From Clostridia bacterium (GTDB lineage Bacteria; Bacillota; Clostridia; Lachnospirales; Lachnospiraceae): DNA of 64,000 bases. Under the pieces are notes generated by a model. It saw nothing but the letters and a program-made list of their open reading frames with translations. It was not told where the DNA came from and ran no database searches. The DNA lies in contig CAJTDE010000003.1 of NCBI GenBank assembly GCA_910574835.1, forward strand, positions 1-64,000, given 5' to 3'. Made by a program: the position numbers and the translations under genes. Shown here piece by piece: positions 1 to 64,000 of this stretch. Each line of letters begins with the position of its first letter. The stretch's first letter is position 1.

Positions 1-55
1 AAAGAAAAAATAAATTTGCAAGAGTATTGGGAAATAAAAAAAGCCTTATTTCAAG

Positions 56-400
56 GTGTTGAAAGAGGATAGGACATACGATTTGCTTCGAAAGAATATG
101 GTGTTAACTTCTAAAGACGGGGTTCTGGAGACAATCCGTATCTGCAAGGCTCAGAATGTACTGGGCGAGCATCTGTCAGGGCGTGAAAAGGAGGTTGTGG
201 ATATTATGATGACATTGTTTAATGAAGAATATATTTTAAAAACTTATGTGGAAAGTAAAGAGAAAGAAGCCTCGGAGAAAACAAAAATAGGATTAGCTCA
301 AAAACTGTATAAGAAAGGAAATTCTGTAGGAGATATTGCAGATATTCTTGATTCCTCTGTAAAAGAAGTGGAGCAGTGGCTTGGACTTGTCAGAGCTTAA
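56..400 (+). pseudogene. C-terminal remnant of an Rpn-family nuclease/transposase-like gene
   Basis: About 114 codons are open, starting only at a weak GTG with no ribosome site; stops lie upstream in this frame at 11-13 and 35-37. The C-terminal half (about residues 70-114) has the lysine/glutamate-rich linker and the short helix-turn-helix-like tail (NSVGDIADILDSSVKEVEQW) typical of the ends of Rpn/PD-(D/E)XK recombination-promoting nucleases. The nuclease core is absent. The neighbouring frame is open from base 1 to a TAG at about 70, which suggests a frameshift, but the upstream sequence lies outside the window. I read it as a degraded or truncated gene and not a functional protein. Confidence 0.55.
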
Positions 401-497
401 TGACATTGTACTATACAATTATATAATCTAAAACGGCCGGCGGAATATGATTATATATTTTTGTCTTATCATGTGATAGGTTTTGTTGGATAGTGAT

Positions 498-526
498 TTA
501 CCCACAAATTATATTACTGGTATAAT
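498..526 (+). promoter_or_regulatory. Sigma-A-type promoter ahead of the small ORF and tRNA cluster
   Basis: The -10 box is a perfect TATAAT at 521-526. A weak -35 (TTACCC, 498-503) sits 17 bases upstream. It points at the 47-codon ORF at 604 and the tRNA-Lys at 836. Confidence 0.55.
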
Positions 527-603
527 GACAATTTCGAGAATTAGTGTTATAGTGATTACAGTTAGAACAAAGCGGACCGGATGAGTCCAGAAAGGAAAGA
601 ATC

Positions 604-747
604 ATGGCAACAGTTAATTTCGCAGCGAATGCTTTCGCATATTATCTGCATAGCGAACATTATGAGGCACTGTTCAGCAAAGAAAAAGAACAGAGTCTGG
701 TTAAAATGCGCTCATGTAAGGTAAGAAAACGGCGAAAAACTGTGTGA
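604..747 (+). CDS. 47-residue small protein of unknown function
   Basis: The ATG at 604 follows a good purine-rich ribosome site (AGAAAGGAAAGA) and the promoter at 498-526. The product begins MATVNFAANAFAYYLHSEHY and ends in a very basic tail (about residues 34-47, rich in K and R). No known domain or transmembrane segment is visible. It is followed by a weak terminator and then the tRNA-Lys gene, so it may share a transcript with the tRNA cluster. The basic tail would fit nucleic-acid contact, but this is inference only. It could also be a leader peptide. Confidence 0.5.
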   Translation: MATVNFAANAFAYYLHSEHYEALFSKEKEQSLVKMRSCKVRKRRKTV

Positions 748-798
748 TATCCGGGTAGGACTATAAAAAGCCTGCCGGAAGCAAGACATGGATTTGTG

Positions 799-833
799 TA
801 CCGCTTATCTTGTATGAGGTAGGCGGTATTTTT
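799..833 (+). terminator. Weak intrinsic terminator before tRNA-Lys
   Basis: TACCGC (799-804) pairs with GCGGTA (823-828) and is followed by TTTTT (829-833). The stem is short and the loop long, so read-through into the tRNA genes is likely. Confidence 0.4.
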
Positions 834-835
834 AT

Positions 836-908
836 GCTCCATTAGCTCAGATGGGAGAGCACTCGACTTTTAATCGAGTGGTCATGGGTCCGAGGTCCAT
901 ATGGAGCA
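836..908 (+). tRNA. tRNA-Lys (anticodon TTT)
   Basis: Acceptor arms 836-842 and 901-907 pair perfectly (GCTCCAT/ATGGAGC), with discriminator A908. The anticodon stem CTCGA/TCGAG encloses the loop CTTTTAA, giving TTT. CCA is not encoded. Confidence 0.95.
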
Positions 909-951
909 TGACCGCCTGGATATTGAATTTTGATAACAGGAGGTGAAAGAC

Positions 952-1206
952 ATGGTAAATCTGCCAACCATAGATATGACAGGAACAGGACAGAACATCA
1001 ACAGACTGCGGAAGCAGGCAGGATTATCCGTAAAGGATTTACAGGATATTTTTGGTTTTGCCACACCGCAGGCCATATACAAGTGGCAGCAGGGCGCAGC
1101 TCTGCCTACCATAGATAATCTGGTGGTGTTAGCGGCAGTCCTGCAGGTACGACTGGATGATATTCTGGTCATAGATGTAGCGGCCCAGATGCAGATTGGC
1201 GCATGA
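952..1206 (+). CDS. Small XRE-type helix-turn-helix regulator inside the tRNA cluster
   Basis: 84 codons. The ATG at 952 is chosen because AGGAGG lies at 938-943 with 8-base spacing; an upstream GTG would overlap that site. The protein is essentially one HTH_3 domain: helix-turn-helix around QNINRLRKQAGLSVKDLQDI, then the characteristic PQAIYKWQQG and ALPTIDNLVVLA segments. It should bind DNA as a dimer. No target is evident. It sits between tRNA-Lys and the tRNA-Glu genes, so it is either an old inhabitant of this tRNA locus or a decayed mobile-element regulator. The C-terminus after the domain is very short, with no effector region. Confidence 0.85.
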   Translation: MVNLPTIDMTGTGQNINRLRKQAGLSVKDLQDIFGFATPQAIYKWQQGAALPTIDNLVVLAAVLQVRLDDILVIDVAAQMQIGA

Positions 1207-1258
1207 TATAGAAAAGAAAGAACATCGTTGATTCGCAGGCTGTAAATGCCTGCAGCAA

Positions 1259-1382
1259 GGTCCCCTGGTCTAAAGGTCAGGACACCGGCCTTTCAAGCCG
1301 GAGGTATTGGGTTCAAGGTCTACGCTCCGCTTCGGTCGGTGCTAAGCGTGGTCCGCTGGACCACAGCACCCCATGGGGATCG
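1259..1382 (+). tRNA. tRNA-Glu (anticodon TTC) interrupted in its T arm; probably a pseudogene
   Basis: Bases 1259-1311 form a normal 5' part: acceptor GGTCCCC, D arm, and anticodon stem CCGGC/GCCGG with loop CTTTCAA (TTC). The 5' T-stem TTGGG (1307-1311) is followed by TTCAAG, as in tRNA-Glu. The expected 3' T-stem CCCAT and acceptor GGGGATC plus G73 appear only at 1370-1382. About 51 extra bases, mostly a strong hairpin at 1338-1370, sit in the T loop. Unless this insert is removed, the tRNA cannot form a normal elbow. The intact Glu-CTC gene follows 4 bases later. Confidence 0.75.
1338..1370 (+). repeat. Hairpin insert within tRNA-Glu(TTC)
   Basis: GGTGCT (1338-1343) pairs with AGCACC (1365-1370), and GTGGTCC (1348-1354) pairs with GGACCAC (1358-1364) around a GCT loop. 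The 13 base pairs are broken only by a 4-base bulge. It resembles a REP-like palindromic unit, but the full inserted segment begins near 1318. Confidence 0.6.
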
Positions 1383-1386
1383 TTAT

Positions 1387-1459
1387 GGCTCCTTAGTCTA
1401 AAGGTTAGGACGCTGGCCTCTCAAGCCGGAAATGATGGGTTCAAGCCCCACAGGAGCTA
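1387..1459 (+). tRNA. tRNA-Glu (anticodon CTC)
   Basis: Acceptor arms GGCTCCT (1387-1393) and AGGAGCT (1452-1458) pair with one G-U; the discriminator is A1459. The anticodon loop CTCTCAA gives CTC, and the T arm GGGTTCAAGCCCC is normal. It is the intact neighbour of the interrupted Glu-TTC gene. Confidence 0.92.
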
Positions 1460-1461
1460 CT

Positions 1462-1535
1462 GTGGCTATAGGACAATGGTAGTCCGGCAGATTGTGGCTC
1501 TGCTTATGGGGGTTCGATTCCCCCTGGTCACCCCA
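1462..1535 (+). tRNA. tRNA-His (anticodon GTG), CCA encoded
   Basis: Acceptor GTGGCTA (1462-1468) pairs with TGGTCAC (1525-1531) using two wobble pairs. C73 is at 1532 and CCA at 1533-1535. The anticodon stem GCAGA/TCTGC encloses TTGTGGC, giving GTG. The base 5' of the first acceptor base is T, not the usual encoded G-1. Confidence 0.9.
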
Positions 1536-1536
1536 T

Positions 1537-1619
1537 GGATGGGTATGCCTAGTGGCGAGGGCAGCGGACTGTAAATCCGTCACAAAGAAACACCGCAGGT
1601 TCGAGTCCTGCCCCATCCA
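1537..1619 (+). tRNA. tRNA-Tyr (anticodon GTA)
   Basis: Acceptor GGATGGG (1537-1543) pairs perfectly with CCCATCC (1612-1618), with discriminator A1619. The anticodon loop CTGTAAA gives GTA. The enlarged variable region fits a class II tyrosine tRNA. CCA is not encoded. Confidence 0.93.
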
Positions 1620-1624
1620 TTTTC

Positions 1625-1711
1625 CGTTTGCGTGTCCGAGAGGTCTATGGTGTCACCCTGCTAAGGTGGTGTGCGGCAACGCACCGAAGGTTCGAATCCT
1701 TCCGCAAACGC
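1625..1711 (+). tRNA. tRNA-Ser (anticodon GCT)
   Basis: Acceptor CGTTTGC (1625-1631) pairs with GCAAACG (1704-1710). The anticodon loop CTGCTAA gives GCT. A long variable arm (GTGCGGCAACGCAC) marks a class II serine tRNA. It is the last tRNA of the cluster. Confidence 0.92.
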
Positions 1712-1775
1712 TTTGAGCCAGAGCAAATCCATTTTTGTTTTAGATATTGTTTAAAAGGTTATTTATCTTAATATT

Positions 1776-2690
1776 TTATTGATTCTTATATAATAAATTT
1801 GTTAATTCTGTAACAGTAATTTTTCCATTTGTATATTGTTCCCAGATATCATCATAATTCAGATTTCTTATGTGGGCAACTAATTTACCAGGAGATTCAT
1901 TGTGCAAGCAAGTGGATAAACCTTCATTTATCTTATCCATGATGAAGTTCAAGGATTTGATTCTGAATTTGTCTTGAAGAATTTTTCTGTACAATATATA
2001 ACTATCTGAAAGACCATCATTTCCAAAGTGCCAGCCTATGGATTTTGTTTTCTTTAAAAATTCAAGCCGTTTTTTCTTTAAATGAATATTAAAATCATAT
2101 CCATCGGTATTTTCAGATGTTAATAGTCCAGCAGATGTCACATCACATTTTTTTATTTTTTTACATAAGTGAAGAAAGTGTTTTTTTCTATATCCAAGCT
2201 CTTTAATATTTAAGCTAATTAGTCCATCAGCCATAAGCTCTGTTTCAATAATATTGCCATTAAATCCATATGTATATAAAATATATTTATTTCCTATTCT
2301 TTGTTTAATAACTCCCTTGACTTCTCCAATATCTAGAGCAGAAATATTTTGTTTCACAGGGATATTTTTATTTTCGTCAGATTTTTCTTGGGTATACTGC
2401 GGCTGAAGGTAAATATATGCTTGCCCATAGCTCAATAGACTATGCATTATGCTACTAATAGTTTGTTCAAGTTTATAATGCAAATTGTGATAAGTTGTAG
2501 CATATAAAAGAGTTTCTGCAATACATCCTTTTGGCTCAAAAGCGAAGAAATCCTTAGTTGTATCATTTTCACCTAAAATAGAAGAAAAACCGGTTGACAA
2601 ATCTTCAAAAAACCGGTATGAATATGGATTATTTGATAATGAATGATATAGCCTTTTAACACTTTTTTTCGTTTTAAATGGATTATGCAT
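1776..2690 (-). CDS. Unknown 304-residue protein, second gene of a two-gene accessory system
   Basis: The ATG at 2690 overlaps the last 8 bases of the upstream 814-residue gene, and its ribosome site (GGGAGGA) lies inside that gene, so the two are translationally coupled. The protein is mixed alpha/beta, lysine-rich, and has no clear transmembrane segment or catalytic motif. A region near residues 88-97 (SYGQAYIYLQ) is faintly reminiscent of phage portal-type folds, but this is too weak to use. The sequence is notably AT-rich compared with the carB side of the window, suggesting acquisition. Position beside a tRNA cluster and coupling to a membrane protein suggest an accessory or defence role; no function can be assigned. 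Confidence 0.6.
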   Translation of the reverse strand: MHNPFKTKKSVKRLYHSLSNNPYSYRFFEDLSTGFSSILGENDTTKDFFAFEPKGCIAETLLYATTYHNLHYKLEQTISSIMHSLLSYGQAYIYLQPQYTQEKSDENKNIPVKQNISALDIGEVKGVIKQRIGNKYILYTYGFNGNIIETELMADGLISLNIKELGYRKKHFLHLCKKIKKCDVTSAGLLTSENTDGYDFNIHLKKKRLEFLKKTKSIGWHFGNDGLSDSYILYRKILQDKFRIKSLNFIMDKINEGLSTCLHNESPGKLVAHIRNLNYDDIWEQYTNGKITVTELTNLLYKNQ

Positions 2691-5127
2691 TCAGCTTATC
2701 CTCCCAGGAATATCTTGTACGAAATTTTTTCTCTTCTGGCAACATCGGATTGATGCAAAGTACCCAATATACTTCTGATGGATCTGTAGTAAATCCCATA
2801 CTTTCAAAGTTTTGACAAAAAGCATTTAGTAATTTGCTTTCTGTTTTTAACTTCATGCCAAATAAATCATATTCTGTTTGATATATTTCAGAATTTTTAA
2901 TTGCCTGCGCTACTCTTTGCTTCCATTCAGTTTCAAGAAAACCTCGATATCCAAAACCAATCCAAGATTTATCTCTGTCTTGAATGTATTTGATGAAAGT
3001 TTCAGCAAGTTCTGTTCCTTCAGAATCGTCAGTAAAAATTTTCGCAGTAACAGTGTTTACAATTTCTTTCCAGTCTTTGTTTGAATTGAACTCACCCCAC
3101 AATATGGCCAGTCCACCTATTTGAGCCCATTCTGCTATTGGGGAAGTAAATGCGTAATATACAAATTCTATTTTATACACATCCTTTTTCTTTATAAAAT
3201 CTGTTCTAATATATTCTTGATATAAAAGCATAAGCTTGGACAGATTTTCAAAGTCTACTTGAAACTGCGAAATATTGTTTTGAGTAATGGCGTTTATAGC
3301 ATCATCACAAATGTGGTTATAGCTTTCACCAAGGAAGTCTGGATACTCGTCTCTCTTTTCCCATGTTTTAATGGAAAATTCACTTGAACATTTAAGTAAT
3401 AAAGACGGAATCGTATTTTTCCATTTTTTAATTGTCTGCTTTAAAATTTCGACTTTTAGTTCATCCCAAATAAGTGCCTGATCAATATGGTATTCAGAAA
3501 ATTCTTTTTCTTTAAGCTCTATTACTTCCAAAAGTCTTGAAAGTTTAGATTCATATTCATAAAATCTCAGAGAAATTATACAGGACTCAAATAACATTTT
3601 CTTTTCATAAAGATACTGACCTAATCGGAATGAGTTATCGATACCCTCTCGGATTGCATCTATTAAGCTGTTAATATATACATGCGCTTCTTTTGCTACA
3701 TTTTGCGCAATTAACCAATCTGGCGTTAGACGCTTTTTTTCGACTTGTATTTCTGTTATGATTTTATTATAGAAATCTAGTTGCTCTTTTCCTCTGAACA
3801 GTTCACATTTATCGAGAGGTTTACCTTTGTCAATTATACTGATTGCATTTGATATAAATTTTTTTATATCGAGGTTTTCACAATATTTTTTAGATTCCAA
3901 AACAATACCTAAATAAAGCAAAGAGATTTGTTCTACAATTCCAGCAAAAATTTTGTTTTCCTCATCATCTTGTTTTTCGATGTCTGTTGCTAACTTTTCT
4001 ACAAGTTCCCGCAGGTAGTTAATTTGATTGACAAAATAGTTCACTTCCTTACTATTTATTGCGATTTCGCATATAGTGTCAAAGCATGATAAATATGTAT
4101 ATAGTGAGGAATAATTACTGGTTTTACACAAATACAAAATACATTTCCGATTTATTGAAAATATTTCATTCTCAAACCACCAATAATCATGTTCTGCTTT
4201 AGAAGGTAAAATTGTTCCAGTTCTTAGTGCAGTGGAGGTCTCTATACTGTCTGTAAGATGCCATTTCTGATATTTTTGAGTATTTCTGAACCAATAAGAA
4301 TCTCTTGGAATATACCTCTTTATTTCCCAATAAGCCTCCACGAGTGCAAGATTTTTACACATGAATTGTATCATTGTAGCAATATTATTTTCAGCTAAAG
4401 ACTCTCCAAAACGCTGGATTTCATTTAAAAGTTTAAATTGATTCTCACAGATTTTTTGAAAATGGTTTTGGAAACTTGCATCATTTGAATATATTTTTTT
4501 ATTTAAGTTATTCGAGATAATTCTATATAGGAGTCTATAAGAATCATCTGCTACACTATAAACGTCTGCTAACTGATAAGCTCTATTTCCTGCCACACTA
4601 TAAGATATAATAACTACAATAGACCACAATATGATTGTGAAAACGGTTCCTAAACTTAAAGAACAATCTATAAGGATTTCTACAATTACAATAAATCCAA
4701 AGATAATATAATCAATAATTACACTGATGCATCTTTGGGTTAATCTGTCGCATTGAAATGCATTTGATACTGCTGCAGGGGCATTTGCATATTTAGATGA
4801 ATATATGGAAGAAATATTAGCACAATATAAACCCAATATGACACCTGCTATGCTCAGACAACCAATAACGACAGCTGTAAAAATACTACCATCAATTTTG
4901 GCCAAACATTCCGCTTCCAATAGGATTCCATCAAGAAACAATAAAAAAAGTGCAATAATAATACCCTTAATAAGTCCTAATATTGCTTTCTTGGCAATAA
5001 CAAGGCTGAAAGGGGCATAATCTTTGGGAATACTAATTATACTAATACTTCCATATATGATGGTTTTGAACTTAAAGAGTATACTTAACATTCGTTTCCT
5101 TAATTTCCAATATGTTTTACTGTTCAT
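2683..5127 (-). CDS. Unknown 814-residue protein with an N-terminal four-helix membrane domain
   Basis: The ATG at 5127 follows AGAGGGT. Four hydrophobic segments lie at about residues 47-70, 82-104, 134-156 and 158-182. The second has a GCLSIAGVILGLYCANI pattern, followed by a loop and then a long, probably cytoplasmic, helical region of about 630 residues rich in K, E, I and Y. The membrane part faintly resembles DUF2254-like proteins. No catalytic motif was recognised. Its stop overlaps the start of the 304-residue gene by 8 bases, so the pair is an operon. The AT-rich composition and the tRNA-proximal site suggest horizontal acquisition. A membrane-anchored sensor or effector paired with a soluble partner is a reasonable but unproven reading. 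Confidence 0.65.
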   Translation of the reverse strand: MNSKTYWKLRKRMLSILFKFKTIIYGSISIISIPKDYAPFSLVIAKKAILGLIKGIIIALFLLFLDGILLEAECLAKIDGSIFTAVVIGCLSIAGVILGLYCANISSIYSSKYANAPAAVSNAFQCDRLTQRCISVIIDYIIFGFIVIVEILIDCSLSLGTVFTIILWSIVVIISYSVAGNRAYQLADVYSVADDSYRLLYRIISNNLNKKIYSNDASFQNHFQKICENQFKLLNEIQRFGESLAENNIATMIQFMCKNLALVEAYWEIKRYIPRDSYWFRNTQKYQKWHLTDSIETSTALRTGTILPSKAEHDYWWFENEIFSINRKCILYLCKTSNYSSLYTYLSCFDTICEIAINSKEVNYFVNQINYLRELVEKLATDIEKQDDEENKIFAGIVEQISLLYLGIVLESKKYCENLDIKKFISNAISIIDKGKPLDKCELFRGKEQLDFYNKIITEIQVEKKRLTPDWLIAQNVAKEAHVYINSLIDAIREGIDNSFRLGQYLYEKKMLFESCIISLRFYEYESKLSRLLEVIELKEKEFSEYHIDQALIWDELKVEILKQTIKKWKNTIPSLLLKCSSEFSIKTWEKRDEYPDFLGESYNHICDDAINAITQNNISQFQVDFENLSKLMLLYQEYIRTDFIKKKDVYKIEFVYYAFTSPIAEWAQIGGLAILWGEFNSNKDWKEIVNTVTAKIFTDDSEGTELAETFIKYIQDRDKSWIGFGYRGFLETEWKQRVAQAIKNSEIYQTEYDLFGMKLKTESKLLNAFCQNFESMGFTTDPSEVYWVLCINPMLPEEKKFRTRYSWEDKLNA

Positions 5128-5257
5128 TGCTACCCTCTTTTAAATCTCGATTTATAGCTGTAATTATAATCTATGTTTAGTAAAAACTCAATTCCGAGTT
5201 AAGTAAAGGTCACAGGGTTAAGGCGATTTAAAGTCAAAAATAAAGCTGCAGAATAAG

Positions 5258-5294
5258 ATAGGGAGCCACAACACTCAAGGTGGTGGCTCCCTAT
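5258..5294 (-). terminator. Perfect 12-bp hairpin, probable terminator
   Basis: ATAGGGAGCCAC (5258-5269) and GTGGCTCCCTAT (5283-5294) pair perfectly around a 13-base loop. It lies just downstream of the leftward S1-domain fragment. The T-run on that strand is weak. Confidence 0.6.
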
Positions 5295-5318
5295 GCTTTA
5301 TATATATCTATGGAAATA

Positions 5319-5801
5319 TCACAGATTCTGCCGGATAATCCGGGTAATGATCCCCACAGCCACGCCCCGTTCTTCATCAATCCGGGTGACGGCAAAGCTC
5401 ACATCATCCTTCTTGCCGGGAGTCCGGTAGTCATAGCAGGAGTGGGCCACAGCGTTCACGCCGTTGGACAGCCGGATATAGACCACGCCTTTATGTACGT
5501 CCGTGACCTTGCCGGCATACTTGCTCTGGATGCGGCATTTTTTCAGGTTGTCATGGTTGGTGTTCTGGGACACGCTCTTGATGTCAGCCTTAATTCCCAT
5601 ATCCTCCAGGCTGTCACGGCGCACGTTCAGGATGCGCACAAGCACCTGGTCGCCCACGGAAAAACGCTCATGGGCATCCCCGATCCACTCCCAGGCCAGG
5701 TCGCGGGCCATGATGGAGCACTCCACTCCGAAAACCTCCACCCGGATGACCTTCTCTGCCACGGCGATCACGCGGGCCTGGGCAATGCGGCCTGAATGGT
5801 A
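5319..5801 (-). pseudogene. C-terminal fragment of a mobile-element S1 RNA-binding-domain protein
   Basis: The open frame runs from a TAG at 5802-5804 to 5319, about 160 codons, with no ribosome site; a GTG at 5771 is the only start-like codon nearby. The encoded C-terminal part carries an S1/OB-fold RNA-binding domain (about residues 80-150; CRIQSKYAGKVTDVHKGVVY onward), as found in longer S1-domain proteins of Lachnospiraceae conjugative elements. From memory, those continue upstream of the residues GRIAQARVIAVAEK seen here; the homology breaks at about 5790. Immediately upstream lies a promoter and structured leader (5833-5946). The gene therefore looks like a deletion product that joined the leader to the last third of the coding region. 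Confidence 0.7.
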
Positions 5802-5832
5802 CTACTGGCACAAAAATACAAACTTAACAGCG

Positions 5833-5900
5833 TGTGCAATGCGGAAAGTTCTCCGCATACAGCCTGAACGGACTGCATTTCCCTTACGGGGTACGCACAA
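5833..5900 (-). ncRNA. Structured leader RNA, copy 1
   Basis: On the minus strand an outer stem TGTGC/GCACA (5895-5899 with 5833-5837) closes three hairpins: CCC/GGG (5888-5890 with 5881-5883), a CAGCC-type stem with one bulge (5860-5864 with 5870-5875), and ATGCGGA/TCCGCAT (5839-5845 with 5852-5858). Copy 2 at 8581-8646 keeps this order of stems while changing their sequence, including paired changes in hairpin 2. Downstream, only the 5' arm of a terminator (GCCAGTAGTACC region) remains, because the deletion junction lies there. Confidence 0.55.
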
Positions 5901-5917
5901 AAATCAATTACAAGGAC

Positions 5918-5946
5918 AGTTTAGCACAAGATATTGATTTAGTCAA
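5918..5946 (-). promoter_or_regulatory. Promoter of leader RNA copy 1
   Basis: On the minus strand, TTGACT (5941-5946) and TAAACT (5918-5923) are separated by exactly 17 bases. The same arrangement precedes copy 2 at 8665-8693. Confidence 0.75.
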
Positions 5947-6066
5947 GTTGTTGATACTATATATAGTGTTTTATAAATAACCAACAAAAGAAAATGCGCT
6001 CACACCTTTAGCCAGTTCGAGATTGTAAATATCTTCTGGCTCTTTACATCAATCATTGCACTCATG

Positions 6067-6471
6067 TTAAACACTGATAACAAAAGATTCGTTATAATAC
6101 GGAATCAAAGTATCATGTGTCATAAATTTCATTCCTTCTGATTTTGCCTGCGCAAGCAAAATCCTGTCAAAAGGATCTTTATGCGGTGGAGCATCCTTTG
6201 GCCTTACCAAAGATTCCAGCTCAGCCACATGTTTATTAAATACAGGCAGCGAGACAAAACCATTCTCTTCACATCCTTTCTCCAGGTATTTCCCACTAAA
6301 TAAAAATGTTTCCGGATGTGCCATATGCTTGATTGTAATCTCCCACACGGAAGCGGTACTGTAATAGATTTCATTGTTCTCGTCAAGTATCATTGCCCTG
6401 GCTGTATTCGACAATTCCTCCGAATCCAGTACTGCCCATATTGCAATATGTGTATCCAGCAAAATCTTCAT
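6067..6471 (-). CDS. PIN-domain ribonuclease toxin (VapC-like)
   Basis: 134 residues from the ATG at 6471; an upstream TTG is possible but the ATG has AGGTGGA in place. The acidic residues of a PIN-domain RNase are visible: D6 in LLDTHIAIW, E44 in SVWEI, D99/D102 in HKDPFDR and D120 in THD. Known VapC toxins cleave tRNA or rRNA with Mg2+. The start codon overlaps the stop of the upstream antitoxin gene by one base (TGATG), the usual toxin-antitoxin arrangement. The length is normal for the family and the gene appears intact. Confidence 0.88.
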   Translation of the reverse strand: MKILLDTHIAIWAVLDSEELSNTARAMILDENNEIYYSTASVWEITIKHMAHPETFLFSGKYLEKGCEENGFVSLPVFNKHVAELESLVRPKDAPPHKDPFDRILLAQAKSEGMKFMTHDTLIPYYNESFVISV

Positions 6472-6725
6472 CAACCATCCACCTCAAATAATCTGGCTAT
6501 TTCATCATTGCACTCGTCTATATCATGACCATCCGCAATAAATTTCTGCCCTTTCATACTTCCAAGCCTGCGTTTTTTGCCCTGTGTGACAACGCCATAA
6601 TTTATACTCACACTCCTTGACTCTGATGGCAGCACAAAGCGCTGTATCATATCAAGAATAAAGCGCAGGCTGTCATCCGAAAGTCCTTCCAGAGATTGTG
6701 TAATCTGATTCTGCAATGTTGACAT
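6471..6725 (-). CDS. Antitoxin partner of the PIN toxin
   Basis: 84 residues. The ATG at 6725 is preferred over the longer frame because AGAAAGGTGG lies just upstream. Only a weak family resemblance can be seen. The N-terminal half (STLQNQITQSLEGLSDDSLR) is helical and could form the DNA-binding or dimer part. The acidic C-terminus (DIDECNDEIARLFEVDG) is typical of the disordered tail that wraps a PIN toxin and occludes its active site. It is translationally coupled to the toxin. Autoregulation of the pair is expected from the family; no operator was recognised here. Confidence 0.75.
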   Translation of the reverse strand: MSTLQNQITQSLEGLSDDSLRFILDMIQRFVLPSESRSVSINYGVVTQGKKRRLGSMKGQKFIADGHDIDECNDEIARLFEVDG

Positions 6726-6894
6726 AACAGACACCACCTTTCTACATGATTTAGAAAACATATATCTGATTAAATCTTTACCTTCTGTCACGGTTTTATT
6801 ATACTAAAGAAACCGCTTTTTATCAAGAATATCCAAATTAACATTACAATGGTATGGATGGTTGTATAAAAATACTGGCATGAAAAATATTATT

Positions 6895-6909
6895 GCTGCT
6901 CCAGGCAGC
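6895..6909 (-). terminator. Small intrinsic terminator after the clamp-motif gene
   Basis: On the minus strand GCTGC (6905-6909) pairs with GCAGC (6895-6899) around a 5-base loop. An AT-rich tract containing TTTTT follows shortly after. It lies just past the stop at 6922. Confidence 0.5.
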
Positions 6910-6921
6910 CTTTCCTTTATC

Positions 6922-8127
6922 TTACAGAACTTCCATATCAAACAAACTTAATTGCACTGGCCGCTCCCTTCTCTCTTTCTCTTTTTCCAGGCGCATCTGT
7001 TCCAGTTCTGCGATCCGTTCCTCTCCCAGCCATTTATCCGCATGGCGCCGGTCTACACTGAATTTTTCCAGACTTTCATATCCGTTCTCCAACAGTTTCT
7101 TTTCCAGACGCCTGACCGCAGACTCCCGCGCCTGCCGCCGTCTCTCCCTTTTATTCTCAGAATCCCTTTTTTCCATATCAGAAGCATGCACGATCTGGAT
7201 CCCGTTCCGTATATCCTCCAGGTCCTGCATCAGATCCCGGCTCTCCCTGCGTTCCGCACGGACATTCTGGATCTCAAAGGAAAAATGCCTGCCGTGGTAT
7301 TCAGAGAAAAACAGCTGCGTAAAATAATGTCTCCGAACTTTCTCCCTTATCCGATCCTGGCAGAGCCTGGCGCATATCTTACCGATATCCATGCTCACCG
7401 GATGGTCAAAGAGCTTTTTCCCCTTGATGATCCGGGTATCCACCTGTCCTTCAAACAGTGTGCCGTTCAAGTCATTTCTGAGATAAGATATTTTCACATC
7501 ATAAAATACATTCCCCTTTTTCTTATCCAGCTCATGCCCCAGGACCTGGCACATCCCTGCACATCTGCTTGATCCGCAATAATAAGGGTCATAGTTCATT
7601 TCCCATTCCAGGGTATCCCGATTGAACCTCATATGCTCACGGCAGACTCGTCCATTTTTCTGCAGCCTGAAGCTGACCTCCTGTCTCCGTATCTCATCAT
7701 CATGCAGCTTCAGGATATGCTCTACGCTTCCTTCATAGCAGTATTCCTCTTTCGTCATATGAACCTCACACTCATACCTGAGTACCTTATTCTCCTGAAG
7801 GTATTCGTGTTTCAGCTTGCATTCCTTCTTTTCATAAGGACAGCGGATGGTAGCCATATCATTCTCAAAAGTCCATTCAATCCCCATGTAGCTCATGTTG
7901 CTGTGACACTGGAGTCCTTTGCACTGCAGGCCGCAGGGCGTCCTGAAAGTCTGTTCAAAGATCCACCAGCGTTCATAGGTAAACCCCCCATCATAATTAT
8001 CAAGGGTTTTCTCCTGCCACATGGGAACATCAACCCTTACATAGTCCGGATGATTGTCCACGGTATAGCCTTCCTCCAGCAGCCGCTTTGTCAGCGCATT
8101 GTATTCCTCATGTTCCTTTTCTCTCAT
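6922..8127 (-). CDS. Cysteine-rich mobile-element protein with a C-terminal sliding-clamp-binding motif
   Basis: 401 residues from the ATG at 8127, which has AAGGAGG seven bases upstream; the stop of the preceding zinc-ribbon gene ends 11 bases before it, so the two are coupled. Several paired cysteines (CGLQCKGLQC, CPYEKKEC, CGSSRCAGMC) suggest metal binding. The C-terminal third is strongly basic and helical (KRERRRQARESAVRRLEKK). The extreme C-terminus carries QLSLF (about residues 392-396), matching the QLxLF consensus by which many replication and repair proteins dock on the DnaN beta-clamp. The domain is unnamed to me; similar proteins occur in Clostridia conjugative elements. A role in element DNA replication or repair is inferred from the clamp motif only. 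Confidence 0.65.
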   Translation of the reverse strand: MREKEHEEYNALTKRLLEEGYTVDNHPDYVRVDVPMWQEKTLDNYDGGFTYERWWIFEQTFRTPCGLQCKGLQCHSNMSYMGIEWTFENDMATIRCPYEKKECKLKHEYLQENKVLRYECEVHMTKEEYCYEGSVEHILKLHDDEIRRQEVSFRLQKNGRVCREHMRFNRDTLEWEMNYDPYYCGSSRCAGMCQVLGHELDKKKGNVFYDVKISYLRNDLNGTLFEGQVDTRIIKGKKLFDHPVSMDIGKICARLCQDRIREKVRRHYFTQLFFSEYHGRHFSFEIQNVRAERRESRDLMQDLEDIRNGIQIVHASDMEKRDSENKRERRRQARESAVRRLEKKLLENGYESLEKFSVDRRHADKWLGEERIAELEQMRLEKEKERRERPVQLSLFDMEVL

Positions 8128-8138
8128 TCCATTCCTCC

Positions 8139-8342
8139 TTACAGCCCCTGGCATGGGCGCATCCCAAAATAGTTTTCCATGCGGTCCCGAAGCCTTTCCG
8201 CCGACATATCATATTCCCCGGCAATACAGGATTCACAGCACGGGTATTTGTAAGCCAGGGTTTTCGATAACCGGGCATCCCAGCTGTTTAACTGTCTGCC
8301 GCATTTGTTGCAGTCCTGATCCAGCCATCTTACTTTCTGCAA
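8139..8342 (-). CDS. Small zinc-ribbon-like mobile-element protein
   Basis: 67 residues starting at a TTG (8342) behind GGAAGGTGG; an in-frame TAA at 8367-8369 excludes a longer form. The cysteine pattern CNKC ... CCESC in the first 45 residues suggests one zinc ribbon. It is followed by a short amphipathic helix (SAERLRDRMENYFGMR). The gene lies between the leader RNA/attenuator (8506-8693) and the clamp-motif gene, whose ribosome site abuts its stop codon. It probably forms one leftward transcript with that gene. Function unknown. Confidence 0.6.
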   Translation of the reverse strand: MQKVRWLDQDCNKCGRQLNSWDARLSKTLAYKYPCCESCIAGEYDMSAERLRDRMENYFGMRPCQGL

Positions 8343-8505
8343 TCGCTCTCCACCTTCCTTTCTTCCTTATGAATGTTGTTCTATCCCTATAAGCCTTCCA
8401 GCTTTCAGGCAGCAAAAAAAGCAGAAATGACTTTCTTATTCCTGGCGTCCGCAGTTTCCTGTGAACCCATGTCATTCCTGCTCTGAAAAGAGATAATAAA
8501 ATTTT

Positions 8506-8557
8506 CCAAAATAAAACCAGCGGTATATCACTTACAGGACGTAGTGATACTGCTGGT
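8506..8557 (-). terminator. Intrinsic terminator at the end of leader RNA copy 2 (possible attenuator)
   Basis: On the minus strand ACCAGC (8552-8557) pairs with GCTGGT (8516-8521), and inside it TATCACT (8543-8549) pairs with AGTGATA (8526-8532). TTTTATTTT follows directly. It lies between the structured leader and the first downstream gene at 8342, as in attenuation systems. Confidence 0.65.
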
Positions 8558-8580
8558 ACAATCATACAAACTTAACAGCG

Positions 8581-8646
8581 TGTGCAATGCGGGGCTATGC
8601 CGCATACAGACATTTCTGCCTATATCTCCATAAAAGGATGCGCACA
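8581..8646 (-). ncRNA. Structured leader RNA, copy 2
   Basis: The architecture matches copy 1: outer stem TGTGC/GCACA (8642-8646 with 8581-8585), hairpin 1 TCC/GGA (8627-8629 with 8636-8638), hairpin 2 CAGA/TCTG with a 4-base loop (8607-8610 with 8615-8618), and hairpin 3 ATGCGG/CCGCAT (8587-8592 with 8600-8605). Loop and some stem bases differ from copy 1 while pairing is kept. It is followed by a terminator, unlike the damaged copy 1. Confidence 0.6.
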
Positions 8647-8664
8647 AAAATCAATTACAAGGGA

Positions 8665-8693
8665 AGTGTAACACAAGATATGGAACCAGTCAA
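8665..8693 (-). promoter_or_regulatory. Promoter of leader RNA copy 2
   Basis: On the minus strand, TTGACT (8688-8693) and TACACT (8665-8670) are spaced by 17 bases. It would drive the leader, the zinc-ribbon gene and the clamp-motif gene. Confidence 0.75.
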
Positions 8694-8749
8694 CAAGAAG
8701 AAACTATATATAGCAAAAAATAAGAACATACCTAAATTTTCATAAAAAA

Positions 8750-8777
8750 TGCAGCTACAAGTCTTCTCATAGCTGCA
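8750..8777 (-). terminator. Terminator downstream of the Avs-like gene
   Basis: TGCAGCTA (8750-8757) pairs with TAGCTGCA (8770-8777). On the minus strand the hairpin is followed by TTTTTTAT. The rest of 8778-8923 shows only AT-rich sequence without a recognisable gene. Confidence 0.75.
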
Positions 8778-8923
8778 AAATATTTTACTTCCTTTTGAAA
8801 AGGTGGTATTATTGCATAATTTAAAATATAAAGCATACTTCTATGTAAGTCACATAAACTGCATCAACTTAAAACAGTTTTTTCTCCAAATAATAGCTAT
8901 TGTTTATTCTTTAACTCGTTAAA

Positions 8924-11900
8924 TCAATAAGTCTGCGTATATGATTGCACACAAGTTTTCATCATCAGTGTTCCAAATCGTTGCTCCAATATTCCAATAT
9001 ACTCCTTTTTTATATACAATTCAGTTCCACTATATAATGGAATTGCATTTCCAGGATACTCACTGTCACCTTTATAACTCGATGACCATTTTTTCATAAT
9101 AAAGATGATCTCATTTTCCTGATTGACGGCAATATATCTTCCATGCCAGAAATCAAATTCAATATGAACATTAAGCAGTTTAGAAACTGACATTCCAGGC
9201 CACAGATAATTTTCATCTTCTAATTCTCGATCTAATGTATTAATAGAATTAATCAGTGCTTCCGAATTATCTGAAACCATATAGATTTCTCCTTCTTCAA
9301 CCGCTGTGGCTAAACATTGTTGGAATGGATTCTGATGTTCTTCATCACCCTCTCCTACTATTCCTTGATATGCAAATACCAAAGATGCTTGTTTATAATC
9401 GATACGTTTTCTTGTCTCAGAGCATCCGATTAGAATGTATTCATCCTCATTATTTTTAAGAAAAGGCTCACAAGAATTATTCTTATCATATAGATGATTT
9501 TCGGGTTGCATTACACGACACTTAAATAATCTATACATCCCCTGATAGTCAGGCATCAATCGGAGCAAATTCTGTGGAATCAACTCGGGTTTTCTGTCCA
9601 AAAAAGCTTTTTCAATGATTGCATGAAGCGCATATTGAATTACATATGATTTGTACACGGTATTTGTTTCAGGAATCTTACTCGACCCTCCAACAAAATC
9701 TTGTATTTTATCATTCAGTATCCTTGAGGCATGTAGTTTTTCATAGAGTTCTACATAGTTAATACCACAGGTATTGGCCACCTGCATAATTGGATCCCGA
9801 TATACTGAATTCTTAGCATATTCATCAGCTCCTTCTCGAGTCGCTACTTTCCCAAGATCATATAGTTGTTCTGCTAAGTAAAACTCAATATCCTCCTGTT
9901 CCATATAATCAGGTGTATGTTTGTCAGAGCACTTTAAAAGAAAACCTTTATATATTGTAAATTTCGAAAATATGACATCCAAAAGCAGATTTCCAGTTGG
10001 ATATACTGCATTAATTGCGTTTATCATTCGATCTTCATTCAAATTTTTTAAATAATTTCCATAACATCTTACTAAATCTGCGATTGCTATTTGTGTCACA
10101 AGATTATACTGTTCATAATGCTCTAGACAAAATACTATTGATTCCGTGAATTCAGAAAAATTCTCTTCTTCAGCAGCATTCGCCAAATAAGCATAAGTTG
10201 CCAGAAACGATTCCTTACCTCCATCAATGAATCGCATTAATAAGCAGTTACGTAATCCTAATAGTTCATCTGCTTCTTCCAAAACATTATCAATAGGATA
10301 CTGATCAAGATTTGGAAAACGAAGCTTCATAATATCAAATACACTTCTCCAAATCGTGATAATACTATCCTTATCAAATCCAATCGCAAAAAGTGCATCC
10401 AAAAGACCCTTTGTAATTCTACCCGAATGTGAAATAATAACTTCAGGTAATTCACGATAAAACGTGTCTCGACCCACATCTGAACTCAGTCGTATACTAT
10501 TGAGAAATTCATCCTTATCAATTAAAGAACTTCCCCATTCATATGAATAAAGATACATCAACATGTGAACTTCTGACATTTCTTTATTATCCAATTCTAA
10601 ATGCTCAATGATTTGTAAAACAGTATTCTTATGCCTCTGACTATAGCTCCACCCACCGACTTTAGTAATTATAAATCTCAGTATCTCAAGTAAAGTATCT
10701 TTATCATTCTGGTAATTCTCAAGAAATCCGCAGATATCTTGTATATCTCGCTCAATTAAATCATGTGTTTCAAACCATTTCTTTGCCTCCTCTAAGGTTA
10801 AAGCTGCAAAATGCATTTGATTGTGCTTTAAAACATCAACAGTTTTCTTACCACCCTTATTGTCCGTATCATCGGTTTTCTTTATACGGAAATATTCTAT
10901 ATACTGTGAAACATCTAATCCTGCTGACTCAACTGTTAACAAGAATTCTTTAATACTTCCATTTTTCCAAGAATCATTGTCCGGCCAAGGGCTATCAAGA
11001 ATATTAAATCTTGAAACAACATTGATAACAAGTTCATTCATACGATGCTTGATCAGTAATTTTTCATCATCGCTCGCCCCTGTGTACATCTGCTCTAGTG
11101 TTCTAAATACAGATGTGGCCGCATCAATTATTCTTGGACTTGCATCATTTGGAAGCGACTCAATCAGACCGATTACAATATCCAAATAGCCAGAATCATT
11201 GCAATACTTTTCTATAGCAGAACATAACATACGCTCCACAACCCAACTTTTTCCCTGCTTGATCTGTAACTCGGCCAGGAATGCAAGTGCATACTTCGAG
11301 TCTGTTTTGAGCAATTTATCAAACCAGTTGTTTAAGAAGTGCTTTGTTTCTCTTCCATCAGTATGATTCCAGACAGCTATTGTCATTTTCGTTATTGTAT
11401 CGCGTTCCTCTTTTGGCTTTCCTACAATAGATTCAAAAAATATGTTATAAGAATCCATAATCTGCTCCAAAATAATATCCTTGTGATATCCATATGCAAC
11501 AAGATAACGTGTACACATATCAAAATGCTCTAAAGCCTCAGACTGATTATACTTTGAAATAAGACTAACAAAGCGCAGCTTTGCCGCAGCTATGCAATCA
11601 TATACCTCATTTTTTTCTATTTTCTCCTGCGTCCTTAATAAATAAGGTTTTACAATTTCATAATTATCAATAGTTAGGAAACAAGATATTAACTCCAAAA
11701 ATTCTGCATCAGTTAATGGACCTCCCATGCTATGATCCAAACTTGTTCCAGTTTCATCATCAAGCCGTTCGAGAATACCCAACGCTTTCTCCAGATCCTC
11801 TACTGTCCCATTTTGGACAATCAGTTCTACCGCCCGTTCATATGACTTTGTTAACTCATTCTGAAGAAAATACAAATCACAAGTACGTGGTTCTCCCTTG

Positions 11901-14764
11901 AAAACTTCCGTATCCTGCAACAATAGTTCCAAATTAGTAATCGCTGATTCACAGATTGTTTTAGAATCCATTTGTGCTGTGTGTGCACACAATTCTGCCA
12001 TCTTGACAGAATAGATTATCCAATTATAAAACCAGTTAATATTTTCACAATCTGTACAGACTGTCTCTATAACTCTCCTATCCCCCTGATCAGCGAGATA
12101 ATATATTTGTGAAAATAATTCTTTAAAAATCCTTATATCTTCTTCTCCTGGCATCCTCAGTGTTTTGATTTTTTCCCAGTTTCCAATTGCGATCTCAAAG
12201 GAAACTTCACTTTGCGAATAATATCCAGTCTCAATATATGAAAGATAGTTTTTCCAATGAATCAGTTGTTGCTCCTCCGCAATTGAAGCAATTTCATTAA
12301 ATTCTATATAGTCCTGTAGTTCATCATACGCAATCTCAATACATTGGTTTCTTATTGAAACCTTTTCTTTTTCTATTGCCTCCATAAGCTTAGGAATGAT
12401 ACTAGCTCCCTGTTCATCAAGATAATATCTATAATAGTATTTAAGGTCCTCAATCTTGTACTCTTTAGCCTCTGTATCTAAATACAGTTCCCACCAAGGT
12501 GTAATACCAGCTTTCGAAGAAATATAGCACGCAATTCGGCCTGTATTCATATCAAAGGTTTGTTTTCCATCAATTTGCATTAACTGATTTAGTTTAGAAG
12601 CACCCTTTATATCACATATTGCTTGGAAGTATTCTTCTCCAGTACTTTCGAATTCGTTCATATCATCAAGCATTGCCAACAACTCACCAGCTGTTACCAA
12701 TGCAATCAAATTTTGGGTTCTACCCGCGCTCCGAATAATACAATTCAGGTTCATTCTTATACGTTTTCGAGAATAACCCTCTGAGACTGATTTAAGAACA
12801 AATTCTTTCTCAATCAATTCTATATTTTCAACATCCCTCTTGATTTTATACTGTAGTTCAGTAAGATAATAAAAGGACTTATCAAATTCAAAAAAAGGTT
12901 TCTTCTGTAGCCAATCAGCAAGTATACCATAGACATTTCTCTCTAAATCAACCTTTTTATCTTTTAATGAAGCTAATACAAACCGGCGGAAACTTTCATG
13001 ATAGACCGAAAAGCCACCGCTTAGTATATTTTCTATCAATAATGGATGAAGCACTGATATATCTTGTTCTACAAATTCTCCATCTCCAGTAATCTCCATT
13101 AAATCATCTAAACTAAGATAAAAATCTGCCCCACAAAGTGCATTAACCGTACGGTTGTTACGAACCTTTGTATATAGATAGGAATAATACTTAGATAGAT
13201 TGATATCATAGTCAGGTATTTCGTCTATTAATTCTTTATTTACATCTAAGTTTCGTAATTGACGCAGAATATAACCAAGATATAAAGCATTTCCTTGAGA
13301 TTTCTTAAGTAGATATACACTTATTGATGAAATATCATCATCTTTAATATTGTCATCATTAATCTGAAAAGATGCCATCAAGGATTTTACTTGTTCAATT
13401 CCCCATGGCTCAATCTCAAATACACTGTAGTTCTTTCCCTTAAACTCTTCAATTTCATCTATTGGCTGTGATGATATTATCACATAGCAATTATCAGGAA
13501 AATGTATTTCCAACAGTTCAGAAATGATTTCAGTTTCAGAGCGTGAAATAAGATCTTTATGTAACTCATATTCTCTGGATATATGATCAAGGCCATCTAC
13601 TACTAAATAAAATTCCTCTCCAATGAGTCGAAGCAGATTTTCAAGTTCTGCTTTATCAGCGCCAAAGGTTGTATTCTTATGCTCAACTAATTCTGGGCAT
13701 TGCTCCACAATCTGAGAAACCAGATTGCCATATAAAGAAGTTACACGTATTCTCTCAAGACTATTTGTGTCCTGTAATGACTGGAAGCAATTATAATGAA
13801 TAACTTTACTGTCATCATTCTCAAGTTTATCTATATATTCATCGACAAGCCAAGACTTTCCAGATCCAGGGTTGCCAACAATAATAACACGTTTTGAATC
13901 GCAAATCACTCTGTGTAACCTTTCAATCTCATCACCAAGTATAATCTGATGCGCTGAATCCACTGGAAATCTTTGATCAAATTTCCCATAATCCATTATT
14001 AATCCAAGACGCCCCACTAATATATTTGAATAAAGTCTGTTCCCCATCGCTCTAGAATGCTTCACTTCTGTTGCAAGTTTATAAATAATATCCTCTACAT
14101 TGAGAGCATCATTTGGGTATATTCCTACACCTAATTTTTCAACTTGTTGAATAATTACATTTTCCAGGGTACCAGGATTCTTTAAATCGAGACTTGCTTT
14201 AGGCATTTCCAGAATAATCGCGAGTTCATTGCAAAATGATAAAAAGTCTTCTCTATCGATAAGCCCTGACTTAATCGCTAAATTAAACTTTCTCCACGTT
14301 TTTGGAGGTAGGCTTTCTGCTGGCCAAAACACCTCGCCATCAAACGAATATGCAGCAACCGAAAAAGGCAGAGTTGGTTCTTGAATAGGTTTCAAAAACT
14401 CTGCAATTGGATCATCATCAGTAGGTCTGTTCCACGCAAGGCACAACTTTATCTGTGTATCATATTCAGATTCTTTTCTCCTTTTCCAAGAAGCAAAAAG
14501 ATCGCATAACGCAGTATCGTGTCCATTACCATTTGCAAGGTCATCTTTAGTAAGTTTATGAGAACTTTTATCATCAGAATACTTAATCTGAAATTCAGTA
14601 GTACTATTAGATGTCTTCACCTTTAAATCGTCAAATTTATCTCCGCTGAAATCCTTACGATCAATAATAAGTTCAGAATCTGTCTGGTGAAGCATCAGTT
14701 GTAAAATTATTGAAACTGTAAAATAATCCTGGTATTCATATCCTTCATGGATTGGACTCTGCAT
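8924..14764 (-). CDS. Avs-like antiviral STAND ATPase with N-terminal Cap4/DUF4297-type nuclease
   Basis: 1946 residues; the ATG at 14764 follows GAGGAGGT. Residues about 1-220 resemble the Cap4/DUF4297 endonuclease: E9, D45/D46 (FDDLKV) and Q59-x-K61 (EFQIKYSDD) fit the Mrr-like D-QxK active site. A STAND NTPase follows: Walker A GNPGSGKS at 297-304, Walker B YLVVDGLDHI at 386-395, and a sensor-like YVIISSQP near 427. The remaining roughly 1300 residues are helical and repeat-like, with no transmembrane segment. In known Avs (AVAST) proteins this C-terminal part recognises a phage protein (terminase or portal), which triggers tetramerisation and DNA cleavage. The DUF4297-STAND order matches AVAST type 3, but orthology is not proven; it could be another nuclease-STAND lineage. 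The coding region is AT-rich and lies beside AbiE remains. Confidence 0.85.
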   Translation of the reverse strand: MQSPIHEGYEYQDYFTVSIILQLMLHQTDSELIIDRKDFSGDKFDDLKVKTSNSTTEFQIKYSDDKSSHKLTKDDLANGNGHDTALCDLFASWKRRKESEYDTQIKLCLAWNRPTDDDPIAEFLKPIQEPTLPFSVAAYSFDGEVFWPAESLPPKTWRKFNLAIKSGLIDREDFLSFCNELAIILEMPKASLDLKNPGTLENVIIQQVEKLGVGIYPNDALNVEDIIYKLATEVKHSRAMGNRLYSNILVGRLGLIMDYGKFDQRFPVDSAHQIILGDEIERLHRVICDSKRVIIVGNPGSGKSWLVDEYIDKLENDDSKVIHYNCFQSLQDTNSLERIRVTSLYGNLVSQIVEQCPELVEHKNTTFGADKAELENLLRLIGEEFYLVVDGLDHISREYELHKDLISRSETEIISELLEIHFPDNCYVIISSQPIDEIEEFKGKNYSVFEIEPWGIEQVKSLMASFQINDDNIKDDDISSISVYLLKKSQGNALYLGYILRQLRNLDVNKELIDEIPDYDINLSKYYSYLYTKVRNNRTVNALCGADFYLSLDDLMEITGDGEFVEQDISVLHPLLIENILSGGFSVYHESFRRFVLASLKDKKVDLERNVYGILADWLQKKPFFEFDKSFYYLTELQYKIKRDVENIELIEKEFVLKSVSEGYSRKRIRMNLNCIIRSAGRTQNLIALVTAGELLAMLDDMNEFESTGEEYFQAICDIKGASKLNQLMQIDGKQTFDMNTGRIACYISSKAGITPWWELYLDTEAKEYKIEDLKYYYRYYLDEQGASIIPKLMEAIEKEKVSIRNQCIEIAYDELQDYIEFNEIASIAEEQQLIHWKNYLSYIETGYYSQSEVSFEIAIGNWEKIKTLRMPGEEDIRIFKELFSQIYYLADQGDRRVIETVCTDCENINWFYNWIIYSVKMAELCAHTAQMDSKTICESAITNLELLLQDTEVFKGEPRTCDLYFLQNELTKSYERAVELIVQNGTVEDLEKALGILERLDDETGTSLDHSMGGPLTDAEFLELISCFLTIDNYEIVKPYLLRTQEKIEKNEVYDCIAAAKLRFVSLISKYNQSEALEHFDMCTRYLVAYGYHKDIILEQIMDSYNIFFESIVGKPKEERDTITKMTIAVWNHTDGRETKHFLNNWFDKLLKTDSKYALAFLAELQIKQGKSWVVERMLCSAIEKYCNDSGYLDIVIGLIESLPNDASPRIIDAATSVFRTLEQMYTGASDDEKLLIKHRMNELVINVVSRFNILDSPWPDNDSWKNGSIKEFLLTVESAGLDVSQYIEYFRIKKTDDTDNKGGKKTVDVLKHNQMHFAALTLEEAKKWFETHDLIERDIQDICGFLENYQNDKDTLLEILRFIITKVGGWSYSQRHKNTVLQIIEHLELDNKEMSEVHMLMYLYSYEWGSSLIDKDEFLNSIRLSSDVGRDTFYRELPEVIISHSGRITKGLLDALFAIGFDKDSIITIWRSVFDIMKLRFPNLDQYPIDNVLEEADELLGLRNCLLMRFIDGGKESFLATYAYLANAAEEENFSEFTESIVFCLEHYEQYNLVTQIAIADLVRCYGNYLKNLNEDRMINAINAVYPTGNLLLDVIFSKFTIYKGFLLKCSDKHTPDYMEQEDIEFYLAEQLYDLGKVATREGADEYAKNSVYRDPIMQVANTCGINYVELYEKLHASRILNDKIQDFVGGSSKIPETNTVYKSYVIQYALHAIIEKAFLDRKPELIPQNLLRLMPDYQGMYRLFKCRVMQPENHLYDKNNSCEPFLKNNEDEYILIGCSETRKRIDYKQASLVFAYQGIVGEGDEEHQNPFQQCLATAVEEGEIYMVSDNSEALINSINTLDRELEDENYLWPGMSVSKLLNVHIEFDFWHGRYIAVNQENEIIFIMKKWSSSYKGDSEYPGNAIPLYSGTELYIKKEYIGILEQRFGTLMMKTCVQSYTQTY

Positions 14765-14823
14765 TTAATGACCTCCTCACATCAACACTAAATATATCAA
14801 CTTATTAATTCTTTCCTTGTTAT

Positions 14824-14919
14824 CTAAACTTTTTCAATGATTCCGGATGGTATACACAGTTCATTAGAAGCAGCAACAATAAGTTCGCTAAATGCCTCGC
14901 GGTCATGATATAAATTCAT
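14824..14919 (-). pseudogene. Truncated AbiEii toxin: first 31 codons only
   Basis: From the ATG at 14919 the frame reads MNLYHDREAFSELIVAASNE and on to SGIIEKV before a TAG at 14824-14826. This matches the conserved N-terminus of AbiEii/AbiGii nucleotidyltransferase toxins, which normally run about 300 residues. The start overlaps the end of the AbiEi gene by 17 bases, as in intact abiE operons. The catalytic part is gone, apparently lost where the Avs-like gene now begins. Confidence 0.75.
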
Positions 14920-15528
14920 AAATAATTCCCCATTTAATCAGTTTTTTTGCAGTCGGACCCGTAATGCCGGACAGCACGCTGAAAAGAAGCTCCTTACTGT
15001 AATTTTGCTGTTTTGCATAGTTTTTCAGAAGAATCCCGGTTTCTAAAGCAGAAAGCTCAGAATGCTTTTCTGCCTGGGAAACGGCATCCAAAAGCTGGAG
15101 CAGTCCAGCGTTTTCCGATGTTATAGTCGTGGTGGGTCGTTTCAGCCGGATGGCCTGGGAGCCTACGGTGACTGTACGCCCTTTTGTCGATTCTTTTGAT
15201 GTGATGATCTCCAACATTGCCGGCATCTGGGTTGTCAGACCAATCTGATTGGCAAAAGTGGCTCCGGCAAAGTATCCATAGGTTTCTGTTGTACTTTTGA
15301 TATATTTGCGTACAATGACTTTCATGGGATCTAAATAACTTTTTTTCAGTAGCCTTGACGCTTTGGGGAGATAATAAATCCCCGTATCAAAACGGGCTAG
15401 GTCGCCTGATTTGAGCATCCGTTTGAAATACTGGCGCAGAGCATTGTCATTAAGCCCATCCAGACGGATCTCGTTAATGAAAATCGGTTCGTTGTAACCA
15501 TAGTTTTTTCCAGATATTCCTTCAGCAT
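14903..15528 (-). pseudogene. Frameshifted AbiEi-type antitoxin (DUF6088)
   Basis: The ATG at 15528 (behind AAGGAG) opens MLKEYLEK, then a run of six T at 15504-15509 (A on the coding strand) shifts the frame. The next frame continues NYGYNEPIFINEIRLDGLND to 14903. Adding one A would give about 208 residues, the usual DUF6088 length, with an N-terminal winged helix, GIYYLPK, and a C-terminal AbiEi region. AbiEi proteins repress their operon and neutralise AbiEii. The frame break plus the truncated toxin downstream show a decayed system. A homopolymer sequencing error or -1 slippage on the A-run cannot be excluded. Confidence 0.75.
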
Positions 15529-15589
15529 ACAGGCATCCACTCCTTCCACCTCCATACCATGTAGTTTCACAGTCTCCTGTCCAATATTA

Positions 15590-16630
15590 TTAGGAGTTCA
15601 TCAAATGTTCTGCCTTAATTGCATATCCATATGCTTCCAAATTGACTTTACGCAAATATTTTAATTTTGCCATATCTGCGGTATAAAACTTTTGCGTGGA
15701 AAATTCCATAGGATCTTCGATTTTCTCATAAGACTGTCTCTTTAACAGGCATGCAGCCATATACATGACTTTGGCAGCTCGTCCCACTGCCGTTTCCGGA
15801 GAATAGTTCTCTGCATAAATATGTCCCCTCAGATCACGTATCCCCTGTACATATAAAGGATACTCTTCCGAAGAAAGAGTGCCGCGGGATGCAATACAGG
15901 CTGCCGACATATATGTATCCTTAATTGCGTCCCCTACTGTTATGTTATTCCCCCGATAGGAAATCTCTTCCGCTGCCACTTTAAAATATGTATCATATAC
16001 CAGATTAAAATCTGTAAATTCGTCCAGCAATGTTCCGACATCGTACATCTGCTTCATCACTTCCATATCTTTTTTTGCATTTAACGGAATCCCTGTTGTA
16101 TGTGGCGCAAATGCCGTCAGTTTATCACCAAGAATACAGTTGATATCCGGCGTTTTTACTAGCAGATATTCTGGCTCAGTTAATAATAAATCATTCCTTA
16201 TTTCACAGTCCACCACTCTGGTATAAGGGTTTTCAGCAAATAAAATATCCAAAAGAATATAGATATCTTTTCCAGTGATCGGAGACTGGTAGGTAAATTT
16301 AAAATGCCTCTTTTCAATGCTGTTTCTACCAATGCGCACCTGTTCCTCACATTGTTTAAATGGAAATATTGTTGATGCTTTAGAAATATATGTGTCCACA
16401 TCAGTATCCGGCTCAACAACAATATCTATATCCGTAGACAGTCTCATAGGATGCTTTAACAAAAGAATCAGACAGGTGCCTCCTTTAAAAATAAACGGCA
16501 TTTCTACCCGCCTGATTGCCTCTAACAAGCCAAACGCAAATACCACCCTTTCTAAAAGCGCAGGATCTTTTTTGCTTTGTTTCTGTAACATCCGGATATG
16601 TGATTCATTAAAGTTTTCTTTCGTGAGCAT
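15590..16630 (-). CDS. AbiEii/AbiGii-family nucleotidyltransferase toxin
   Basis: 346 residues. Near the N-terminus are the polymerase-beta-type motifs of AbiEii toxins: FKGGTCL (GGT at 50-52) followed by STDIDIVV (D67, D69). Family toxins of this fold transfer nucleotides onto RNA (for example tRNA acceptor ends) and cause reversible growth arrest. A later lysine-containing segment (ILGDKLTAFAPHTTG, about residues 165-180) matches the conserved GDK motif. The gene starts five bases after the DUF6577 gene ends, forming a two-gene operon under the palindromic sites at 17386-17503. It appears intact. Confidence 0.88.
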   Translation of the reverse strand: MLTKENFNESHIRMLQKQSKKDPALLERVVFAFGLLEAIRRVEMPFIFKGGTCLILLLKHPMRLSTDIDIVVEPDTDVDTYISKASTIFPFKQCEEQVRIGRNSIEKRHFKFTYQSPITGKDIYILLDILFAENPYTRVVDCEIRNDLLLTEPEYLLVKTPDINCILGDKLTAFAPHTTGIPLNAKKDMEVMKQMYDVGTLLDEFTDFNLVYDTYFKVAAEEISYRGNNITVGDAIKDTYMSAACIASRGTLSSEEYPLYVQGIRDLRGHIYAENYSPETAVGRAAKVMYMAACLLKRQSYEKIEDPMEFSTQKFYTADMAKLKYLRKVNLEAYGYAIKAEHLMNS

Positions 16631-16634
16631 AAAT

Positions 16635-17372
16635 TTATTTCTCCGTTCTGAGTTTTATTCTTGTCTGACTCTGGATGATTTTCATAATATCATCTTTTAC
16701 ATGTCGTCGCTTTGCATAACGGAACATCTGGCTTTCATCAATAATATATTTTTGAAACGCCTGCTCCAGTACACCTGGATATTCTGCCTCACTAAAGGTT
16801 GTCTTTATCACTTTCTCTGCGGTCATATCAACGAGCATTTTTTCAAGACAGGTATGCCATACAGCCTTCTTTCCTTTTGGTGCTTCTGTCAGCAGCTTTC
16901 CTATAATGATAAGATCATCCTGCCAATATAGATGATATTCCTTTACAGAAGGATTTAATAAAACCTTTCCTGGAAATTTTTCTTTCAATGTTTCAAACAC
17001 AAAATCACCCAAATCTGCCTCAACAGACACAAAGACTGTATTATGAGCAATCTGGTGGTTTAAAAATTCATTCATCTGTACCAGTTCAAAAATCCGGTAT
17101 TCTAAAAAAGGATGTCTTTCATAAATCAATTTTTGAATAATTACTGCAAGCTCCGAATACTCATAATCATATATCGGCACCTGGTTATCCGGAATACAAT
17201 ACAGATTCCTCCCAACTCTCGCAATTATCCCTGATTCCAACAAGCGCTGCATTTTCAATTTATAAGACGCCAGGCTCAGCCCTTTGTACTGCTCTTCTAA
17301 AACCCGAAAAAGCTCCTGCCTGTCAAAAGGCTCCTTATTTTTTAATAGAAATATACCGCTGTCATTGATCAT
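16635..17372 (-). CDS. DUF6577-type AbiEi-like antitoxin and probable autorepressor
   Basis: 245 residues from the ATG at 17372, behind GGAGATG. The N-terminus (about 1-65) looks like a winged helix: PFDRQELFRVLEEQY ... KMQRLLESGIIARVGRNLYCI, the same layout as AbiEi N-domains. A longer alpha/beta C-terminal part follows. It directly precedes the AbiEii toxin gene, in the order antitoxin then toxin. By analogy with AbiEi, which binds inverted repeats in its promoter and represses the operon, this protein should bind the two palindromic sites just upstream. The DUF6577 label is from recall of family pairing with AbiEii and should be confirmed. Confidence 0.78.
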   Translation of the reverse strand: MINDSGIFLLKNKEPFDRQELFRVLEEQYKGLSLASYKLKMQRLLESGIIARVGRNLYCIPDNQVPIYDYEYSELAVIIQKLIYERHPFLEYRIFELVQMNEFLNHQIAHNTVFVSVEADLGDFVFETLKEKFPGKVLLNPSVKEYHLYWQDDLIIIGKLLTEAPKGKKAVWHTCLEKMLVDMTAEKVIKTTFSEAEYPGVLEQAFQKYIIDESQMFRYAKRRHVKDDIMKIIQSQTRIKLRTEK

Positions 17373-17385
17373 AAAATCATCTCCA

Positions 17386-17427
17386 TTAGCATATCGGCAC
17401 TTTTTATTTGAAAATGCCGATTTTCTA
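17386..17427 (-). promoter_or_regulatory. Operator-like inverted repeat, proximal copy
   Basis: TTAGCATATCGGCA (17386-17399) faces a partly matching half-site starting TGCCGAT (17415-17421) and decaying after it. It sits directly upstream of the ribosome site of the DUF6577 gene and repeats the distal site at 17462-17503. Confidence 0.7.
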
Positions 17428-17461
17428 TTTATATTCTAAATCTTTCCTTTTCATTTGTCAA

Positions 17462-17503
17462 TTAGCATATCGGCATTTTTTTTATCAAGTGCCGATATGC
17501 TAA
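17462..17503 (-). promoter_or_regulatory. Operator-like perfect inverted repeat, distal copy
   Basis: TTAGCATATCGGCA (17462-17475) and TGCCGATATGCTAA (17490-17503) are perfect 14-bp arms around a 14-base spacer. The left arm is identical to that of the proximal site, exactly 76 bases away. Its position upstream of an AbiEi-like antitoxin fits autoregulation. Confidence 0.78.
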
Positions 17504-17652
17504 ATCTGTATTTACTATCTTTCTTTCATATATCATGCCGATTATCCATTTGATTATGCACTATGAAACAAAAGCAGCAACCTCGTCATTCCTTATCGGA
17601 ACCCTCATTCCCCATTAGAAAAATAATCTCTTACATTACAACATTTCGCAAA

Positions 17653-18177
17653 TTATCGTTCTCCATCCAGCCGGTCATATCTTAGATGCCCTTGTGACAC
17701 TTTTGCATGGTTCAGAATCCGAATAAAAGACCTGTCCTGACTCTCCACCGCCTTTTTATAGCCCGCTTCTGTCAGAAACAGCCGCATCCTATGCCCTTTA
17801 TCTCCTATGGGAGATTCCCCTGAAAGCACATCAAATATAATCATATGCTTCACTTCCGGGTCAAAGCGTTCCAGTGCCATAATGTCATGCCCTTCCAGCT
17901 TCTGGGCACCAGACTCCTGCCTTGCCACAGCAATCATCTCCCCAACGGTCCTTGCTTTCCAGAGCAGGTGATAATTTCTCTGAATGTCGCAGATCAGCTC
18001 CCTGCAGTCATCTTCCGAAAGTTCACGAAGTTTCTTTAACAAATTTTCTGCAGTTGCTTTTATATCATGGTCACGGGTATACCGGCAGAGCACAGCGATC
18101 TCCTGTATCGCATCATACCTGTGGCAGCCTTCCAGCTGGAACACCATCCTCTTTTCATCATCAGTCAATGTTATCAT
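17653..18177 (-). CDS. Conserved mobile-element hypothetical protein
   Basis: 174 residues; the ATG at 18177 has GGAGG upstream and is preferred over a longer frame. The protein is soluble and mostly helical, beginning MITLTDDEKRMVFQLEGCHR, with many charged residues. It ends in a basic, alpha/beta-looking segment (residues about 140-174). I recognise no domain or catalytic motif. It diverges from the Ala/Glu-rich gene at 18316, and similar gene pairs occur in Lachnospiraceae integrative elements, so it is probably leftover cargo of such an element. No partner genes of a conjugation machinery are present. Confidence 0.5.
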   Translation of the reverse strand: MITLTDDEKRMVFQLEGCHRYDAIQEIAVLCRYTRDHDIKATAENLLKKLRELSEDDCRELICDIQRNYHLLWKARTVGEMIAVARQESGAQKLEGHDIMALERFDPEVKHMIIFDVLSGESPIGDKGHRMRLFLTEAGYKKAVESQDRSFIRILNHAKVSQGHLRYDRLDGER

Positions 18178-18315
18178 ATATTTCCTCCAATCCGGCCTGA
18201 TCACCTAAAAATATCTTATAGCTACTTATTTTTCTTCCCTGGCTTCAGTAAGCTGTCACTCACAAGGCAAGCAGCCAATACAAAAAATATCAAAATAAGA
18301 AAGGCGGACAACAGT

Positions 18316-18999
18316 ATGAAAACAGGTAGGATCACAGCAAAATTGAGGGACGCGGTTCCGGTATGCCTCATGGTAGAGGGCAAGGAAGTAAAACGGTACA
18401 AGAATATCGAACTTCCGGACAGCATCAAAGAAGTAGAACTTCTCGACTTCCATTTCAATGTACCTGCGGACGGCAAGATCACTTTTGAAATCCATTACGC
18501 ATCCGGCGTACTTCCGGAGACATTCCCGGAGCCGAGGACGAAAGTAACCCGCGCAGAAAAGGCAGCCGCCAAAGCGCAGAAGAAAGCCATGCAGGAAGAA
18601 GCAGCCGAAGCACCGGCCCCGGAGGAAACGGCACTGGCCATCATCCCGGAAGAAACGCCAATTATGCAGGCGGCAGAGCCGGAAGAAGCCACAGCGGAAC
18701 CGGAAGCCGCAGAGGATACGGCAGAGCAGGCAGCCGAAAGCCCCGAACCGGCAGAGGAAGCCGAAGCCAATCAGGAAGCCAGTACCATGGAGATCAGCTA
18801 CAATGTAACCGGCCCCCGCCGCAAAGAGCTGGCAACCGCAGTAGGCGACTTCATCGGAACGGCTCCGGTATACCAGAAAGCCCCCACATATGCCTTCGCC
18901 ATCGGCAGCTATATCATTGACCGAAACGGCAAACTCAGCGGCGAGAAGAACGAAGAATTGACAGAGGCACTTGCAGGCCAGGGCTTCACCGCAGCATAA
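18316..18999 (+). CDS. Mobile-element protein with an Ala/Glu-rich linker
   Basis: 227 residues; the ATG at 18316 follows GAAAGGCGG. The N-terminal domain (about 1-80) begins MKTGRITAKLRDAVPVCLMV, a small beta-rich region seen in hypothetical proteins of Clostridia conjugative elements. A basic patch leads into a roughly 75-residue linker of Ala, Glu and Pro. A C-terminal domain (about 160-227; ISYNVTGPRRKELATAVGDF onward) resembles short domains repeated in other element proteins. An excellent terminator follows at 19013. GC content is visibly higher than the AT-rich defence genes to the left, fitting a different origin. Function unknown. Confidence 0.65.
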   Translation: MKTGRITAKLRDAVPVCLMVEGKEVKRYKNIELPDSIKEVELLDFHFNVPADGKITFEIHYASGVLPETFPEPRTKVTRAEKAAAKAQKKAMQEEAAEAPAPEETALAIIPEETPIMQAAEPEEATAEPEAAEDTAEQAAESPEPAEEAEANQEASTMEISYNVTGPRRKELATAVGDFIGTAPVYQKAPTYAFAIGSYIIDRNGKLSGEKNEELTEALAGQGFTAA

Positions 19000-19012
19000 G
19001 AAAAAATACCAG

Positions 19013-19033
19013 CCCCGCTCCGGCGGGGTTTTT
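19013..19033 (+). terminator. Intrinsic terminator of the Ala/Glu-rich gene
   Basis: CCCCGC (19013-19018) pairs with GCGGGG (19023-19028) and TTTTT follows (19029-19033). Confidence 0.85.
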
Positions 19034-19071
19034 GGTGCATACGAATTTCCCAAGACAATTCTGTATATAAA

Positions 19072-19132
19072 AATATCCGCTAAAATGTTCTCTCATGGCT
19101 TACTGCCGGAATTATACTTTTTAGCGGATATT
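19072..19132. repeat. Perfect 14-bp inverted repeat in the island-chromosome gap
   Basis: AATATCCGCTAAAA (19072-19085) and TTTTAGCGGATATT (19119-19132) pair perfectly around 33 bases. It lies in the 385-base gap between the last island gene and the chromosomal side. It may be a terminator or a trace of an element end. Nothing coding was seen in 19034-19384. Confidence 0.5.
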
Positions 19133-19259
19133 GATTTTTGCCCTGCTGCCCTCCGAGGGGTGTGCATCTGCCAGTACAATGCAATCCCTCTGATTTGAAG
19201 CTTCATTACTCTATGGAGATTTTAGAAGTCAGTGCAAAATATAGAAAAAGATAGAATCC

Positions 19260-19287
19260 GAAAAAGCCCACAGAATAAGGCTTTTTC
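19260..19287. terminator. Bidirectional-type terminator hairpin
   Basis: GAAAAAGCC (19260-19268) pairs with GGCTTTTTC (19279-19287). It is positioned downstream of the leftward membrane-protein gene ending at 19385 and has T-rich edges on both strands. Confidence 0.65.
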
Positions 19288-19384
19288 AAGACTTGCAGAA
19301 AAACAGCCCTCCGAAATGGAAGGCTTATTTTGTATCAAAGTTTGTCCCTTTAGACAGCCTAGCTGGGGGGATTGGGGTTTTCAA

Positions 19385-19708
19385 TTATTTCATTTCGCTC
19401 CAACTGCTTCGAATACACAGCCAAGTAATACCTATTCTTAAGATAGCTCCAATCAAAAGATACAGGAGCAACATAGGAAAGAGCGCAACTACATAGAAAA
19501 GATCCGCCACCGTATATACACACAATAAATAAAATCCTGCTTTCATTTTCAAAAACAGTATCATAGCTACTGCTGCTAACATGACTAACGTTTCAATAAG
19601 TGTTATCCACCCGTCGTCATTGACAGTATCGCTTGCAAAGTCATTGATCAGTGCAACAACATTAATTACAATCAGAATCCAAAGCCAAATCTTTGCCGGT
19701 GTTTTCAC
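19385..19708 (-). CDS. Small membrane protein of unknown function
   Basis: 107 residues starting at a GTG (19708) that follows AAGGGGG. Hydrophobic segments lie at about residues 7-23, 38-53, 57-74 and 76-98, so three or four membrane helices are expected. A short polar loop (NDFASDTVNDDGW) separates the first two. The family is not recognised. The gene has its own promoter at 19778-19806 and a terminator at 19260-19287, so it is probably monocistronic. It lies between the accessory island and carB. Confidence 0.6.
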   Translation of the reverse strand: MKTPAKIWLWILIVINVVALINDFASDTVNDDGWITLIETLVMLAAVAMILFLKMKAGFYLLCVYTVADLFYVVALFPMLLLYLLIGAILRIGITWLCIRSSWSEMK

Positions 19709-19777
19709 AAAAATGCCCCCTTATAAAATATTTTACCAAAGAGATAAAGTAAAAACCAGTCTCTTATCTTATAGCAT

Positions 19778-19806
19778 AGTTTACTATAAAGAAATACTTT
19801 GTTCAA
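19778..19806 (-). promoter_or_regulatory. Promoter of the small membrane-protein gene
   Basis: On the minus strand, TTGAAC (19801-19806) and TAAACT (19778-19783) are spaced by 17 bases, about 70 bases before the GTG at 19708. Confidence 0.65.
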
Positions 19807-19979
19807 GGCTAATCTATGTTTCTTACACAACTGCGTTTGCCGTAAACTTTTGTTCTTTTATTAGTACTTATCAGTACAATATACGGATAAAAACCGCAAG
19901 GACATCCAGCTCTTTTCAGGGTGTACCATTCCCCTGACAGCAGCATCAACCCGGGCATGAGCCAGCACTCTGTATATTT

Positions 19980-22900
19980 TCACTCATCATCTATCGCAGA
20001 CACACCAATGGTCACTTCCTCCAGCACATCCAAAAGCACCCTCACCGTATCCAGTGATGTAAGCATGGTAATATTATTCTGCGTTGCCGCTCTTCGGATT
20101 GCCGCACCGTCTTCATAATGAACGCCGGAAAAAATTGCACGTGTATTGATGACATAGCTGACATATCCGGCCCGGATTGCATCCAGAATTTCACTGCTGC
20201 CTTCCGATGGTTTACCCAGTATACGGGTGCGTATTCCATGCTGTTTCAGATATTCTCCCGTAAGAGAAGTCGCTTCTATATTAAAGCCCATATCGTAGAA
20301 GCGGCTAATCAAGGAAAGGGCCTCGTCTTTATCCTCATCTGCAAGCGTCACGATTACAGTCCCGTAATTCTGCACACGAATACCGGAAGCAATCATGGCT
20401 TTATACATTGCCCGGTGAAGTTTCTTGTCATATCCGATGGCCTCTCCCGTAGATTTCATTTCCGGTGAAAGGTATGTATCCATGCCATTCAATTTGGAAA
20501 AGGAAAATGTCGGTACTTTTACATACCAGCACTGCTTTTCTTTCGGATATATCTCATCAATCCCCTGTGCCCTCAGACTCTTTCCAAGAATGACTTTCGT
20601 TGCAATATCAGCCAGCGGATACCCGGTTGCTTTTGATAAAAATGGTACTGTCCGCGAAGAACGCGGATTCACCTCAATGATAAATACATTCTCCTCTTTA
20701 TCCACAATAAACTGGATATTAAACAGACCGACAATGCCGATGCCAATCCCCAGTTTCTTCGCATAATCCAGAATCGTCTCTTTTACTTTTTCAGATATAC
20801 TGAACGTGGGATATACACAGATAGAATCCCCCGAATGAACGCCGGTCCTTTCTACCAGCTCCATAATTCCGGGAACAAATACCTCCTTTCCATCGCAGAC
20901 AGCATCAATTTCCACTTCCTTGCCGCAGATATACTGATCTACCAGTACCGGTTTATCTTCATCGATCTCTACGGCCGTTTTTAAATAATGACGCAGATGT
21001 TCTTCCTTCGCCACAATCTGCATGGCTCTTCCGCCAAGCACAAAGCTTGGACGTACCAATACCGGATAGCCGATTTCCTCTGCCGCTTTTACACCTTCTT
21101 CCATATTTGTCACAGCCCGCCCTTTTGGCTGCGGGATGGAAAGTTCTGACAGCAGTTTTTCAAACGCCTCTCTGTTTTCAGACCTTTCGATTGCCGCACA
21201 ATCTGTGCCGATGATCTTTCCTCCTCTTTCTTCCAACGGTTTTGCCAAATTGATCGCCGTTTGACCACCTAAAGATGCAATAATCCCATCCGGCTTTTCC
21301 ATCTCGATCACATTCATAACATCTTCCACACATAAGGGTTCAAAATACAGCTTGTCCGACGTGGTATAGTCCGTAGACACGGTCTCCGGATTGTTGTTGA
21401 TTATGATTGCCTCATATCCGGCTTCTTTGATCGTCTTAACCGCATGTACCGTGGAATAATCAAACTCCACACCCTGACCGATACGGATTGGGCCGGAACC
21501 AAGCACGACGATCTTCTTTCTGTTTTCGATTACTGATTCATTTTCTTCCTCATAGGTGGAATAGAAATACGGAACATAACTTTCAAATTCTGACGCACAG
21601 GTATCGATCATCTTATAAACCGGAAATATGCCGTATTTCCTGCGCAGTTCAAAAACTTCTGTTTCTGTCTTATTCCAAAGCCATGCCACAGTCTTATCGG
21701 AAAAGCCTGCTTTCTTCGCCTGATATAGCGCATCCCTGTCACCTGCGTATGATTTCAGTTCTGTTTCCATATCTATAATCTTTTTCATTTTGTTAAGGAA
21801 AAAGCAGTCAATTCCGGTCCGGTCGGAAATTTTTGAAACGCGGACACCTAATCTTAACAACTGTGCAATCGCAAAAATTCTGTCATTTGTACCGATTTTT
21901 ATATCATTCATCAATACAGGAACATCCTCTTTTTCAAATTTTTCCATGCGCAGATGATCCACGCCTGTTTCCAGAGAACGGATTGCTTTTAACAGGCTTT
22001 CTTCAAAAGTTCTTCCTACACTCATAACTTCCCCGGTAGCTTTCATCTGCGTACCAAGCTTCCGGTTTGCATCCGTAAATTTATCAAATGGAAAACGCGG
22101 CATTTTTGTCACTACATAATCCAATGCCGGCTCAAAAGACGCCGGCGTATTGACCAGCATAATCTCATCCAGCGTCATCCCCACGCTGATTTTTGCCGAA
22201 ACTCTTGCAATCGGATACCCGCTTGCCTTCGACGCAAGGGCTGAGGAGCGGGAAACCCGAGGATTTACCTCTATCAGATAATACTGAAACGAATCCGGAT
22301 CAAGTGCAAACTGGACATTACATCCTCCCTCCACTTTCAGCGCACGAATGATTTTCAACGCGCTGTCCCGCAGCATCTGATATTCTTTATTGGTCAGTGT
22401 CTGGGACGGACATACCACAATGGAATCTCCTGTGTGTATTCCCACCGGGTCTAAATTTTCCATATTGCAGACTGTGATTGCCGTATCATTGGCATCACGG
22501 ATCACTTCGTATTCGATTTCCTTGAAGCCTTTGACACTTTTCTCAATCAATACCTGATGAACCGGAGATAACGCAACGGCGTTTTTAATCAGCTTTCTAA
22601 ATTCCTGCTCATCATCCGCAAAGCCTCCGCCTGTTCCTCCAAGAGTAAATGCAGGGCGCAGCACCACCGGATAACCAATTTGCTCCGCTGCTCTTATGGC
22701 TTCATCCACCGTATTCGCAATGGCAGAAGGCAGTACCGGCTCTCCCAGCTCTTCACAAAGCTTTTTGAACTGTTCTCTGTCCTCCGCCCGTTCAATGCTT
22801 TTACTGCCGGTTCCCAAAAGTTCCGCCTGACACTCTTTTAAAACTCCTTTTTTCTCAAGCTGCATTGCCAGATTCAGCCCGGTCTGTCCCCCAATCCCCG

Positions 22901-23162
22901 GCACAATGGCATCCGGGCGCTCACGGCGAACAATCTTCGCCGCATATTCCAGCGTCAGCGGTTCCATATATACTTTATCTGCAACTGTCAGATCTGTCAT
23001 AATCGTTGCCGGGTTGGAATTGCACAGCACAACCTCGTAGCCTTCCTCTTTCAAAGCAAGACATGCCTGCGTACCCGCATAATCAAATTCTGCCGCCTGG
23101 CCAATCACAATCGGACCGGAACCAATGACAAGTATTTTCTTCAAATCAGTTCTTTTCGCCAT
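19980..23162 (-). CDS. carB: Carbamoyl-phosphate synthase large subunit
   Basis: 1060 residues, the normal CarB length. It has two tandem ATP-grasp halves, each preceded by a Rossmann-like pre-ATP-grasp start (KILVIGSGPIVIGQAAEFDY at the N-terminus and KIVVLGSGPIRIGQGVEFDY near residue 555), the hallmark of the internal duplication. The C-terminal MGS-like domain (about 930-1060) is the allosteric site. With CarA it makes carbamoyl phosphate from glutamine, bicarbonate and 2 ATP for pyrimidines and arginine. The ATG overlaps the end of carA by 17 bases, so the subunits are translationally coupled. It is the last gene of the asnB-purF-carA-carB transcript. Confidence 0.98.
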   Translation of the reverse strand: MAKRTDLKKILVIGSGPIVIGQAAEFDYAGTQACLALKEEGYEVVLCNSNPATIMTDLTVADKVYMEPLTLEYAAKIVRRERPDAIVPGIGGQTGLNLAMQLEKKGVLKECQAELLGTGSKSIERAEDREQFKKLCEELGEPVLPSAIANTVDEAIRAAEQIGYPVVLRPAFTLGGTGGGFADDEQEFRKLIKNAVALSPVHQVLIEKSVKGFKEIEYEVIRDANDTAITVCNMENLDPVGIHTGDSIVVCPSQTLTNKEYQMLRDSALKIIRALKVEGGCNVQFALDPDSFQYYLIEVNPRVSRSSALASKASGYPIARVSAKISVGMTLDEIMLVNTPASFEPALDYVVTKMPRFPFDKFTDANRKLGTQMKATGEVMSVGRTFEESLLKAIRSLETGVDHLRMEKFEKEDVPVLMNDIKIGTNDRIFAIAQLLRLGVRVSKISDRTGIDCFFLNKMKKIIDMETELKSYAGDRDALYQAKKAGFSDKTVAWLWNKTETEVFELRRKYGIFPVYKMIDTCASEFESYVPYFYSTYEEENESVIENRKKIVVLGSGPIRIGQGVEFDYSTVHAVKTIKEAGYEAIIINNNPETVSTDYTTSDKLYFEPLCVEDVMNVIEMEKPDGIIASLGGQTAINLAKPLEERGGKIIGTDCAAIERSENREAFEKLLSELSIPQPKGRAVTNMEEGVKAAEEIGYPVLVRPSFVLGGRAMQIVAKEEHLRHYLKTAVEIDEDKPVLVDQYICGKEVEIDAVCDGKEVFVPGIMELVERTGVHSGDSICVYPTFSISEKVKETILDYAKKLGIGIGIVGLFNIQFIVDKEENVFIIEVNPRSSRTVPFLSKATGYPLADIATKVILGKSLRAQGIDEIYPKEKQCWYVKVPTFSFSKLNGMDTYLSPEMKSTGEAIGYDKKLHRAMYKAMIASGIRVQNYGTVIVTLADEDKDEALSLISRFYDMGFNIEATSLTGEYLKQHGIRTRILGKPSEGSSEILDAIRAGYVSYVINTRAIFSGVHYEDGAAIRRAATQNNITMLTSLDTVRVLLDVLEEVTIGVSAIDDE

Positions 23163-24249
23163 CTTTTGTTCCCTCCATCATTTTTATAAATTGGTCAAAC
23201 AGATAGCCGCTGTCCTGCGGCCCGGGCGCGCTTTCCGGATGATACTGCACACCGAACACCCTGTCTTCCTCACAGGCCGCACCTTCTACCGTGTGATCCA
23301 GCAGATTTAGATGCGTTGCCTTCAATCGGGTATTTGCAAGGCTTTCTCCGTCTACCGCATAGGAATGATTCTGGGAAGTAATCTCTATCTTGCCGGTCCG
23401 CAAATTTTTTACCGGATGATTTCCTCCCCTGTGTCCAAACTTCAGCTTATAAATCCCGGCTCCGTACGCAAGAGAAATGATCTGATGGCCAAGGCAGATT
23501 CCAAATATCGGATATCTGCCTTTTAATTCTTTGACCAGTTCTACGGCCGCCTGCACATCTGAGGGATTTCCCGGTCCGTTGGATAAAAAGATTCCGTCCG
23601 GTCTTAGCTTTTCTATCTCCCCCGCAGAAGTATTCCACGGAAAGACTGTCACGCTGCATCCTCTTTGGTTCAGAGTTCTCACAATATTCTGTTTCATCCC
23701 GCAGTCAACGGCGGCCACATGATACTTCCCATCCGATACAAGGTATTGCTGAATTTCCTTCCGGCTTACCCGCGATACGGCGTCCCTTGGAATATCGTAT
23801 AAATCCAGTTTACGAAGTCCATCCTCCAAGGATGTATCCATATCTGTGAGTAATGCCTTTCGGCTTCCAAGGTCGCGTATGGAACGTACCAGTTTTCTTG
23901 TATCAATCCCACAGATGCCCGGTATGTTATATTTCTCCATAATTTCCGATAAGGTATATTTACTTCGGAAATTGGATGGTTCGTCGTTGTAGTCTCGCAC
24001 CGCCAGTCCGCCGATACTTGGAATATCTGTTTCAAAATCATCTTCTGCCATTCCGTAATTGCCAATCAGAGGATATGCCATCACGACTGTCTGATACGTA
24101 TAGGAGGGATCGGAAAGGATTTCCTGATATCCAACCGGAGAAGTATTGAATACAATTTCCGTCATTTTTTCAAGCTTGGAACCAAATCCATATCCACAGT
24201 ATTCGCTGCCGTCGGACAAAATCAATTTTCTGTCAAATTTTCTCATCAT
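23146..24249 (-). CDS. carA: Carbamoyl-phosphate synthase small subunit (glutaminase)
   Basis: 367 residues from the ATG at 24249 (MMRKFDRKLIL), five bases after AGAGGTG; a longer TTG-initiated frame is unlikely. The N-terminal CarA domain (KLILSDGSEYCGYGFG; NTSPVGYQEILSDPSY) is followed by a class I glutamine amidotransferase with the nucleophile in FGICLGHQI and the His/Glu pair in VQYHPESAPGP. It hydrolyses glutamine and channels ammonia to CarB. It lies directly after purF and overlaps carB. It is one of several glutamine-using enzymes clustered here. Confidence 0.98.
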   Translation of the reverse strand: MMRKFDRKLILSDGSEYCGYGFGSKLEKMTEIVFNTSPVGYQEILSDPSYTYQTVVMAYPLIGNYGMAEDDFETDIPSIGGLAVRDYNDEPSNFRSKYTLSEIMEKYNIPGICGIDTRKLVRSIRDLGSRKALLTDMDTSLEDGLRKLDLYDIPRDAVSRVSRKEIQQYLVSDGKYHVAAVDCGMKQNIVRTLNQRGCSVTVFPWNTSAGEIEKLRPDGIFLSNGPGNPSDVQAAVELVKELKGRYPIFGICLGHQIISLAYGAGIYKLKFGHRGGNHPVKNLRTGKIEITSQNHSYAVDGESLANTRLKATHLNLLDHTVEGAACEEDRVFGVQYHPESAPGPQDSGYLFDQFIKMMEGTKDGEKN

Positions 24250-24266
24250 ACATGCACCTCTTTCGC

Positions 24267-25685
24267 TCAAACCCGTTCGGACAGCTTCCTTTCAAAACGG
24301 TCCTTACGCAGATCTGCCGGGATTTTCGTCGGATATTTTCCCTGAAAACAGGCGGCGCAGTAATCCTCACAGCCTATCAGTTTATTCAGCTTCCCGATTG
24401 GTAAATATCCCAAAGAGTCCGCTCCAATCATCCCTGCAATCTCATCCACGCTGTGATGGCATGCAATCAGATTTTCTTCCGAATCAATATCCGTTCCATA
24501 ATAACAGGGATATAAAAACGGAGGCGCAGAAATTCTCATATGGATCTCTTTCGCTCCGGCGTCACGCAAAAGCTTTACAATACGTTTGCTGGTCGTCCCT
24601 CTGACAATGGAATCATCAATCAGTACAACTCTTTTTCCATCGATTACCTTCCTGACAGGACTCAGCTTAATTCTGACCTTGTCCAAACGCTCATCTTGTC
24701 CCGGAGAAATGAATGTCCTTCCAATATATTTATTTTTTATCAGTCCAATCCCATAAGGAATCCCGGATTTTCCCGCATACCCCAATGCTGCGTCCAATCC
24801 GCTGTCGGGAACGCCAATCACAATATCCGCGGATTTGGGATAACTCTCTGCCAGTAATTCTCCGGCTTTCATACGAGATTCATGTACGGATATGCCGTCT
24901 ATCACAGAATCCGGTCTTGCAAAATAGATGTACTCAAAAATGCAGGTTCTTTTCTTCTGTTTTTCACAATGTTCTCTTCTTGATTCCACACCGTTTTTTG
25001 TAAACACCAGAATCTCTCCCGGCAGCACATCACGGATAAATTCTGCTCCTACCGCTGACAATGCACAGCTTTCGGATGCAGCCACATATGCCCCGTCCGC
25101 CGTCTTTCCATAGCAAAGCGGCCGAAACCCATATGGATCTCTTGCCGCTATCATCTTTGTAGAAGAAATCAGCACCAGCGAATAGGCGCCTTCCAGTAAA
25201 TTCATCGTATTGCTGACGGCTTCTTCAATGCTTGGCGTCATAAGCCGTTCTCTTGTAATCACATAAGCGATGGTTTCCGTATCACTGGTTGTATGGAAAA
25301 TTGCTCCCGATAATTCCAGCTTATCGCGAAGCTCTAATGCATTGGTAAGATTTCCATTATGTGCCAGCGCCATCTTTCCTTTCTGGTGGTTGACTTCAAT
25401 AGGCTGACAGTTATTTCTTGTATTTCCTCCGGTTGTTCCGTATCTTACATGTCCCACCGCCATATTTCCCATTGGGAAATGAGTCAATGTGTCTTTCGAA
25501 AACACCTCGCTGACAAGCCCCAGATCTTTATAGGAAGAAAATGCGCCGTCATCATTCACAACAATTCCGCAGCTCTCCTGTCCTCTGTGCTGCAGAGCAT
25601 ACAGCCCATAATAAACAATACCTGCGGCATTTCCCTTTTTTGTACCTATCACTCCGAATACACCGCATTCTTCATGAACAGCCAT
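24267..25685 (-). CDS. purF: Amidophosphoribosyltransferase
   Basis: 472 residues; the ATG at 25685 follows GGAGGGAG, and a longer frame lacks such a site. The class II amidotransferase nucleophile would be Cys7 (MAVHEECGVFG) after a short propeptide that must be removed. The PRPP-binding loop is VVLIDDSIVRGTT. C-terminal cysteines (GCEDYCAACFQGKYP), with another upstream, fit the [4Fe-4S] type found in Bacillus and Clostridia. It catalyses the first step of purine synthesis, PRPP plus glutamine to phosphoribosylamine. It sits between asnB and carA rather than in a pur operon, so its company is based on glutamine use. Confidence 0.97.
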   Translation of the reverse strand: MAVHEECGVFGVIGTKKGNAAGIVYYGLYALQHRGQESCGIVVNDDGAFSSYKDLGLVSEVFSKDTLTHFPMGNMAVGHVRYGTTGGNTRNNCQPIEVNHQKGKMALAHNGNLTNALELRDKLELSGAIFHTTSDTETIAYVITRERLMTPSIEEAVSNTMNLLEGAYSLVLISSTKMIAARDPYGFRPLCYGKTADGAYVAASESCALSAVGAEFIRDVLPGEILVFTKNGVESRREHCEKQKKRTCIFEYIYFARPDSVIDGISVHESRMKAGELLAESYPKSADIVIGVPDSGLDAALGYAGKSGIPYGIGLIKNKYIGRTFISPGQDERLDKVRIKLSPVRKVIDGKRVVLIDDSIVRGTTSKRIVKLLRDAGAKEIHMRISAPPFLYPCYYGTDIDSEENLIACHHSVDEIAGMIGADSLGYLPIGKLNKLIGCEDYCAACFQGKYPTKIPADLRKDRFERKLSERV

Positions 25686-25725
25686 AGCCCTACTCCCTCC
25701 TGCACATCCATTCCATCTAAAAATT

Positions 25726-27306
25726 CTATTTCCCGCTGTCTCCATAGTTTGACAGCACTCTTGCGGAAGGATCTTTCACATCGCATCCCTCCCATTCTTT
25801 ATTCGGCATCCAGTACCCGGCAATCATCTCTGCCTGCCCCGGATAATATGTTTCAAAAATCTCTCTGTACAGCAATGATTCCTTTGTAAATGGTCTGGCA
25901 TACGCATATTTTTTGCATATGCTTTCATACTCTTTATCCGTATATTTACGCTCTGCATACTCCTTTAAGTAATCTACCATAGAGTGCCCGACCGCATCTG
26001 AAAACGCTGCTTTCTCTCTCCACAAAATATCTTCCGGCAAATAATCACCGCCTTCAAACGCGCGGCGCAGCAGATATTTCCCCTTTCCATAAGTGTTGAT
26101 TTTTAATTCCGGATCAACAGACATTACATACTTCACAAAATCCAAATCACCGAAGGGAACTCTTGCTTCCAGTGAGTTTACGGAGATACAGCGGTCGGCA
26201 CGAAGGACGTCGTACATATGAAGCTCCCGGATTCGTTTTTGCGACTCCGTCTGAAACGCCGCTGCATCCGGTGCGAAATCCGTATATTTATATCCAAAGA
26301 GTTCATCCGATATTTCACCCGTCAGCAGAACACGGATATCCGTCTGTTCATGGATTGCTCTGCACACCAGATACATTCCTATGGATGCACGTATCGTCGT
26401 AATATCATAGGTTCCCAGTAACTGAATAACTGTTTCCAGCGAAGAAATCACTTCATCCGGCGTCATATAAACCTCCGTATGGTCGCTTCCAATATAATCC
26501 GCCGCCTGCCTCGCATACTTTAAATCAATGGCGTCTTCTCTCATGCCAATCGCAAAGGTCCTGATTGGCTCTTTGCTTTTCTTTGCCGCAATCGCGCATA
26601 CCAGAGAAGAATCCAGTCCGCCTGAAAGCAAAAACCCCACCTTTGCGTCAGCTACCAGGCGTTTCTCCACTCCGGCTGTGAGTTTATCATGAATATTTCT
26701 GCATACGGTCTCCAGATTATCACGGCAGATACGATCCGCTTTGGCAATGTCGCAGTAACGGATAAACTGACCGCTTTTATAATAGTGCCCTGGCGGAAAC
26801 GGCATAATCTTATCCGTAAGCCCTGCCAGATTTTTCGCTTCGCTGGCAAATATGACGGCCCCTTCTTTGTCATATCCATAATACAAAGGCCGGATACCAA
26901 TCGGATCTCTTGCCGCAATAAATTCTCCTGTGTCTCCGTCATAAATAATACAGGCAAACTCCGCATCTAACATGGCGAACATTGCCGTTCCATATTCCTG
27001 ATACAGCGGCAAAAGAATCTCACAATCCGATTCACTCTTAAATGTATATTTCTCTGCCAGTTTTTCTTTCAGCTTCTTAAAACCATAGATTTCTCCGTTG
27101 CAGACCACATAGCTGTCACCCAGTTTAAACGGCTGCATCCCCGACGGAGCCAGCCCCATAATGGATAGTCTGTGAAATCCAAGCAGTCCGTCTCCCGTTT
27201 CAACAATCTGGCTGTCATCCGGACCTCTTGATATGGTCCTGTTAAAGCCTTCCAAAAAAACATCATAAACAGCGCTGCGGCTGCAATAACCCATAATAGA
27301 ACACAT
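25726..27306 (-). CDS. asnB: Asparagine synthase (glutamine-hydrolysing)
   Basis: 526 residues; the ATG at 27306 is chosen because GGAGGT precedes it and because it places the catalytic cysteine at position 2 (MCSIMGYC), as in class II amidotransferases after Met removal. The glutaminase domain runs to about residue 190. The synthetase domain has the PP-loop SGGLDSS (in FLLSGGLDSSLVCAI) and RVLLTGEISDELFGY. It makes asparagine from aspartate, glutamine and ATP. It heads the asnB-purF-carA-carB set, 40 bases ahead of purF. Its leader contains GCAAAGGCGT, shared with the glnA and glutamate-synthase leaders. Confidence 0.95.
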   Translation of the reverse strand: MCSIMGYCSRSAVYDVFLEGFNRTISRGPDDSQIVETGDGLLGFHRLSIMGLAPSGMQPFKLGDSYVVCNGEIYGFKKLKEKLAEKYTFKSESDCEILLPLYQEYGTAMFAMLDAEFACIIYDGDTGEFIAARDPIGIRPLYYGYDKEGAVIFASEAKNLAGLTDKIMPFPPGHYYKSGQFIRYCDIAKADRICRDNLETVCRNIHDKLTAGVEKRLVADAKVGFLLSGGLDSSLVCAIAAKKSKEPIRTFAIGMREDAIDLKYARQAADYIGSDHTEVYMTPDEVISSLETVIQLLGTYDITTIRASIGMYLVCRAIHEQTDIRVLLTGEISDELFGYKYTDFAPDAAAFQTESQKRIRELHMYDVLRADRCISVNSLEARVPFGDLDFVKYVMSVDPELKINTYGKGKYLLRRAFEGGDYLPEDILWREKAAFSDAVGHSMVDYLKEYAERKYTDKEYESICKKYAYARPFTKESLLYREIFETYYPGQAEMIAGYWMPNKEWEGCDVKDPSARVLSNYGDSGK

Positions 27307-27387
27307 AGGAATGTACCTCCATAAATTTAAGTAATTCACCATTCCACACTCGCTGTAAGTGATCACCCGTACTACTTCTCTTTTCTC

Positions 27388-27399
27388 AAACGCCTTTGC
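27388..27399 (-). promoter_or_regulatory. Shared nitrogen-leader motif upstream of asnB
   Basis: On the minus strand the 12 bases read GCAAAGGCGTTT. The first ten bases also occur at the start of the glnA leader (31598-31609) and of the glutamate-synthase leader (31730-31741). No terminator hairpin was recognised here. Confidence 0.45.
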
Positions 27400-27426
27400 A
27401 ATATTTAGTTTCTATCTTCCCGGCTT

Positions 27427-29184
27427 TTATTCCACATCCTGAAGGGCATCAAATCCTTCTTCTCCGGTTCTTACTTTCACTACATTTTCCACATCATAGA
27501 CGAAAATCTTTCCATCTCCAATATGCCCTGTGTAAAGTACCTTCTTCGCTGTTTCAATCACTTTACGGACCGGAACCGCACTGACTACAATATCTACCTG
27601 TACTTTTGGAAACAGATTCGCTTCTACCTGTACGCCGCGATAATACTCCGGTTTGCCTTTCTGAATCCCGCATCCCAGGACATGGGATACTGTCATACCG
27701 GTAATTCCCAGCTTTATCATTGCATTCTTTAATGCTTCAAATTTGGATTCCTTGCAGACAATCTCAATTTTTGTAAACTTCGGAGTGCCTTCTTCAAACG
27801 CAGGAACTTTCTTAACCGGAATCGCTTCCGCAGCCGGAATATCACCGGATACCGCCACAGGGTCATTTCCCTCTTCAATATACTCCGGAAGCATTGCAAA
27901 GCCTGCATATGCGGAAGGAAGACCATGCTCTGCCACATCAAGACCAGTCATTTCTTCTTCTCTGTCTACGCGAAGACCCACGATCATTCGGATCACAAGG
28001 AATGCAATCGTTATCGTAACCGCTGTCCATGCCGCCACACTGACAAAGCCGATAAACTGGAGTTTTAATAAATCAAATCCACCGCCGTAAAACAGACCGG
28101 TTAAAGTTTCTCCCGAAGCATTTGCAATACTGTATCCAGGAGCTGTATCCGTAGCAAATAGTCCAACTGCCAGTGTACCCCAGATCCCATTCATGCAATG
28201 CACGGCAACTGCCCCCACCGGATCATCAATATAAAGCACATGGTCGAGAAGCCATACGCCAAACACAACCAAAAGGCCGGCAGCTGCTCCAATCACAGCC
28301 GCACCGAATGCATCCGTCACATCACACGGTGCCGTGATCGCCACAAGCCCTGCTAACGATGCGTTCAGACACATGGAAACATCCGGCTTTCCATATTTTA
28401 TCCACGTAAAGACCATACAGACAACCGTTGCAACAGCCGGCGCAACGGTTGTTGTCAGGAAAATAGAACCAAGCTGTGCAATGGAAGTTGCGGCCGCACC
28501 ATTAAATCCATACCAGCCGAGCCAAAGAATAAATACCCCAAGCGCTCCCAGGGCAATGCTGTGCCCCGGAAAGGCATTTACTTTCACAACGTTTCCGCTC
28601 TTATCTCTGGTAAACTTTCCGATACGGGGACCAAGAATTTTCGCGCCAATCAACGCGGAAATACCGCCTGCCATATGAATCGCGCAGGAGCCGGCGAAAT
28701 CATGGAAACCAAGCTGTGCCAGCCATCCTCCTCCCCATATCCAGTGTGCTTCAATCGGATAAATCAACGCAGAAATTACACCGGAATAAATACAATAGGA
28801 AAGAAATTTTGTACGTTCCGCCATTGCACCGGATACAATGGTTGCCGTTGTAGCACAAAATACAAGGTTAAACACAAAGCCGGAAAAATCAAACTCCGCA
28901 TATGCAGTAAACAAATCAAATCCCGGCCTTCCGATAAATCCAAACAGATCTTCTCCCATCAGCAATCCAAAGCCAATCAGTATAAATACTACGGTTCCAA
29001 TACAAAAATCCATTAAGTTCTTCATAATGATATTTCCTGTATTTTTCGCCCTGGTAAAACCTGCCTCTACCATTGCAAAGCCTGCCTGCATCCAGAACAC
29101 CAATGCGGCGCCAATTAAAAACCAGACTCCGAACACTTCGCCGGATACTGCTTCCTGCACGAGCGCTTTCATAGCTTCATCCAT
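27427..29184 (-). CDS. amt: Ammonium transporter fused to a C-terminal PII regulatory domain
   Basis: 585 residues; the ATG at 29184 follows TAGGAGGAAG. Residues about 15-425 are an Amt channel with eleven predicted membrane helices (VFWMQAGFAMVEAGFTRAKN is the usual first helix; IEAHWIWGGGWL and DFAGSCAIHMAGG are family signatures). The last roughly 115 residues are a GlnB/GlnK-type PII domain (FTKIEIVCKESKFEALKNAM; T-loop region KGKPEYYRGVQ; IGDGKIFVYDV). PII normally binds ATP/ADP and 2-oxoglutarate and plugs Amt when nitrogen is plentiful; here the regulator is tethered to its channel. It lies between glnA and the glutamine-using gene set. Confidence 0.95.
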   Translation of the reverse strand: MDEAMKALVQEAVSGEVFGVWFLIGAALVFWMQAGFAMVEAGFTRAKNTGNIIMKNLMDFCIGTVVFILIGFGLLMGEDLFGFIGRPGFDLFTAYAEFDFSGFVFNLVFCATTATIVSGAMAERTKFLSYCIYSGVISALIYPIEAHWIWGGGWLAQLGFHDFAGSCAIHMAGGISALIGAKILGPRIGKFTRDKSGNVVKVNAFPGHSIALGALGVFILWLGWYGFNGAAATSIAQLGSIFLTTTVAPAVATVVCMVFTWIKYGKPDVSMCLNASLAGLVAITAPCDVTDAFGAAVIGAAAGLLVVFGVWLLDHVLYIDDPVGAVAVHCMNGIWGTLAVGLFATDTAPGYSIANASGETLTGLFYGGGFDLLKLQFIGFVSVAAWTAVTITIAFLVIRMIVGLRVDREEEMTGLDVAEHGLPSAYAGFAMLPEYIEEGNDPVAVSGDIPAAEAIPVKKVPAFEEGTPKFTKIEIVCKESKFEALKNAMIKLGITGMTVSHVLGCGIQKGKPEYYRGVQVEANLFPKVQVDIVVSAVPVRKVIETAKKVLYTGHIGDGKIFVYDVENVVKVRTGEEGFDALQDVE

Positions 29185-29203
29185 ATCTTCTTCCTCCTAT
29201 TCC

Positions 29204-29304
29204 AGTTCCGTAATATCCTTCAAAGTACACGGGTATGAAATCAATTTCCAGCCACAAATGCATGTGTCTGGAAATTGATTTGTGCACTTTGAAGGATATT
29301 ACTG
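29204..29304 (-). repeat. Long hairpin element A, between glnA and amt
   Basis: Outer arms GTAATATCCTTCAAAGT (29210-29226) and its complement (29286-29302) pair perfectly over 17 bp. Inner arms AAATCAATTTCCAG (29238-29251) and CTGGAAATTGATTT (29268-29281) pair over 14 bp. The layout and ends (AGTTCCGTA ... ACTG) match element B at 58461-58564. Confidence 0.7.
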
Positions 29305-29310
29305 ATTCAA

Positions 29311-29343
29311 AGTCGCTGCGCGACAGCACGAAAGGGTAAAGTC
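29311..29343 (-). repeat. 33-bp REP-like repeat, copy 1
   Basis: The core GTCGCTGCGCGAC is a small hairpin, followed on the plus strand by AGCACGAAAGGGTAAAGTC. Related copies lie at 35688, 43314 and 60949, all in the same orientation and upstream of minus-strand genes. Confidence 0.75.
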
Positions 29344-29349
29344 ATCCAC

Positions 29350-31446
29350 TTATTTTACGCCAAACAACAAATCGCCATAAGTCGGAAACGGCCAGTATTT
29401 CTTCGCTGTCATCGTTTCCGCTTCATCGCAGGCAGTTCTTAATTCTCCCATTTTTCCCAAAACAGCATCCCGAATCCAATAAGCTTCTGCTTCCACATCT
29501 TCCGCGTCCTGAAGCTTCATCACAACTTCTTCCAATTCATCTGTCTTGATCGCAATCTGCTCTTCTAATTTTGCAAGGTTTCTCACAAGCTTCGTCTCAT
29601 AACCGCATGAAATCAAATCATCGACCGCCTTTTTTGCCGCCGCCGTATTTGCAAGCTCCAGTACATATGCGCTTACTGCCGGAGCAATTTCTGTCTTTGC
29701 CATATCAATCATGGTATTTGCTTCAATCAGAACCGTCTTGCAATAGTTTTCCAACATAATTTCACATCTGGACTTCAGCTCCGCTTCTGAAAATACCTTG
29801 TGGCTTGTCAGCATCCGTACATTTTTTTCATCCAGCAGATGCGGCATACAATCCGGTGTTGTACGGTAGTTAAGAAGCCCTCTCTTTTCCACAGCTTCCT
29901 GAATCCAGGTGTCGTCATAACCATTCCCGTTGAAAATAACATGTTTATGATCTTTGATGGTCTTGCGAATCATTTCATGCAGCACATCTTCAAAATTCTC
30001 TGCTTTTTCCAGTCTGTCCGCATAGATCTTCAGACTTTCCGCCACCGCGCTGTTCAGCATGATATTTGCGCAGGCAATGCTGTTAGAAGAGCCGAGCATA
30101 CGAAATTCAAATTTATTTCCGGTAAATGCAAAGGGCGATGTACGGTTGCGGTCCGTGGTATCGCGGTTAAACTTCGGAAGTACGTCCACGCCGAGCTTCA
30201 TCTGTGTTTTTTCAGTTCCCGCATAGGGCGTACCGGTTTCAATCGCTTCCAGTACTGCATTCAGTTCTTCTCCAAGGAAGATAGAAATGACTGCCGGAGG
30301 CGCTTCGTTTGCCCCAAGTCTGTGATCATTTCCTGCTGTTGCGACAGAAAGACGAAGCAGATCCTGATAATCGTCCACCGCCTTGATAACCGCACAAAGG
30401 AATAATAAAAACTGCGCGTTTTCATACGGCGTCTCCCCCGGCGACAGCAGATTTACGCCGCCATCCGCAGTCAAGGACCAGTTGTTATGCTTTCCGCTTC
30501 CGTTTACTCCGGCAAACGGTTTTTCATGAAGCAGGCACACAAGTCCATGCTTTGCCGCAACCTTCTGCATAATTTCCATTGTCAGCTGGTTATGGTCTGT
30601 TGCAATGTTTGTTGTCGTATAGACAGGGGCAAGTTCATGCTGCGCCGGGGCAACTTCATTATGCTCTGTCTTTGCCAGAATGCCCAGCTTCCAGAGTTCT
30701 TCATTCAACTCTTCCATATAGGCCGCAACCCGCGGCTTGATCACTCCGAAATAATGATCGTCCATCTCCTGTCCCTTCGGCGGCTTTGCACCAAAAAGAG
30801 TACGTCCCGTAAATCGAAGATCCCTCCGCTGTTCATACATTTCTTCCGTAATAAGGAAATATTCCTGTTCCGGTCCCACGGATGTGCGGACACATTTCAC
30901 GCTGTCATTTCCAAACAGACGGAGAATACGGATTGCCTGCTTATTCAGCGCTTCCATAGAACGGAGCAGCGGCGTTTTCTTATCCAGCGCTTCACCGCCG
31001 TAAGAACAGAATGCGGTAGGTATACACAAGGTATTGCCCTTAATGAATGCATAAGAAGTAGGGTCCCAGGCCGTGTACCCCCGCGCTTCAAAAGTCGCCC
31101 GAAGTCCGCCGGAGGGAAACGACGACGCATCCGGTTCTCCTTTGATCAGTTCCTTTCCGGAAAACTCCATAATCACACCCCCATCGGGAGACGGAGAAAT
31201 AAAGCTGTCGTGCTTTTCTGCCGTGACGCCGGTAAGGGGCTGGAACCAATGTGTATAATGTGTGGCGCCATGATCCACCGCCCAGTCTTTCATAGCTGCC
31301 GCTACTGCATTTGCTACGCCAATATCAAGCTTTGCACCTTCATCAATCGTCTTTCTCAAAGACTGATAAACCTTTGCCGATAAATTTGCTTTCATCACCC
31401 TGTCATCAAATACTTTACATCCAAAAAAATCTGATACATTTTTCAT
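29350..31446 (-). CDS. glnA: Glutamine synthetase, type III
   Basis: 698 residues; the ATG at 31446 ([15 protein letters not shown]) follows AAGGAG. The length and the N-terminal region with [14 protein letters not shown] identify the large type III enzyme (GSIII/GlnN), distinct from the roughly 450-residue GSI. Signatures include [35 protein letters not shown] and FRMLGSSNS around the metal and substrate sites. It makes glutamine from glutamate, ammonia and ATP in the cytoplasm as a dodecamer. The leader has two terminator-like hairpins behind a consensus promoter, so attenuation or antitermination is likely. Confidence 0.96.
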
Positions 31447-31477
31447 AATCCCACTCCTTCCAACTTGAAAACAAAAA

Positions 31478-31531
31478 GACAAGGATGGCTTTCATGGCGC
31501 TTTTCCCTGCGCCGCAAAAGACTCCCTTGCC
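31478..31531 (-). terminator. Second terminator-like hairpin in the glnA leader
   Basis: On the minus strand GGCAAGG (31525-31531) pairs with CCTTGTC (31478-31484), followed by TTTTTG. An inner GGCGC/GCGCC stem (31509-31513 with 31496-31500) caps it. It ends about 30 bases before the glnA start codon. Confidence 0.6.
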
Positions 31532-31573
31532 TTTTCTATCAAATTGTATGCATTTTTCTTACAAAAGTAAAAA

Positions 31574-31603
31574 GCGTCTCTGAGAATTTCCTCTCAAAGA
31601 CGC
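31574..31603 (-). terminator. First terminator-like hairpin in the glnA leader
   Basis: A 12-bp stem (31592-31603 with 31574-31585) encloses a 6-base loop and is followed on the minus strand by TTTTT. It overlaps the shared motif GCAAAGGCGT (31598-31609). Antitermination by an ANTAR protein is known for some clostridial glnA genes, but the loop (GGAAAT) lacks the ANTAR consensus. Confidence 0.7.
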
Positions 31604-31622
31604 CTTTGCCTTTACGTGTTGG

Positions 31623-31651
31623 ATGATACACCCTTAAAAATCATTTGTCAA
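31623..31651 (-). promoter_or_regulatory. glnA promoter
   Basis: On the minus strand, TTGACA (31646-31651) and TATCAT (31623-31628) are spaced by 17 bases. The resulting leader is about 170 bases long. Confidence 0.85.
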
Positions 31652-31688
31652 TCCTTTTTTTATTTTTTCTATTGCCGCCAAAAAAATA

Positions 31689-31717
31689 TTGACAACGCGC
31701 ATCATCCGCTGTATAAA
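31689..31717 (+). promoter_or_regulatory. Glutamate synthase operon promoter
   Basis: TTGACA (31689-31694) and TATAAA (31712-31717) are spaced by 17 bases. It diverges from the glnA promoter, with the two -35 boxes 37 bases apart. Confidence 0.88.
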
Positions 31718-31728
31718 TATAAATTATG

Positions 31729-31792
31729 AGCAAAGGCGTTCATTTTCAGAGCAGAAATTACCTGCCCTGAAAGCGGATGCCTTTGCTTTTTT
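31729..31792 (+). terminator. Leader terminator of the glutamate synthase operon
   Basis: AGCAAAGGC (31729-31737) pairs with GCCTTTGCT (31779-31787), followed by TTTTTT. Inside are TTTCAG/CTGAAA and GCAG/CTGC stems. It starts with the shared GCAAAGGCGT motif about 13 bases after the -10 box, suggesting regulated read-through. Confidence 0.75.
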
Positions 31793-31821
31793 GATTTATT
31801 CTGAAAGAAAGGTACAAACTT

Positions 31822-32916
31822 ATGAAAATTGAAGGCCAGGTAAGAATCCCTTCCGGATGTGCAATCTCAGCGGTAATATCCAAAGATGGAAATAAGATGT
31901 CCGGTGAAATGATCATAAATTCCATGAAACCCATGCATGACCGTTCCAACGGATTAGGCGGCGGTTTTGCCGGTTACGGCATTTACCCTGAATATAAAGA
32001 TTTTTACGCATTCCATATGTTTTTTGATTCCCGCGACACCCGCAAGGAATGTGAAGCCTTCTTAAAAGAACGCTTTGAAATCATCCAATCGGAAATCATT
32101 CCGACCCGGAAGATTCCGGAAGTCACAGATGAGCCGATCATATGGAGATATTTTGCCGCTCCCTTAAAATCTGTTCTTGCATCCTTACAGTTAGAAGAAA
32201 AAGAGTTTGTGGCCAAAACAGTTATGAAGATCAACGCCGAAATGCCCGGTGTTTACGTCTTTTCCAGCGGCAAGAACATGGGTGCCTTCAAAGCGGTCGG
32301 TTTTCCGGAAGATGTGGGCGTCTTTTATAAGCTGGAAGAATATGAAGGATACTCCTGGACGGCACATGGACGTTATCCGACAAACACCCCCGGCTGGTGG
32401 GGAGGCGCGCATCCCTTTACACTGCTCGACTATTCCGTCGTGCATAACGGAGAAATATCTTCCTATGACGCCAACCGCCGGTTTATTGAAATGTTCGGCT
32501 ATAAATGCACCCTCCGGACCGATACGGAAGTCATTACTTATATCATGGATTACCTGCTCCGCGTACAGGGACTTACGCTCGGCGAAGCCGCAAGTGTAAT
32601 CGCCGCTCCGTTCTGGAGTACCATTGCGGCAAAAACGGATTTGGAGGACCAAAAGAAACATACTTACCTTAGAACTATGTTTCCAAGCCTTTTGATTACC
32701 GGTCCTTTCTCCATTGTTTTGGGATTTGAGGGCGGATTGATGGCATTAAATGACCGTCTGAAGCTTCGTTCTATGGTAGTTGGCGAAAAAGATGATAAAG
32801 TATTCATTGCCAGCGAAGAGGCCGCTATTCGGATCATAGAGCCAAATGCGGAAAACATATGGTCTCCCGCCGGCGGCGAGCCTGTCATCGTTAAAGTGAA
32901 GGAAGGTGCGTTTTAA
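31822..32916 (+). CDS. Glutamate synthase, glutamine amidotransferase component
   Basis: 364 residues; the ATG at 31822 follows GAAAGAAAGG. It is a class II (Ntn) amidotransferase like the N-terminal part of GltB: PSGCAISAVIS with the presumed nucleophile Cys13, DRSNGLGGGFAGYGIYP, SWTAHGRYPTNTPGWWGGAHP and VVHNGEISSYDANRRFIE. Cys13 implies removal of 12 residues to expose the nucleophile, unlike the MCGI start of many family members. It supplies ammonia to the synthase subunit encoded next. Its stop overlaps the next start (TAATG). It is the first of three genes that together replace the fused GltB. Confidence 0.9.
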   Translation: MKIEGQVRIPSGCAISAVISKDGNKMSGEMIINSMKPMHDRSNGLGGGFAGYGIYPEYKDFYAFHMFFDSRDTRKECEAFLKERFEIIQSEIIPTRKIPEVTDEPIIWRYFAAPLKSVLASLQLEEKEFVAKTVMKINAEMPGVYVFSSGKNMGAFKAVGFPEDVGVFYKLEEYEGYSWTAHGRYPTNTPGWWGGAHPFTLLDYSVVHNGEISSYDANRRFIEMFGYKCTLRTDTEVITYIMDYLLRVQGLTLGEAASVIAAPFWSTIAAKTDLEDQKKHTYLRTMFPSLLITGPFSIVLGFEGGLMALNDRLKLRSMVVGEKDDKVFIASEEAAIRIIEPNAENIWSPAGGEPVIVKVKEGAF

Positions 32917-34421
32917 TGGGTATCGAATTTATTTATCCTGAATTTGAAGTAATCAGAAATAAAAGCAGATGCATTTCCTGCCGTGTATGTGAGCGGCAAT
33001 GTGCGAATGAAGTCCACAGCTGCGATGAAAAACTCAAAATTATGAAGTGCGACGATTCAAAATGCGTAAACTGCCAGCGCTGCGTTTCTTTTTGTCCCAC
33101 AAAAGCCTTAAAGATTGTAAAAAGTGACTGCACCCTGCGCGAAAACGCTAATTGGCCAGCCCAGACAGTGAAAGAAATATACAAGCAGGCAAACAGCGGC
33201 GGTGTTCTTTTGTCCTCTATGGGGAATCCAAAACCGCTTCCCGTCTACTGGGACAAAATCCTGATCAATGCTTCACAGGTAACGAACCCGTCCATTGATC
33301 CGCTGCGGGAACCGATGGAAACCAGAGTTTTTCTCGGAAAAAAGCCGTCAAAAGTACAGCGCTCTAAAGAAGGAAAATTAAACTGTACACTGCCTCCGCA
33401 GCTGGAACTGTCTATGCCGGTTATGTTCTCTGCCATGAGCTACGGCTCTATCAGCTACAACGCCCACAAGTCCCTTGCGCTGGCAGCAGCAGAACTTGGA
33501 ATTTTGTATAACACCGGAGAAGGCGGTCTGCATGAAGATTTTTACTGCTATGGTGAAAATACTGTCGTGCAGGTAGCTTCCGGCCGTTTTGGTGTCCATG
33601 CGGATTATCTGCAAGCCGGCGCAGCGATTGAAATCAAAATAGGGCAAGGTGCAAAACCAGGGATCGGGGGACATCTTCCCGGTGAAAAGATCGTAGGAGA
33701 TATATCCCGCACCCGTATGATCCCGGAAGGATCTGACGCCATTTCTCCGGCGCCGCATCATGATATTTATTCCATCGAAGATTTGCGTCAGCTCGTCTTT
33801 TCTCTAAAAGAAGCTACGGAATATAAAAAACCCGTGATTGTAAAAGTTGCCGCCGTACATAACATTGCAGCAATCGCAAGCGGTATTGCCCGAAGCGGAG
33901 CCGATATCATTGCCATTGACGGGTTCCGCGGCGGCACCGGAGCTGCGCCCACCAGAATCAGAGACCATGTAGGCATCCCCATTGAGCTGGCGCTGGCAGC
34001 CGTTGATCAGAGGCTTCGGGATGAAGGTATCCGCAGCAATGTGTCTCTTGTAGTGGGCGGCAGTATCCGAAGCGCAGCAGATGTAATAAAGGCCATTGCG
34101 CTCGGTGCGGATGCCTGCTATGTGGCTACCGCCGCTCTGCTTGCTCTTGGCTGCCATCTGTGCCGCACCTGCCAAAGCGGTAAATGCAACTGGGGCATCG
34201 CAACCCAGCGTCCCGAGCTTGTGAAAAGGCTTAACCCTGCAATGGGCAGTGAACGCCTGATCCATCTGATGACCGCATGGAAACACGAAATAAAAGAATT
34301 TATGGGCGGTATGGGAATCAATTCCATTGAGGCTTTACGCGGAAACCGGCTGATGCTTCGCGGCATCGGCTTAACGGAAAAAGAGCTTGAGATACTTGGT
34401 ATCTCTCATGCCGGAGAATGA
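32916..34421 (+). CDS. Glutamate synthase, ferredoxin-FMN synthase component
   Basis: 501 residues. The N-terminal 2x[4Fe-4S] ferredoxin region has the clusters CISCRVCERQC and CVNCQRCVSFCP (about residues 18-65). The FMN-binding (beta/alpha)8 domain of GltB follows (PVMFSAMSYGSIS, EGGLHEDF, KIGQGAKPGIGGHLPG, DGFRGGTGAAPT). Near the C-terminus, CHLCRTCQSGKCNWGIATQ supplies the 3Fe-4S ligands. It converts 2-oxoglutarate plus ammonia to glutamate with reducing power from iron-sulphur carriers. No NAD(P)H beta subunit is encoded here. It overlaps the amidotransferase gene by one base. Split glutamate synthases of this kind are known from archaea and Clostridia. Confidence 0.93.
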   Translation: MGIEFIYPEFEVIRNKSRCISCRVCERQCANEVHSCDEKLKIMKCDDSKCVNCQRCVSFCPTKALKIVKSDCTLRENANWPAQTVKEIYKQANSGGVLLSSMGNPKPLPVYWDKILINASQVTNPSIDPLREPMETRVFLGKKPSKVQRSKEGKLNCTLPPQLELSMPVMFSAMSYGSISYNAHKSLALAAAELGILYNTGEGGLHEDFYCYGENTVVQVASGRFGVHADYLQAGAAIEIKIGQGAKPGIGGHLPGEKIVGDISRTRMIPEGSDAISPAPHHDIYSIEDLRQLVFSLKEATEYKKPVIVKVAAVHNIAAIASGIARSGADIIAIDGFRGGTGAAPTRIRDHVGIPIELALAAVDQRLRDEGIRSNVSLVVGGSIRSAADVIKAIALGADACYVATAALLALGCHLCRTCQSGKCNWGIATQRPELVKRLNPAMGSERLIHLMTAWKHEIKEFMGGMGINSIEALRGNRLMLRGIGLTEKELEILGISHAGE

Positions 34422-34495
34422 CAGGAAAAAACGGCTGCTTCTGCCGCATATTTTCGGCAGATAGATAAACAAATTTGGGGGAGGTATGGTACAAT

Positions 34496-35218
34496 ATGCA
34501 AATTATTGATGCCGCAGATTTAGATTACAGAGCTGTAAACGAAGCGCTGCGCGAAGCAGAAAGCGATTTCATCATCGAAGGCTGCTGCGGTCAGCGGTTT
34601 ATTGCCGCCGGTATATCCGGCAAGAATCTTACAATTAACGGGATACCGGGCAATGCACTGGGCGCATACTTAAACAATGCCAATATTACGGTAAATGCCA
34701 ATGCACAGGACGCTGTGGGCGATACTATGAATGAAGGAAAGATTCTGATTCATGGCAATATCGGCGACGCCGCCGGTTATGCCATGCGCGGCGGCAAGAT
34801 CTATGTGCAAGGCAGCGCCGGATACCGGGCCGGAATCCATATGAAGGCTTACAAAGAAAAAATTCCCGTTATGATCATCGGCGGATGTGCCGGAAGCTTC
34901 CTTGGAGAATATCAGGCAGGAGGCGTGATCATCGTCCTGGGGCTTCATAAAGACGGCAGACGCATTGTAGGCAATTTCCCCTGTACCGGAATGCATGGAG
35001 GTAAAATGTTCCTGCGGGGCAGCTGCGAGGATATTCATTTCCCAAAACAAGTTACCGCAAAATGCGCAGCCGCAGACGAGTTAGAGGAAATCCGGGAGTA
35101 TCTGTCGGAATACTGCTTGGACTTCGGTTATTCTATGGATGAACTTTTGTCCGAACCTTTTACAATCATCACGCCGGACAGTAAAAATCCGTACAAACAG
35201 ATGTATGTGGCAAATTAA
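34496..35218 (+). CDS. Glutamate synthase, GXGXG structural component
   Basis: 240 residues; the ATG at 34496 is used because GGGGGAGGT lies upstream, although the spacing (about 13) is long. The protein is the right-handed beta-helix (GXGXG) domain from the C-terminus of GltB, with repeated glycine-rich turns (GNALGAYLNNANITVNANAQ; AVGDTMNEGKILIHGNIGD; GYAMRGGKIYVQGSAGYRAG). In fused GltB this domain is structural and positions the amidotransferase and synthase parts around the ammonia tunnel. It completes the three-gene operon and is followed by a strong terminator. Confidence 0.92.
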   Translation: MQIIDAADLDYRAVNEALREAESDFIIEGCCGQRFIAAGISGKNLTINGIPGNALGAYLNNANITVNANAQDAVGDTMNEGKILIHGNIGDAAGYAMRGGKIYVQGSAGYRAGIHMKAYKEKIPVMIIGGCAGSFLGEYQAGGVIIVLGLHKDGRRIVGNFPCTGMHGGKMFLRGSCEDIHFPKQVTAKCAAADELEEIREYLSEYCLDFGYSMDELLSEPFTIITPDSKNPYKQMYVAN

Positions 35219-35223
35219 AAAAA

Positions 35224-35255
35224 GCAGGCAGGCCCAACTTCTGCCTGCCCTTTTA
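35224..35255 (+). terminator. Terminator of the glutamate synthase operon
   Basis: GCAGGCAG (35224-35231) pairs with CTGCCTGC (35241-35248), followed by CCTTTTATT. Confidence 0.85.
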
Positions 35256-35293
35256 TTATACTTTTGTACTGCTTTGTCAGTGATATTCAGCTC

Positions 35294-35668
35294 TTAAACG
35301 CTTTTCACCCCAATAGCCTCTATCTCACAGAGAACTCCCTTGGGCAATTCCTTTACCGCCACACAGCTTCTTGCCGGTTTTGATACGAAGAACTCCTCAT
35401 ACACCTGATTAAAAGCTGCGAAATCCGCCATGTCTGCCAAAAAGCATGTGGTCTTAATCACCTGCTCATAACCGATTCCTGCCGCCTTCAGAATCTCTCC
35501 TACATTCACACAGCTCTGACGGGCCTGGGCCTCAATCCCCTCCGGAATCCCGCCTGTCTCCGGATTCACCGGTATCTGACCGGAAGAAAATACAAATCCG
35601 TTTACCTCCATTCCCTGAGAATAGGGGCCGATGGCCGCCGGGGCCTTTGTTGTCGTTATCACTTTCAT
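35294..35668 (-). CDS. ridA: RidA family reactive-intermediate deaminase
   Basis: 124 residues, the standard length, with the family pattern IGPYSQGMEVNGFVFSSGQIP, IKTTCFLADMADFAAFN, and PARSCVAVKELPKGVLCEIEAIG. The latter holds the arginine (PARS) and glutamate of the active site. RidA trimers hydrolyse reactive enamines and imines released by PLP enzymes such as threonine dehydratase. The ATG at 35668 follows TAGGAGG, which lies just past a REP-like repeat. It is convergent with the glutamate synthase operon. Confidence 0.95.
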   Translation of the reverse strand: MKVITTTKAPAAIGPYSQGMEVNGFVFSSGQIPVNPETGGIPEGIEAQARQSCVNVGEILKAAGIGYEQVIKTTCFLADMADFAAFNQVYEEFFVSKPARSCVAVKELPKGVLCEIEAIGVKSV

Positions 35669-35687
35669 CTCAATCCTCCTATTTTAA

Positions 35688-35719
35688 ATTCGCTGCGCGA
35701 CAGCACTAAAGGATAAAGC
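35688..35719 (-). repeat. 33-bp REP-like repeat, copy 2
   Basis: TTCGCTGCGCGACAGCAC followed by TAAAGGATAAAGC. It ends right next to the ribosome site of ridA. Confidence 0.7.
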
Positions 35720-35831
35720 CGGCAGAAATTATTTTTCAAAAGCATTTGACATTTCTTAGCCGGACTATTTGTAACCTCTGCCTGGCAGCACTAAATAATT
35801 CTTTGTAGTAAATATTTCCAAACATTCGTCT

Positions 35832-38456
35832 CTACTGAGGCGGCACAATCTCACCTTCCGGCGTTCCCGGCTGGCCCTCCGGAGGCACCTCGCCCTCCGG
35901 CTGTACCATGCCCTCCTGCGGAGGCATAGTTCCATCACCTGAGTTTGGCTGTACAATTCCTCCGATTAAATTACCCAAATGAAGAGGACAAGGCATTGCC
36001 GTAAGCGGAGAACCTGATACATCATTATTCTCCGGCACCAATGTAATAATCCTGAACTCATGAAGGGGACAGGCATCTGTTGCCAGACCGCCGCTCTCTA
36101 CACAGGCTTCCCCTGTCACATGTACATTGCAGTATTCCGTAGGCTCCGTACCCACGGCAAAATATTCCGATCTCACCATACCGTCACAAATACCGGGAAT
36201 CGGAAGCTTTCCTGACGCCGAACAGACAGCCGCACTCCTGACACTGTCTGGCTTCGGAAAATCCTTATTCTCCAAATTTTCATGAATCCGAGACATCACA
36301 TTTTTCCAAATCACCTTATGATAACTCGTCTCACCTTTGCCCAGTTTGTGATTATTATCAAAGCCTGCCCAGATTCCTGCCGTATAATAAGGAGTATAGC
36401 CTACAAACCACACGTCATTATTCTTTGACGTTGTACCGGTCTTTCCTGCAATGGTCATTCCTGAAAATCTTACCGCGCCGCCGGTACCCTGATTCACTAC
36501 ATCCTTCATAGCGCTTGTAAGCAGCCAGGCTGTGCTGTCCTTCAACACGGTTCTTGTATAGGATACGGTATTGTCAATCAGCACATTCTTATCATGGTCC
36601 AAAATTCTTGTATAAAATACGGGCTTTGTATACACGCCTCCGTTGGCGATAGTTGCATATGCTCCTGTCAGTTCCAGGTTTGTTACGCCATGCGTGATTC
36701 CTCCCAGTGCAAGAGATTGTACATAGTCGTTATTTTTATTCACAGTCTCCTTTTGCAGTGTCGTGATTCCCATATTCTCCAGGTACGTAATTCCCAAAGC
36801 CGGCGTGATATCTGTCAATGTTTTTACGGCCACAATATTCATAGACTGCTCAATACCTTTTCGCAAAGCAGTCCAGCCCCGGTACGCTTCTCCGTTCCAG
36901 TTACGGACAGGTCGTCCATCCTGGTAATTGTAAGGCGCATCGAACTGCGTTGTTGCAAGCGTCATTCCGGCCGAATCCAATGCCGGCGCATACGTAGACA
37001 CCGGCTTAAAGGTAGAACCCGGCTGCCGAACCGTATCTACGGCACGGTTCAAGGTCAGATTAGCGGTTTTCTCACCTCTGCCTCCGACGATTCCCTTTAC
37101 ATATCCGGTATACTGATCCATTACTACCATAGATATCTGGGGCTGTATCGTCATCTCGGCACGCTCATACACCGTATCCCCTTCTTCTACCAGCGACGCC
37201 TTGTAAGCATCAATATGAGCCTGCGCATCCTCTTTTGTATCAAAAAGCAGTTCAAAGCCGGAATATTCATTTTCCTTAAAATATTCCTCCATCATTTCCT
37301 TGCTGTAGTTTTCCTGTTCTCCGTCCGGCTTTACAACCGTCAGAGCATAGTCCAGCCCAATCCGAACATTCGGCGGATAATTTTCTTCATTGCCCATCTC
37401 CTCGTCCATAATGGACTGAATCGTCGGGTCCTGAGCCGTCTCGATGGTTAAACCGCCCATATACACCAAGTTGTACGCCTGTTGGGAGGTATATCCCTTC
37501 ACCTCCTGCAAATCATTGATCACCTGCTCAATGGCTGCGTCAACATAGTAGGAAAACACTTCTGCCGAACTCTTCACCTGATTGGTTGTTTGAATACGTG
37601 CATAAACGTCATCCGCCATCGCTTCTTCATATTCACTCTCGGAAATGTATTCCTGATCCAGCATATATTGAAGCACGAGATCCCGGCGCCCTTTGTTCTT
37701 TTCCTGGTTGCTGATGGGATTATAACCTGTAGGACTCTTAGTAGTACCTGCAATTACGGCTGCCTCGGAAATTGTCAAATCCTTTACATCCTTGTTAAAA
37801 TAGCGATTTGCCGCCGCCTGAATCCCCAGAGCATTCTGTCCCAGATTGATGGTATTAAGATATGCCTCCAGAATCTCGTCCTTCGTCATATTCTTTTCCA
37901 GCTCAATTGCCAAATACTGCTCCTGAAGCTTTCGCTCTACCTTCTCAGCCAGTGTACTCTCACTCATAAAATCAAATACACTGTTCTTCAAAAGCTGCTG
38001 TGTAATCGTACTGGCTCCCTCAGTCTTCTTAAAACCGCTTGCCACTCCGCGGACGCCCGCACGAATCATTCCCTTTAAATCAATTCCATTGTGCTCGTAA
38101 AATCGCTCGTCCTCAATTGCCACAAAAGCATCCAGCACATGCCGGGGTATGTCCTCGATATCTACCCAGATACGATTGGAACCGGCCGCAACCAATTCTG
38201 CCATCTGATTGCCTTCCGCATCCACCATAACCGACTTGTATCCTCGGGGAATTACACTGTCGCTGTCAATATCGGGGGCATTGTCAATGACCCCTTTTAC
38301 TACGCCGATTCCCGCGCACATTCCTGCAACTCCTATGGCAAGCAGGCATATGAGAAACGCTTTTATAAATATAACACTTGCTTTCTTACCGACTTTTGCA
38401 GTTTTGGAGTTCATAGACTTCTGTTTTTTTGAAGTCCCCTTTTTTCCATAATTCAT
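35832..38456 (-). CDS. Class A penicillin-binding protein (PBP1a-like)
   Basis: 874 residues from the ATG at 38456 (GAGG upstream). A basic cytoplasmic tail (1-27) and one membrane helix (about 28-50) lead to a GT51 glycosyltransferase (AIEDERFYEHNGID, EGASTITQQLLKN). The transpeptidase has the SxxK motif in QPGSTFKPVS, SMN in EQSMNIVAVK and KTG in AGKTGTTSK. After about residue 740 there is a cysteine-containing region and a Pro/Gly/Glu-rich tail (PEGEVPPEGQPGTPEGEIVP). It polymerises and cross-links peptidoglycan outside the membrane. Probably monocistronic. Confidence 0.96.
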   Translation of the reverse strand: MNYGKKGTSKKQKSMNSKTAKVGKKASVIFIKAFLICLLAIGVAGMCAGIGVVKGVIDNAPDIDSDSVIPRGYKSVMVDAEGNQMAELVAAGSNRIWVDIEDIPRHVLDAFVAIEDERFYEHNGIDLKGMIRAGVRGVASGFKKTEGASTITQQLLKNSVFDFMSESTLAEKVERKLQEQYLAIELEKNMTKDEILEAYLNTINLGQNALGIQAAANRYFNKDVKDLTISEAAVIAGTTKSPTGYNPISNQEKNKGRRDLVLQYMLDQEYISESEYEEAMADDVYARIQTTNQVKSSAEVFSYYVDAAIEQVINDLQEVKGYTSQQAYNLVYMGGLTIETAQDPTIQSIMDEEMGNEENYPPNVRIGLDYALTVVKPDGEQENYSKEMMEEYFKENEYSGFELLFDTKEDAQAHIDAYKASLVEEGDTVYERAEMTIQPQISMVVMDQYTGYVKGIVGGRGEKTANLTLNRAVDTVRQPGSTFKPVSTYAPALDSAGMTLATTQFDAPYNYQDGRPVRNWNGEAYRGWTALRKGIEQSMNIVAVKTLTDITPALGITYLENMGITTLQKETVNKNNDYVQSLALGGITHGVTNLELTGAYATIANGGVYTKPVFYTRILDHDKNVLIDNTVSYTRTVLKDSTAWLLTSAMKDVVNQGTGGAVRFSGMTIAGKTGTTSKNNDVWFVGYTPYYTAGIWAGFDNNHKLGKGETSYHKVIWKNVMSRIHENLENKDFPKPDSVRSAAVCSASGKLPIPGICDGMVRSEYFAVGTEPTEYCNVHVTGEACVESGGLATDACPLHEFRIITLVPENNDVSGSPLTAMPCPLHLGNLIGGIVQPNSGDGTMPPQEGMVQPEGEVPPEGQPGTPEGEIVPPQ

Positions 38457-38702
38457 GCCTTTGCCTCCTCTACATTCAGTTATTATAACAAATATTTCTA
38501 TGGGAATAAAGCATAAAATAAAAATTCACATTTTCTTGCGTTTTTTATAAGGTTTCTTTATAATATTCCTTAATATGATCATTCAAATATTTATTGTAAC
38601 TTTTTAATTCTATGACAGCTTTCGACAGGCTTTTCGGCTTGTCTCAAGTATAATACTCTTCAAAGCCGCCCTTTTGGGTATGGATTTAAAAAGGAGAGTA
38701 TC

Positions 38703-39011
38703 ATGCAAAAGGAATTTTTAATCGAAACCCGTGCTGTCGCAGATGAAAAAGGAAACCTGCTGAACCTGAAATATTATCTAATCGAGGAAGAACAGCCTCT
38801 GTCCGTCGCTCCTCTTTACCGCATTTGTATCAAAAAATCAATGGCGGAGAAGCCCGGTGTGGAGGAAACCGAAAGCACGCCTCCTGTTTCTCATTCGGAG
38901 ATGTTTGCCAGGCAAATGCTTCGGCGTCTTATTACAAATGCGGTTACGCCTGTCTGTCTGCTGGAAATTGTTGATGATATGATGACCGGGGAGGGCGGAC
39001 AGGCTTCCTAG
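38703..39011 (+). CDS. DUF6514 family protein
   Basis: 102 residues from the ATG at 38703 behind AAAGGAGAG. The first half is beta-rich (EFLIETRAVADEKGNLLNLK; YRICIKKS). The second half is helical and ends in an amphipathic segment (FARQMLRRLITNAVTPVCLLEIVDDMM). Small proteins of this family are common in Lachnospiraceae, often near cell-envelope or housekeeping genes, with no known function. It is followed after 16 bases by yigZ, so the two are likely cotranscribed. It diverges from the penicillin-binding protein gene. Confidence 0.7.
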   Translation: MQKEFLIETRAVADEKGNLLNLKYYLIEEEQPLSVAPLYRICIKKSMAEKPGVEETESTPPVSHSEMFARQMLRRLITNAVTPVCLLEIVDDMMTGEGGQAS

Positions 39012-39027
39012 AAGAAAGGAACTTGTT

Positions 39028-39696
39028 ATGCCCGAATCCTATAAGTTTACATACATAGGCGGCTCCGGTGAGATTATTGAAAAAAAATCGCGCTTTATCG
39101 CCACCGTACATCCGGTGAAAACCGAGGAAGAAGCTTTAAGCTTTATCGACGGCATCCGCAGACAATATTGGGATGCCTCTCACAATTGCACTGCCTTTAC
39201 CATCGGCAAAAACCATCAGCTTACCAGATGCAGCGATGATCGCGAGCCTTCCGGAACAGCCGGCAGACCCATGCTTGATGTCCTTCTGGGTGAAGATCTC
39301 CACGATACTGCCGTAGTTGTTACGCGATACTTTGGGGGAACCTTGCTGGGCACAGGCGGTTTGGTGCGCGCTTACACTGCCGCTGTTCGAGAAGGGCTTA
39401 AAAAGGCTGTGATTCTGGAAAAGCGCCCAGGTGTTCGTCTGTCCATTCACACAGATTACAACGGCGTCGGAAAGATTCAATATATCTTGAACCAATCACA
39501 AATTCCCATCCTGCGCTCCGAATATACGGATTCTGTTTTCTTGGAAGCGCTTGCACCTGTCTCTCTTCTGACTTCCACTATTGCCGCTATCACGGAGGGA
39601 ACCAGCGGACAAGCTCTATTGTCACCGGGAGATCATTGTCAGTATGCGCTTCCGGATGGCGAAATCCTTTTGTTTGAGGAGGAAGGCCAAGAATAA
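39028..39696 (+). CDS. yigZ: YigZ/IMPACT family protein
   Basis: 222 residues from the ATG at 39028 behind AAAGGAAC. The N-terminal UPF0029/IMPACT domain has the family signatures KKSRFIATVHPVKTEEEA, DASHNCTAF, DDREPSGTAGRPMLD and VVVTRYFGGTLLGTGGLVRAY. A C-terminal DUF1949 domain follows (about residues 135-200). The eukaryotic relative IMPACT affects translation control; the bacterial role is unclear. It is probably cotranscribed with the DUF6514 gene and ends at a very strong terminator. Confidence 0.93.
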   Translation: MPESYKFTYIGGSGEIIEKKSRFIATVHPVKTEEEALSFIDGIRRQYWDASHNCTAFTIGKNHQLTRCSDDREPSGTAGRPMLDVLLGEDLHDTAVVVTRYFGGTLLGTGGLVRAYTAAVREGLKKAVILEKRPGVRLSIHTDYNGVGKIQYILNQSQIPILRSEYTDSVFLEALAPVSLLTSTIAAITEGTSGQALLSPGDHCQYALPDGEILLFEEEGQE

Positions 39697-39698
39697 AA

Positions 39699-39763
39699 GG
39701 TGCCGTAAAATCCGGATACCCCGCAGAATCTGCGGGGTATCCGAATTTTACGGCGCCCTTTTT
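39699..39763. terminator. Strong bidirectional terminator
   Basis: A near-perfect 29-bp stem (GGTGCCGTAAAAT ... ATTTTACGGCGCC outer, CGGATACCCCGCAG/CTGCGGGGTATCCG inner) ends in TTTTT. It separates the convergent yigZ and ulaF genes. Confidence 0.92.
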
Positions 39764-39778
39764 AATGAGCAATTTCAA

Positions 39779-40474
39779 TTATTTTTTAATCTGCCCGTAA
39801 TAAGCATTCTCTCCATGCTTCCGAAGGAAATGCTTATCCTGAATTACCTGCGGCGCCGGAGACACACCCGGCATCAAAAGCTCTGTGCGGCAGGCCATCT
39901 TCGCCACTTCCTCGAGAACAACTGCATTGTGAACCGCATTGTCCGCATCCGTTCCCCAGGTAAAGGGACCGTGGTTGGTACAAAGCACCCCGGGGATATG
40001 CATGGGGTTCTTCCCCTCAAAAGTCTCTATGATCACAAGGCCCGTATTTTTCTCATACTCACCGTTGATCTCCTCCGCCGTCAGGCTGCGTGCGCAGGGA
40101 ATCTCTCCGTAAAAATAATCGGCATGGGTAGTTCCGTAGCATGGAATACTTCGTCCGGCCTGTGCCCAGGAGGTTGCCCAAGGAGAATGTGTATGCACAA
40201 TGCCTCCCACCTCTTTAAAGGCTTTATAAAGCTCCAGATGGGTCGGCGTATCCGAGGAAGGATTGTAGTCGCCCTCCACCTTGCGGCCGTCAAGGTCCAT
40301 AACTACCATATCCTCCGGCTTCAGCTCATCGTAATCTACTCCGCTGGGCTTGATTACGAACAATCCGCTTGCCCGATCAATTCCGCTGACATTTCCCCAG
40401 GTGTAGGTAATCAGTCCTCTTCTCGGAAGCTCCATATTTGCTTCATAAACCTGCTTTTTCAATGCCTCTAACAT
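39779..40474 (-). CDS. ulaF: L-ribulose-5-phosphate 4-epimerase (UlaF/AraD family)
   Basis: 231 residues, the family's usual length. The class II aldolase/epimerase fold has the zinc-binding [18 protein letters not shown] histidines, the N-terminal [19 protein letters not shown] phosphate site, and the later [20 protein letters not shown] loop. It converts L-ribulose 5-phosphate to D-xylulose 5-phosphate. UlaF and AraD cannot be told apart by sequence alone; placement directly after ulaE in an ascorbate gene set favours UlaF. It is the last gene of the leftward ula set. Confidence 0.88.
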
Positions 40475-40533
40475 TTTCTTTCTCCTTCCTTGATTTAAAA
40501 TATATCTGGCGGCAAACCGCTTTCAGACATCTC

Positions 40534-41379
40534 TTAATTCTCTTTTTGATCCAACAAGGTCCTCATGGACTTATTGGCAAAAGCCAAATCCTCTTTCCAA
40601 TTTTCGCTGCCCAGATACCAGAACTCGGTCACAAATTTGCGCACGCCCATCGACCAGGCCGTGTCAATCATCGCAGGAAAGTCCACCTGTCCGTCTCCAT
40701 ACATCATATCCCGGAACTTCCCGGGTTCCGTCTCTTTTAAGTGCATGGAGGTAATGCGTCCGTTGCAGCTTTTCAAATCCTCCAGGACATCCGTACCATA
40801 GGTGATAGCGGCATTATTGATATTGCCGCAGTCAGGATAGACATTCAGGTAAGTGGAATTGATCTTTTCCACATATTTCATAGACTTTCCGCAGGTATTC
40901 ATAAATTCTGTCTCCATTGTTTCAAAGCCCATAAGAGCACCTGCTCTGGCTGCCATCAAAGTGCATTTTCTTAAGTTTTCCCCAAACCGGGCGACTGTCT
41001 CGGGAGTAGACGGATCGTAATACACATCATAGCCTGCAAGCTGAATAATACGCACGCCCAAATCATCCGCAAGCTGAATCGCCTTTTCCATAATCTCCAT
41101 GCCTCTTTTGCAGATATCCGGATCACTGCTCCCGATTGGATACTTCCGATGACCGGAAAGACACATGGTACGGACAGGAATCCCCACCTCATACATGGTT
41201 TTCACAAGCTCCAGCCGTTCCTCCTTCGTCCACTCCAGGCGTGCAAGCTTCTCGTCCGTCTCGTCAATGCTAATCTCTACGAAGTCATAGCCTGCTTCCC
41301 TGGCTGCCTCAAGCTTTTCCTTCCAGGTCAATTCCTTCGGCATAGCCTTCTCATACAATCCGATAGTATAAGCCTTCAT
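40534..41379 (-). CDS. ulaE: L-xylulose-5-phosphate 3-epimerase (UlaE)
   Basis: 281 residues from the ATG at 41379, with GGAGGAAAAG just upstream; an upstream TTG is rejected. The sequence is a xylose-isomerase-like TIM barrel of the UlaE/SgbU type (YTIGLYEKAMPKELTWKEKL, VEISIDETDEKLARLEW, RTMCLSGHRKYPIGS, YPDCGNINNA, SMHLKETEPGKFRDMMYG). It converts L-xylulose 5-phosphate to L-ribulose 5-phosphate, the substrate of UlaF. It lies between the beta-propeller gene and ulaF. Confidence 0.93.
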   Translation of the reverse strand: MKAYTIGLYEKAMPKELTWKEKLEAAREAGYDFVEISIDETDEKLARLEWTKEERLELVKTMYEVGIPVRTMCLSGHRKYPIGSSDPDICKRGMEIMEKAIQLADDLGVRIIQLAGYDVYYDPSTPETVARFGENLRKCTLMAARAGALMGFETMETEFMNTCGKSMKYVEKINSTYLNVYPDCGNINNAAITYGTDVLEDLKSCNGRITSMHLKETEPGKFRDMMYGDGQVDFPAMIDTAWSMGVRKFVTEFWYLGSENWKEDLAFANKSMRTLLDQKEN

Positions 41380-41403
41380 CTTTTCCTCCAAACATTCTTC
41401 CTT

Positions 41404-42450
41404 TTACAGACCTTCGATCTCATAGAAAGCAATCTCATCAATCTCCCGGTTTGTAGACACAAGTCCCATCTTGCCAGCCTTTGCATAGCAGCGTACATTG
41501 GCCGGTCCTACGTCCTCGTCCAGTACCTCCATCACATAATCACTTCCATCGTACCTGCAGGCCAAAAGATTTCGCTGTCCTTTTCTGTGGCCGATTACGG
41601 CAACGCCCTTTCCTTCAATCTCCGTACCCCAGATACCATGCGCAAATTCATACTTCTCATCAAAGGTTTTTATGCAGGTATAAGCACCGTCTGCCTTCTT
41701 ATAAATCTTGACGGTATCTCCGTGGAAAGGCGTCATCACAAGCATCTCCTTCTCGCCGTCTCCGTCAAAATCCACAAAAATCATATCACTGGCCGCATCC
41801 CCTGTCAATGTCTCCACGCTCCATTCGCCGCCGCGCCCAGCCGGTGGAACTACTTTGAAGATTCCGTTATCTGCCGCCACGGCAGCCCACACGCCGTCTG
41901 CCTCTTCCACCCGGCAATATCCGTGATTTTTCAGAAGGCCCTCCTTTAAAACCGTTATGGGAAGCTGGTTGTCTTCATTCACTGCGCTCAAATCCTCCGG
42001 AAGCTCGCATACCCAGATCTTTCCCGGGCTGCTCCAATCCTCCTTGTATTCATGGCCGGACTTTAAGGCGCAGGCAATCAAATAGTTTACTCCGCCGCTT
42101 GTAAGAATGTCAAAGCGGTGTACAAAGGGCAGATCCACCAATGTCTTAATCTCCCAGTTATCCTTTCCCTTTGGCGCGGCAAGGATAATTTTTGCTTCTT
42201 TGGAGTCATTGGGGGAGTAGAATTTGTGGGTTGCAAGAAATTCTCCATTGCTTCCCGGAAGCTGAACCATCGTCATCGTTCCGCCCGGCCCTTCCCATAC
42301 CGTCTCCTCCAAATTGCCGTCTAAGTCAAACAAAAGACACTTGTTCACCTTTTCCGCCGCAACTAACATATGCTCCTTCCCGTTGTAGGTCAAGGGGCAG
42401 ATAGAATAGCACTTTTCCAGTTCATGTGTTTTTATTTTATGAATCTTCAT
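41404..42450 (-). CDS. Beta-propeller (FG-GAP/VCBS-like) cytoplasmic protein in the ula set
   Basis: 348 residues; the ATG at 42450 (MKIHKIKTHELEKC) has AGGAG eight bases upstream, while a nearer ATG is too close. Repeated blade-like segments include one with a calcium-style loop (FVDFDGDGEKEMLVMTPF) and others with KVNKCLLFDLDGNLEETVW and DNGIFKVVPPAGRGG. There is no signal peptide or membrane helix, so it is presumably intracellular. It sits where ulaD would be expected, between the DeoR regulator and ulaE. It shares no sequence pattern with the ulaD decarboxylase fold. Possible roles are sugar-phosphate lactone chemistry or sensing; neither can be shown here. Confidence 0.65.
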   Translation of the reverse strand: MKIHKIKTHELEKCYSICPLTYNGKEHMLVAAEKVNKCLLFDLDGNLEETVWEGPGGTMTMVQLPGSNGEFLATHKFYSPNDSKEAKIILAAPKGKDNWEIKTLVDLPFVHRFDILTSGGVNYLIACALKSGHEYKEDWSSPGKIWVCELPEDLSAVNEDNQLPITVLKEGLLKNHGYCRVEEADGVWAAVAADNGIFKVVPPAGRGGEWSVETLTGDAASDMIFVDFDGDGEKEMLVMTPFHGDTVKIYKKADGAYTCIKTFDEKYEFAHGIWGTEIEGKGVAVIGHRKGQRNLLACRYDGSDYVMEVLDEDVGPANVRCYAKAGKMGLVSTNREIDEIAFYEIEGL

Positions 42451-42528
42451 TTCCATACTCCTTTTTGATTGCAGCCTTGCAATATCCTTATCCAAGCGCA
42501 GTTAGCCGATATTGCTGTTGTTATCTGC

Positions 42529-43293
42529 TTAATCCACTTGATGAACCCAGGTTCCTTTCTCCCTAAATTCCCGTATAAGCTCTGTGGGCGCGTCCGCGTC
42601 CGTGATAATATTCTCAATCTGCTCCGCCGGACAGCTCACAAACCCGCTCTTTTTTCCAAACTTTGTGCTGTCAGCCAGAATATAGGAGCCTTTGCTTACA
42701 CGTTCAAACATTGCCTGATTGAGATTTACTTCATTTAAAAGCTCTGTCGTCATTCCCGTATCCGGACAGATTCCCCCGCAGCCCATAAAGCTTTTTTTCG
42801 CCGTTACCTGCGTCAAGTTATTCATAGCAAAATCCCCTACCATTGCACCTTTTACATAACGCAGCTCTCCTCCAAGAAGAATGATCGTAGCATGGGAAGG
42901 ATTTTTTTCATTGATTATATTTCCATTATTTGTAATTACGGTTACATTTCTACTGGTAATGTATTTAAGCATAGCCAGAGCCGTAGAACTGGTATTGATA
43001 AAAATACTGTCGCCGTCCTCCACAAGACTTGCCGCATATCGGGCAATCCGTTCTCTTCGGAACTGCTTTTTGTTTTCTCCAAAATCCGCTCCCGGCTCTC
43101 CGCTGTTTCTGGCGCCTCCATAAAAACGTTCCAGCAGCTTATGATCCTCGAGATACTGCAGATCTCTCCGAATAGTTAAAGGAGACACTTGAAACTGCTC
43201 CGCCAAATGATTCACTGTTACATCGCCATTCTCACGCACAAGTTCTAATACTTTTTCTCTTCGGCTATTTACAATGCTGCGGCTCATTTTCAT
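42529..43293 (-). CDS. DeoR-family regulator, probably of ascorbate genes
   Basis: 254 residues; the ATG at 43293 (MKMSRSIVNSRREKV) follows AGGAGGG and a longer frame runs through a repeat. The N-terminal DeoR winged helix (VLELVREN, VNHLAEQFQVSPLTIRRDLQYLE) is followed by the DeoRC sugar-phosphate sensor (YGGARNSGEP, DGDSIFINTSSTALAML, TNNGNI, GGELRYVKGAMVGDFA). Such proteins repress catabolic operons until a phosphorylated intermediate binds. It lies between the PTS genes and the downstream ula enzymes, after a terminator, so it may head a second transcript. A role like UlaR is inferred from the neighbours. Confidence 0.88.
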   Translation of the reverse strand: MKMSRSIVNSRREKVLELVRENGDVTVNHLAEQFQVSPLTIRRDLQYLEDHKLLERFYGGARNSGEPGADFGENKKQFRRERIARYAASLVEDGDSIFINTSSTALAMLKYITSRNVTVITNNGNIINEKNPSHATIILLGGELRYVKGAMVGDFAMNNLTQVTAKKSFMGCGGICPDTGMTTELLNEVNLNQAMFERVSKGSYILADSTKFGKKSGFVSCPAEQIENIITDADAPTELIREFREKGTWVHQVD

Positions 43294-43313
43294 AATGCTT
43301 TCCCTCCTATTAT

Positions 43314-43346
43314 AGTCGCTGAGCGACGGCGCCAAAGGGTAAAGTC
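43314..43346 (-). repeat. 33-bp REP-like repeat, copy 3
   Basis: AGTCGCTGAGCGACGGCGCC followed by AAAGGGTAAAGTC. It ends about 5 bases from the ribosome site of the DeoR gene. Confidence 0.75.
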
Positions 43347-43423
43347 GCCTCGGCACACCTGTGACTTCACCATACAAACCTTAGTCCATATAGAAACCCA
43401 TGCATTCTCCTGTGAGCGGAAAA

Positions 43424-43465
43424 AGAGAGCGCCTTCCGGCTGATTTTATCCGGAAGACGCTCTCT
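43424..43465 (-). terminator. Terminator between ulaB and the DeoR gene
   Basis: AGAGAGCG plus CTTCCGG (43424-43439) pair with CCGGAAG plus CGCTCTCT (43450-43465). On the minus strand TTTTT follows. Confidence 0.85.
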
Positions 43466-43535
43466 TCTCGGCTGTCTTCATACCAGTTTCATATTTCTAA
43501 ATCATTCTTACCCCAAACAGGTATGTCCATCAAAT

Positions 43536-43844
43536 TTAGTTTGCCGTAATTCCGGCCTCCGTCATCTTCTCTTCCATCTCCTGCATAGACATAATGTTGC
43601 GCAGTCCTACTACGGTAGTTCCCTTTTTCTGGGCATCTGCGAACATGTTAAGGAAATTCTGAGCACAGAGCACTACATCATACTGAGACGCCGCACTCTT
43701 TCCCTCAGAAAGAGCACAGTGATGAATCTTTCCCGGCTTAATGTTCATCTTCTTCAAGGTCTTCTCCAATGTCATCTTCATCATCAGACTGGAACCTGCT
43801 CCGTTTGCACAGCACACCATAAAGCTCATGTTATCCTTCGCCAT
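43536..43844 (-). CDS. ulaB: PTS ascorbate transporter subunit IIB
   Basis: 102 residues from the ATG at 43844. The phosphocysteine loop is near the N-terminus (SFMVCCANGAGSSLMMKMTLE), with the cysteine of CANGAGSS as the phosphorylation site. The fold is the lactose/galactitol-type IIB. It receives phosphate from UlaC and passes it to ascorbate as UlaA imports it. It is the fourth gene of the ulaGCAB order and is followed by a terminator. Confidence 0.9.
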   Translation of the reverse strand: MAKDNMSFMVCCANGAGSSLMMKMTLEKTLKKMNIKPGKIHHCALSEGKSAASQYDVVLCAQNFLNMFADAQKKGTTVVGLRNIMSMQEMEEKMTEAGITAN

Positions 43845-43955
43845 AACTACATTCTCCTTTTCATTTTCCTCTCCGGAAGGGTTTTAAGATTATTCTATCA
43901 CCATGATAATAAAATATTTCATAAAAGTCAATGTTACTATGGAAATCTATTCCTT

Positions 43956-45446
43956 CTATTTTGCCTTCTTTGCCTTCAGCTCCTTGTATGCTTCATAGTC
44001 CTCGGTAATCAGGAAGTAGCCTTCCTTATTAGCACGGTACTGAAGCTGCGGAATTGCCAGAAGCGCAACTATTACAATCGCAAGACCCGCATAGCTTAAG
44101 AATCTCATCAGCACGGTGAATACCGGCCATACAACCGCCCAGTCCCACATACCTAAGTATCCGCCGTATGCTGCCATGCCTACCCAGCCTGCAATCAATG
44201 CGGAACCGAATACCTGGCACAGTCCGGAGATAAACGGCAGAATCATAGCTGCTTTCATTCCGCCCTTATTATTTGCATAAACCGCAATCGTTGCATTATC
44301 AAAGAATACAGGTACGAATCCGGCAATTACAAGTACAGGACTCTTCAGGAGAATCAAAACTCCGATTGCAAGGAACTGTCCGACAGCGCCGCAGAGGAAT
44401 CCGATTGGAACTGCATTAGGGGAACCAAAGCCGTAGGTTACGGCACAGTCTACCGCCGGTACGGAACCCGGGAGAAGCTTATTGGCAATACCCTGGAAGG
44501 ACTGGGTCAGCTCCGTAACAAAGGTTCTTACTCCCAACTGCAGGATTGCCAGATATACGGCAAAGTTCAGGCAGAGGGTTAAGATGTAGAACAAAAAGCT
44601 TGCATTTTCTCCTAAGAATCCGGCCTCAATCAGATAATCACGGCCCAGAATCAACAGGATCGCTCCAAAGAAAACGGTCATCAGAAGTGCCGTACATACC
44701 ATGTTCTCGTTAAAAATGGACATAAAGCCCGGAAGTTCAATATCCTCAATTCTTCTGGAAGCCTTCTTGCCTTTCTTCTCATCGCTTTCATGCATCTTGC
44801 CTGCAATCCAGGAGAACAGGGCTACACCCATAATCTGCTGATGTCCAAGACAGAAGCCTGCGCCGTCCGTCAGCTCCTGGGTCGGCTCGATGGTCAGGTT
44901 GGAACCTACCGCCCAGTAAAGTCCGAGTACAATAGCCATTACAATCAGAAGCGCCGTATTGTTGGAAGCCAGCGCCGGAAGTGCAAAGAGAATCAGCCAG
45001 TAAGCGGTAGATGCCTGCTGTACCTGCACATGTCCGGTGGTGAACAGAGAACGAAGCTTTGTAAGCTTACGCAGGCGAACCAAAATAATATTTACAATAA
45101 ACGCAATCAGAAGAAGCATCATTACCTGAGAAAAGGACTTTCCGAATACCTCTTCTACACCGGCCGTAACCGCATTCTGTCCAAAGTAAGGGTCAATTAC
45201 CATTGCGTCCAAATTAAAACGTTCCTTTAAGCCTACCAGTACCGGGCGGAAGTTGCTTACCAGTCCGCCGGAACCGACAGCCAGAATCATATATCCTACT
45301 ACAGCTTTGATTGTGCCTCCCAGTACGTCATACCAGGGTTTCTTAAGCAGAATATAACCCAACAAAACAATCAGTCCGATCATCCATGCCGGCTGCTGTA
45401 AAATATTTGTAGCAAAATACGACCACGCTTTCATCAAAATATCCAT
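43956..45446 (-). CDS. ulaA: PTS ascorbate transporter subunit IIC
   Basis: 496 residues with about eleven membrane helices, the normal UlaA/SgaT size. Recognisable stretches include GTIKAVVGYMILAVGSGGLVSNFRP, AVDCAVTYGFGSPNAVPIGF, and MLLLIAFIVNIILVRL. It is the membrane channel that takes up L-ascorbate and releases ascorbate 6-phosphate. It lies 118 bases after ulaC and 111 bases before ulaB, somewhat loose spacing for a PTS operon; no terminator was seen in either gap. Confidence 0.93.
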   Translation of the reverse strand: MDILMKAWSYFATNILQQPAWMIGLIVLLGYILLKKPWYDVLGGTIKAVVGYMILAVGSGGLVSNFRPVLVGLKERFNLDAMVIDPYFGQNAVTAGVEEVFGKSFSQVMMLLLIAFIVNIILVRLRKLTKLRSLFTTGHVQVQQASTAYWLILFALPALASNNTALLIVMAIVLGLYWAVGSNLTIEPTQELTDGAGFCLGHQQIMGVALFSWIAGKMHESDEKKGKKASRRIEDIELPGFMSIFNENMVCTALLMTVFFGAILLILGRDYLIEAGFLGENASFLFYILTLCLNFAVYLAILQLGVRTFVTELTQSFQGIANKLLPGSVPAVDCAVTYGFGSPNAVPIGFLCGAVGQFLAIGVLILLKSPVLVIAGFVPVFFDNATIAVYANNKGGMKAAMILPFISGLCQVFGSALIAGWVGMAAYGGYLGMWDWAVVWPVFTVLMRFLSYAGLAIVIVALLAIPQLQYRANKEGYFLITEDYEAYKELKAKKAK

Positions 45447-45564
45447 ACACTTTCTCCTTATTCTAATTTATATATTAACACAAAAGCATTTTCGGTTCCC
45501 GTAGTTACCGGTCATAAATCCTTCCATGCCCTATATAATATACGCTTTCCAAAATTTTCTATTG

Positions 45565-46020
45565 TTAATCCAGATACTGCTCCTGTATCTTCAGCAAATC
45601 TTCCGGAGTCTTGGCATCTGCCAGGGCTTTTACCACATCCTCATTCATGAGCATCTCGGACAGCTTCATCATGTTATCCAGATGCTGTTCAGGATTGCAG
45701 GAGGCTAAGGTAAAGAACAGCTGTGCATCTTTCTCCGGGTCTCCCGGTTCAAAGCTTACCGGCTTATCAAGCTTCATAAAGCCGATAGCTGTCTTATTGA
45801 CGCCGATGGCATTTTCCTGGGAATGGGGCATGGCAACATTCGGCATAATGACAATGTAGGGACCATGCTTTTCCACGCAGGCAATGATGTCCTCTTTGTA
45901 GTTGGCTTCTATGGTTCCGTCCGCCTCAAGGCTCTTGCAGCTCATGCGGATAGCTTCTTTCCAATCCGGAGCTTCCTCCGCAAAAAAGTAATGCTTTTTC
46001 TCAACAAATTCTCTTAACAT
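45565..46020 (-). CDS. ulaC: PTS ascorbate transporter subunit IIA
   Basis: 151 residues from the ATG at 46020, behind AAAGGAGAG; the longer frame reads into ulaG and is rejected. It is a mannitol/fructose-type IIA domain: the phosphohistidine lies in IVIMPNVAMPHSQE, with EANYKEDIIACVEKHGPY before it. It takes phosphate from HPr and gives it to UlaB. It begins 19 bases after ulaG ends, so it is clearly in that operon. Confidence 0.9.
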   Translation of the reverse strand: MLREFVEKKHYFFAEEAPDWKEAIRMSCKSLEADGTIEANYKEDIIACVEKHGPYIVIMPNVAMPHSQENAIGVNKTAIGFMKLDKPVSFEPGDPEKDAQLFFTLASCNPEQHLDNMMKLSEMLMNEDVVKALADAKTPEDLLKIQEQYLD

Positions 46021-46039
46021 ACCTTCTCTCCTTTGCAGT

Positions 46040-47143
46040 CTACAGACATGAACGGAACGGGATATTCTGGGGATGCTCGAAGCAGTCCTCAAAACCTCTT
46101 CTGTGATGATAGTACAGCTTATCCTTGTCCTGCGGATAGGTATATTTGCCGCCTACCTGCCAGAAGAACGGATGGAACTTGTACTCGTTGCGGTCCTTCT
46201 TGAAGTCATACAGAACCTTAATCTCCTCGCAGTCCGCCTGGAAGTTGGTCCATACATCCCAGTGAATCGGAACAACTACCTTACAGCCAAGATTCTCAGC
46301 CATGCGCAGAATGTCGATGGAGGTCATCTTATCCTGCATACCAACGGGATTCTCTCCGAAGGAACCGAAGGCCACATCAATATCGTAATCCTTGCCATGC
46401 TTTGCAAAGTAGATGGAGAAATGAGAGTCACCGGAGTGGTAAATGTTTCCGCCCGGAGTCTTTACCAGATAGTTGACAGCCTTATCATCCATATCCGTAG
46501 GACATACGCCGGTAAGCTCTTCTCTGTTCTCGCTTGTGTCATCGGTCGTTACAATGCAGGTACGATCGAAGCTGTCCAGGGCCACAATCTCCAGATCCTT
46601 AATCTTAATCACATCGCCGGGCTTTACGGTAATGCAGCGGTCTTCCGGAACGCCCCACTTCATCCAGGTCTCTACGGACTTCTTCGGTCCGATAAAGGGA
46701 ACCGGAATCTCCTTGCCCTGCTCATCTGTGGTAGTCATTCCGCTCCGAATGACATGTGCGGCCCACTCAGCGGACATATGATCCTGATGATAATGAGTGG
46801 CCAAAACCGCATCCACATGCTTGAAGGCAAAAGGATCGATAACAAAGGGGACATTTCTAAGGTTCGGCTGCATCAGCCGCCCTCCGCACATATTTGCCAT
46901 CTGATGGCCGGGCTTCATCTTATTGTCTCCGTGGGTTCTCTTTCCATTGCCGCACCACAGGTCAATGGTGATGTTTGTGTTATCAGGAGTCTTGAACCAG
47001 ACACCTGTACAGCCAAGCCACCACATAGCAACATTGCCCGGCGCTACCACCTCGCTTTCGATGTCCTCCACCAGCCAGGTGCCCCACTCCGGAAATGTGC
47101 TCATGATCCAGCTTTCCCGGGTGATTTCATTTACTTTGGACAT
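46040..47143 (-). CDS. ulaG: L-ascorbate-6-phosphate lactonase
   Basis: 367 residues from the ATG at 47143 ([16 protein letters not shown]), behind GGAAGATG. It is a metallo-beta-lactamase fold enzyme with the metal motif THYHQDHMS, further ligands in YHSGDSHFS and [10 protein letters not shown], and the UlaG-typical [18 protein letters not shown] start. It opens ascorbate 6-phosphate to 3-keto-L-gulonate 6-phosphate in the cytoplasm. It is the first gene after the operator-rich promoter region. Its product would be the substrate of UlaD, which is not encoded here. Confidence 0.96.
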
Positions 47144-47195
47144 TTTTCATCTTCCTTTCTTAAATTATTTTTACTATTTATTTCGTTATAGTTAT

Positions 47196-47223
47196 ATTAT
47201 ACATAAACCATTCATCTTTTCAA
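47196..47223 (-). promoter_or_regulatory. Promoter of the ulaG operon with possible upstream operator repeats
   Basis: On the minus strand TTGAAA (47218-47223) and TATAAT (47196-47201) are spaced by 16 bases. Upstream, between about 47255 and 47300, two TTCGAT-containing half-sites lie in a T-rich tract and could bind the DeoR regulator. The rest of 47224-47403 shows no gene. Confidence 0.65.
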
Positions 47224-47408
47224 CCGATTATATGATTATTTGAATGTTTTTACGTTCGATTTTATATGTTTTAGAATTTTTCGATCGTTTTTGACGTCTA
47301 TCTACCGTAAATTTTCTTGGTATCTTAATTGTTTTTTATATATTTAGCATAAACAGCTATTAATTTTATGATTGTTTTGAACTTTTCTATTCTATTGCAC
47401 ACAAAAAA

Positions 47409-47466
47409 GCTGCCACAAAATAATATAATGGTTTGCCCATAACCCACTAACTTATTTTGCAGCAGC
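47409..47466 (-). terminator. Terminator of ctpA
   Basis: GCTGC..CAAAATAA on the two sides (47409-47423 with 47452-47466) pair with a 2-base mismatch. TTTTTTG follows on the minus strand. It is just past the ctpA stop. Confidence 0.75.
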
Positions 47467-47486
47467 CTTTCCTGCTTTTTATTCCT

Positions 47487-48704
47487 TTATTGCAGCAACA
47501 ATTCCAACGCCTTTTGCAGCTGATTATCTTTTTCCATTGGAATCACTACTTCTTTTTCCAGTTCCTCCTCAAGCTCCACCTCAATATCCGGCTCAATTCC
47601 AATCCCGTGAATATCATTTCCTTTTGGCGTATAATACTTGGATACCGTAAGCTTCACAGCCGTTCCGTCGCTTAACGGATAAATCTTTTGAACAATTCCT
47701 TTTCCGTAAGTCTTAGTTCCTACCAATGTGCCAATCCCGTAATCCTTGATGGCTCCTGCAAAAATTTCCGACGCACTGGCGCTGTTTCCATTTACCAGAA
47801 CCGCCAGAGGCTTATCAAAGTAATGCTCTTTATCCGAACTTTCTTCTTCACGATTGCCATATTTATCCTCTGTGTAAACAATCAGCCCTTCCGGAAGCAG
47901 ACGATCCAAAATCGCACATACACTGGACACCAGTCCTCCGCCATTATCCCGCAGATCCACAATGAGTCCCTTCATCCCCTGTTTCTCCAGTTCGTCAAGC
48001 GCCTGAATAAATTGTTCGGAAGTAACATCATCAAAAGAAGAAATAGAGATATATCCTATCTGCTCCTCTAACATGGCCGACTCCACCGTCTGAATCTCTA
48101 TCGTCCTCCTGGACACCTCAAAATTCAGATAATCCGGCTCTCCGTCCCGGACAACACTGATCCGGACCTGAGTATTCTCCTCCCCCTTAATATGAGAAAC
48201 AATCATATTCAGATCTTGGCCCGTCACTTCCATATCCCCTACCTTATAGAGAATGTCTCCCGGCAGAAGCCCCGCTTCCCTGGCAGGTCCGTCCTCAAAG
48301 ATCCGGGTGAGCGTAACAATGCCCGTTGACATATTTTGAGAGATCTCCACGCCAATGCCGCAGTAACTGCCGTTGGTGCTGTCTATCATACTCTGATATT
48401 CTTCCTTCGTATAATAGGCAGCGTATGGATCTCCCAATCCGGCCACCGCACCCTTATAAAGCCAGGTTTCGATTTGTTCCGAATCCAGCTCATCCAGGTA
48501 GTAATTATTCATAAGAGACTCTATCTCCGTCAGCTTTTCCTGTACCTCTTTATCTGTCAGTTCAATCTGCCCGGCCTTTTCCGAGCCATTATTTCCAAGG
48601 ATCTCCGGCAAAAATCCGCTGGCAAACATCACAGCCTGAATTACAATTAAGGTAGCCGCAAAACCGATAGCTATCCCTTTCCATAATTGCTTTTTCTCTT
48701 CCAT
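47487..48704 (-). CDS. ctpA: S41-family C-terminal processing protease
   Basis: 405 residues from the ATG at 48704 (MEEKKQLWKGIAIGFAATLI), GGAGATGAGG upstream. An N-terminal membrane anchor (about 9-30) precedes a PDZ domain (VTLTRIFEDGPAREAGLLPGDILYKVGD) and the S41 protease with the catalytic Ser in NGNSASASEIFAGA and Lys in GTKTYGKGIVQ. CtpA-type proteases trim envelope proteins outside the membrane. The C-terminus is acidic. It lies downstream of the envC/ftsEX set with a hairpin between, a common Clostridia arrangement linked to cell-wall turnover. Confidence 0.94.
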   Translation of the reverse strand: MEEKKQLWKGIAIGFAATLIVIQAVMFASGFLPEILGNNGSEKAGQIELTDKEVQEKLTEIESLMNNYYLDELDSEQIETWLYKGAVAGLGDPYAAYYTKEEYQSMIDSTNGSYCGIGVEISQNMSTGIVTLTRIFEDGPAREAGLLPGDILYKVGDMEVTGQDLNMIVSHIKGEENTQVRISVVRDGEPDYLNFEVSRRTIEIQTVESAMLEEQIGYISISSFDDVTSEQFIQALDELEKQGMKGLIVDLRDNGGGLVSSVCAILDRLLPEGLIVYTEDKYGNREEESSDKEHYFDKPLAVLVNGNSASASEIFAGAIKDYGIGTLVGTKTYGKGIVQKIYPLSDGTAVKLTVSKYYTPKGNDIHGIGIEPDIEVELEEELEKEVVIPMEKDNQLQKALELLLQ

Positions 48705-48731
48705 ATTGTTCCTCATCTCCAACAGTCGAAA

Positions 48732-48782
48732 GGGGCTGCCGCAAAACAAGCCTTTCCTTTTGTCTTATTTTGCGGCATCCCC
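48732..48782 (-). terminator. Hairpin between the EnvC-like gene and ctpA
   Basis: GGGG.TGCCGCAAAA.AAG arms (48732-48750 with 48764-48782) pair with two mismatches. On the minus strand only TTTC follows, so termination may be partial. Confidence 0.65.
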
Positions 48783-48821
48783 TATGGTTTCTTTTTTAAC
48801 TATACGCCATTTTTCTTTATT

Positions 48822-50120
48822 CTATCCCACATAATTGCGCGGATTCACATAAGTTCCGTTCTTAATCACGCCAAAATGCAAATGCGGCCCGGTAGAAAAG
48901 CCCGTAGATCCGACTGCCGCAATACTCTGCCCTGCGCTCACCACATCTCCTACCGATACATAAAGAGCCGAACAATGCATATACACCGTAGAAAGCCCGT
49001 TGCCATGAGAAATTACCACATAATTTCCTGCGGAACTGCTGTAGGTTGAAGTAGTAACTCTTCCTCCTGCCGCCGCAACAATGCTTGAACCATGAGCCGC
49101 CCCGATGTCAATCCCTTTGTGGTTGGTAGAAGCTCCCGGAAGAGGCTGAGGTCTCGGCCCAAATCCGCTTGTTATCCGTCTGCTGCTGGGACAGGGCCAG
49201 ACGAATCCGGAGGCTCCTCCGTCGCCGTCATCCATACTGGCATTGGCAAGAGCCGCCGCCGCAATCTGCTCTTCAATCTGATTCAGCAGCTTTTCCTGCT
49301 CCTCCAGATCCTCTTTAAATTCTGCCGCATCGCTGTTCTGGCTGTCTATCTGCGCCTGATAGCTCTGTATCTCCGCTGTCTTTTTCTTAATCAAGGCGTC
49401 TACGGTCTCTTTCTGCTCCTTCGCGGCATCTGCCATCAGCTCCAATTCCTCCTCCTCGGATTCCAGAACCGCCTTTGCCGCAGCGACCGCCTCCTTCTGG
49501 GCAATGTACTCATCCATCTTCTTTCGATCGTATTCCGACATCGCTTTTACATAAGTCGATTTGTTGAGGAAATCTCCGATACTGTCGGCCGTCAAAAGCA
49601 TCTCCAGATAAGAAGGATTCCCGTTCTCATACAGATATTGTATCCGAAGCTTCATATCCTCATACTGCTGATCTGCCACTCTCTGGGCCTCGTCGAGTTC
49701 TGCTTCCGCCTGAACTATCTCTTCCTTTTTCGCTTCAATATCTTCATTCAGTTTTTTAATCTGGCCGGCAAGAGACGCAGCCTCCTGATCCAAACGGGCG
49801 ATGTAATCTTTCAGGTTACTTTTATTTGCCTCAAGCCGCTCAATATTTTTCTTAATATCGCTGATATCTGATTTGATATCGTTAATTTTATCTAATGCGT
49901 CCTTTTTCTTCTTCTCCAGTTCATCCGTATCTATCTTTTTATTGCCGGAACCGGTCGTTTTTTTCTCTTCCGTATCCTTTTTTTCCGACGACTCTTCGGA
50001 AGAGCCGCCTGTAGAAATCTCCGCTTCGGATGCCATCACAGGCCCCCTGTTCGAATAATGCATTGCAGCTGCTAATAAAACCGCTAAAAGCAGCACATGA
50101 ATATAACGCTTCTTTTTCAT
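48822..50120 (-). CDS. EnvC/NlpD-like murein hydrolase activator with M23 domain
   Basis: About 432 residues; the ATG at 50120 (MKKKRYIHVLLLAVLLAAAM) gives a proper signal peptide; an ATG four codons earlier is possible. After a Ser/Glu-rich spacer, two long coiled-coil stretches follow (about residues 55-135 and 175-285). The C-terminal LytM/M23 domain (about 320-432) retains the zinc-site motifs NHKGIDIGAAHGSSI and HLHFGV, so it may be an active peptidase rather than a dead activator. In known systems FtsEX drives such coiled-coil proteins to activate septal wall splitting. It lies directly after ftsX. Confidence 0.9.
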   Translation of the reverse strand: MKKKRYIHVLLLAVLLAAAMHYSNRGPVMASEAEISTGGSSEESSEKKDTEEKKTTGSGNKKIDTDELEKKKKDALDKINDIKSDISDIKKNIERLEANKSNLKDYIARLDQEAASLAGQIKKLNEDIEAKKEEIVQAEAELDEAQRVADQQYEDMKLRIQYLYENGNPSYLEMLLTADSIGDFLNKSTYVKAMSEYDRKKMDEYIAQKEAVAAAKAVLESEEEELELMADAAKEQKETVDALIKKKTAEIQSYQAQIDSQNSDAAEFKEDLEEQEKLLNQIEEQIAAAALANASMDDGDGGASGFVWPCPSSRRITSGFGPRPQPLPGASTNHKGIDIGAAHGSSIVAAAGGRVTTSTYSSSAGNYVVISHGNGLSTVYMHCSALYVSVGDVVSAGQSIAAVGSTGFSTGPHLHFGVIKNGTYVNPRNYVG

Positions 50121-50148
50121 CTCTCTGAACATCCTTTTTCTGCTGATT

Positions 50149-51063
50149 TCAGACTCTCAGGTGCTTACGAATAGTTAAATAGCTTCCAAAAAATCCAATC
50201 CCGACACCCAATGCAAGCCCCACCGGCAGCAGTGTCCGAAACATCGCATCAATGGGAAGGAATTGCACCAGCCCGGTAAGATTGTCGAATTGTCCTCCCA
50301 TATAGCCCACCAGTTTTGTATAAAGAAGATACAGAAGGCTTAAAGGAATTGCCGCTCCGATTATTCCAATCAAAAGCCCCTCCACCACAAAAGGCGCTTT
50401 TACAAAAGAATTGGTTGCGCCTATCAGCTTCATTATCGCAATCTCTTCTTTACGAACCGCTATTCCGATGGTTACCGTATTGCTGATCAGGAACACAGAG
50501 ACGCAGAGCAGCAAAATAATAATGGCAACGGACACATATCCCACCAGAAGATTAAAGCTTGTGAGAATCTCGGCCACTTCTACCGATTTGTTTACCCGGC
50601 GGATTCCCTCCATAGATTCCAGATATTCCACAAGCGTGCTCTGGCCTTCCACATCCTTCAGATATATCTCATAATGGGCTTGTTTTGCAAGCGGGTTGTC
50701 GTTGGCAAATCCATCCGCAAGCTGCGGAGCTTCTGCAAAATAGATATATTTGTAGGACTCCCAGGTCTCTTCCGCAGAGACAAACTTCGCCTCCTCCACC
50801 TCTTCCCTTGCTCGGATCTTCTCTCCAATCTCATCCATAGCAGCCTGATCATAGGAGACCTCCTCATCAAAGAATACGCTGACGGATACCCCGCTCTCCA
50901 CTTCCTCCACCATATACCGAAAGTTCTGTACCACACAAAAGAAAAGGCCGAACAGAAAGATACAGATGGACATCGTAGCAATAGATGCCAGCGAGAACAT
51001 TTTATTTCTCCAAATATTTTTAAGGCCCTGCTTCAGACAGTAGCCAATCGTGCTAATTCGCAT
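50149..51063 (-). CDS. ftsX: Cell-division membrane protein FtsX
   Basis: 304 residues from the ATG at 51063 ([20 protein letters not shown]), which overlaps the end of ftsE by 11 bases. Four membrane helices are expected (about 22-44, 170-195, 220-240, 270-292), with a large extracellular loop between the first two (SGVSVSVFFDEEVSYDQAAM onward), which contacts the hydrolase activator. FtsX works with FtsE to couple ATP hydrolysis to peptidoglycan hydrolysis. A longer frame exists but lacks a ribosome site. The EnvC-like gene follows after 28 bases. Confidence 0.95.
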   Translation of the reverse strand: MRISTIGYCLKQGLKNIWRNKMFSLASIATMSICIFLFGLFFCVVQNFRYMVEEVESGVSVSVFFDEEVSYDQAAMDEIGEKIRAREEVEEAKFVSAEETWESYKYIYFAEAPQLADGFANDNPLAKQAHYEIYLKDVEGQSTLVEYLESMEGIRRVNKSVEVAEILTSFNLLVGYVSVAIIILLLCVSVFLISNTVTIGIAVRKEEIAIMKLIGATNSFVKAPFVVEGLLIGIIGAAIPLSLLYLLYTKLVGYMGGQFDNLTGLVQFLPIDAMFRTLLPVGLALGVGIGFFGSYLTIRKHLRV

Positions 51064-51742
51064 GTTGTATGTACCCAGCTTTTCGCTCGTCACTGATAAT
51101 GACGCCTCTATGCATTGCAATCACACGCTTCTTCATCTGATCCACAATCTCCTGATTATGGGTTACCACCACAACGGTAGTTCCCCTCTCATTAATAGTC
51201 TCCAGAAGCTTCATAATTTCCTTGGAGTTCTTTGGATCTAGGTTTCCGGTAGGCTCGTCCGCCAAAAGGATATTAGGCTTATTTACCAAGGCTCTGGCAA
51301 GAGCAACCCTCTGCTGCTCACCGCCGGAAAGCTGCTTGGGGTAGGACTTATATTTCTCCGCCAGTCCCACCAAAGACAGCATAGCCGGTACATTTTTACG
51401 GATATTCTTAGTGGGAGTAATTACAACTCTCTGAGCAAATGCAATGTTTTCATACACGTTCCTGTCCTTTAAGAGACGGAAGTCCTGAAATACCACGCCG
51501 ATTTTCCGGCGATATTTCGGAACAGAACGCTGCTTCATTTTATTTAGATTAATTCCATTTACCTTGATGGTTCCGGATGTTGGTTCAAGCTCTTTTAAAA
51601 GAAGCTTGATTAAAGTAGATTTACCCGAACCGCTGTCGCCTACGATAAAAACAAACTCACCCTTGTCAATGTGCAGACTGACTCCGTTCAGAGCGTGATT
51701 GCCCGTGGAATAGGCTTTTGTCACATTTTCCAAATCGATCAT
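51053..51742 (-). CDS. ftsE: Cell-division ATP-binding protein FtsE
   Basis: 229 residues, the usual FtsE length. Walker A is GDSGSGKST, the ABC signature [15 protein letters not shown], and Walker [34 protein letters not shown] is a typical FtsE start. It is the cytoplasmic ATPase partner of FtsX. It overlaps ftsX and leads the ftsE-ftsX-EnvC-like set. Confidence 0.97.
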
Positions 51743-51785
51743 TTTTTCTTTTCTCTCCTCAGTGCTTTTCCCATTGGAATCTCAT

Positions 51786-52874
51786 TTAATAGTCTATGGT
51801 CTCCATGTACTTCATATACTTCACAACCATCAAAGCAATCTTGAAGGTAATGGCATCCTCGAACACGCGCAGATCAAGCCCGGTACTTTTCTGAAGCTTA
51901 TCCAGACGGTATACCAATGTATTTCGATGGATATAAAGCTGTCTGGAGGTCTCAGAAACATTCAGACTATTCTCAAAAAATTTATTGATGGTGGTCAGTG
52001 TTTCTTCATCAAAGTCATCCGGCGACTTTCCGTCAAATATTTCACGGATAAACATCTTGCACAGCGGAATCGGCAGCTGATAGATAAGACGCCCTATTCC
52101 CAGCGTGCTGTATGCCACAATATCTCTCTCGTCAAAGAAAATCTTTCCTACGTCCAACGCCATCCTGGCTTCTTTGTAGGAGCGTGATACTTCTTTGATC
52201 TCGCCCACAATGGTTCCGTAAGCAATGTGTACCTGTTCCTCTCCCTCGCCCGCAAGCAGATCCTTAATGACTTTAGCCGTCTTAGCAAGCTCCGGATAGC
52301 CTTCATTCTCTCCGAGTTCTTTGACGACAATTATGTTTTTCTCATCTACCGCAGTTATAAAATCCCTGGATTTGGTGCCGAACAGGGTCCTCAGGTTTTC
52401 CAGGGAAGCCGTGTCCTTCTCTTTTCCCGTCTCAATGACATAAACCGCACGGCGAACCTCCGCCTGAATATGAAGCTTCTTTGCTCTGTTATAGATATCT
52501 ACCAAAAGCAGATTATCAAGAAGCAGGTTTTTGATAAAGTTATCCTTATCAAAGCGCTCCTTATAGGCAATCAGAAGATTTTGAATCTGGAACACGGCAA
52601 TCTTGCCGATCATGTAGGCATCCTCGCTGCCTCCGTTGATCAGAAGGATATATTCCAACTGGTTCTCGTCAAACACCTTAAAAAACTGAAAGCCCTGTAT
52701 CACCTGGCTATCCGCCGGGGAATCAATAAACGCAAGGACCGATCCCGTATAAGTATCCGCCTCGGGAAATGTGGAGGCCAGCACCTTCCCCTCCGTATCA
52801 ATAATGCAGAGGTCTATCCGGGTGATCCCCTTCAACCCCTCAATGGTATTTTGCAGTATCTGATTTGAAATCAT
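51786..52874 (-). CDS. PucR/CdaR-type transcriptional regulator
   Basis: 362 residues from the ATG at 52874 (MISNQILQNTIEGLKGITRI), with AAGGAG upstream. The N-terminal region (about 1-130) resembles a sugar-diacid/PAS-like sensor. The middle part has a degenerate GGDEF-like fold (HIAYGTIVGEIKEVSRSYKEARMALDVG). The C-terminus is the PucR helix-turn-helix (FFENSLNVSETSRQLYIHRNTLVYRLDKLQKSTGLDL). It is located directly upstream of ftsE with a 43-base gap. Whether it controls the ftsEX genes or is just cotranscribed is not visible. Confidence 0.85.
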   Translation of the reverse strand: MISNQILQNTIEGLKGITRIDLCIIDTEGKVLASTFPEADTYTGSVLAFIDSPADSQVIQGFQFFKVFDENQLEYILLINGGSEDAYMIGKIAVFQIQNLLIAYKERFDKDNFIKNLLLDNLLLVDIYNRAKKLHIQAEVRRAVYVIETGKEKDTASLENLRTLFGTKSRDFITAVDEKNIIVVKELGENEGYPELAKTAKVIKDLLAGEGEEQVHIAYGTIVGEIKEVSRSYKEARMALDVGKIFFDERDIVAYSTLGIGRLIYQLPIPLCKMFIREIFDGKSPDDFDEETLTTINKFFENSLNVSETSRQLYIHRNTLVYRLDKLQKSTGLDLRVFEDAITFKIALMVVKYMKYMETIDY

Positions 52875-53028
52875 AGTCTTGCCCACTCCTTTTTGCTCGT
52901 CTTTTTGTGCACATCGCCAGATTTTTATTTTTGGATTCTCTGGCAATATCACCTATAGAATTACCCCTTATTATGTAAAAATAAAAATACCTAATTTATA
53001 TACTAATGCAAAATCACAAAAAAGAAAA

Positions 53029-53060
53029 GAGGAAATGTAAAAAAATTTATGCATTTCCTC
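53029..53060 (-). terminator. Terminator of the YitT gene
   Basis: GAGGAAATG (53029-53037) pairs with CATTTCCTC (53052-53060). On the minus strand TTTTC and TTTTTT follow. Confidence 0.85.
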
Positions 53061-53121
53061 GACGATTTGGTATTTATTTCAAATTTTTTTCCTATACATT
53101 GTTCACAAAAGAAATTATTTC

Positions 53122-53988
53122 CTATTTTGTCTCAATAAACCCTTCCCCCAAAACCTCCCGAACATCGGTTACAATGACGAAGGCATCCGGGTCCAGGGCA
53201 AGAGTCAGCTCTTTGAGATGTACAATTTCTTTTCTGGATACCACGCAGAAGAGCATGTTCTTTTCTTCGCCGGAGTACATGCCTTTTGCAGACAGTCCGG
53301 TGACGCCGCGGCTCAGATCGTCCATCAGTATCCGGGACAGCTCGTCAGGTTTTTGGGTAATAATAAATGCGGCTTTGGAAAATTTCAGGCCTTCTATGAT
53401 GCCGTCGGATACTTTGGATACCAGATAAATTGATATTACGGCGTAAAGCGCCATCTGGATTCCAAAAAGGTAGGCTCCGGCCAGAACGATAACGGCGTCT
53501 ATGACCTGCATAATGTCGGCTATGCTGTAATGCCGCCAGAAATGCTGTATGATGGCCGCTATGAGATCCGTACCGCCCGTGGTGGCCTGGCTTAAGAATA
53601 CAAGGCCGATTCCCACACCCATTACGACGCCTCCGTAAAGGGCGGTGAGCAGGAGGTCTCCAACTGCCAAAGGTATTACAGGCAGAACGCCCAGCCAGAC
53701 GGACAGCATAACGGTTGCAAATAAGGTTTTTACAATGTATTTCCAACCTTTTAAGCGGATTGCTATGAGAAATACGGGAATGTTGAGAACCAGGTTGGTC
53801 ACGGCCAGGGGAACGCCGCCCGGAACAAGATCTTCGGTGAGCTGCTTTACAATGATGGCCAGACCGGAAAATCCGCCCGTAACGAAGCCGGAAGGGTCGT
53901 AGATGGAGGCTACGGCAAAGGCTATGAGGGCGGTCCCTGCCGCTATCAGCAGATATTCTTTTATAACTGTCCGGCTTTTATTTTCCAT
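53122..53988 (-). CDS. YitT family membrane protein
   Basis: 288 residues from the ATG at 53988. Five or six membrane helices occupy about residues 8-180 (SIYDPSGFVTGGFSGLAIIV is the family's conserved first loop; SQATTGGTDLIAAI another). A cytoplasmic DUF2179 domain follows (about 205-288: SRGVTGLSAKGMYSGEEKNM, LKELTLALDPDAFVIVTDV). Function of YitT proteins is unknown. It is monocistronic with its own terminator. Confidence 0.93.
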   Translation of the reverse strand: MENKSRTVIKEYLLIAAGTALIAFAVASIYDPSGFVTGGFSGLAIIVKQLTEDLVPGGVPLAVTNLVLNIPVFLIAIRLKGWKYIVKTLFATVMLSVWLGVLPVIPLAVGDLLLTALYGGVVMGVGIGLVFLSQATTGGTDLIAAIIQHFWRHYSIADIMQVIDAVIVLAGAYLFGIQMALYAVISIYLVSKVSDGIIEGLKFSKAAFIITQKPDELSRILMDDLSRGVTGLSAKGMYSGEEKNMLFCVVSRKEIVHLKELTLALDPDAFVIVTDVREVLGEGFIETK

Positions 53989-54187
53989 TGCTGCTTTTAT
54001 TCCTTTCGTTTAGAGATACTATTTCATTGTCCATATCTTATTTTTCTTTAGTTTTTACTGGTTTTGCAGTTCTATCCCTGTTCACCGTATGCTTTTGTGC
54101 AATATGTCCCCGCATCATTTCATATGGCATATTCCTGTCTTTTTCCGCATAGGTTATAGCAATCGAATTGTATGGGAGGGGCTTCTC

Positions 54188-54691
54188 TTGAGCTCAAAAA
54201 CTAAAATTGTGGTCCTCCGCATGAAGGAATTGATTTATACCGGCATCTTTGTTGCCCTGGGTATTATTCTGATCCTTCTTCTGGTGTTTATGTTTGCTCC
54301 TAAGAACAGCAAACCGGCTTCCACTGATACTTCTGATAAATATGTGCCTGGTGTGTACACTTCGTCGATTATGCTGAACGGCAATGCTGTGGATATTGCC
54401 GTTACGGTGGATAAGGATGCGATTGCTTCTATTCAGATGGTGAATGTCAGCGAGACGGTTACTACGATGTATCCGCTTATGGAACCGGCTCTTGATAACC
54501 TGGCGGAGCAGATTATTGCTTCTCAGTCTCTTGATCATATTACATATCCGGAGGAAAATCAATATACTTCTCTTGTGATTTTGGATGCGGTGGAGAGGGC
54601 GCTTGATAAGGCGGCGGCTTCTGAGTCTGAAACGGAAGGGGCGGGGGAACCTTCCGGAACGAAAAAGGAGGAGAAGGAAGTGGTTGAATAG
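54188..54691 (+). CDS. Membrane-anchored FMN-binding-like protein
   Basis: 167 residues starting at a TTG (54188) behind GGGAGGGG; a longer open frame lacks a ribosome site. A single N-terminal membrane helix (about 15-36, ELIYTGIFVALGIILILLLV) is followed by an extracellular domain shaped like FMN_bind (YVPGVYTSSIMLNGNAVDIA; VTVDKDAIASIQMVNVSET; YTSLVILDAVERALDKAA). The flavin-attachment S/T-GA-T motif is not present, so covalent FMN is unlikely. The end is Glu-rich. It is convergent with the HlyD-like gene, and a 209-bp inverted repeat lies between them. Confidence 0.7.
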   Translation: MSSKTKIVVLRMKELIYTGIFVALGIILILLLVFMFAPKNSKPASTDTSDKYVPGVYTSSIMLNGNAVDIAVTVDKDAIASIQMVNVSETVTTMYPLMEPALDNLAEQIIASQSLDHITYPEENQYTSLVILDAVERALDKAAASESETEGAGEPSGTKKEEKEVVE

Positions 54692-54704
54692 TTTGGGGAC
54701 GGAC

Positions 54705-54913
54705 GGGAGAGACCGGGAAGAAGCCGGATGAATTTTCCATATCTGTGTTCGCACGGTTCTCGTACACTCCGTCTGCTCGGCTCGAACATTACTCTTGCAT
54801 GTTGTGTGCTGTTTTATGTTTTGAGTAATGTTCGCTCCGATCAGACGGAGCGTTCGAGAACAGGCGGACACCTGATATCGGAAAATTCATCCGGCTTCTT
54901 CCCGGTCTCTCCC
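54705..54913. repeat. 209-bp imperfect inverted repeat between convergent genes
   Basis: The outer arms, beginning GGGAGAGACCGGGAAGAAGC at 54705, match the complement ending at 54913 over about 34 bp. Inner arms match in blocks (GTTCTCG, CTCCGTCTG, GAACATTACTC with complements). The tip is a short AT-rich loop around 54800-54822. The whole could fold as one long hairpin. Confidence 0.8.
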
Positions 54914-54936
54914 TGGGGGGCGGTTGATGTTTGCTC

Positions 54937-56568
54937 TTATTCTTTGTAGCGGACTATGGTTCGATCCTCCAGGGGTTCTGTGGTGCTTACTATTACTTCG
55001 GTTTCGCTGTCTATGACGCCTTCTTCGATGGCGGCATATTTGTTGTTTTTGTCCAGGACGTTTACGTAGACAAGCTCGGCGGCCAGCTCGGGGCCTAGGA
55101 TTCCGGATTTTTGTTTTAGGGTGTAGACGTAGCTTCTTCCGTTTTGATCGGTGTAGAGGGCTTCCAGGGGGATGCAGCAGTTGAAGGTTTCGGTCTGGGT
55201 TTCGGTAGTGAATACCCCGCTTTGGCCTAAGGTTCCTACGCCCTGGGGGAGAAAGATGATGGCTTCGAACAGATCCGGGCTGGCTTCGCTTGCGGCTACG
55301 TAGTCTACAGTTACGGTTTCATGGCTTTTTCCAAGGGTGAGGGCGGCCGTATCGCCCTGGTTGACGTATTTTTTCTGGTCTTTTGTCAGGGTGGTGTGGT
55401 ATTCCAGAGGGCTTTCCAGGTCTGCGTAGACGATTGATGCGCCGTCGGGGATTCGTTCGCCCGGACTTACCTGGATTCGGGTGACGATTCCTTCGGATTC
55501 CGGGTAAACACGGCCGCCTGTGCGCTGGATTTCCTGGTATTTTTCCAGTTTTTCTTTGAGGACGGACAGCTCCAGACGGTTGATGGCCAGGCTGTTGTCG
55601 GCGGGGGAGGCTTTCTCTGCATCGTCCAAGCGCCGCTTTGCATCCAATAGTGTGTCGTCCCGGCTTTTTCTGGCGTCGGAAAGGCTTCGTTCGGCGGCTC
55701 CTATGCTGTTTTCCAGAGCGCTCTTTTTTTCTTCCCAGGCTGCTTTTGCTGTGTCTTCTTTGCTGTAATCGGGTTTTGTGACCGGGGCGGATGTGTGACT
55801 GTTATATTCGGCTTCTATGTTTTCTAATGTTTTCTTGGCTTCTTCCAGCTTTGCCTTGGCCGCATCAAGATCCGAGGGATCGGGGGTTGCTCCCGGCGCT
55901 TCCAGTTCCCGTACTTTTTCTTCTGCCGCTTCTTTTTCTTCTTTTGCTTTGTTTTTCGCTTTGGTAAGCTCTTGTTCTTTTTGGGCCCATGCGTCGTACT
56001 CTGCCTGAGCTTTTTTGCGTTCTTCCTCCGGTGTTGCAGCTGCCGGATTTTGTTTTAGATCTTCCAGGGCGTCTTTGGCTCCTTTTAAGTCTTCTTTTGC
56101 CCGATCTACGTTGTCCTGGGCGTTTTCTGCCGAGCGATCATAGTCTTCTTTTGCGCGATCCTGCTCGGTTTTTTTCTCGTTTGCCGCCAACCCCTTATTC
56201 TGTTCCTGCTCCTGAATGGTCAGGGACAGCTTTTTTATGGTCATTTCCTGTTCCCTGATTTGTTCTTCTAAGTCGCTCATATCTATTTCAAATAAGAGGG
56301 TTTCTGTTGTAATGCGATCGCCAACGTGGGCGTGGACCGTTCGGCAGCGCAGGCCGCTTAAGGCGTTGACTGCGTATTCCATGCCCTGCTGAACAAGACC
56401 CTCTGCTTCTACCGTATGCATCAGGAAGGTGCGCTCCGGCTTCTTTGTGGTTATCTGGGGAAGCTTAGCGGCGTAGACTGCGCGGGATATCAGGGTGCAC
56501 AGGAGCATCAGGCTTAGAAAGATGCAAAAGGCGACGCCGATTTTTTTCTGCTTTTTCCACATTTCCAT
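54937..56568 (-). CDS. HlyD/RND-type membrane-fusion (adaptor) protein
   Basis: 543 residues from the ATG at 56568, with AAAGGAG 10 bases upstream. One N-terminal membrane helix (about 9-33), then a lipoyl-like half (VEAEGLVQQGMEYAVNALSG; VHAHVGDRITTETLLFEID), a long coiled coil (about residues 95-330, Glu/Lys/Ala-rich with several PAA-type breaks), and the matching second lipoyl half (YPESEGIVTRIQVSPGERIPDG), followed by a beta-barrel. Such proteins connect transporters to the envelope exterior. No MacB-like ATPase or RND pump is adjacent; instead it directly follows two sugar-type ABC permeases, an unusual partner set. Confidence 0.85.
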   Translation of the reverse strand: MEMWKKQKKIGVAFCIFLSLMLLCTLISRAVYAAKLPQITTKKPERTFLMHTVEAEGLVQQGMEYAVNALSGLRCRTVHAHVGDRITTETLLFEIDMSDLEEQIREQEMTIKKLSLTIQEQEQNKGLAANEKKTEQDRAKEDYDRSAENAQDNVDRAKEDLKGAKDALEDLKQNPAAATPEEERKKAQAEYDAWAQKEQELTKAKNKAKEEKEAAEEKVRELEAPGATPDPSDLDAAKAKLEEAKKTLENIEAEYNSHTSAPVTKPDYSKEDTAKAAWEEKKSALENSIGAAERSLSDARKSRDDTLLDAKRRLDDAEKASPADNSLAINRLELSVLKEKLEKYQEIQRTGGRVYPESEGIVTRIQVSPGERIPDGASIVYADLESPLEYHTTLTKDQKKYVNQGDTAALTLGKSHETVTVDYVAASEASPDLFEAIIFLPQGVGTLGQSGVFTTETQTETFNCCIPLEALYTDQNGRSYVYTLKQKSGILGPELAAELVYVNVLDKNNKYAAIEEGVIDSETEVIVSTTEPLEDRTIVRYKE

Positions 56569-56575
56569 TTTGAAC

Positions 56576-57496
56576 TCACTCCTTTAGGGCTGACGCCACG
56601 ATTCCGCGTTCCAGGTATTCCTGCCCAATTAGAAATACGAATACGGGCGGGATCAGTGTGATAACGGACGCTACGAAGGAATAGCCGGCCTGATCCAGAT
56701 GGATTTCGGGCAGATACAGGGACAGGGGCCAGAGGCTTTTGTCTTCCAGAAATGCCAGAGGCTGTTCCATAAGATTCCAGTATTCCAGGAAACCCAGCAC
56801 CATTGCCGAGAGGATGCCGTTGGAGGCCAGGGGCAGTCCAATCCGCCAAAATATGGTCCATTCTCCGGCTCCGTCTACCCGGGCCGCATCAATGATGCTC
56901 TCTGGCAGGGCGCAGAATCCGCGGTAAATGAGGAAAACCGGGAAGGTGGAAAATACGGCCGGAAGGATGATGGCCCCATGTGTATTGATCAGGTGCAGGC
57001 CGTCCAGTACTAAGTAGTTGGATAGCATGGTAACCTGGAAGGGCATCAGCATCAGGACCACGTACAGGGTGAACAGTACGTTTCGGAAGCGGAACCTGTA
57101 TACCGCAAAAGCCCAGGCCGCCGGTACTGCCAGCAGGAGCTGGCCTAGCAGTATGAGAACTGCGATTTTTATGGAGTTCCAGAATACTACAAAAAATTGG
57201 GGCGTATAGAAGAGCACACGGGCATAGTGCTCAAAGGTCGGATATACGGGCAGGAATTTCCAGGTTATAAATCCTTCGGCTCCGCTGCTCAGAGGTTCCA
57301 GACACTGCCCCAGCTCGTAGCGGCTGATGATGGTGCCGGACAGTACCAGGACTGCCGGAATAAGACAGAAAACGGCCAGCGAAAAGAGCATGATTTTTCT
57401 TATGTTTGCCTGTGCATACTTTACCGCACCGTATCCGCGTCCCCTGGAAGGGGTTCTATTACAATGTGCTTTTTGAGCGTTTATTCTTATCCGCAT
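56576..57496 (-). CDS. Carbohydrate-type ABC permease (MalG-like)
   Basis: 306 residues from the ATG at 57496, behind GGGAGGCG. Six membrane helices are expected. The cytoplasmic EAA loop is clear (PESIIDAARVDGAGEWTIFWRIGLPL), the dock for the ABC ATPase. Placement after the MalF-like permease and the solute-binding lipoprotein marks a CUT1-type importer. No MsmK-like ATPase gene is present; such importers often share one encoded elsewhere. Its stop is 8 bases before the HlyD-like start. Confidence 0.9.
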   Translation of the reverse strand: MRIRINAQKAHCNRTPSRGRGYGAVKYAQANIRKIMLFSLAVFCLIPAVLVLSGTIISRYELGQCLEPLSSGAEGFITWKFLPVYPTFEHYARVLFYTPQFFVVFWNSIKIAVLILLGQLLLAVPAAWAFAVYRFRFRNVLFTLYVVLMLMPFQVTMLSNYLVLDGLHLINTHGAIILPAVFSTFPVFLIYRGFCALPESIIDAARVDGAGEWTIFWRIGLPLASNGILSAMVLGFLEYWNLMEQPLAFLEDKSLWPLSLYLPEIHLDQAGYSFVASVITLIPPVFVFLIGQEYLERGIVASALKE

Positions 57497-57573
57497 TTGC
57501 TTCGCCTCCCTTCTATCTGCTCCATGAAATCATTCGTTTGTGTCTGCTTAAGAAAAATAGAATGTTCTTGGGC

Positions 57574-58449
57574 TTATACCGCTTTATCCCAGAATTTTTG
57601 CAGTAATAATATGAATAAAAACAGTACGACTCCCACGCAGACTGCCGCGGCAGCCATTTTGTCCAGCTCCAGATTTACAAACCAGTTGTTGAAAAGGTGC
57701 TGCAGCAGGTACATGCTCTCGTGGGGATAGGAACCTGCCACCAGATATGCCTCCCGAAATACCTTGAAAGAGTTCAGAAAGGAGAGCACCGTGATGGTGT
57801 AGAGAGTTCCTTTCAGGTTAGGAAATATCACCTGCCAAAAGCATTGCCGCTCGTTTGCTCCGTCCACCCGGGCCGCATCCAGAATGTCGGCGGGGATGGA
57901 GAAGATTCCGGCCAGCCAGAGCACAATGGTATAGCCGAGATTTTTCCACACATAACTGAATACCAGGACCCAGAAGGCCGCTTCCGTGCTCATGTAATCC
58001 ACCGGGCCGCTTTCAGGCACCAGACGGAGACTATCTAATAATAAGTTTAAAAAGCCTTGTTTGGAAAATACCATGCGCCAGACCAGTACGATTGCAGCTG
58101 CCGGCATGGCCATAGGGAACAGGAAGCAGGATTTTAGAAATTGGATTTTCCGGAGTCTGCTTAGCTGTACAGCCAGAAACAAGCCCAGGCCGATGAGGAT
58201 TGGAAGGCAGATGACCGTGAAGCGCAAGGTGTTTTTTACTGCCAAAAGAAATGCCTGGTTGTTAAATATGAGCTGATAATTATGAATCCCTACCCATTCT
58301 TGGGTCACGACGGTCAAAAACGACCGCCGGACCACATCCAGAAACGGAAGGCAAACAAAGATCAGAACCCCGATTCCGCTCGGAAGCAGAAACCATATCC
58401 AGGCGTTTTTGCTTCCGAAAATCTTTTGCCTTTTCTTCGTCGCCCTCAC
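57574..58449 (-). CDS. Carbohydrate-type ABC permease (MalF-like)
   Basis: 291 residues with six expected membrane helices (WFLLPSGIGVLIFVCLPFLD is a typical first helix) and an EAA loop (PADILDAARVDGANERQCFWQVIFPNL). The start is unclear: the GTG at 58449 directly abuts AGGAG, leaving no spacing, and no other ATG/GTG/TTG is near. A rare start a few codons later is possible. It precedes the MalG-like gene and follows the solute-binding lipoprotein across a long hairpin element. Confidence 0.88.
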   Translation of the reverse strand: MRATKKRQKIFGSKNAWIWFLLPSGIGVLIFVCLPFLDVVRRSFLTVVTQEWVGIHNYQLIFNNQAFLLAVKNTLRFTVICLPILIGLGLFLAVQLSRLRKIQFLKSCFLFPMAMPAAAIVLVWRMVFSKQGFLNLLLDSLRLVPESGPVDYMSTEAAFWVLVFSYVWKNLGYTIVLWLAGIFSIPADILDAARVDGANERQCFWQVIFPNLKGTLYTITVLSFLNSFKVFREAYLVAGSYPHESMYLLQHLFNNWFVNLELDKMAAAAVCVGVVLFLFILLLQKFWDKAV

Positions 58450-58460
58450 CTCCTATTTGT

Positions 58461-58564
58461 AGTTCCGTATATCTCCATGCAGTACGCAGGTATCGGAGAT
58501 GAATTTCCGGTCGCAAAATACATGCGTCCGTAAATCCATCCGGGTACTGCATGAAGATATACTG
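58461..58564 (-). repeat. Long hairpin element B, upstream of the MalF-like gene
   Basis: Outer arms (58467-58485 with 58544-58562) pair over 18 of 19 positions. Inner arms (58498-58514 with 58524-58540) pair at 14 of 17. It begins AGTTCCGTATATCT, repeated directly at 58567-58580, and matches element A at 29204 in layout and ends. Confidence 0.7.
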
Positions 58565-58579
58565 TTTAGTTCCGTATAT

Positions 58580-60922
58580 CTACTCTGCCAGATAAATAGC
58601 CGCCTTTTTCACGATTTCCTTCACCGTATCTTCCACGCTGAGGCTTCCGTTCAATGCCTTGGGTCCGATCTCCAGAACGGTCTGTTCGACAATGGTGTCG
58701 CTGCGGCTGGCTGTCTTTGCGGCGTCTACGATGCCGCGGAGACGTTGATAATGCTCTTCTGTCACCCACAGGATTTCCAGATGGAAAGATGTTCCGTCTT
58801 GGCCTCCTATGGAAATGCTGGAGTTCGCCTCTCCCTCATTAGGGTTGATTTTTTGTTTTTCAAAGGACGCCATATTCATAGGCAGCCCTCCCGGTAAATC
58901 CAAATCCTGCAGCTCGGTTCCGAACAGGAAACCAAAAAAGTCCAGAGCCAGTTCATTTTCTATGGAATTGGCATAGATTCCAACGCAGGTATCTGGTACG
59001 AAGCTGTCCGGCACCTGTCCCGAGTAGGCTGCATAATCAATATCACTCTCCTGATCCGTCAGTGTGGATATCATATTAAAGTCCGCATTCATGCCTTTGG
59101 TTGTGCCGATTCCCAGATAGCTTTCCTCCATAGCAATATCCATAGATACGCCGGAGGCGCTTGCACTGAAATCCTCCCACACAAGGCCGTCCAGTTCGCT
59201 CCACAGACTCATCATCCGCTGCTGCATTTCCTTCAATTCCACACTGTCCCAGCCTGCGGTTTCCGCTTCATAGACACGTTTTGCCTGTGTAAGAAATTCC
59301 GTAAGCTTTGCCTCATCCAGCTTTCCGTCCCCGCCGATCCATGCGCCGGAGCAGGAGAGTCCCAGGGTGTATAATACCTGTTCTTCCGTGATCTGCCGTA
59401 TAATCGAGCCTTGCGGATGTTCCTGCCGCAGCTTTTCCACGGCATCTGCTACGGACGCAAGATCGGTGATTCCTTTTACTGTGTCCGGATCTCCGATTAC
59501 CAGCGGTATCCGGAAGCGTACAGGAAGGGAGTAGATTTTTCCGTCCTCACGAAATGCATCTACCAGATTGGGGAACAGTGCATTTTCTCCCGTCAGGCCC
59601 TTTTCCAGTTCTGTCAGATCCGCAAGAATGCCTTTTTCCTTGTAGGACTGCTCCGGAAGACCGTTCAGAACTATGAGATCCGGGGCGCTTCCTGACATGA
59701 TCTTTGTATTCAGATTCTTGATGGCGTCCTCACGGACTACTCCGTCGTCACCGGTCATCCCCACCTCATAGCGGATATAAATGCCCGGATTCTTTTTCTG
59801 ATACAGGCTTACGGCCTGCCGGATGGTATAATCGTCCTCCAGGCTGTAGATGGTAAGCTGCTCCTCCGGAACTGCCGGCACGGTGGCGTCGTATATATAA
59901 TGGCAGAGTTTTGCCCCGTTATACAGGATCATAAATTCATCCTCGGGCATGGCAATCATACCCTTAAGGTACATCTGGGGATCTCCAAGAGAATTCATGT
60001 TTCCATCCGCTATCTGTTCCACGACGGTACCGCCCACTACATGGCGGTAAAGTCCTTTGCTCATAGCAAGGTAAAGCACATCTTCATCTGCGGAAGCCAT
60101 TACTACACAGTGGCTGCCGGCATTGGAGCCGATTGCTTCGCCTGTTTCCTCGGAGATGAAGTTTTCAAGCACTTCGTCCCGGGCAGCCAGGGTCTTTGCC
60201 TCCAGATCATACAGCTCTATGGTTCTGCTTGTGAGGATTACCATATAGCTTTTGGTGAAACCTACATAATCTGTGAGACCGTCTACCTTGCAAAGCTCCT
60301 GTACGGAACCGTCCTCCCGGCTGATCTCATACACGGTTCCCTGCATGCTGAATCCATAGAGACTGCTGTCTTTTCCAAACCAAAGCCCATGCAGCGTATC
60401 ATTTTCATCCGTATATTGAATTGGGTGCTGTGTGCCTTCCGGGTCTACATAAAGATATCGGGGATGGTAGCCTTCCTCTTCCTCCGCCTCGTCCTCGCCT
60501 CCGGAGTAAATGGCTGCCGCCGAACCGTCCGGCGCTAAGGCAAGATGAGGGATATAGGCTTCTTTTGCCGACAGTTCTGTCAGCCAGGAAGCAGAGCGCT
60601 GCTCCCATGTCTTTCCTTTGTCTGCGGATACATACAATCCCATGCTTTCCTCCAGCAAGGCTATTTCTCCGCTTTCCAATGTCTGTATAGCCGACGCCCC
60701 CCAGGAATCGGCATACTCAAATTCCTCGGGAAGCTCGATCTGGTATTCCAGATAGCGGCCCATGCTTTGCTCTTTTTCTCCTTCTGTATTTACTTCCCCC
60801 GGATTGTCTGAGGGGGAGGCTGATTCGGAGGCGGGGGCTTTTCCTTTGCCGCATCCGCCGGCAAATGCCAGCAGCAGAAGCAGGAGCCAGGCCGTTATTT
60901 GTCGGAATCTTTTCTTATTCAT
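58580..60922 (-). CDS. Lipoprotein: beta-propeller fused to an ABC solute-binding domain
   Basis: 780 residues from the ATG at 60922, behind AAAGGAG. A lipoprotein signal ends at the lipobox in LLAFAGGCGKG. The first half (about 50-350) is propeller-like: repeated short blades with a BNR-type YVSADKGKTWEQR and LALAPDGSAAAIYS. The second half (about 355-780) is a type 1 extracellular solute-binding protein (QAVSLYQKKNPGIYIRYEV, MSGSAPDLIVLNGLP, KIYSLPVRFRIPLVIG). Normal binding proteins are about 400-450 residues, so the propeller is an added module. It leads the permease genes, with element B between them. The ligand is unknown. Confidence 0.88.
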   Translation of the reverse strand: MNKKRFRQITAWLLLLLLAFAGGCGKGKAPASESASPSDNPGEVNTEGEKEQSMGRYLEYQIELPEEFEYADSWGASAIQTLESGEIALLEESMGLYVSADKGKTWEQRSASWLTELSAKEAYIPHLALAPDGSAAAIYSGGEDEAEEEEGYHPRYLYVDPEGTQHPIQYTDENDTLHGLWFGKDSSLYGFSMQGTVYEISREDGSVQELCKVDGLTDYVGFTKSYMVILTSRTIELYDLEAKTLAARDEVLENFISEETGEAIGSNAGSHCVVMASADEDVLYLAMSKGLYRHVVGGTVVEQIADGNMNSLGDPQMYLKGMIAMPEDEFMILYNGAKLCHYIYDATVPAVPEEQLTIYSLEDDYTIRQAVSLYQKKNPGIYIRYEVGMTGDDGVVREDAIKNLNTKIMSGSAPDLIVLNGLPEQSYKEKGILADLTELEKGLTGENALFPNLVDAFREDGKIYSLPVRFRIPLVIGDPDTVKGITDLASVADAVEKLRQEHPQGSIIRQITEEQVLYTLGLSCSGAWIGGDGKLDEAKLTEFLTQAKRVYEAETAGWDSVELKEMQQRMMSLWSELDGLVWEDFSASASGVSMDIAMEESYLGIGTTKGMNADFNMISTLTDQESDIDYAAYSGQVPDSFVPDTCVGIYANSIENELALDFFGFLFGTELQDLDLPGGLPMNMASFEKQKINPNEGEANSSISIGGQDGTSFHLEILWVTEEHYQRLRGIVDAAKTASRSDTIVEQTVLEIGPKALNGSLSVEDTVKEIVKKAAIYLAE

Positions 60923-60948
60923 ATATTCTGTTTCTCCTTTCTGTTTGC

Positions 60949-60979
60949 AGTCGCTGCGCAGCAGCTTTAAAGGGTAGGG
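60949..60979 (-). repeat. 33-bp REP-like repeat, copy 4 (degenerate)
   Basis: AGTCGCTGCGCAGCAGCTTT followed by AAAGGGTAGGG. It lies just upstream of the ribosome site of the solute-binding lipoprotein gene. Confidence 0.6.
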
Positions 60980-60993
60980 TTCTATACTTTTCT

Positions 60994-61599
60994 TTACAGA
61001 ATAACGTCCACAATCTGGACTTCGGACGCCCGGTATGCGTCTCCTTCGTAGCTTCCCTTAAGGTTCACCTCCATACCTTTTTTCAGATTTTCAAAGGAGC
61101 TTTCCGAATCCTCATAGCTGGCGCCTCCGTCTCGAATGGTGCGCTTATAGATGCGGGTGTTCTCATCGCAGAGTACGGTCATACTGTCAAAATCTGTTCC
61201 GCCGTCTCCCTCAGCTCCTTCCGCCGGAGAAACCAAAATCTCGCTTCCGTCATCTGCCGTCTCTTGGTAAAACTTTTTGATTGTGAACTGCCCGTCTCTC
61301 AGTTCTGTGATTTCGCCTGTCGGGCTTTCCGTATCCTGCGTTCCCGTGCTGTCTGCCTGCTTCTGCGAATCCGTATTTTCCTGTGCGTTCCCGGATTGTT
61401 CATCCTCATTTACAGGCGCTTCGCTTTCTTTGGAGTCCGGGTTCTCTTGCTGTTCCTCCTGTGTGGCAGGCTTTGCATCTGCGCTGTCCGTTCCGCCGCA
61501 GCCTAAAAGTGTCAGACCCATGACGCTTGCTAAAGTGAGTAGCGTTATCTTTTTTTGTATGTTCTTTTTTTGTATGTTCTTTTTTACGGTTTTTTTCAT
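60994..61599 (-). CDS. Secreted lipoprotein with a small C-terminal beta domain
   Basis: 201 residues from the ATG at 61599 behind GAGGAG. The lipoprotein signal contains a tandem KKNIQKKNIQKK repeat before the hydrophobic core and a lipobox in MGLTLLGCGG. An extended Glu/Ser/Gln-rich linker (about 36-95) leads to a beta-rich domain (ITELRDGQFTIKKFYQE; FDSMTVLCDENTRIYKRT; MEVNLKGSYEGDAYRASEVQ), which resembles OB-like/DUF5666 repeats. The function is unknown. It lies upstream of the solute-binding lipoprotein gene and may be transcribed with it, though a REP-like repeat separates them. Confidence 0.7.
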   Translation of the reverse strand: MKKTVKKNIQKKNIQKKITLLTLASVMGLTLLGCGGTDSADAKPATQEEQQENPDSKESEAPVNEDEQSGNAQENTDSQKQADSTGTQDTESPTGEITELRDGQFTIKKFYQETADDGSEILVSPAEGAEGDGGTDFDSMTVLCDENTRIYKRTIRDGGASYEDSESSFENLKKGMEVNLKGSYEGDAYRASEVQIVDVIL

Positions 61600-61862
61600 G
61601 TTTTTTCTCCTCGTCTTTCTTTTGTATTGTAACCGTATGGTAACAGAGGTGTCTCTAAATTATCTCTAAAATTTTGAGATTCATTTGGGGGTGTAAATTA
61701 TTATAGGTAATTTTGGGGATTTTGGCGGATGCAGTTTGAGGGATTCCTCTATTTTTTGTCAGGCTGATATGAGATAAATGATGAAATAATGAATTAATTC
61801 GTGTGGCCGGCGCCCTCATCTTGACGTAAAGAGATTTTCTATTATAATGATTATTTATATAA

Positions 61863-62157
61863 AAGTACGGAGAACGGCTTCCTACCAAACGCGCATTGGC
61901 GGAAAGCATGGGGGTAAGCAGAATCGTGATCCGGGAGGCTATCCGCATTATGGTAGATAATAATGTGCTGGAGCTTCAGGATGGATGCAGCTATGTGCGT
62001 CAGCTTTCTTTTGATGAAATTGTAAGCAATATATCAAAAACGGTGAATCCGGATGCGGTTCATGCACAAGACAACCCCAAGCCGAGGCATTGATGCAAGC
62101 TCATATGGATTATGCATGTGAAAACCTTCGGCGGCTCCGCAATTTCATAAATCATAT
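61863..62157 (+). pseudogene. Broken GntR/FadR-family regulator
   Basis: In one frame GERLPTKRALAESMGVSRIV then REAIRIMVDNNVLELQDG is the end of a GntR winged helix, cut off from its N-terminus by a TAA at 61860. Another frame from about 62048 reads QAEALMQAHMDYACENLRRL, the C-terminus of an FCD effector domain. Most of the FCD domain (about 100 residues) is missing between them. The gene is an internal-deletion and frameshift remnant. Confidence 0.75.
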
Positions 62158-62332
62158 TTGTTCCGGGGTAGCGCAGATAGCAGCAGCGCCTACACCCCGT
62201 TCGTCCCCTGTCTCGGATCCAAAGAGGATTTGAGTGCCCTGTTTTTACCGTCCATTTGGACCGCCTTCTATTCTTTGAGATTGGTTCGCAGCACCCCTGG
62301 CTGCGGCAGCAATACTATCAGCGAAAGCTTAA

Positions 62333-62698
62333 GCCGGACTCTCCTATCCTGTGGTTGTAAAGGCACAGGTTCCCATCGGAGGCAGAGGCAAGACCGGCGG
62401 TGTCCGCTTTGCCGACACCCCAAAGGAAGCGAACGCATATAACTTTCTTTACATTCCGGTGGACGAAGAAGGCACCATCACCGTTGTCTCCAACGACTCC
62501 GGTATGCTGATGAGCTGTATTGATCTGATTTTCAGAGAAGGAATGAAGGTCAGCGCCGTCCTGGATCTGGGCGGGGCGCAACCTCCGAGCGGATCAAGGA
62601 GGCCATCCGGATTCTGCTTTCCACGCCGGGAGCCAAGGCTCTGCTTATCAATATCTTCGGCGGAATCACCCGCCGCGACGAGGTGGGGGAGGCGTTAA
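62333..62698 (+). pseudogene. Broken succinyl-CoA synthetase beta (SucC)-like gene
   Basis: The frame at 62333 reads [20 protein letters not shown] and [13 protein letters not shown], the ATP-grasp start of SucC-like proteins, then jumps to [20 protein letters not shown]. After LDLGG, one extra base near 62576 shifts to [20 protein letters not shown] and INIFGGIT. Large internal parts are missing. The 200 bases upstream (62158-62332) hold no recognisable gene. Confidence 0.75.
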
Positions 62699-62816
62699 AA
62701 TGGCCCTGGAGGAAGCCTGCCATTTATTATCTGCTCCTTTTTGCTCAGCCCACAGGGTTGCCCCGCAAGGACTTTTCATTTATGACTCCACCGCTCCTGT
62801 TCTTCTCCAGGAGTAT

Positions 62817-63599
62817 TCAGATTTCACTGTAAATCCAGCTTGAGATATTATTGCAGATAACCTTCTCTATCTCTTCTCTGGCTGTTTTCAGACTTTCCTG
62901 AATTTCGTTCAGCTCTTCCCTGCTCCGCTCCACGTCCAAAAAGGAGGCGCTTATGGAAGCTACAACTTTGCCGTGATAGGTAATGGGCGCGGCAATACAC
63001 CGGGTATAGGCGGAGGATTCCTCCCGCTCATAACTGAAACCTGTACGCCTGACAGCTTCCAGCTGGGCGTACAGGATATCCATATCGGTTATGGTTTTTT
63101 CTGTAATGGAAGGCAGTCCTTCCGGGAAGAGCTGCTCCAACTCCGCTCTGGTATGTCCGGAGAGAAGACTTTTGCCCAGACCTGTACCGTTGGCATAGAC
63201 CTTGCGGCCCGGTGTCGCCACAATATGAATGTTTCCGGGAGCAGTTTTTGCCAGAAGGTAGAGGACCTTGCTGCCGGAAAGGACGCCGAAAAAGGAGCTG
63301 ACACCACACTGGTTCACTAACCGCGTCATAATCTGTTCGATTTGTTCCAGGAGAGAGGAATTCTCCACATAGGTATGGCCCAGATGGAAGAGCATTTCTC
63401 CAAAATAATACTTCTGGGTATTTTCGCTGAAACGGACATATTTTCGTTCTGCCAGGGTCTGCAGCAGCGGATGGAGACTGCTTTTTGGCATATTCAGTGC
63501 CCTGGAAATTTCGGAAAACCGAAGTCCCTGAAAATTGTTGTTGGATAACAGCTCCAAGATATCCAGCACTCTTGATGTTGTTTGATGATTTTTTTCCAA
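62817..63599 (-). CDS. IclR-family transcriptional regulator
   Basis: 260 residues from the ATG at 63599. The N-terminal winged helix (RVLDILELLSNNNFQGLRFSEISRALNMPKSSLHPLLQTL) is followed by the IclR effector domain (about 85-255: VYANGTGLGKSLLSGHTRAEL, EREESSAYTRCIAAPITYHGKVVASISA). Members repress or activate carbon-source genes upon ligand binding. It lies just after the KduD-like dehydrogenase, on the same strand, which suggests a KdgR-like role in hexuronate metabolism; this is inference. The sucC-like remnant is convergent with it. Confidence 0.93.
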   Translation of the reverse strand: MEKNHQTTSRVLDILELLSNNNFQGLRFSEISRALNMPKSSLHPLLQTLAERKYVRFSENTQKYYFGEMLFHLGHTYVENSSLLEQIEQIMTRLVNQCGVSSFFGVLSGSKVLYLLAKTAPGNIHIVATPGRKVYANGTGLGKSLLSGHTRAELEQLFPEGLPSITEKTITDMDILYAQLEAVRRTGFSYEREESSAYTRCIAAPITYHGKVVASISASFLDVERSREELNEIQESLKTAREEIEKVICNNISSWIYSEI

Positions 63600-63654
63600 T
63601 GGTTTTTCCTCATTCTATTTAAAATACTATCATAGTAGAGTATACCATATTTTT

Positions 63655-64000
63655 CTATTTTGACAAATACCCTCCATCTACAGGAATAATGGCTCCGGTG
63701 ATATAATCCGATGCACGGCTTGCCAGAAATACCGTAATGCCAGCCATATCTGCAGGAGTGCCCCACCGATGTGCGGGAATCCGCTCGGTAATTTCCTGGA
63801 AACGGGGATTGGACGGGTCTGTGAGGGCTGTGTTTAAGTCTGTGTCCATATAACCGGGGGCAATGGCATTTACCTGAATTCCCTTTCCAGCCAGTTCATT
63901 ACTAAGCGCTTTTGTAAACTGCGCCACACCGCCTTTGGAAGCGGCATAGGCAGGAACCGTCATTCCTCCAAAGAAGGACAGCATGGAGGCCACATTGATG
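63655..64000 (-). CDS. SDR oxidoreductase, KduD-like (partial)
   Basis: The C-terminal roughly 115 residues only; the gene continues beyond the right edge. The active-site Y-x3-K is in YAASKGG, with the serine of ASMLSFFGGM before it. The sequence INVASMLSFFGGMTVPAYAA, VNAIAPGYMDTDLNTAL and ITGAIIPVDGG fits 2-deoxy-D-gluconate 3-dehydrogenase (KduD), which reduces or oxidises 2,5-diketo-3-deoxygluconate in pectin/hexuronate catabolism. Other SDRs such as FabG are less likely but not excluded. The IclR gene lies downstream. Confidence 0.85.
   Translation of the reverse strand, partial: INVASMLSFFGGMTVPAYAASKGGVAQFTKALSNELAGKGIQVNAIAPGYMDTDLNTALTDPSNPRFQEITERIPAHRWGTPADMAGITVFLASRASDYITGAIIPVDGGYLSK

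Follow-up and report, generated by a model that had tools for sequence, protein, structure and literature searches.

Results

Gene and domain organization

The window, that is, the whole 64,000-nt stretch of gut-bacterial DNA analysed here, holds on its minus strand the gene P0001, read directly as a single intact open reading frame with an ATG start that encodes 1946 residues (Table 1). Its ribosome-binding site is separated from the start codon by 7 nt. Some relatives have a short upstream reading frame, whose start codon is absent in the window copy. The full-length nearest homologs, from Candidatus Scatomonas (L017), Coprococcus sp. (L018) and Lachnospiraceae bacterium (L020), share 85-87% protein identity with P0001, and the 1946-codon frame is kept in all three. 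Among these four sequences, pairwise dN/dS over the whole gene amounts to 0.16-0.18, with values of 0.10 for residues 251-740, 0.16 for the nuclease part and 0.25 for residues 1751-1946, and with a local peak of 0.59 at residues 1801-1860. The gene is thus under purifying selection and conserved far beyond chance, as expected for a maintained protein, with the constraint being loosest at the C-terminal end.

Table 1. Features of the P0001 locus, with positions given in the window and residues in the protein.
Feature	Position	Strand	Basis
P0001 gene, 1946 codons: Cap4-type nuclease, Avs1b-type STAND ATPase and sensor	8924..14764	-	
Ribosome-binding site AGGAGG	14772..14777	-	same in 6/6 aligned upstream regions
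Putative Cap4/DUF4297-type nuclease domain, residues 1-250; PD-(D/E)xK by motif	14015..14764	-	PF14130
Predicted nuclease active site, D46 ... Q59-x-K61	14582..14629	-	invariant in 58/58 N-halves
STAND/NACHT ATPase with winged-helix part, residues about 270-610	12935..13957	-	NPHP3_N, NACHT and Avs1b match
Walker A GNPGSGKS, residues 297-304	13853..13876	-	direct reading; G300, G302 and K303 invariant in 58/58
Walker B YLVVDGLDHI, residues 386-395	13580..13609	-	direct reading; D390, G391, D393 and H394 invariant in 58/58
H589 of YHESFRRF	12998..13000	-	invariant in 58/58
Conserved sensor core, residues about 885-1210	11135..12112	-	second conserved block in relatives; aligns with group-2 sensors
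More variable sensor part, residues about 1211-1600	9965..11134	-	conservation lower over much of the part
C-terminal module, residues about 1601-1946	8927..9964	-	encoded by the adjacent gene in some relatives; dN/dS higher than elsewhere in P0001
Shared unit, 88-89% DNA identity to other Lachnospiraceae loci	8920..14815	-	block ends at the edges of the gene

In regard to the N-terminus, the Pfam model Cap4_nuclease (PF14130) matches residues 7-78. The match passes the gathering cut-off of 26.2 bits when residues 1-250 are scanned in isolation (26.8 bits) and falls under it on longer queries (22.3 bits for the N-half, 18.4 bits for the full protein), while among isolated N-termini of family members 5/32 are matched at E<0.01. 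Residues G8, Y9, Q12, D45, D46, Q59 and K61 are invariant in 32/32 aligned N-termini and in 58/58 N-halves, P0001 included in both; one of these 58 rows, L091, groups with the set of relatives described below as group 2. Both the Pfam match and the GYxYQD ... DD ... QxK pattern liken this region to Cap4/DUF4297 nucleases, whose known partners are SAVED in CBASS, HerA, and SMC in Lamassu; P0001 differs from them in that the nuclease is fused to an Avs1b-type STAND receptor. PADLOC models of LmuA, HamA and the SAVED-PDDEXK effector were matched by 10, 7 and 7 of the 58 family members, respectively, the matched regions being unspecified. Searching the PDB with the nuclease profile gave no convincing nuclease, and the one antiphage protein among the matches listed was 8zue (E 0.16). 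The identification of the N-terminus as a Cap4-type nuclease, PD-(D/E)xK by motif, is nevertheless supported by the invariant residues and the Pfam match.

Residues 289-463 match NPHP3_N (6e-11, 43.2 bits against a cut-off of 24.8) and NACHT (3e-6, 27.5 bits against a cut-off of 26.7), as do 57/58 and 55/58 family members, respectively. H589 could perhaps be the STAND sensor histidine, MHD-like in kind. In the sensor core of P0001, conserved motifs are KD at residues 1095-1096 and HTDG at residues 1134-1137. The original prediction, made from the same DNA, had described a single 1946-codon gene, strand unstated, joining a nuclease with D46, Q59 and K61 to a STAND ATPase and a long C-terminal part. 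The gene is borne out, on the minus strand; the three nuclease residues and both Walker motifs prove exact by direct reading, and the union of the three parts in one protein is supported by sequence profiles. By conservation, the C-terminal part, predicted there as a helical sensor of roughly 1300 residues, divides into the core, the less conserved stretch after it and the separable module listed in Table 1.

Relationship to Avs1b

Scanned alone, P0001 gives no match to any of the Avs models of PADLOC and NCBIfam, and its link to Avs1b rests on family profiles. The NCBIfam Avs1b model is matched by 42/55 family N-halves (best 2e-21), with no other Avs model among the 25 of 50 NCBIfam models listed for these 55 sequences, and PADLOC Avs1b is matched by 27/58 family members (best 8e-27); in L056, which was scanned whole, the PADLOC match falls in the STAND part. 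As the Avs1b reference set, AVAST type 1 loci of Priestia (L106), Cupriavidus (L110) and Chimaeribacter (L111) were used, all of which carry annotated avs1a and avs1c, with the big protein annotated as avs1b in one and as serine protease in two. The family profile scores 99.8% (E 3.3e-28) against the three Avs1b proteins over 435 columns, corresponding to P0001 residues 273-738, and 99.5% (E 2.4e-22) against one Avs1b. Compared directly with Avs1b, the family sensor profile is not significant (0.3%, E 0.2).

The connection between the sensors comes from group 2, comprising 17 further relatives with a Cap4-like N-terminus in which the D, Q and K positions are conserved. In profile comparisons, group 2 scores 100% over 668 columns against the P0001 family (99.3% for the sensor), and 100% over 1261 columns, sensor included, against Avs1b; the PADLOC Avs1b model is matched by 17/17 group-2 proteins. 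The sensors of the P0001 family and of Avs1b may thus be related, with group 2 as their sole link. Viral contigs (L097, L098), a Klebsiella plasmid (L102) and an E. coli plasmid (L107) were also seen to encode giant Cap4-like STAND proteins resembling group 2, the two plasmid-borne ones annotated merely as ATP-binding protein. Searches of 274 gammaproteobacterial and 398 same-phylum genomes with Avs1b models and proteins found little.

In a midpoint-rooted STAND tree of 47 rows, the P0001 family forms one group (99/94), while the three Avs1b proteins stand together (100/99) beside 12 group-2 rows (96/84). L081 falls just outside Avs1b and these 12 rows, and L097 and L102 fall with the P0001 family, which means that group 2 does not form a single clade. 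With any root outside the Avs1b branch, such a topology would derive Avs1b, with its protease, from within a set of proteins carrying nucleases; because of the midpoint rooting, this origin is suggestive only.

The family profile was also compared with three Avs2 proteins (NF041813; L118, L119), STAND defence proteins that are shorter than P0001 (1405-1420 aa vs 1946 aa). The STAND profile scored 15.7% and the sensor 5.0%, the latter over the C-terminal 71 columns only, and on these scores membership in Avs2 was dropped. Whatever models of AVAST types 4 and 5 the PADLOC and NCBIfam libraries may contain, P0001 matched none of them in the scans. PDB sequence searches for the family returned no Avs chain among the matches listed (in one case the best 60 of 186), and the PDB copy searched does include an Avs2 chain.

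A separable C-terminal module

Among 68 family loci, 61 contain an ORF of 1500 aa or more and were kept as full-length; the other seven (L015, L019, L044, L048, L050, L064, L076) are broken or truncated and were left out. The C-terminal module is fused in 43/61 of these relatives and is the next gene in 15/61; in L077, L078 and L079, three of the 18 non-fused loci, neither a fused nor a separate module was seen. Thirteen of the 15 separate modules are ORFs of 283-389 aa that overlap the stop codon of the main gene, and of the other two, one is in two pieces (L052) and one is matched over about its first third only (L075). One split relative is located on Pseudoalteromonas pMEGA (L010), where the partner has 287 aa. 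The split-partner HMM matches the C-terminus of 43/43 fused proteins and has no match in the 18 remaining main ORFs; in P0001 the match covers residues 1848-1936 (E 1.8e-5). Likewise, profile comparison of the 13 split partners with the fused C-termini gave E 7e-32, with controls at 0.46-0.75. Two of the split partners (P0005, P0006) had no match in a PADLOC scan. The idea that the split partner is Avs1c was rejected, as annotated avs1c has 82-94 aa and it is the fused C-terminal module to which the partner shows a match. In the STAND tree, split forms are found both among proteobacterial/campylobacterotan rows and among actinobacterial ones; these lie apart, which, judged by eye, suggests at least two events.

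The fused C-termini of the family were further compared with those of group 2 (E 8e-5), Avs2 (4e-4), Avs1b (0.015) and Avs3a (0.044), and in all four cases some 55-80 residues align close to the C-terminal end. For the split partners, the values were 2e-4 with group 2 and 0.17-0.61 with Avs1b, Avs2 and Avs3a, and for group 2 with Avs1b 0.28, with the alignment falling elsewhere; controls for the C-terminal comparisons lay at 0.28-0.75. A short cap in common with Avs2 is possible, while a short end domain common to all Avs types is only hinted at, given that not all pairs agree.

Distribution and mobility

The homolog scan, of which 80 out of 94 confirmed places were kept (16 of the 80 being of group-2 type), extends the P0001 family to records from at least ten phyla, nine of them in the STAND tree in addition to Cyanobacteriota. 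At close range, its presence is patchy. In the genus, the gene occurs in 1/16 genomes, that is, in the source genome only, and in the family Lachnospiraceae in 6/299 genomes, a figure that includes the source genome as well as one broken copy and one remnant. The shared block stops at the borders of the gene: its upstream end falls at 14810-14819 in five loci, which is 46-55 nt ahead of the start codon, and its downstream end at 8906-8928 in four loci, the sequence of L019 ending inside the gene. In Lachnospiraceae the gene appears as a lone 5.9-kb unit, which has spread by itself to unrelated loci. The broken copy (L015, 7168-9704) and the remnant, in which only a C-terminal piece is left (L016, 8639-8871), suggest decay after transfer. 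GC content in 2-kb steps is 34-40% over the gene and 44-51% beyond 20 kb. In comparison with a genome whose carB is about 97% identical, synteny is lost at window position 19384, and the contig of that genome continues only about 6.5 kb.

In L020, the P0001 homolog lies between the same tRNA block and small gene (5319-5771) that in the window flank a different, two-gene cargo, which points to a shared cargo hot spot. The two genes (1776-5127, minus strand, beside tRNA-Ser) encode 304 aa and 814 aa, overlap by 8 nt and have no Pfam, PADLOC or NCBIfam match above cut-off; the 814-aa protein has hydrophobic N-terminal stretches. Given its hot-spot position, the pair is a defence candidate.

Gene neighbourhoods

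Context was scanned for 20 relatives, taking no more than two ORFs of 150 aa or longer per side and excluding ORFs >1500 aa and one split partner. The 75 neighbours thus obtained were set against 75 control ORFs from distant places on the same contigs, from which ORFs >1500 aa and the last four were excluded. At E 1e-10, neighbours matched 215 PADLOC models and controls 9, a difference that is overstated, as the models are redundant and the counts refer to models and not to proteins. Among the 25 models listed for the neighbours were Gabija GajB, DRT helicase, SoFic and viperin, and the neighbours of the first member included a match to type I restriction specificity. In the window itself, an AbiE-like group adjoins P0001 (14903-17372, minus strand), with an AbiEii nucleotidyltransferase (15590-16630) between AbiEi-like genes at 14903-15418 and 16635-17372. 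A possible VapC-type PIN toxin with antitoxin was noticed by eye at 6067-6791 on the same strand.

Discussion

The description of P0001 as Avs-like in the original prediction is supported and can be sharpened. The protein, which at that point could not be placed in any Avs clade, now finds its place, with a STAND ATPase that belongs with Avs1b as the closest known relative. The search for homologs, proposed together with that prediction, has produced a family of relatives, and their surroundings do not agree with the case in which all of them would sit in non-defence contexts.

Kinship with Avs1b does not make P0001 an Avs1 system. Avs1b of AVAST type 1 has the STAND ATPase and the region that follows in common with the P0001 family and is of similar length (1910-1939 vs 1946 aa), but its own N-terminus is a trypsin-like protease where P0001 has the Cap4-type nuclease. 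Furthermore, avs1b is accompanied by avs1a (MBL fold) and avs1c, and neither is found beside P0001. None of its nine scanned neighbours matched an avs1a-like MBL protein, the upstream position being taken by the AbiE-like genes. With regard to avs1c, which has 82-94 aa in the three reference loci, the first 120 nt downstream of the gene in L017, L018 and L020 gave no ORF of at least 60 aa, and the nearest same-strand ORF in the window of at least 80 aa (8233-8565) is 358 nt off. As protease, avs1a and avs1c are all missing, and as Avs3a and Avs2 do not fit either, P0001 would rather represent a new form of antiviral STAND protein, Avs-like in design and akin to Avs1b through the shared switch.

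We consider it quite probable that P0001 is a single-protein STAND defence receptor built on the Avs1b scaffold, with its own Cap4-type DNA nuclease in place of the protease. Gene integrity, selection, domains, invariant catalytic and Walker residues, common STAND descent with Avs1b, spread and neighbourhoods are the parts of this model grounded in sequence. Ligand sensing, oligomerisation, DNA cleavage and an abortive outcome are most likely by analogy with known Avs proteins. According to the proposed model, the ATPase would keep P0001 inactive in the resting cell until its C-terminal sensor is bound by a protein from an infecting phage or another mobile element. The STAND domain would then bind ATP and oligomerise, whereby the N-terminal nuclease domains could meet and cleave DNA. 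This would halt the invader, and probably the cell with it. A receptor that contains its own nuclease would need neither a nuclease nor a protease from another gene, which fits a gene travelling alone. The viral ligand is possibly different from those of known Avs proteins.

Alternatively, P0001 could be a STAND nuclease directed against plasmids, conjugating elements or host damage instead of phage proteins. Its mechanism would be identical up to the ligand, on which the sequence is silent, and three relatives are located on plasmids. We nevertheless give this explanation a small chance, because proteins of this kind are reported to respond to phages: Avs proteins are described as sensing phage proteins, recognising terminase, portal or others and cleaving DNA (PMC12931631), and an Erwinia Avs1 system as being activated by phage terminase (PMC12799240).

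It is very unlikely that P0001 is an ordinary AVAST type 3 protein (Avs3a) sensing the large terminase as Avs3 does, even though the order of domains is the same. AVAST type 3 has a DUF4297/Cap4-STAND architecture, with the large terminase as ligand, and Avs3a resembles P0001 in uniting a nuclease, a STAND part and a long C-terminus in a single protein, the two being of similar length. Between group 2 and one Avs3a, the profiles score 95% (E 3.5e-8) across N-terminus and STAND, which makes all these proteins distant cousins. However, the curated Avs3a model (NF041816) has no match in the genome of P0001 even at E 10, P0001 itself lacks any Avs match, and similarity of the family profile to one Avs3a (L120) is weak, at 36.6% (E 4e-4, nuclease active site outside the alignment) vs 99.5% for a single Avs1b. 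Membership in Avs3 is thereby largely refuted and was dropped, Avs1b being the closer relative.

A STAND protein without immune role, acting for example in host regulation or programmed cell death, would be compatible with evidence that consists of sequence only. We regard it as highly improbable in view of the patchy presence, the spread among unrelated loci and the defence-rich neighbourhoods. Finally, that P0001 and the AbiE-like genes, which adjoin it on the same strand and of which L016 has a homolog (35% identity to the 14903-15418 protein) near its P0001 remnant, make up one composite system is hardly credible, since no AbiE-like homologs were found in the loci of L015, L017, L018, L019 and L020 (about 0.5 kb upstream being covered in L017, and L019 ending in the gene), and a fixed AbiE partnership, largely refuted by these loci, was dropped.

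Returning to the single-protein receptor on the Avs1b scaffold, a wider reading could be put forward, which we regard as tentative and rather doubtful as a whole. The P0001 family might be a separate, as yet unlabelled antiviral STAND branch in which the C-terminal module serves as a detachable subunit for recognition, fused in some lineages and supplied as a translationally coupled partner in others. It would be read by an Avs1b-type engine equipped with a Cap4 nuclease or with a protease and a separate pro-nuclease. Avs1 might then be a Cap4-STAND protein with a swapped effector, and the ligand of the P0001 family might be neither terminase nor portal.

PADLOC 2.0 and NCBIfam scans gave no model specific to the P0001 family, and no description of it was found in the CC-licensed PMC literature by title or abstract start. 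A 2022 survey of Avs proteins reportedly listed many N-terminal effectors, so the family may have been noticed earlier. With the present placement, a widespread family of giant nuclease-STAND proteins would gain its place, and one STAND switch would tie together two effector strategies, a built-in Cap4 nuclease on one side and a protease with a gated MBL nuclease on the other. The natural split of the C-terminus in separate lineages would make the exchange of ligand specificity in bacterial NLR-like sensors directly testable.
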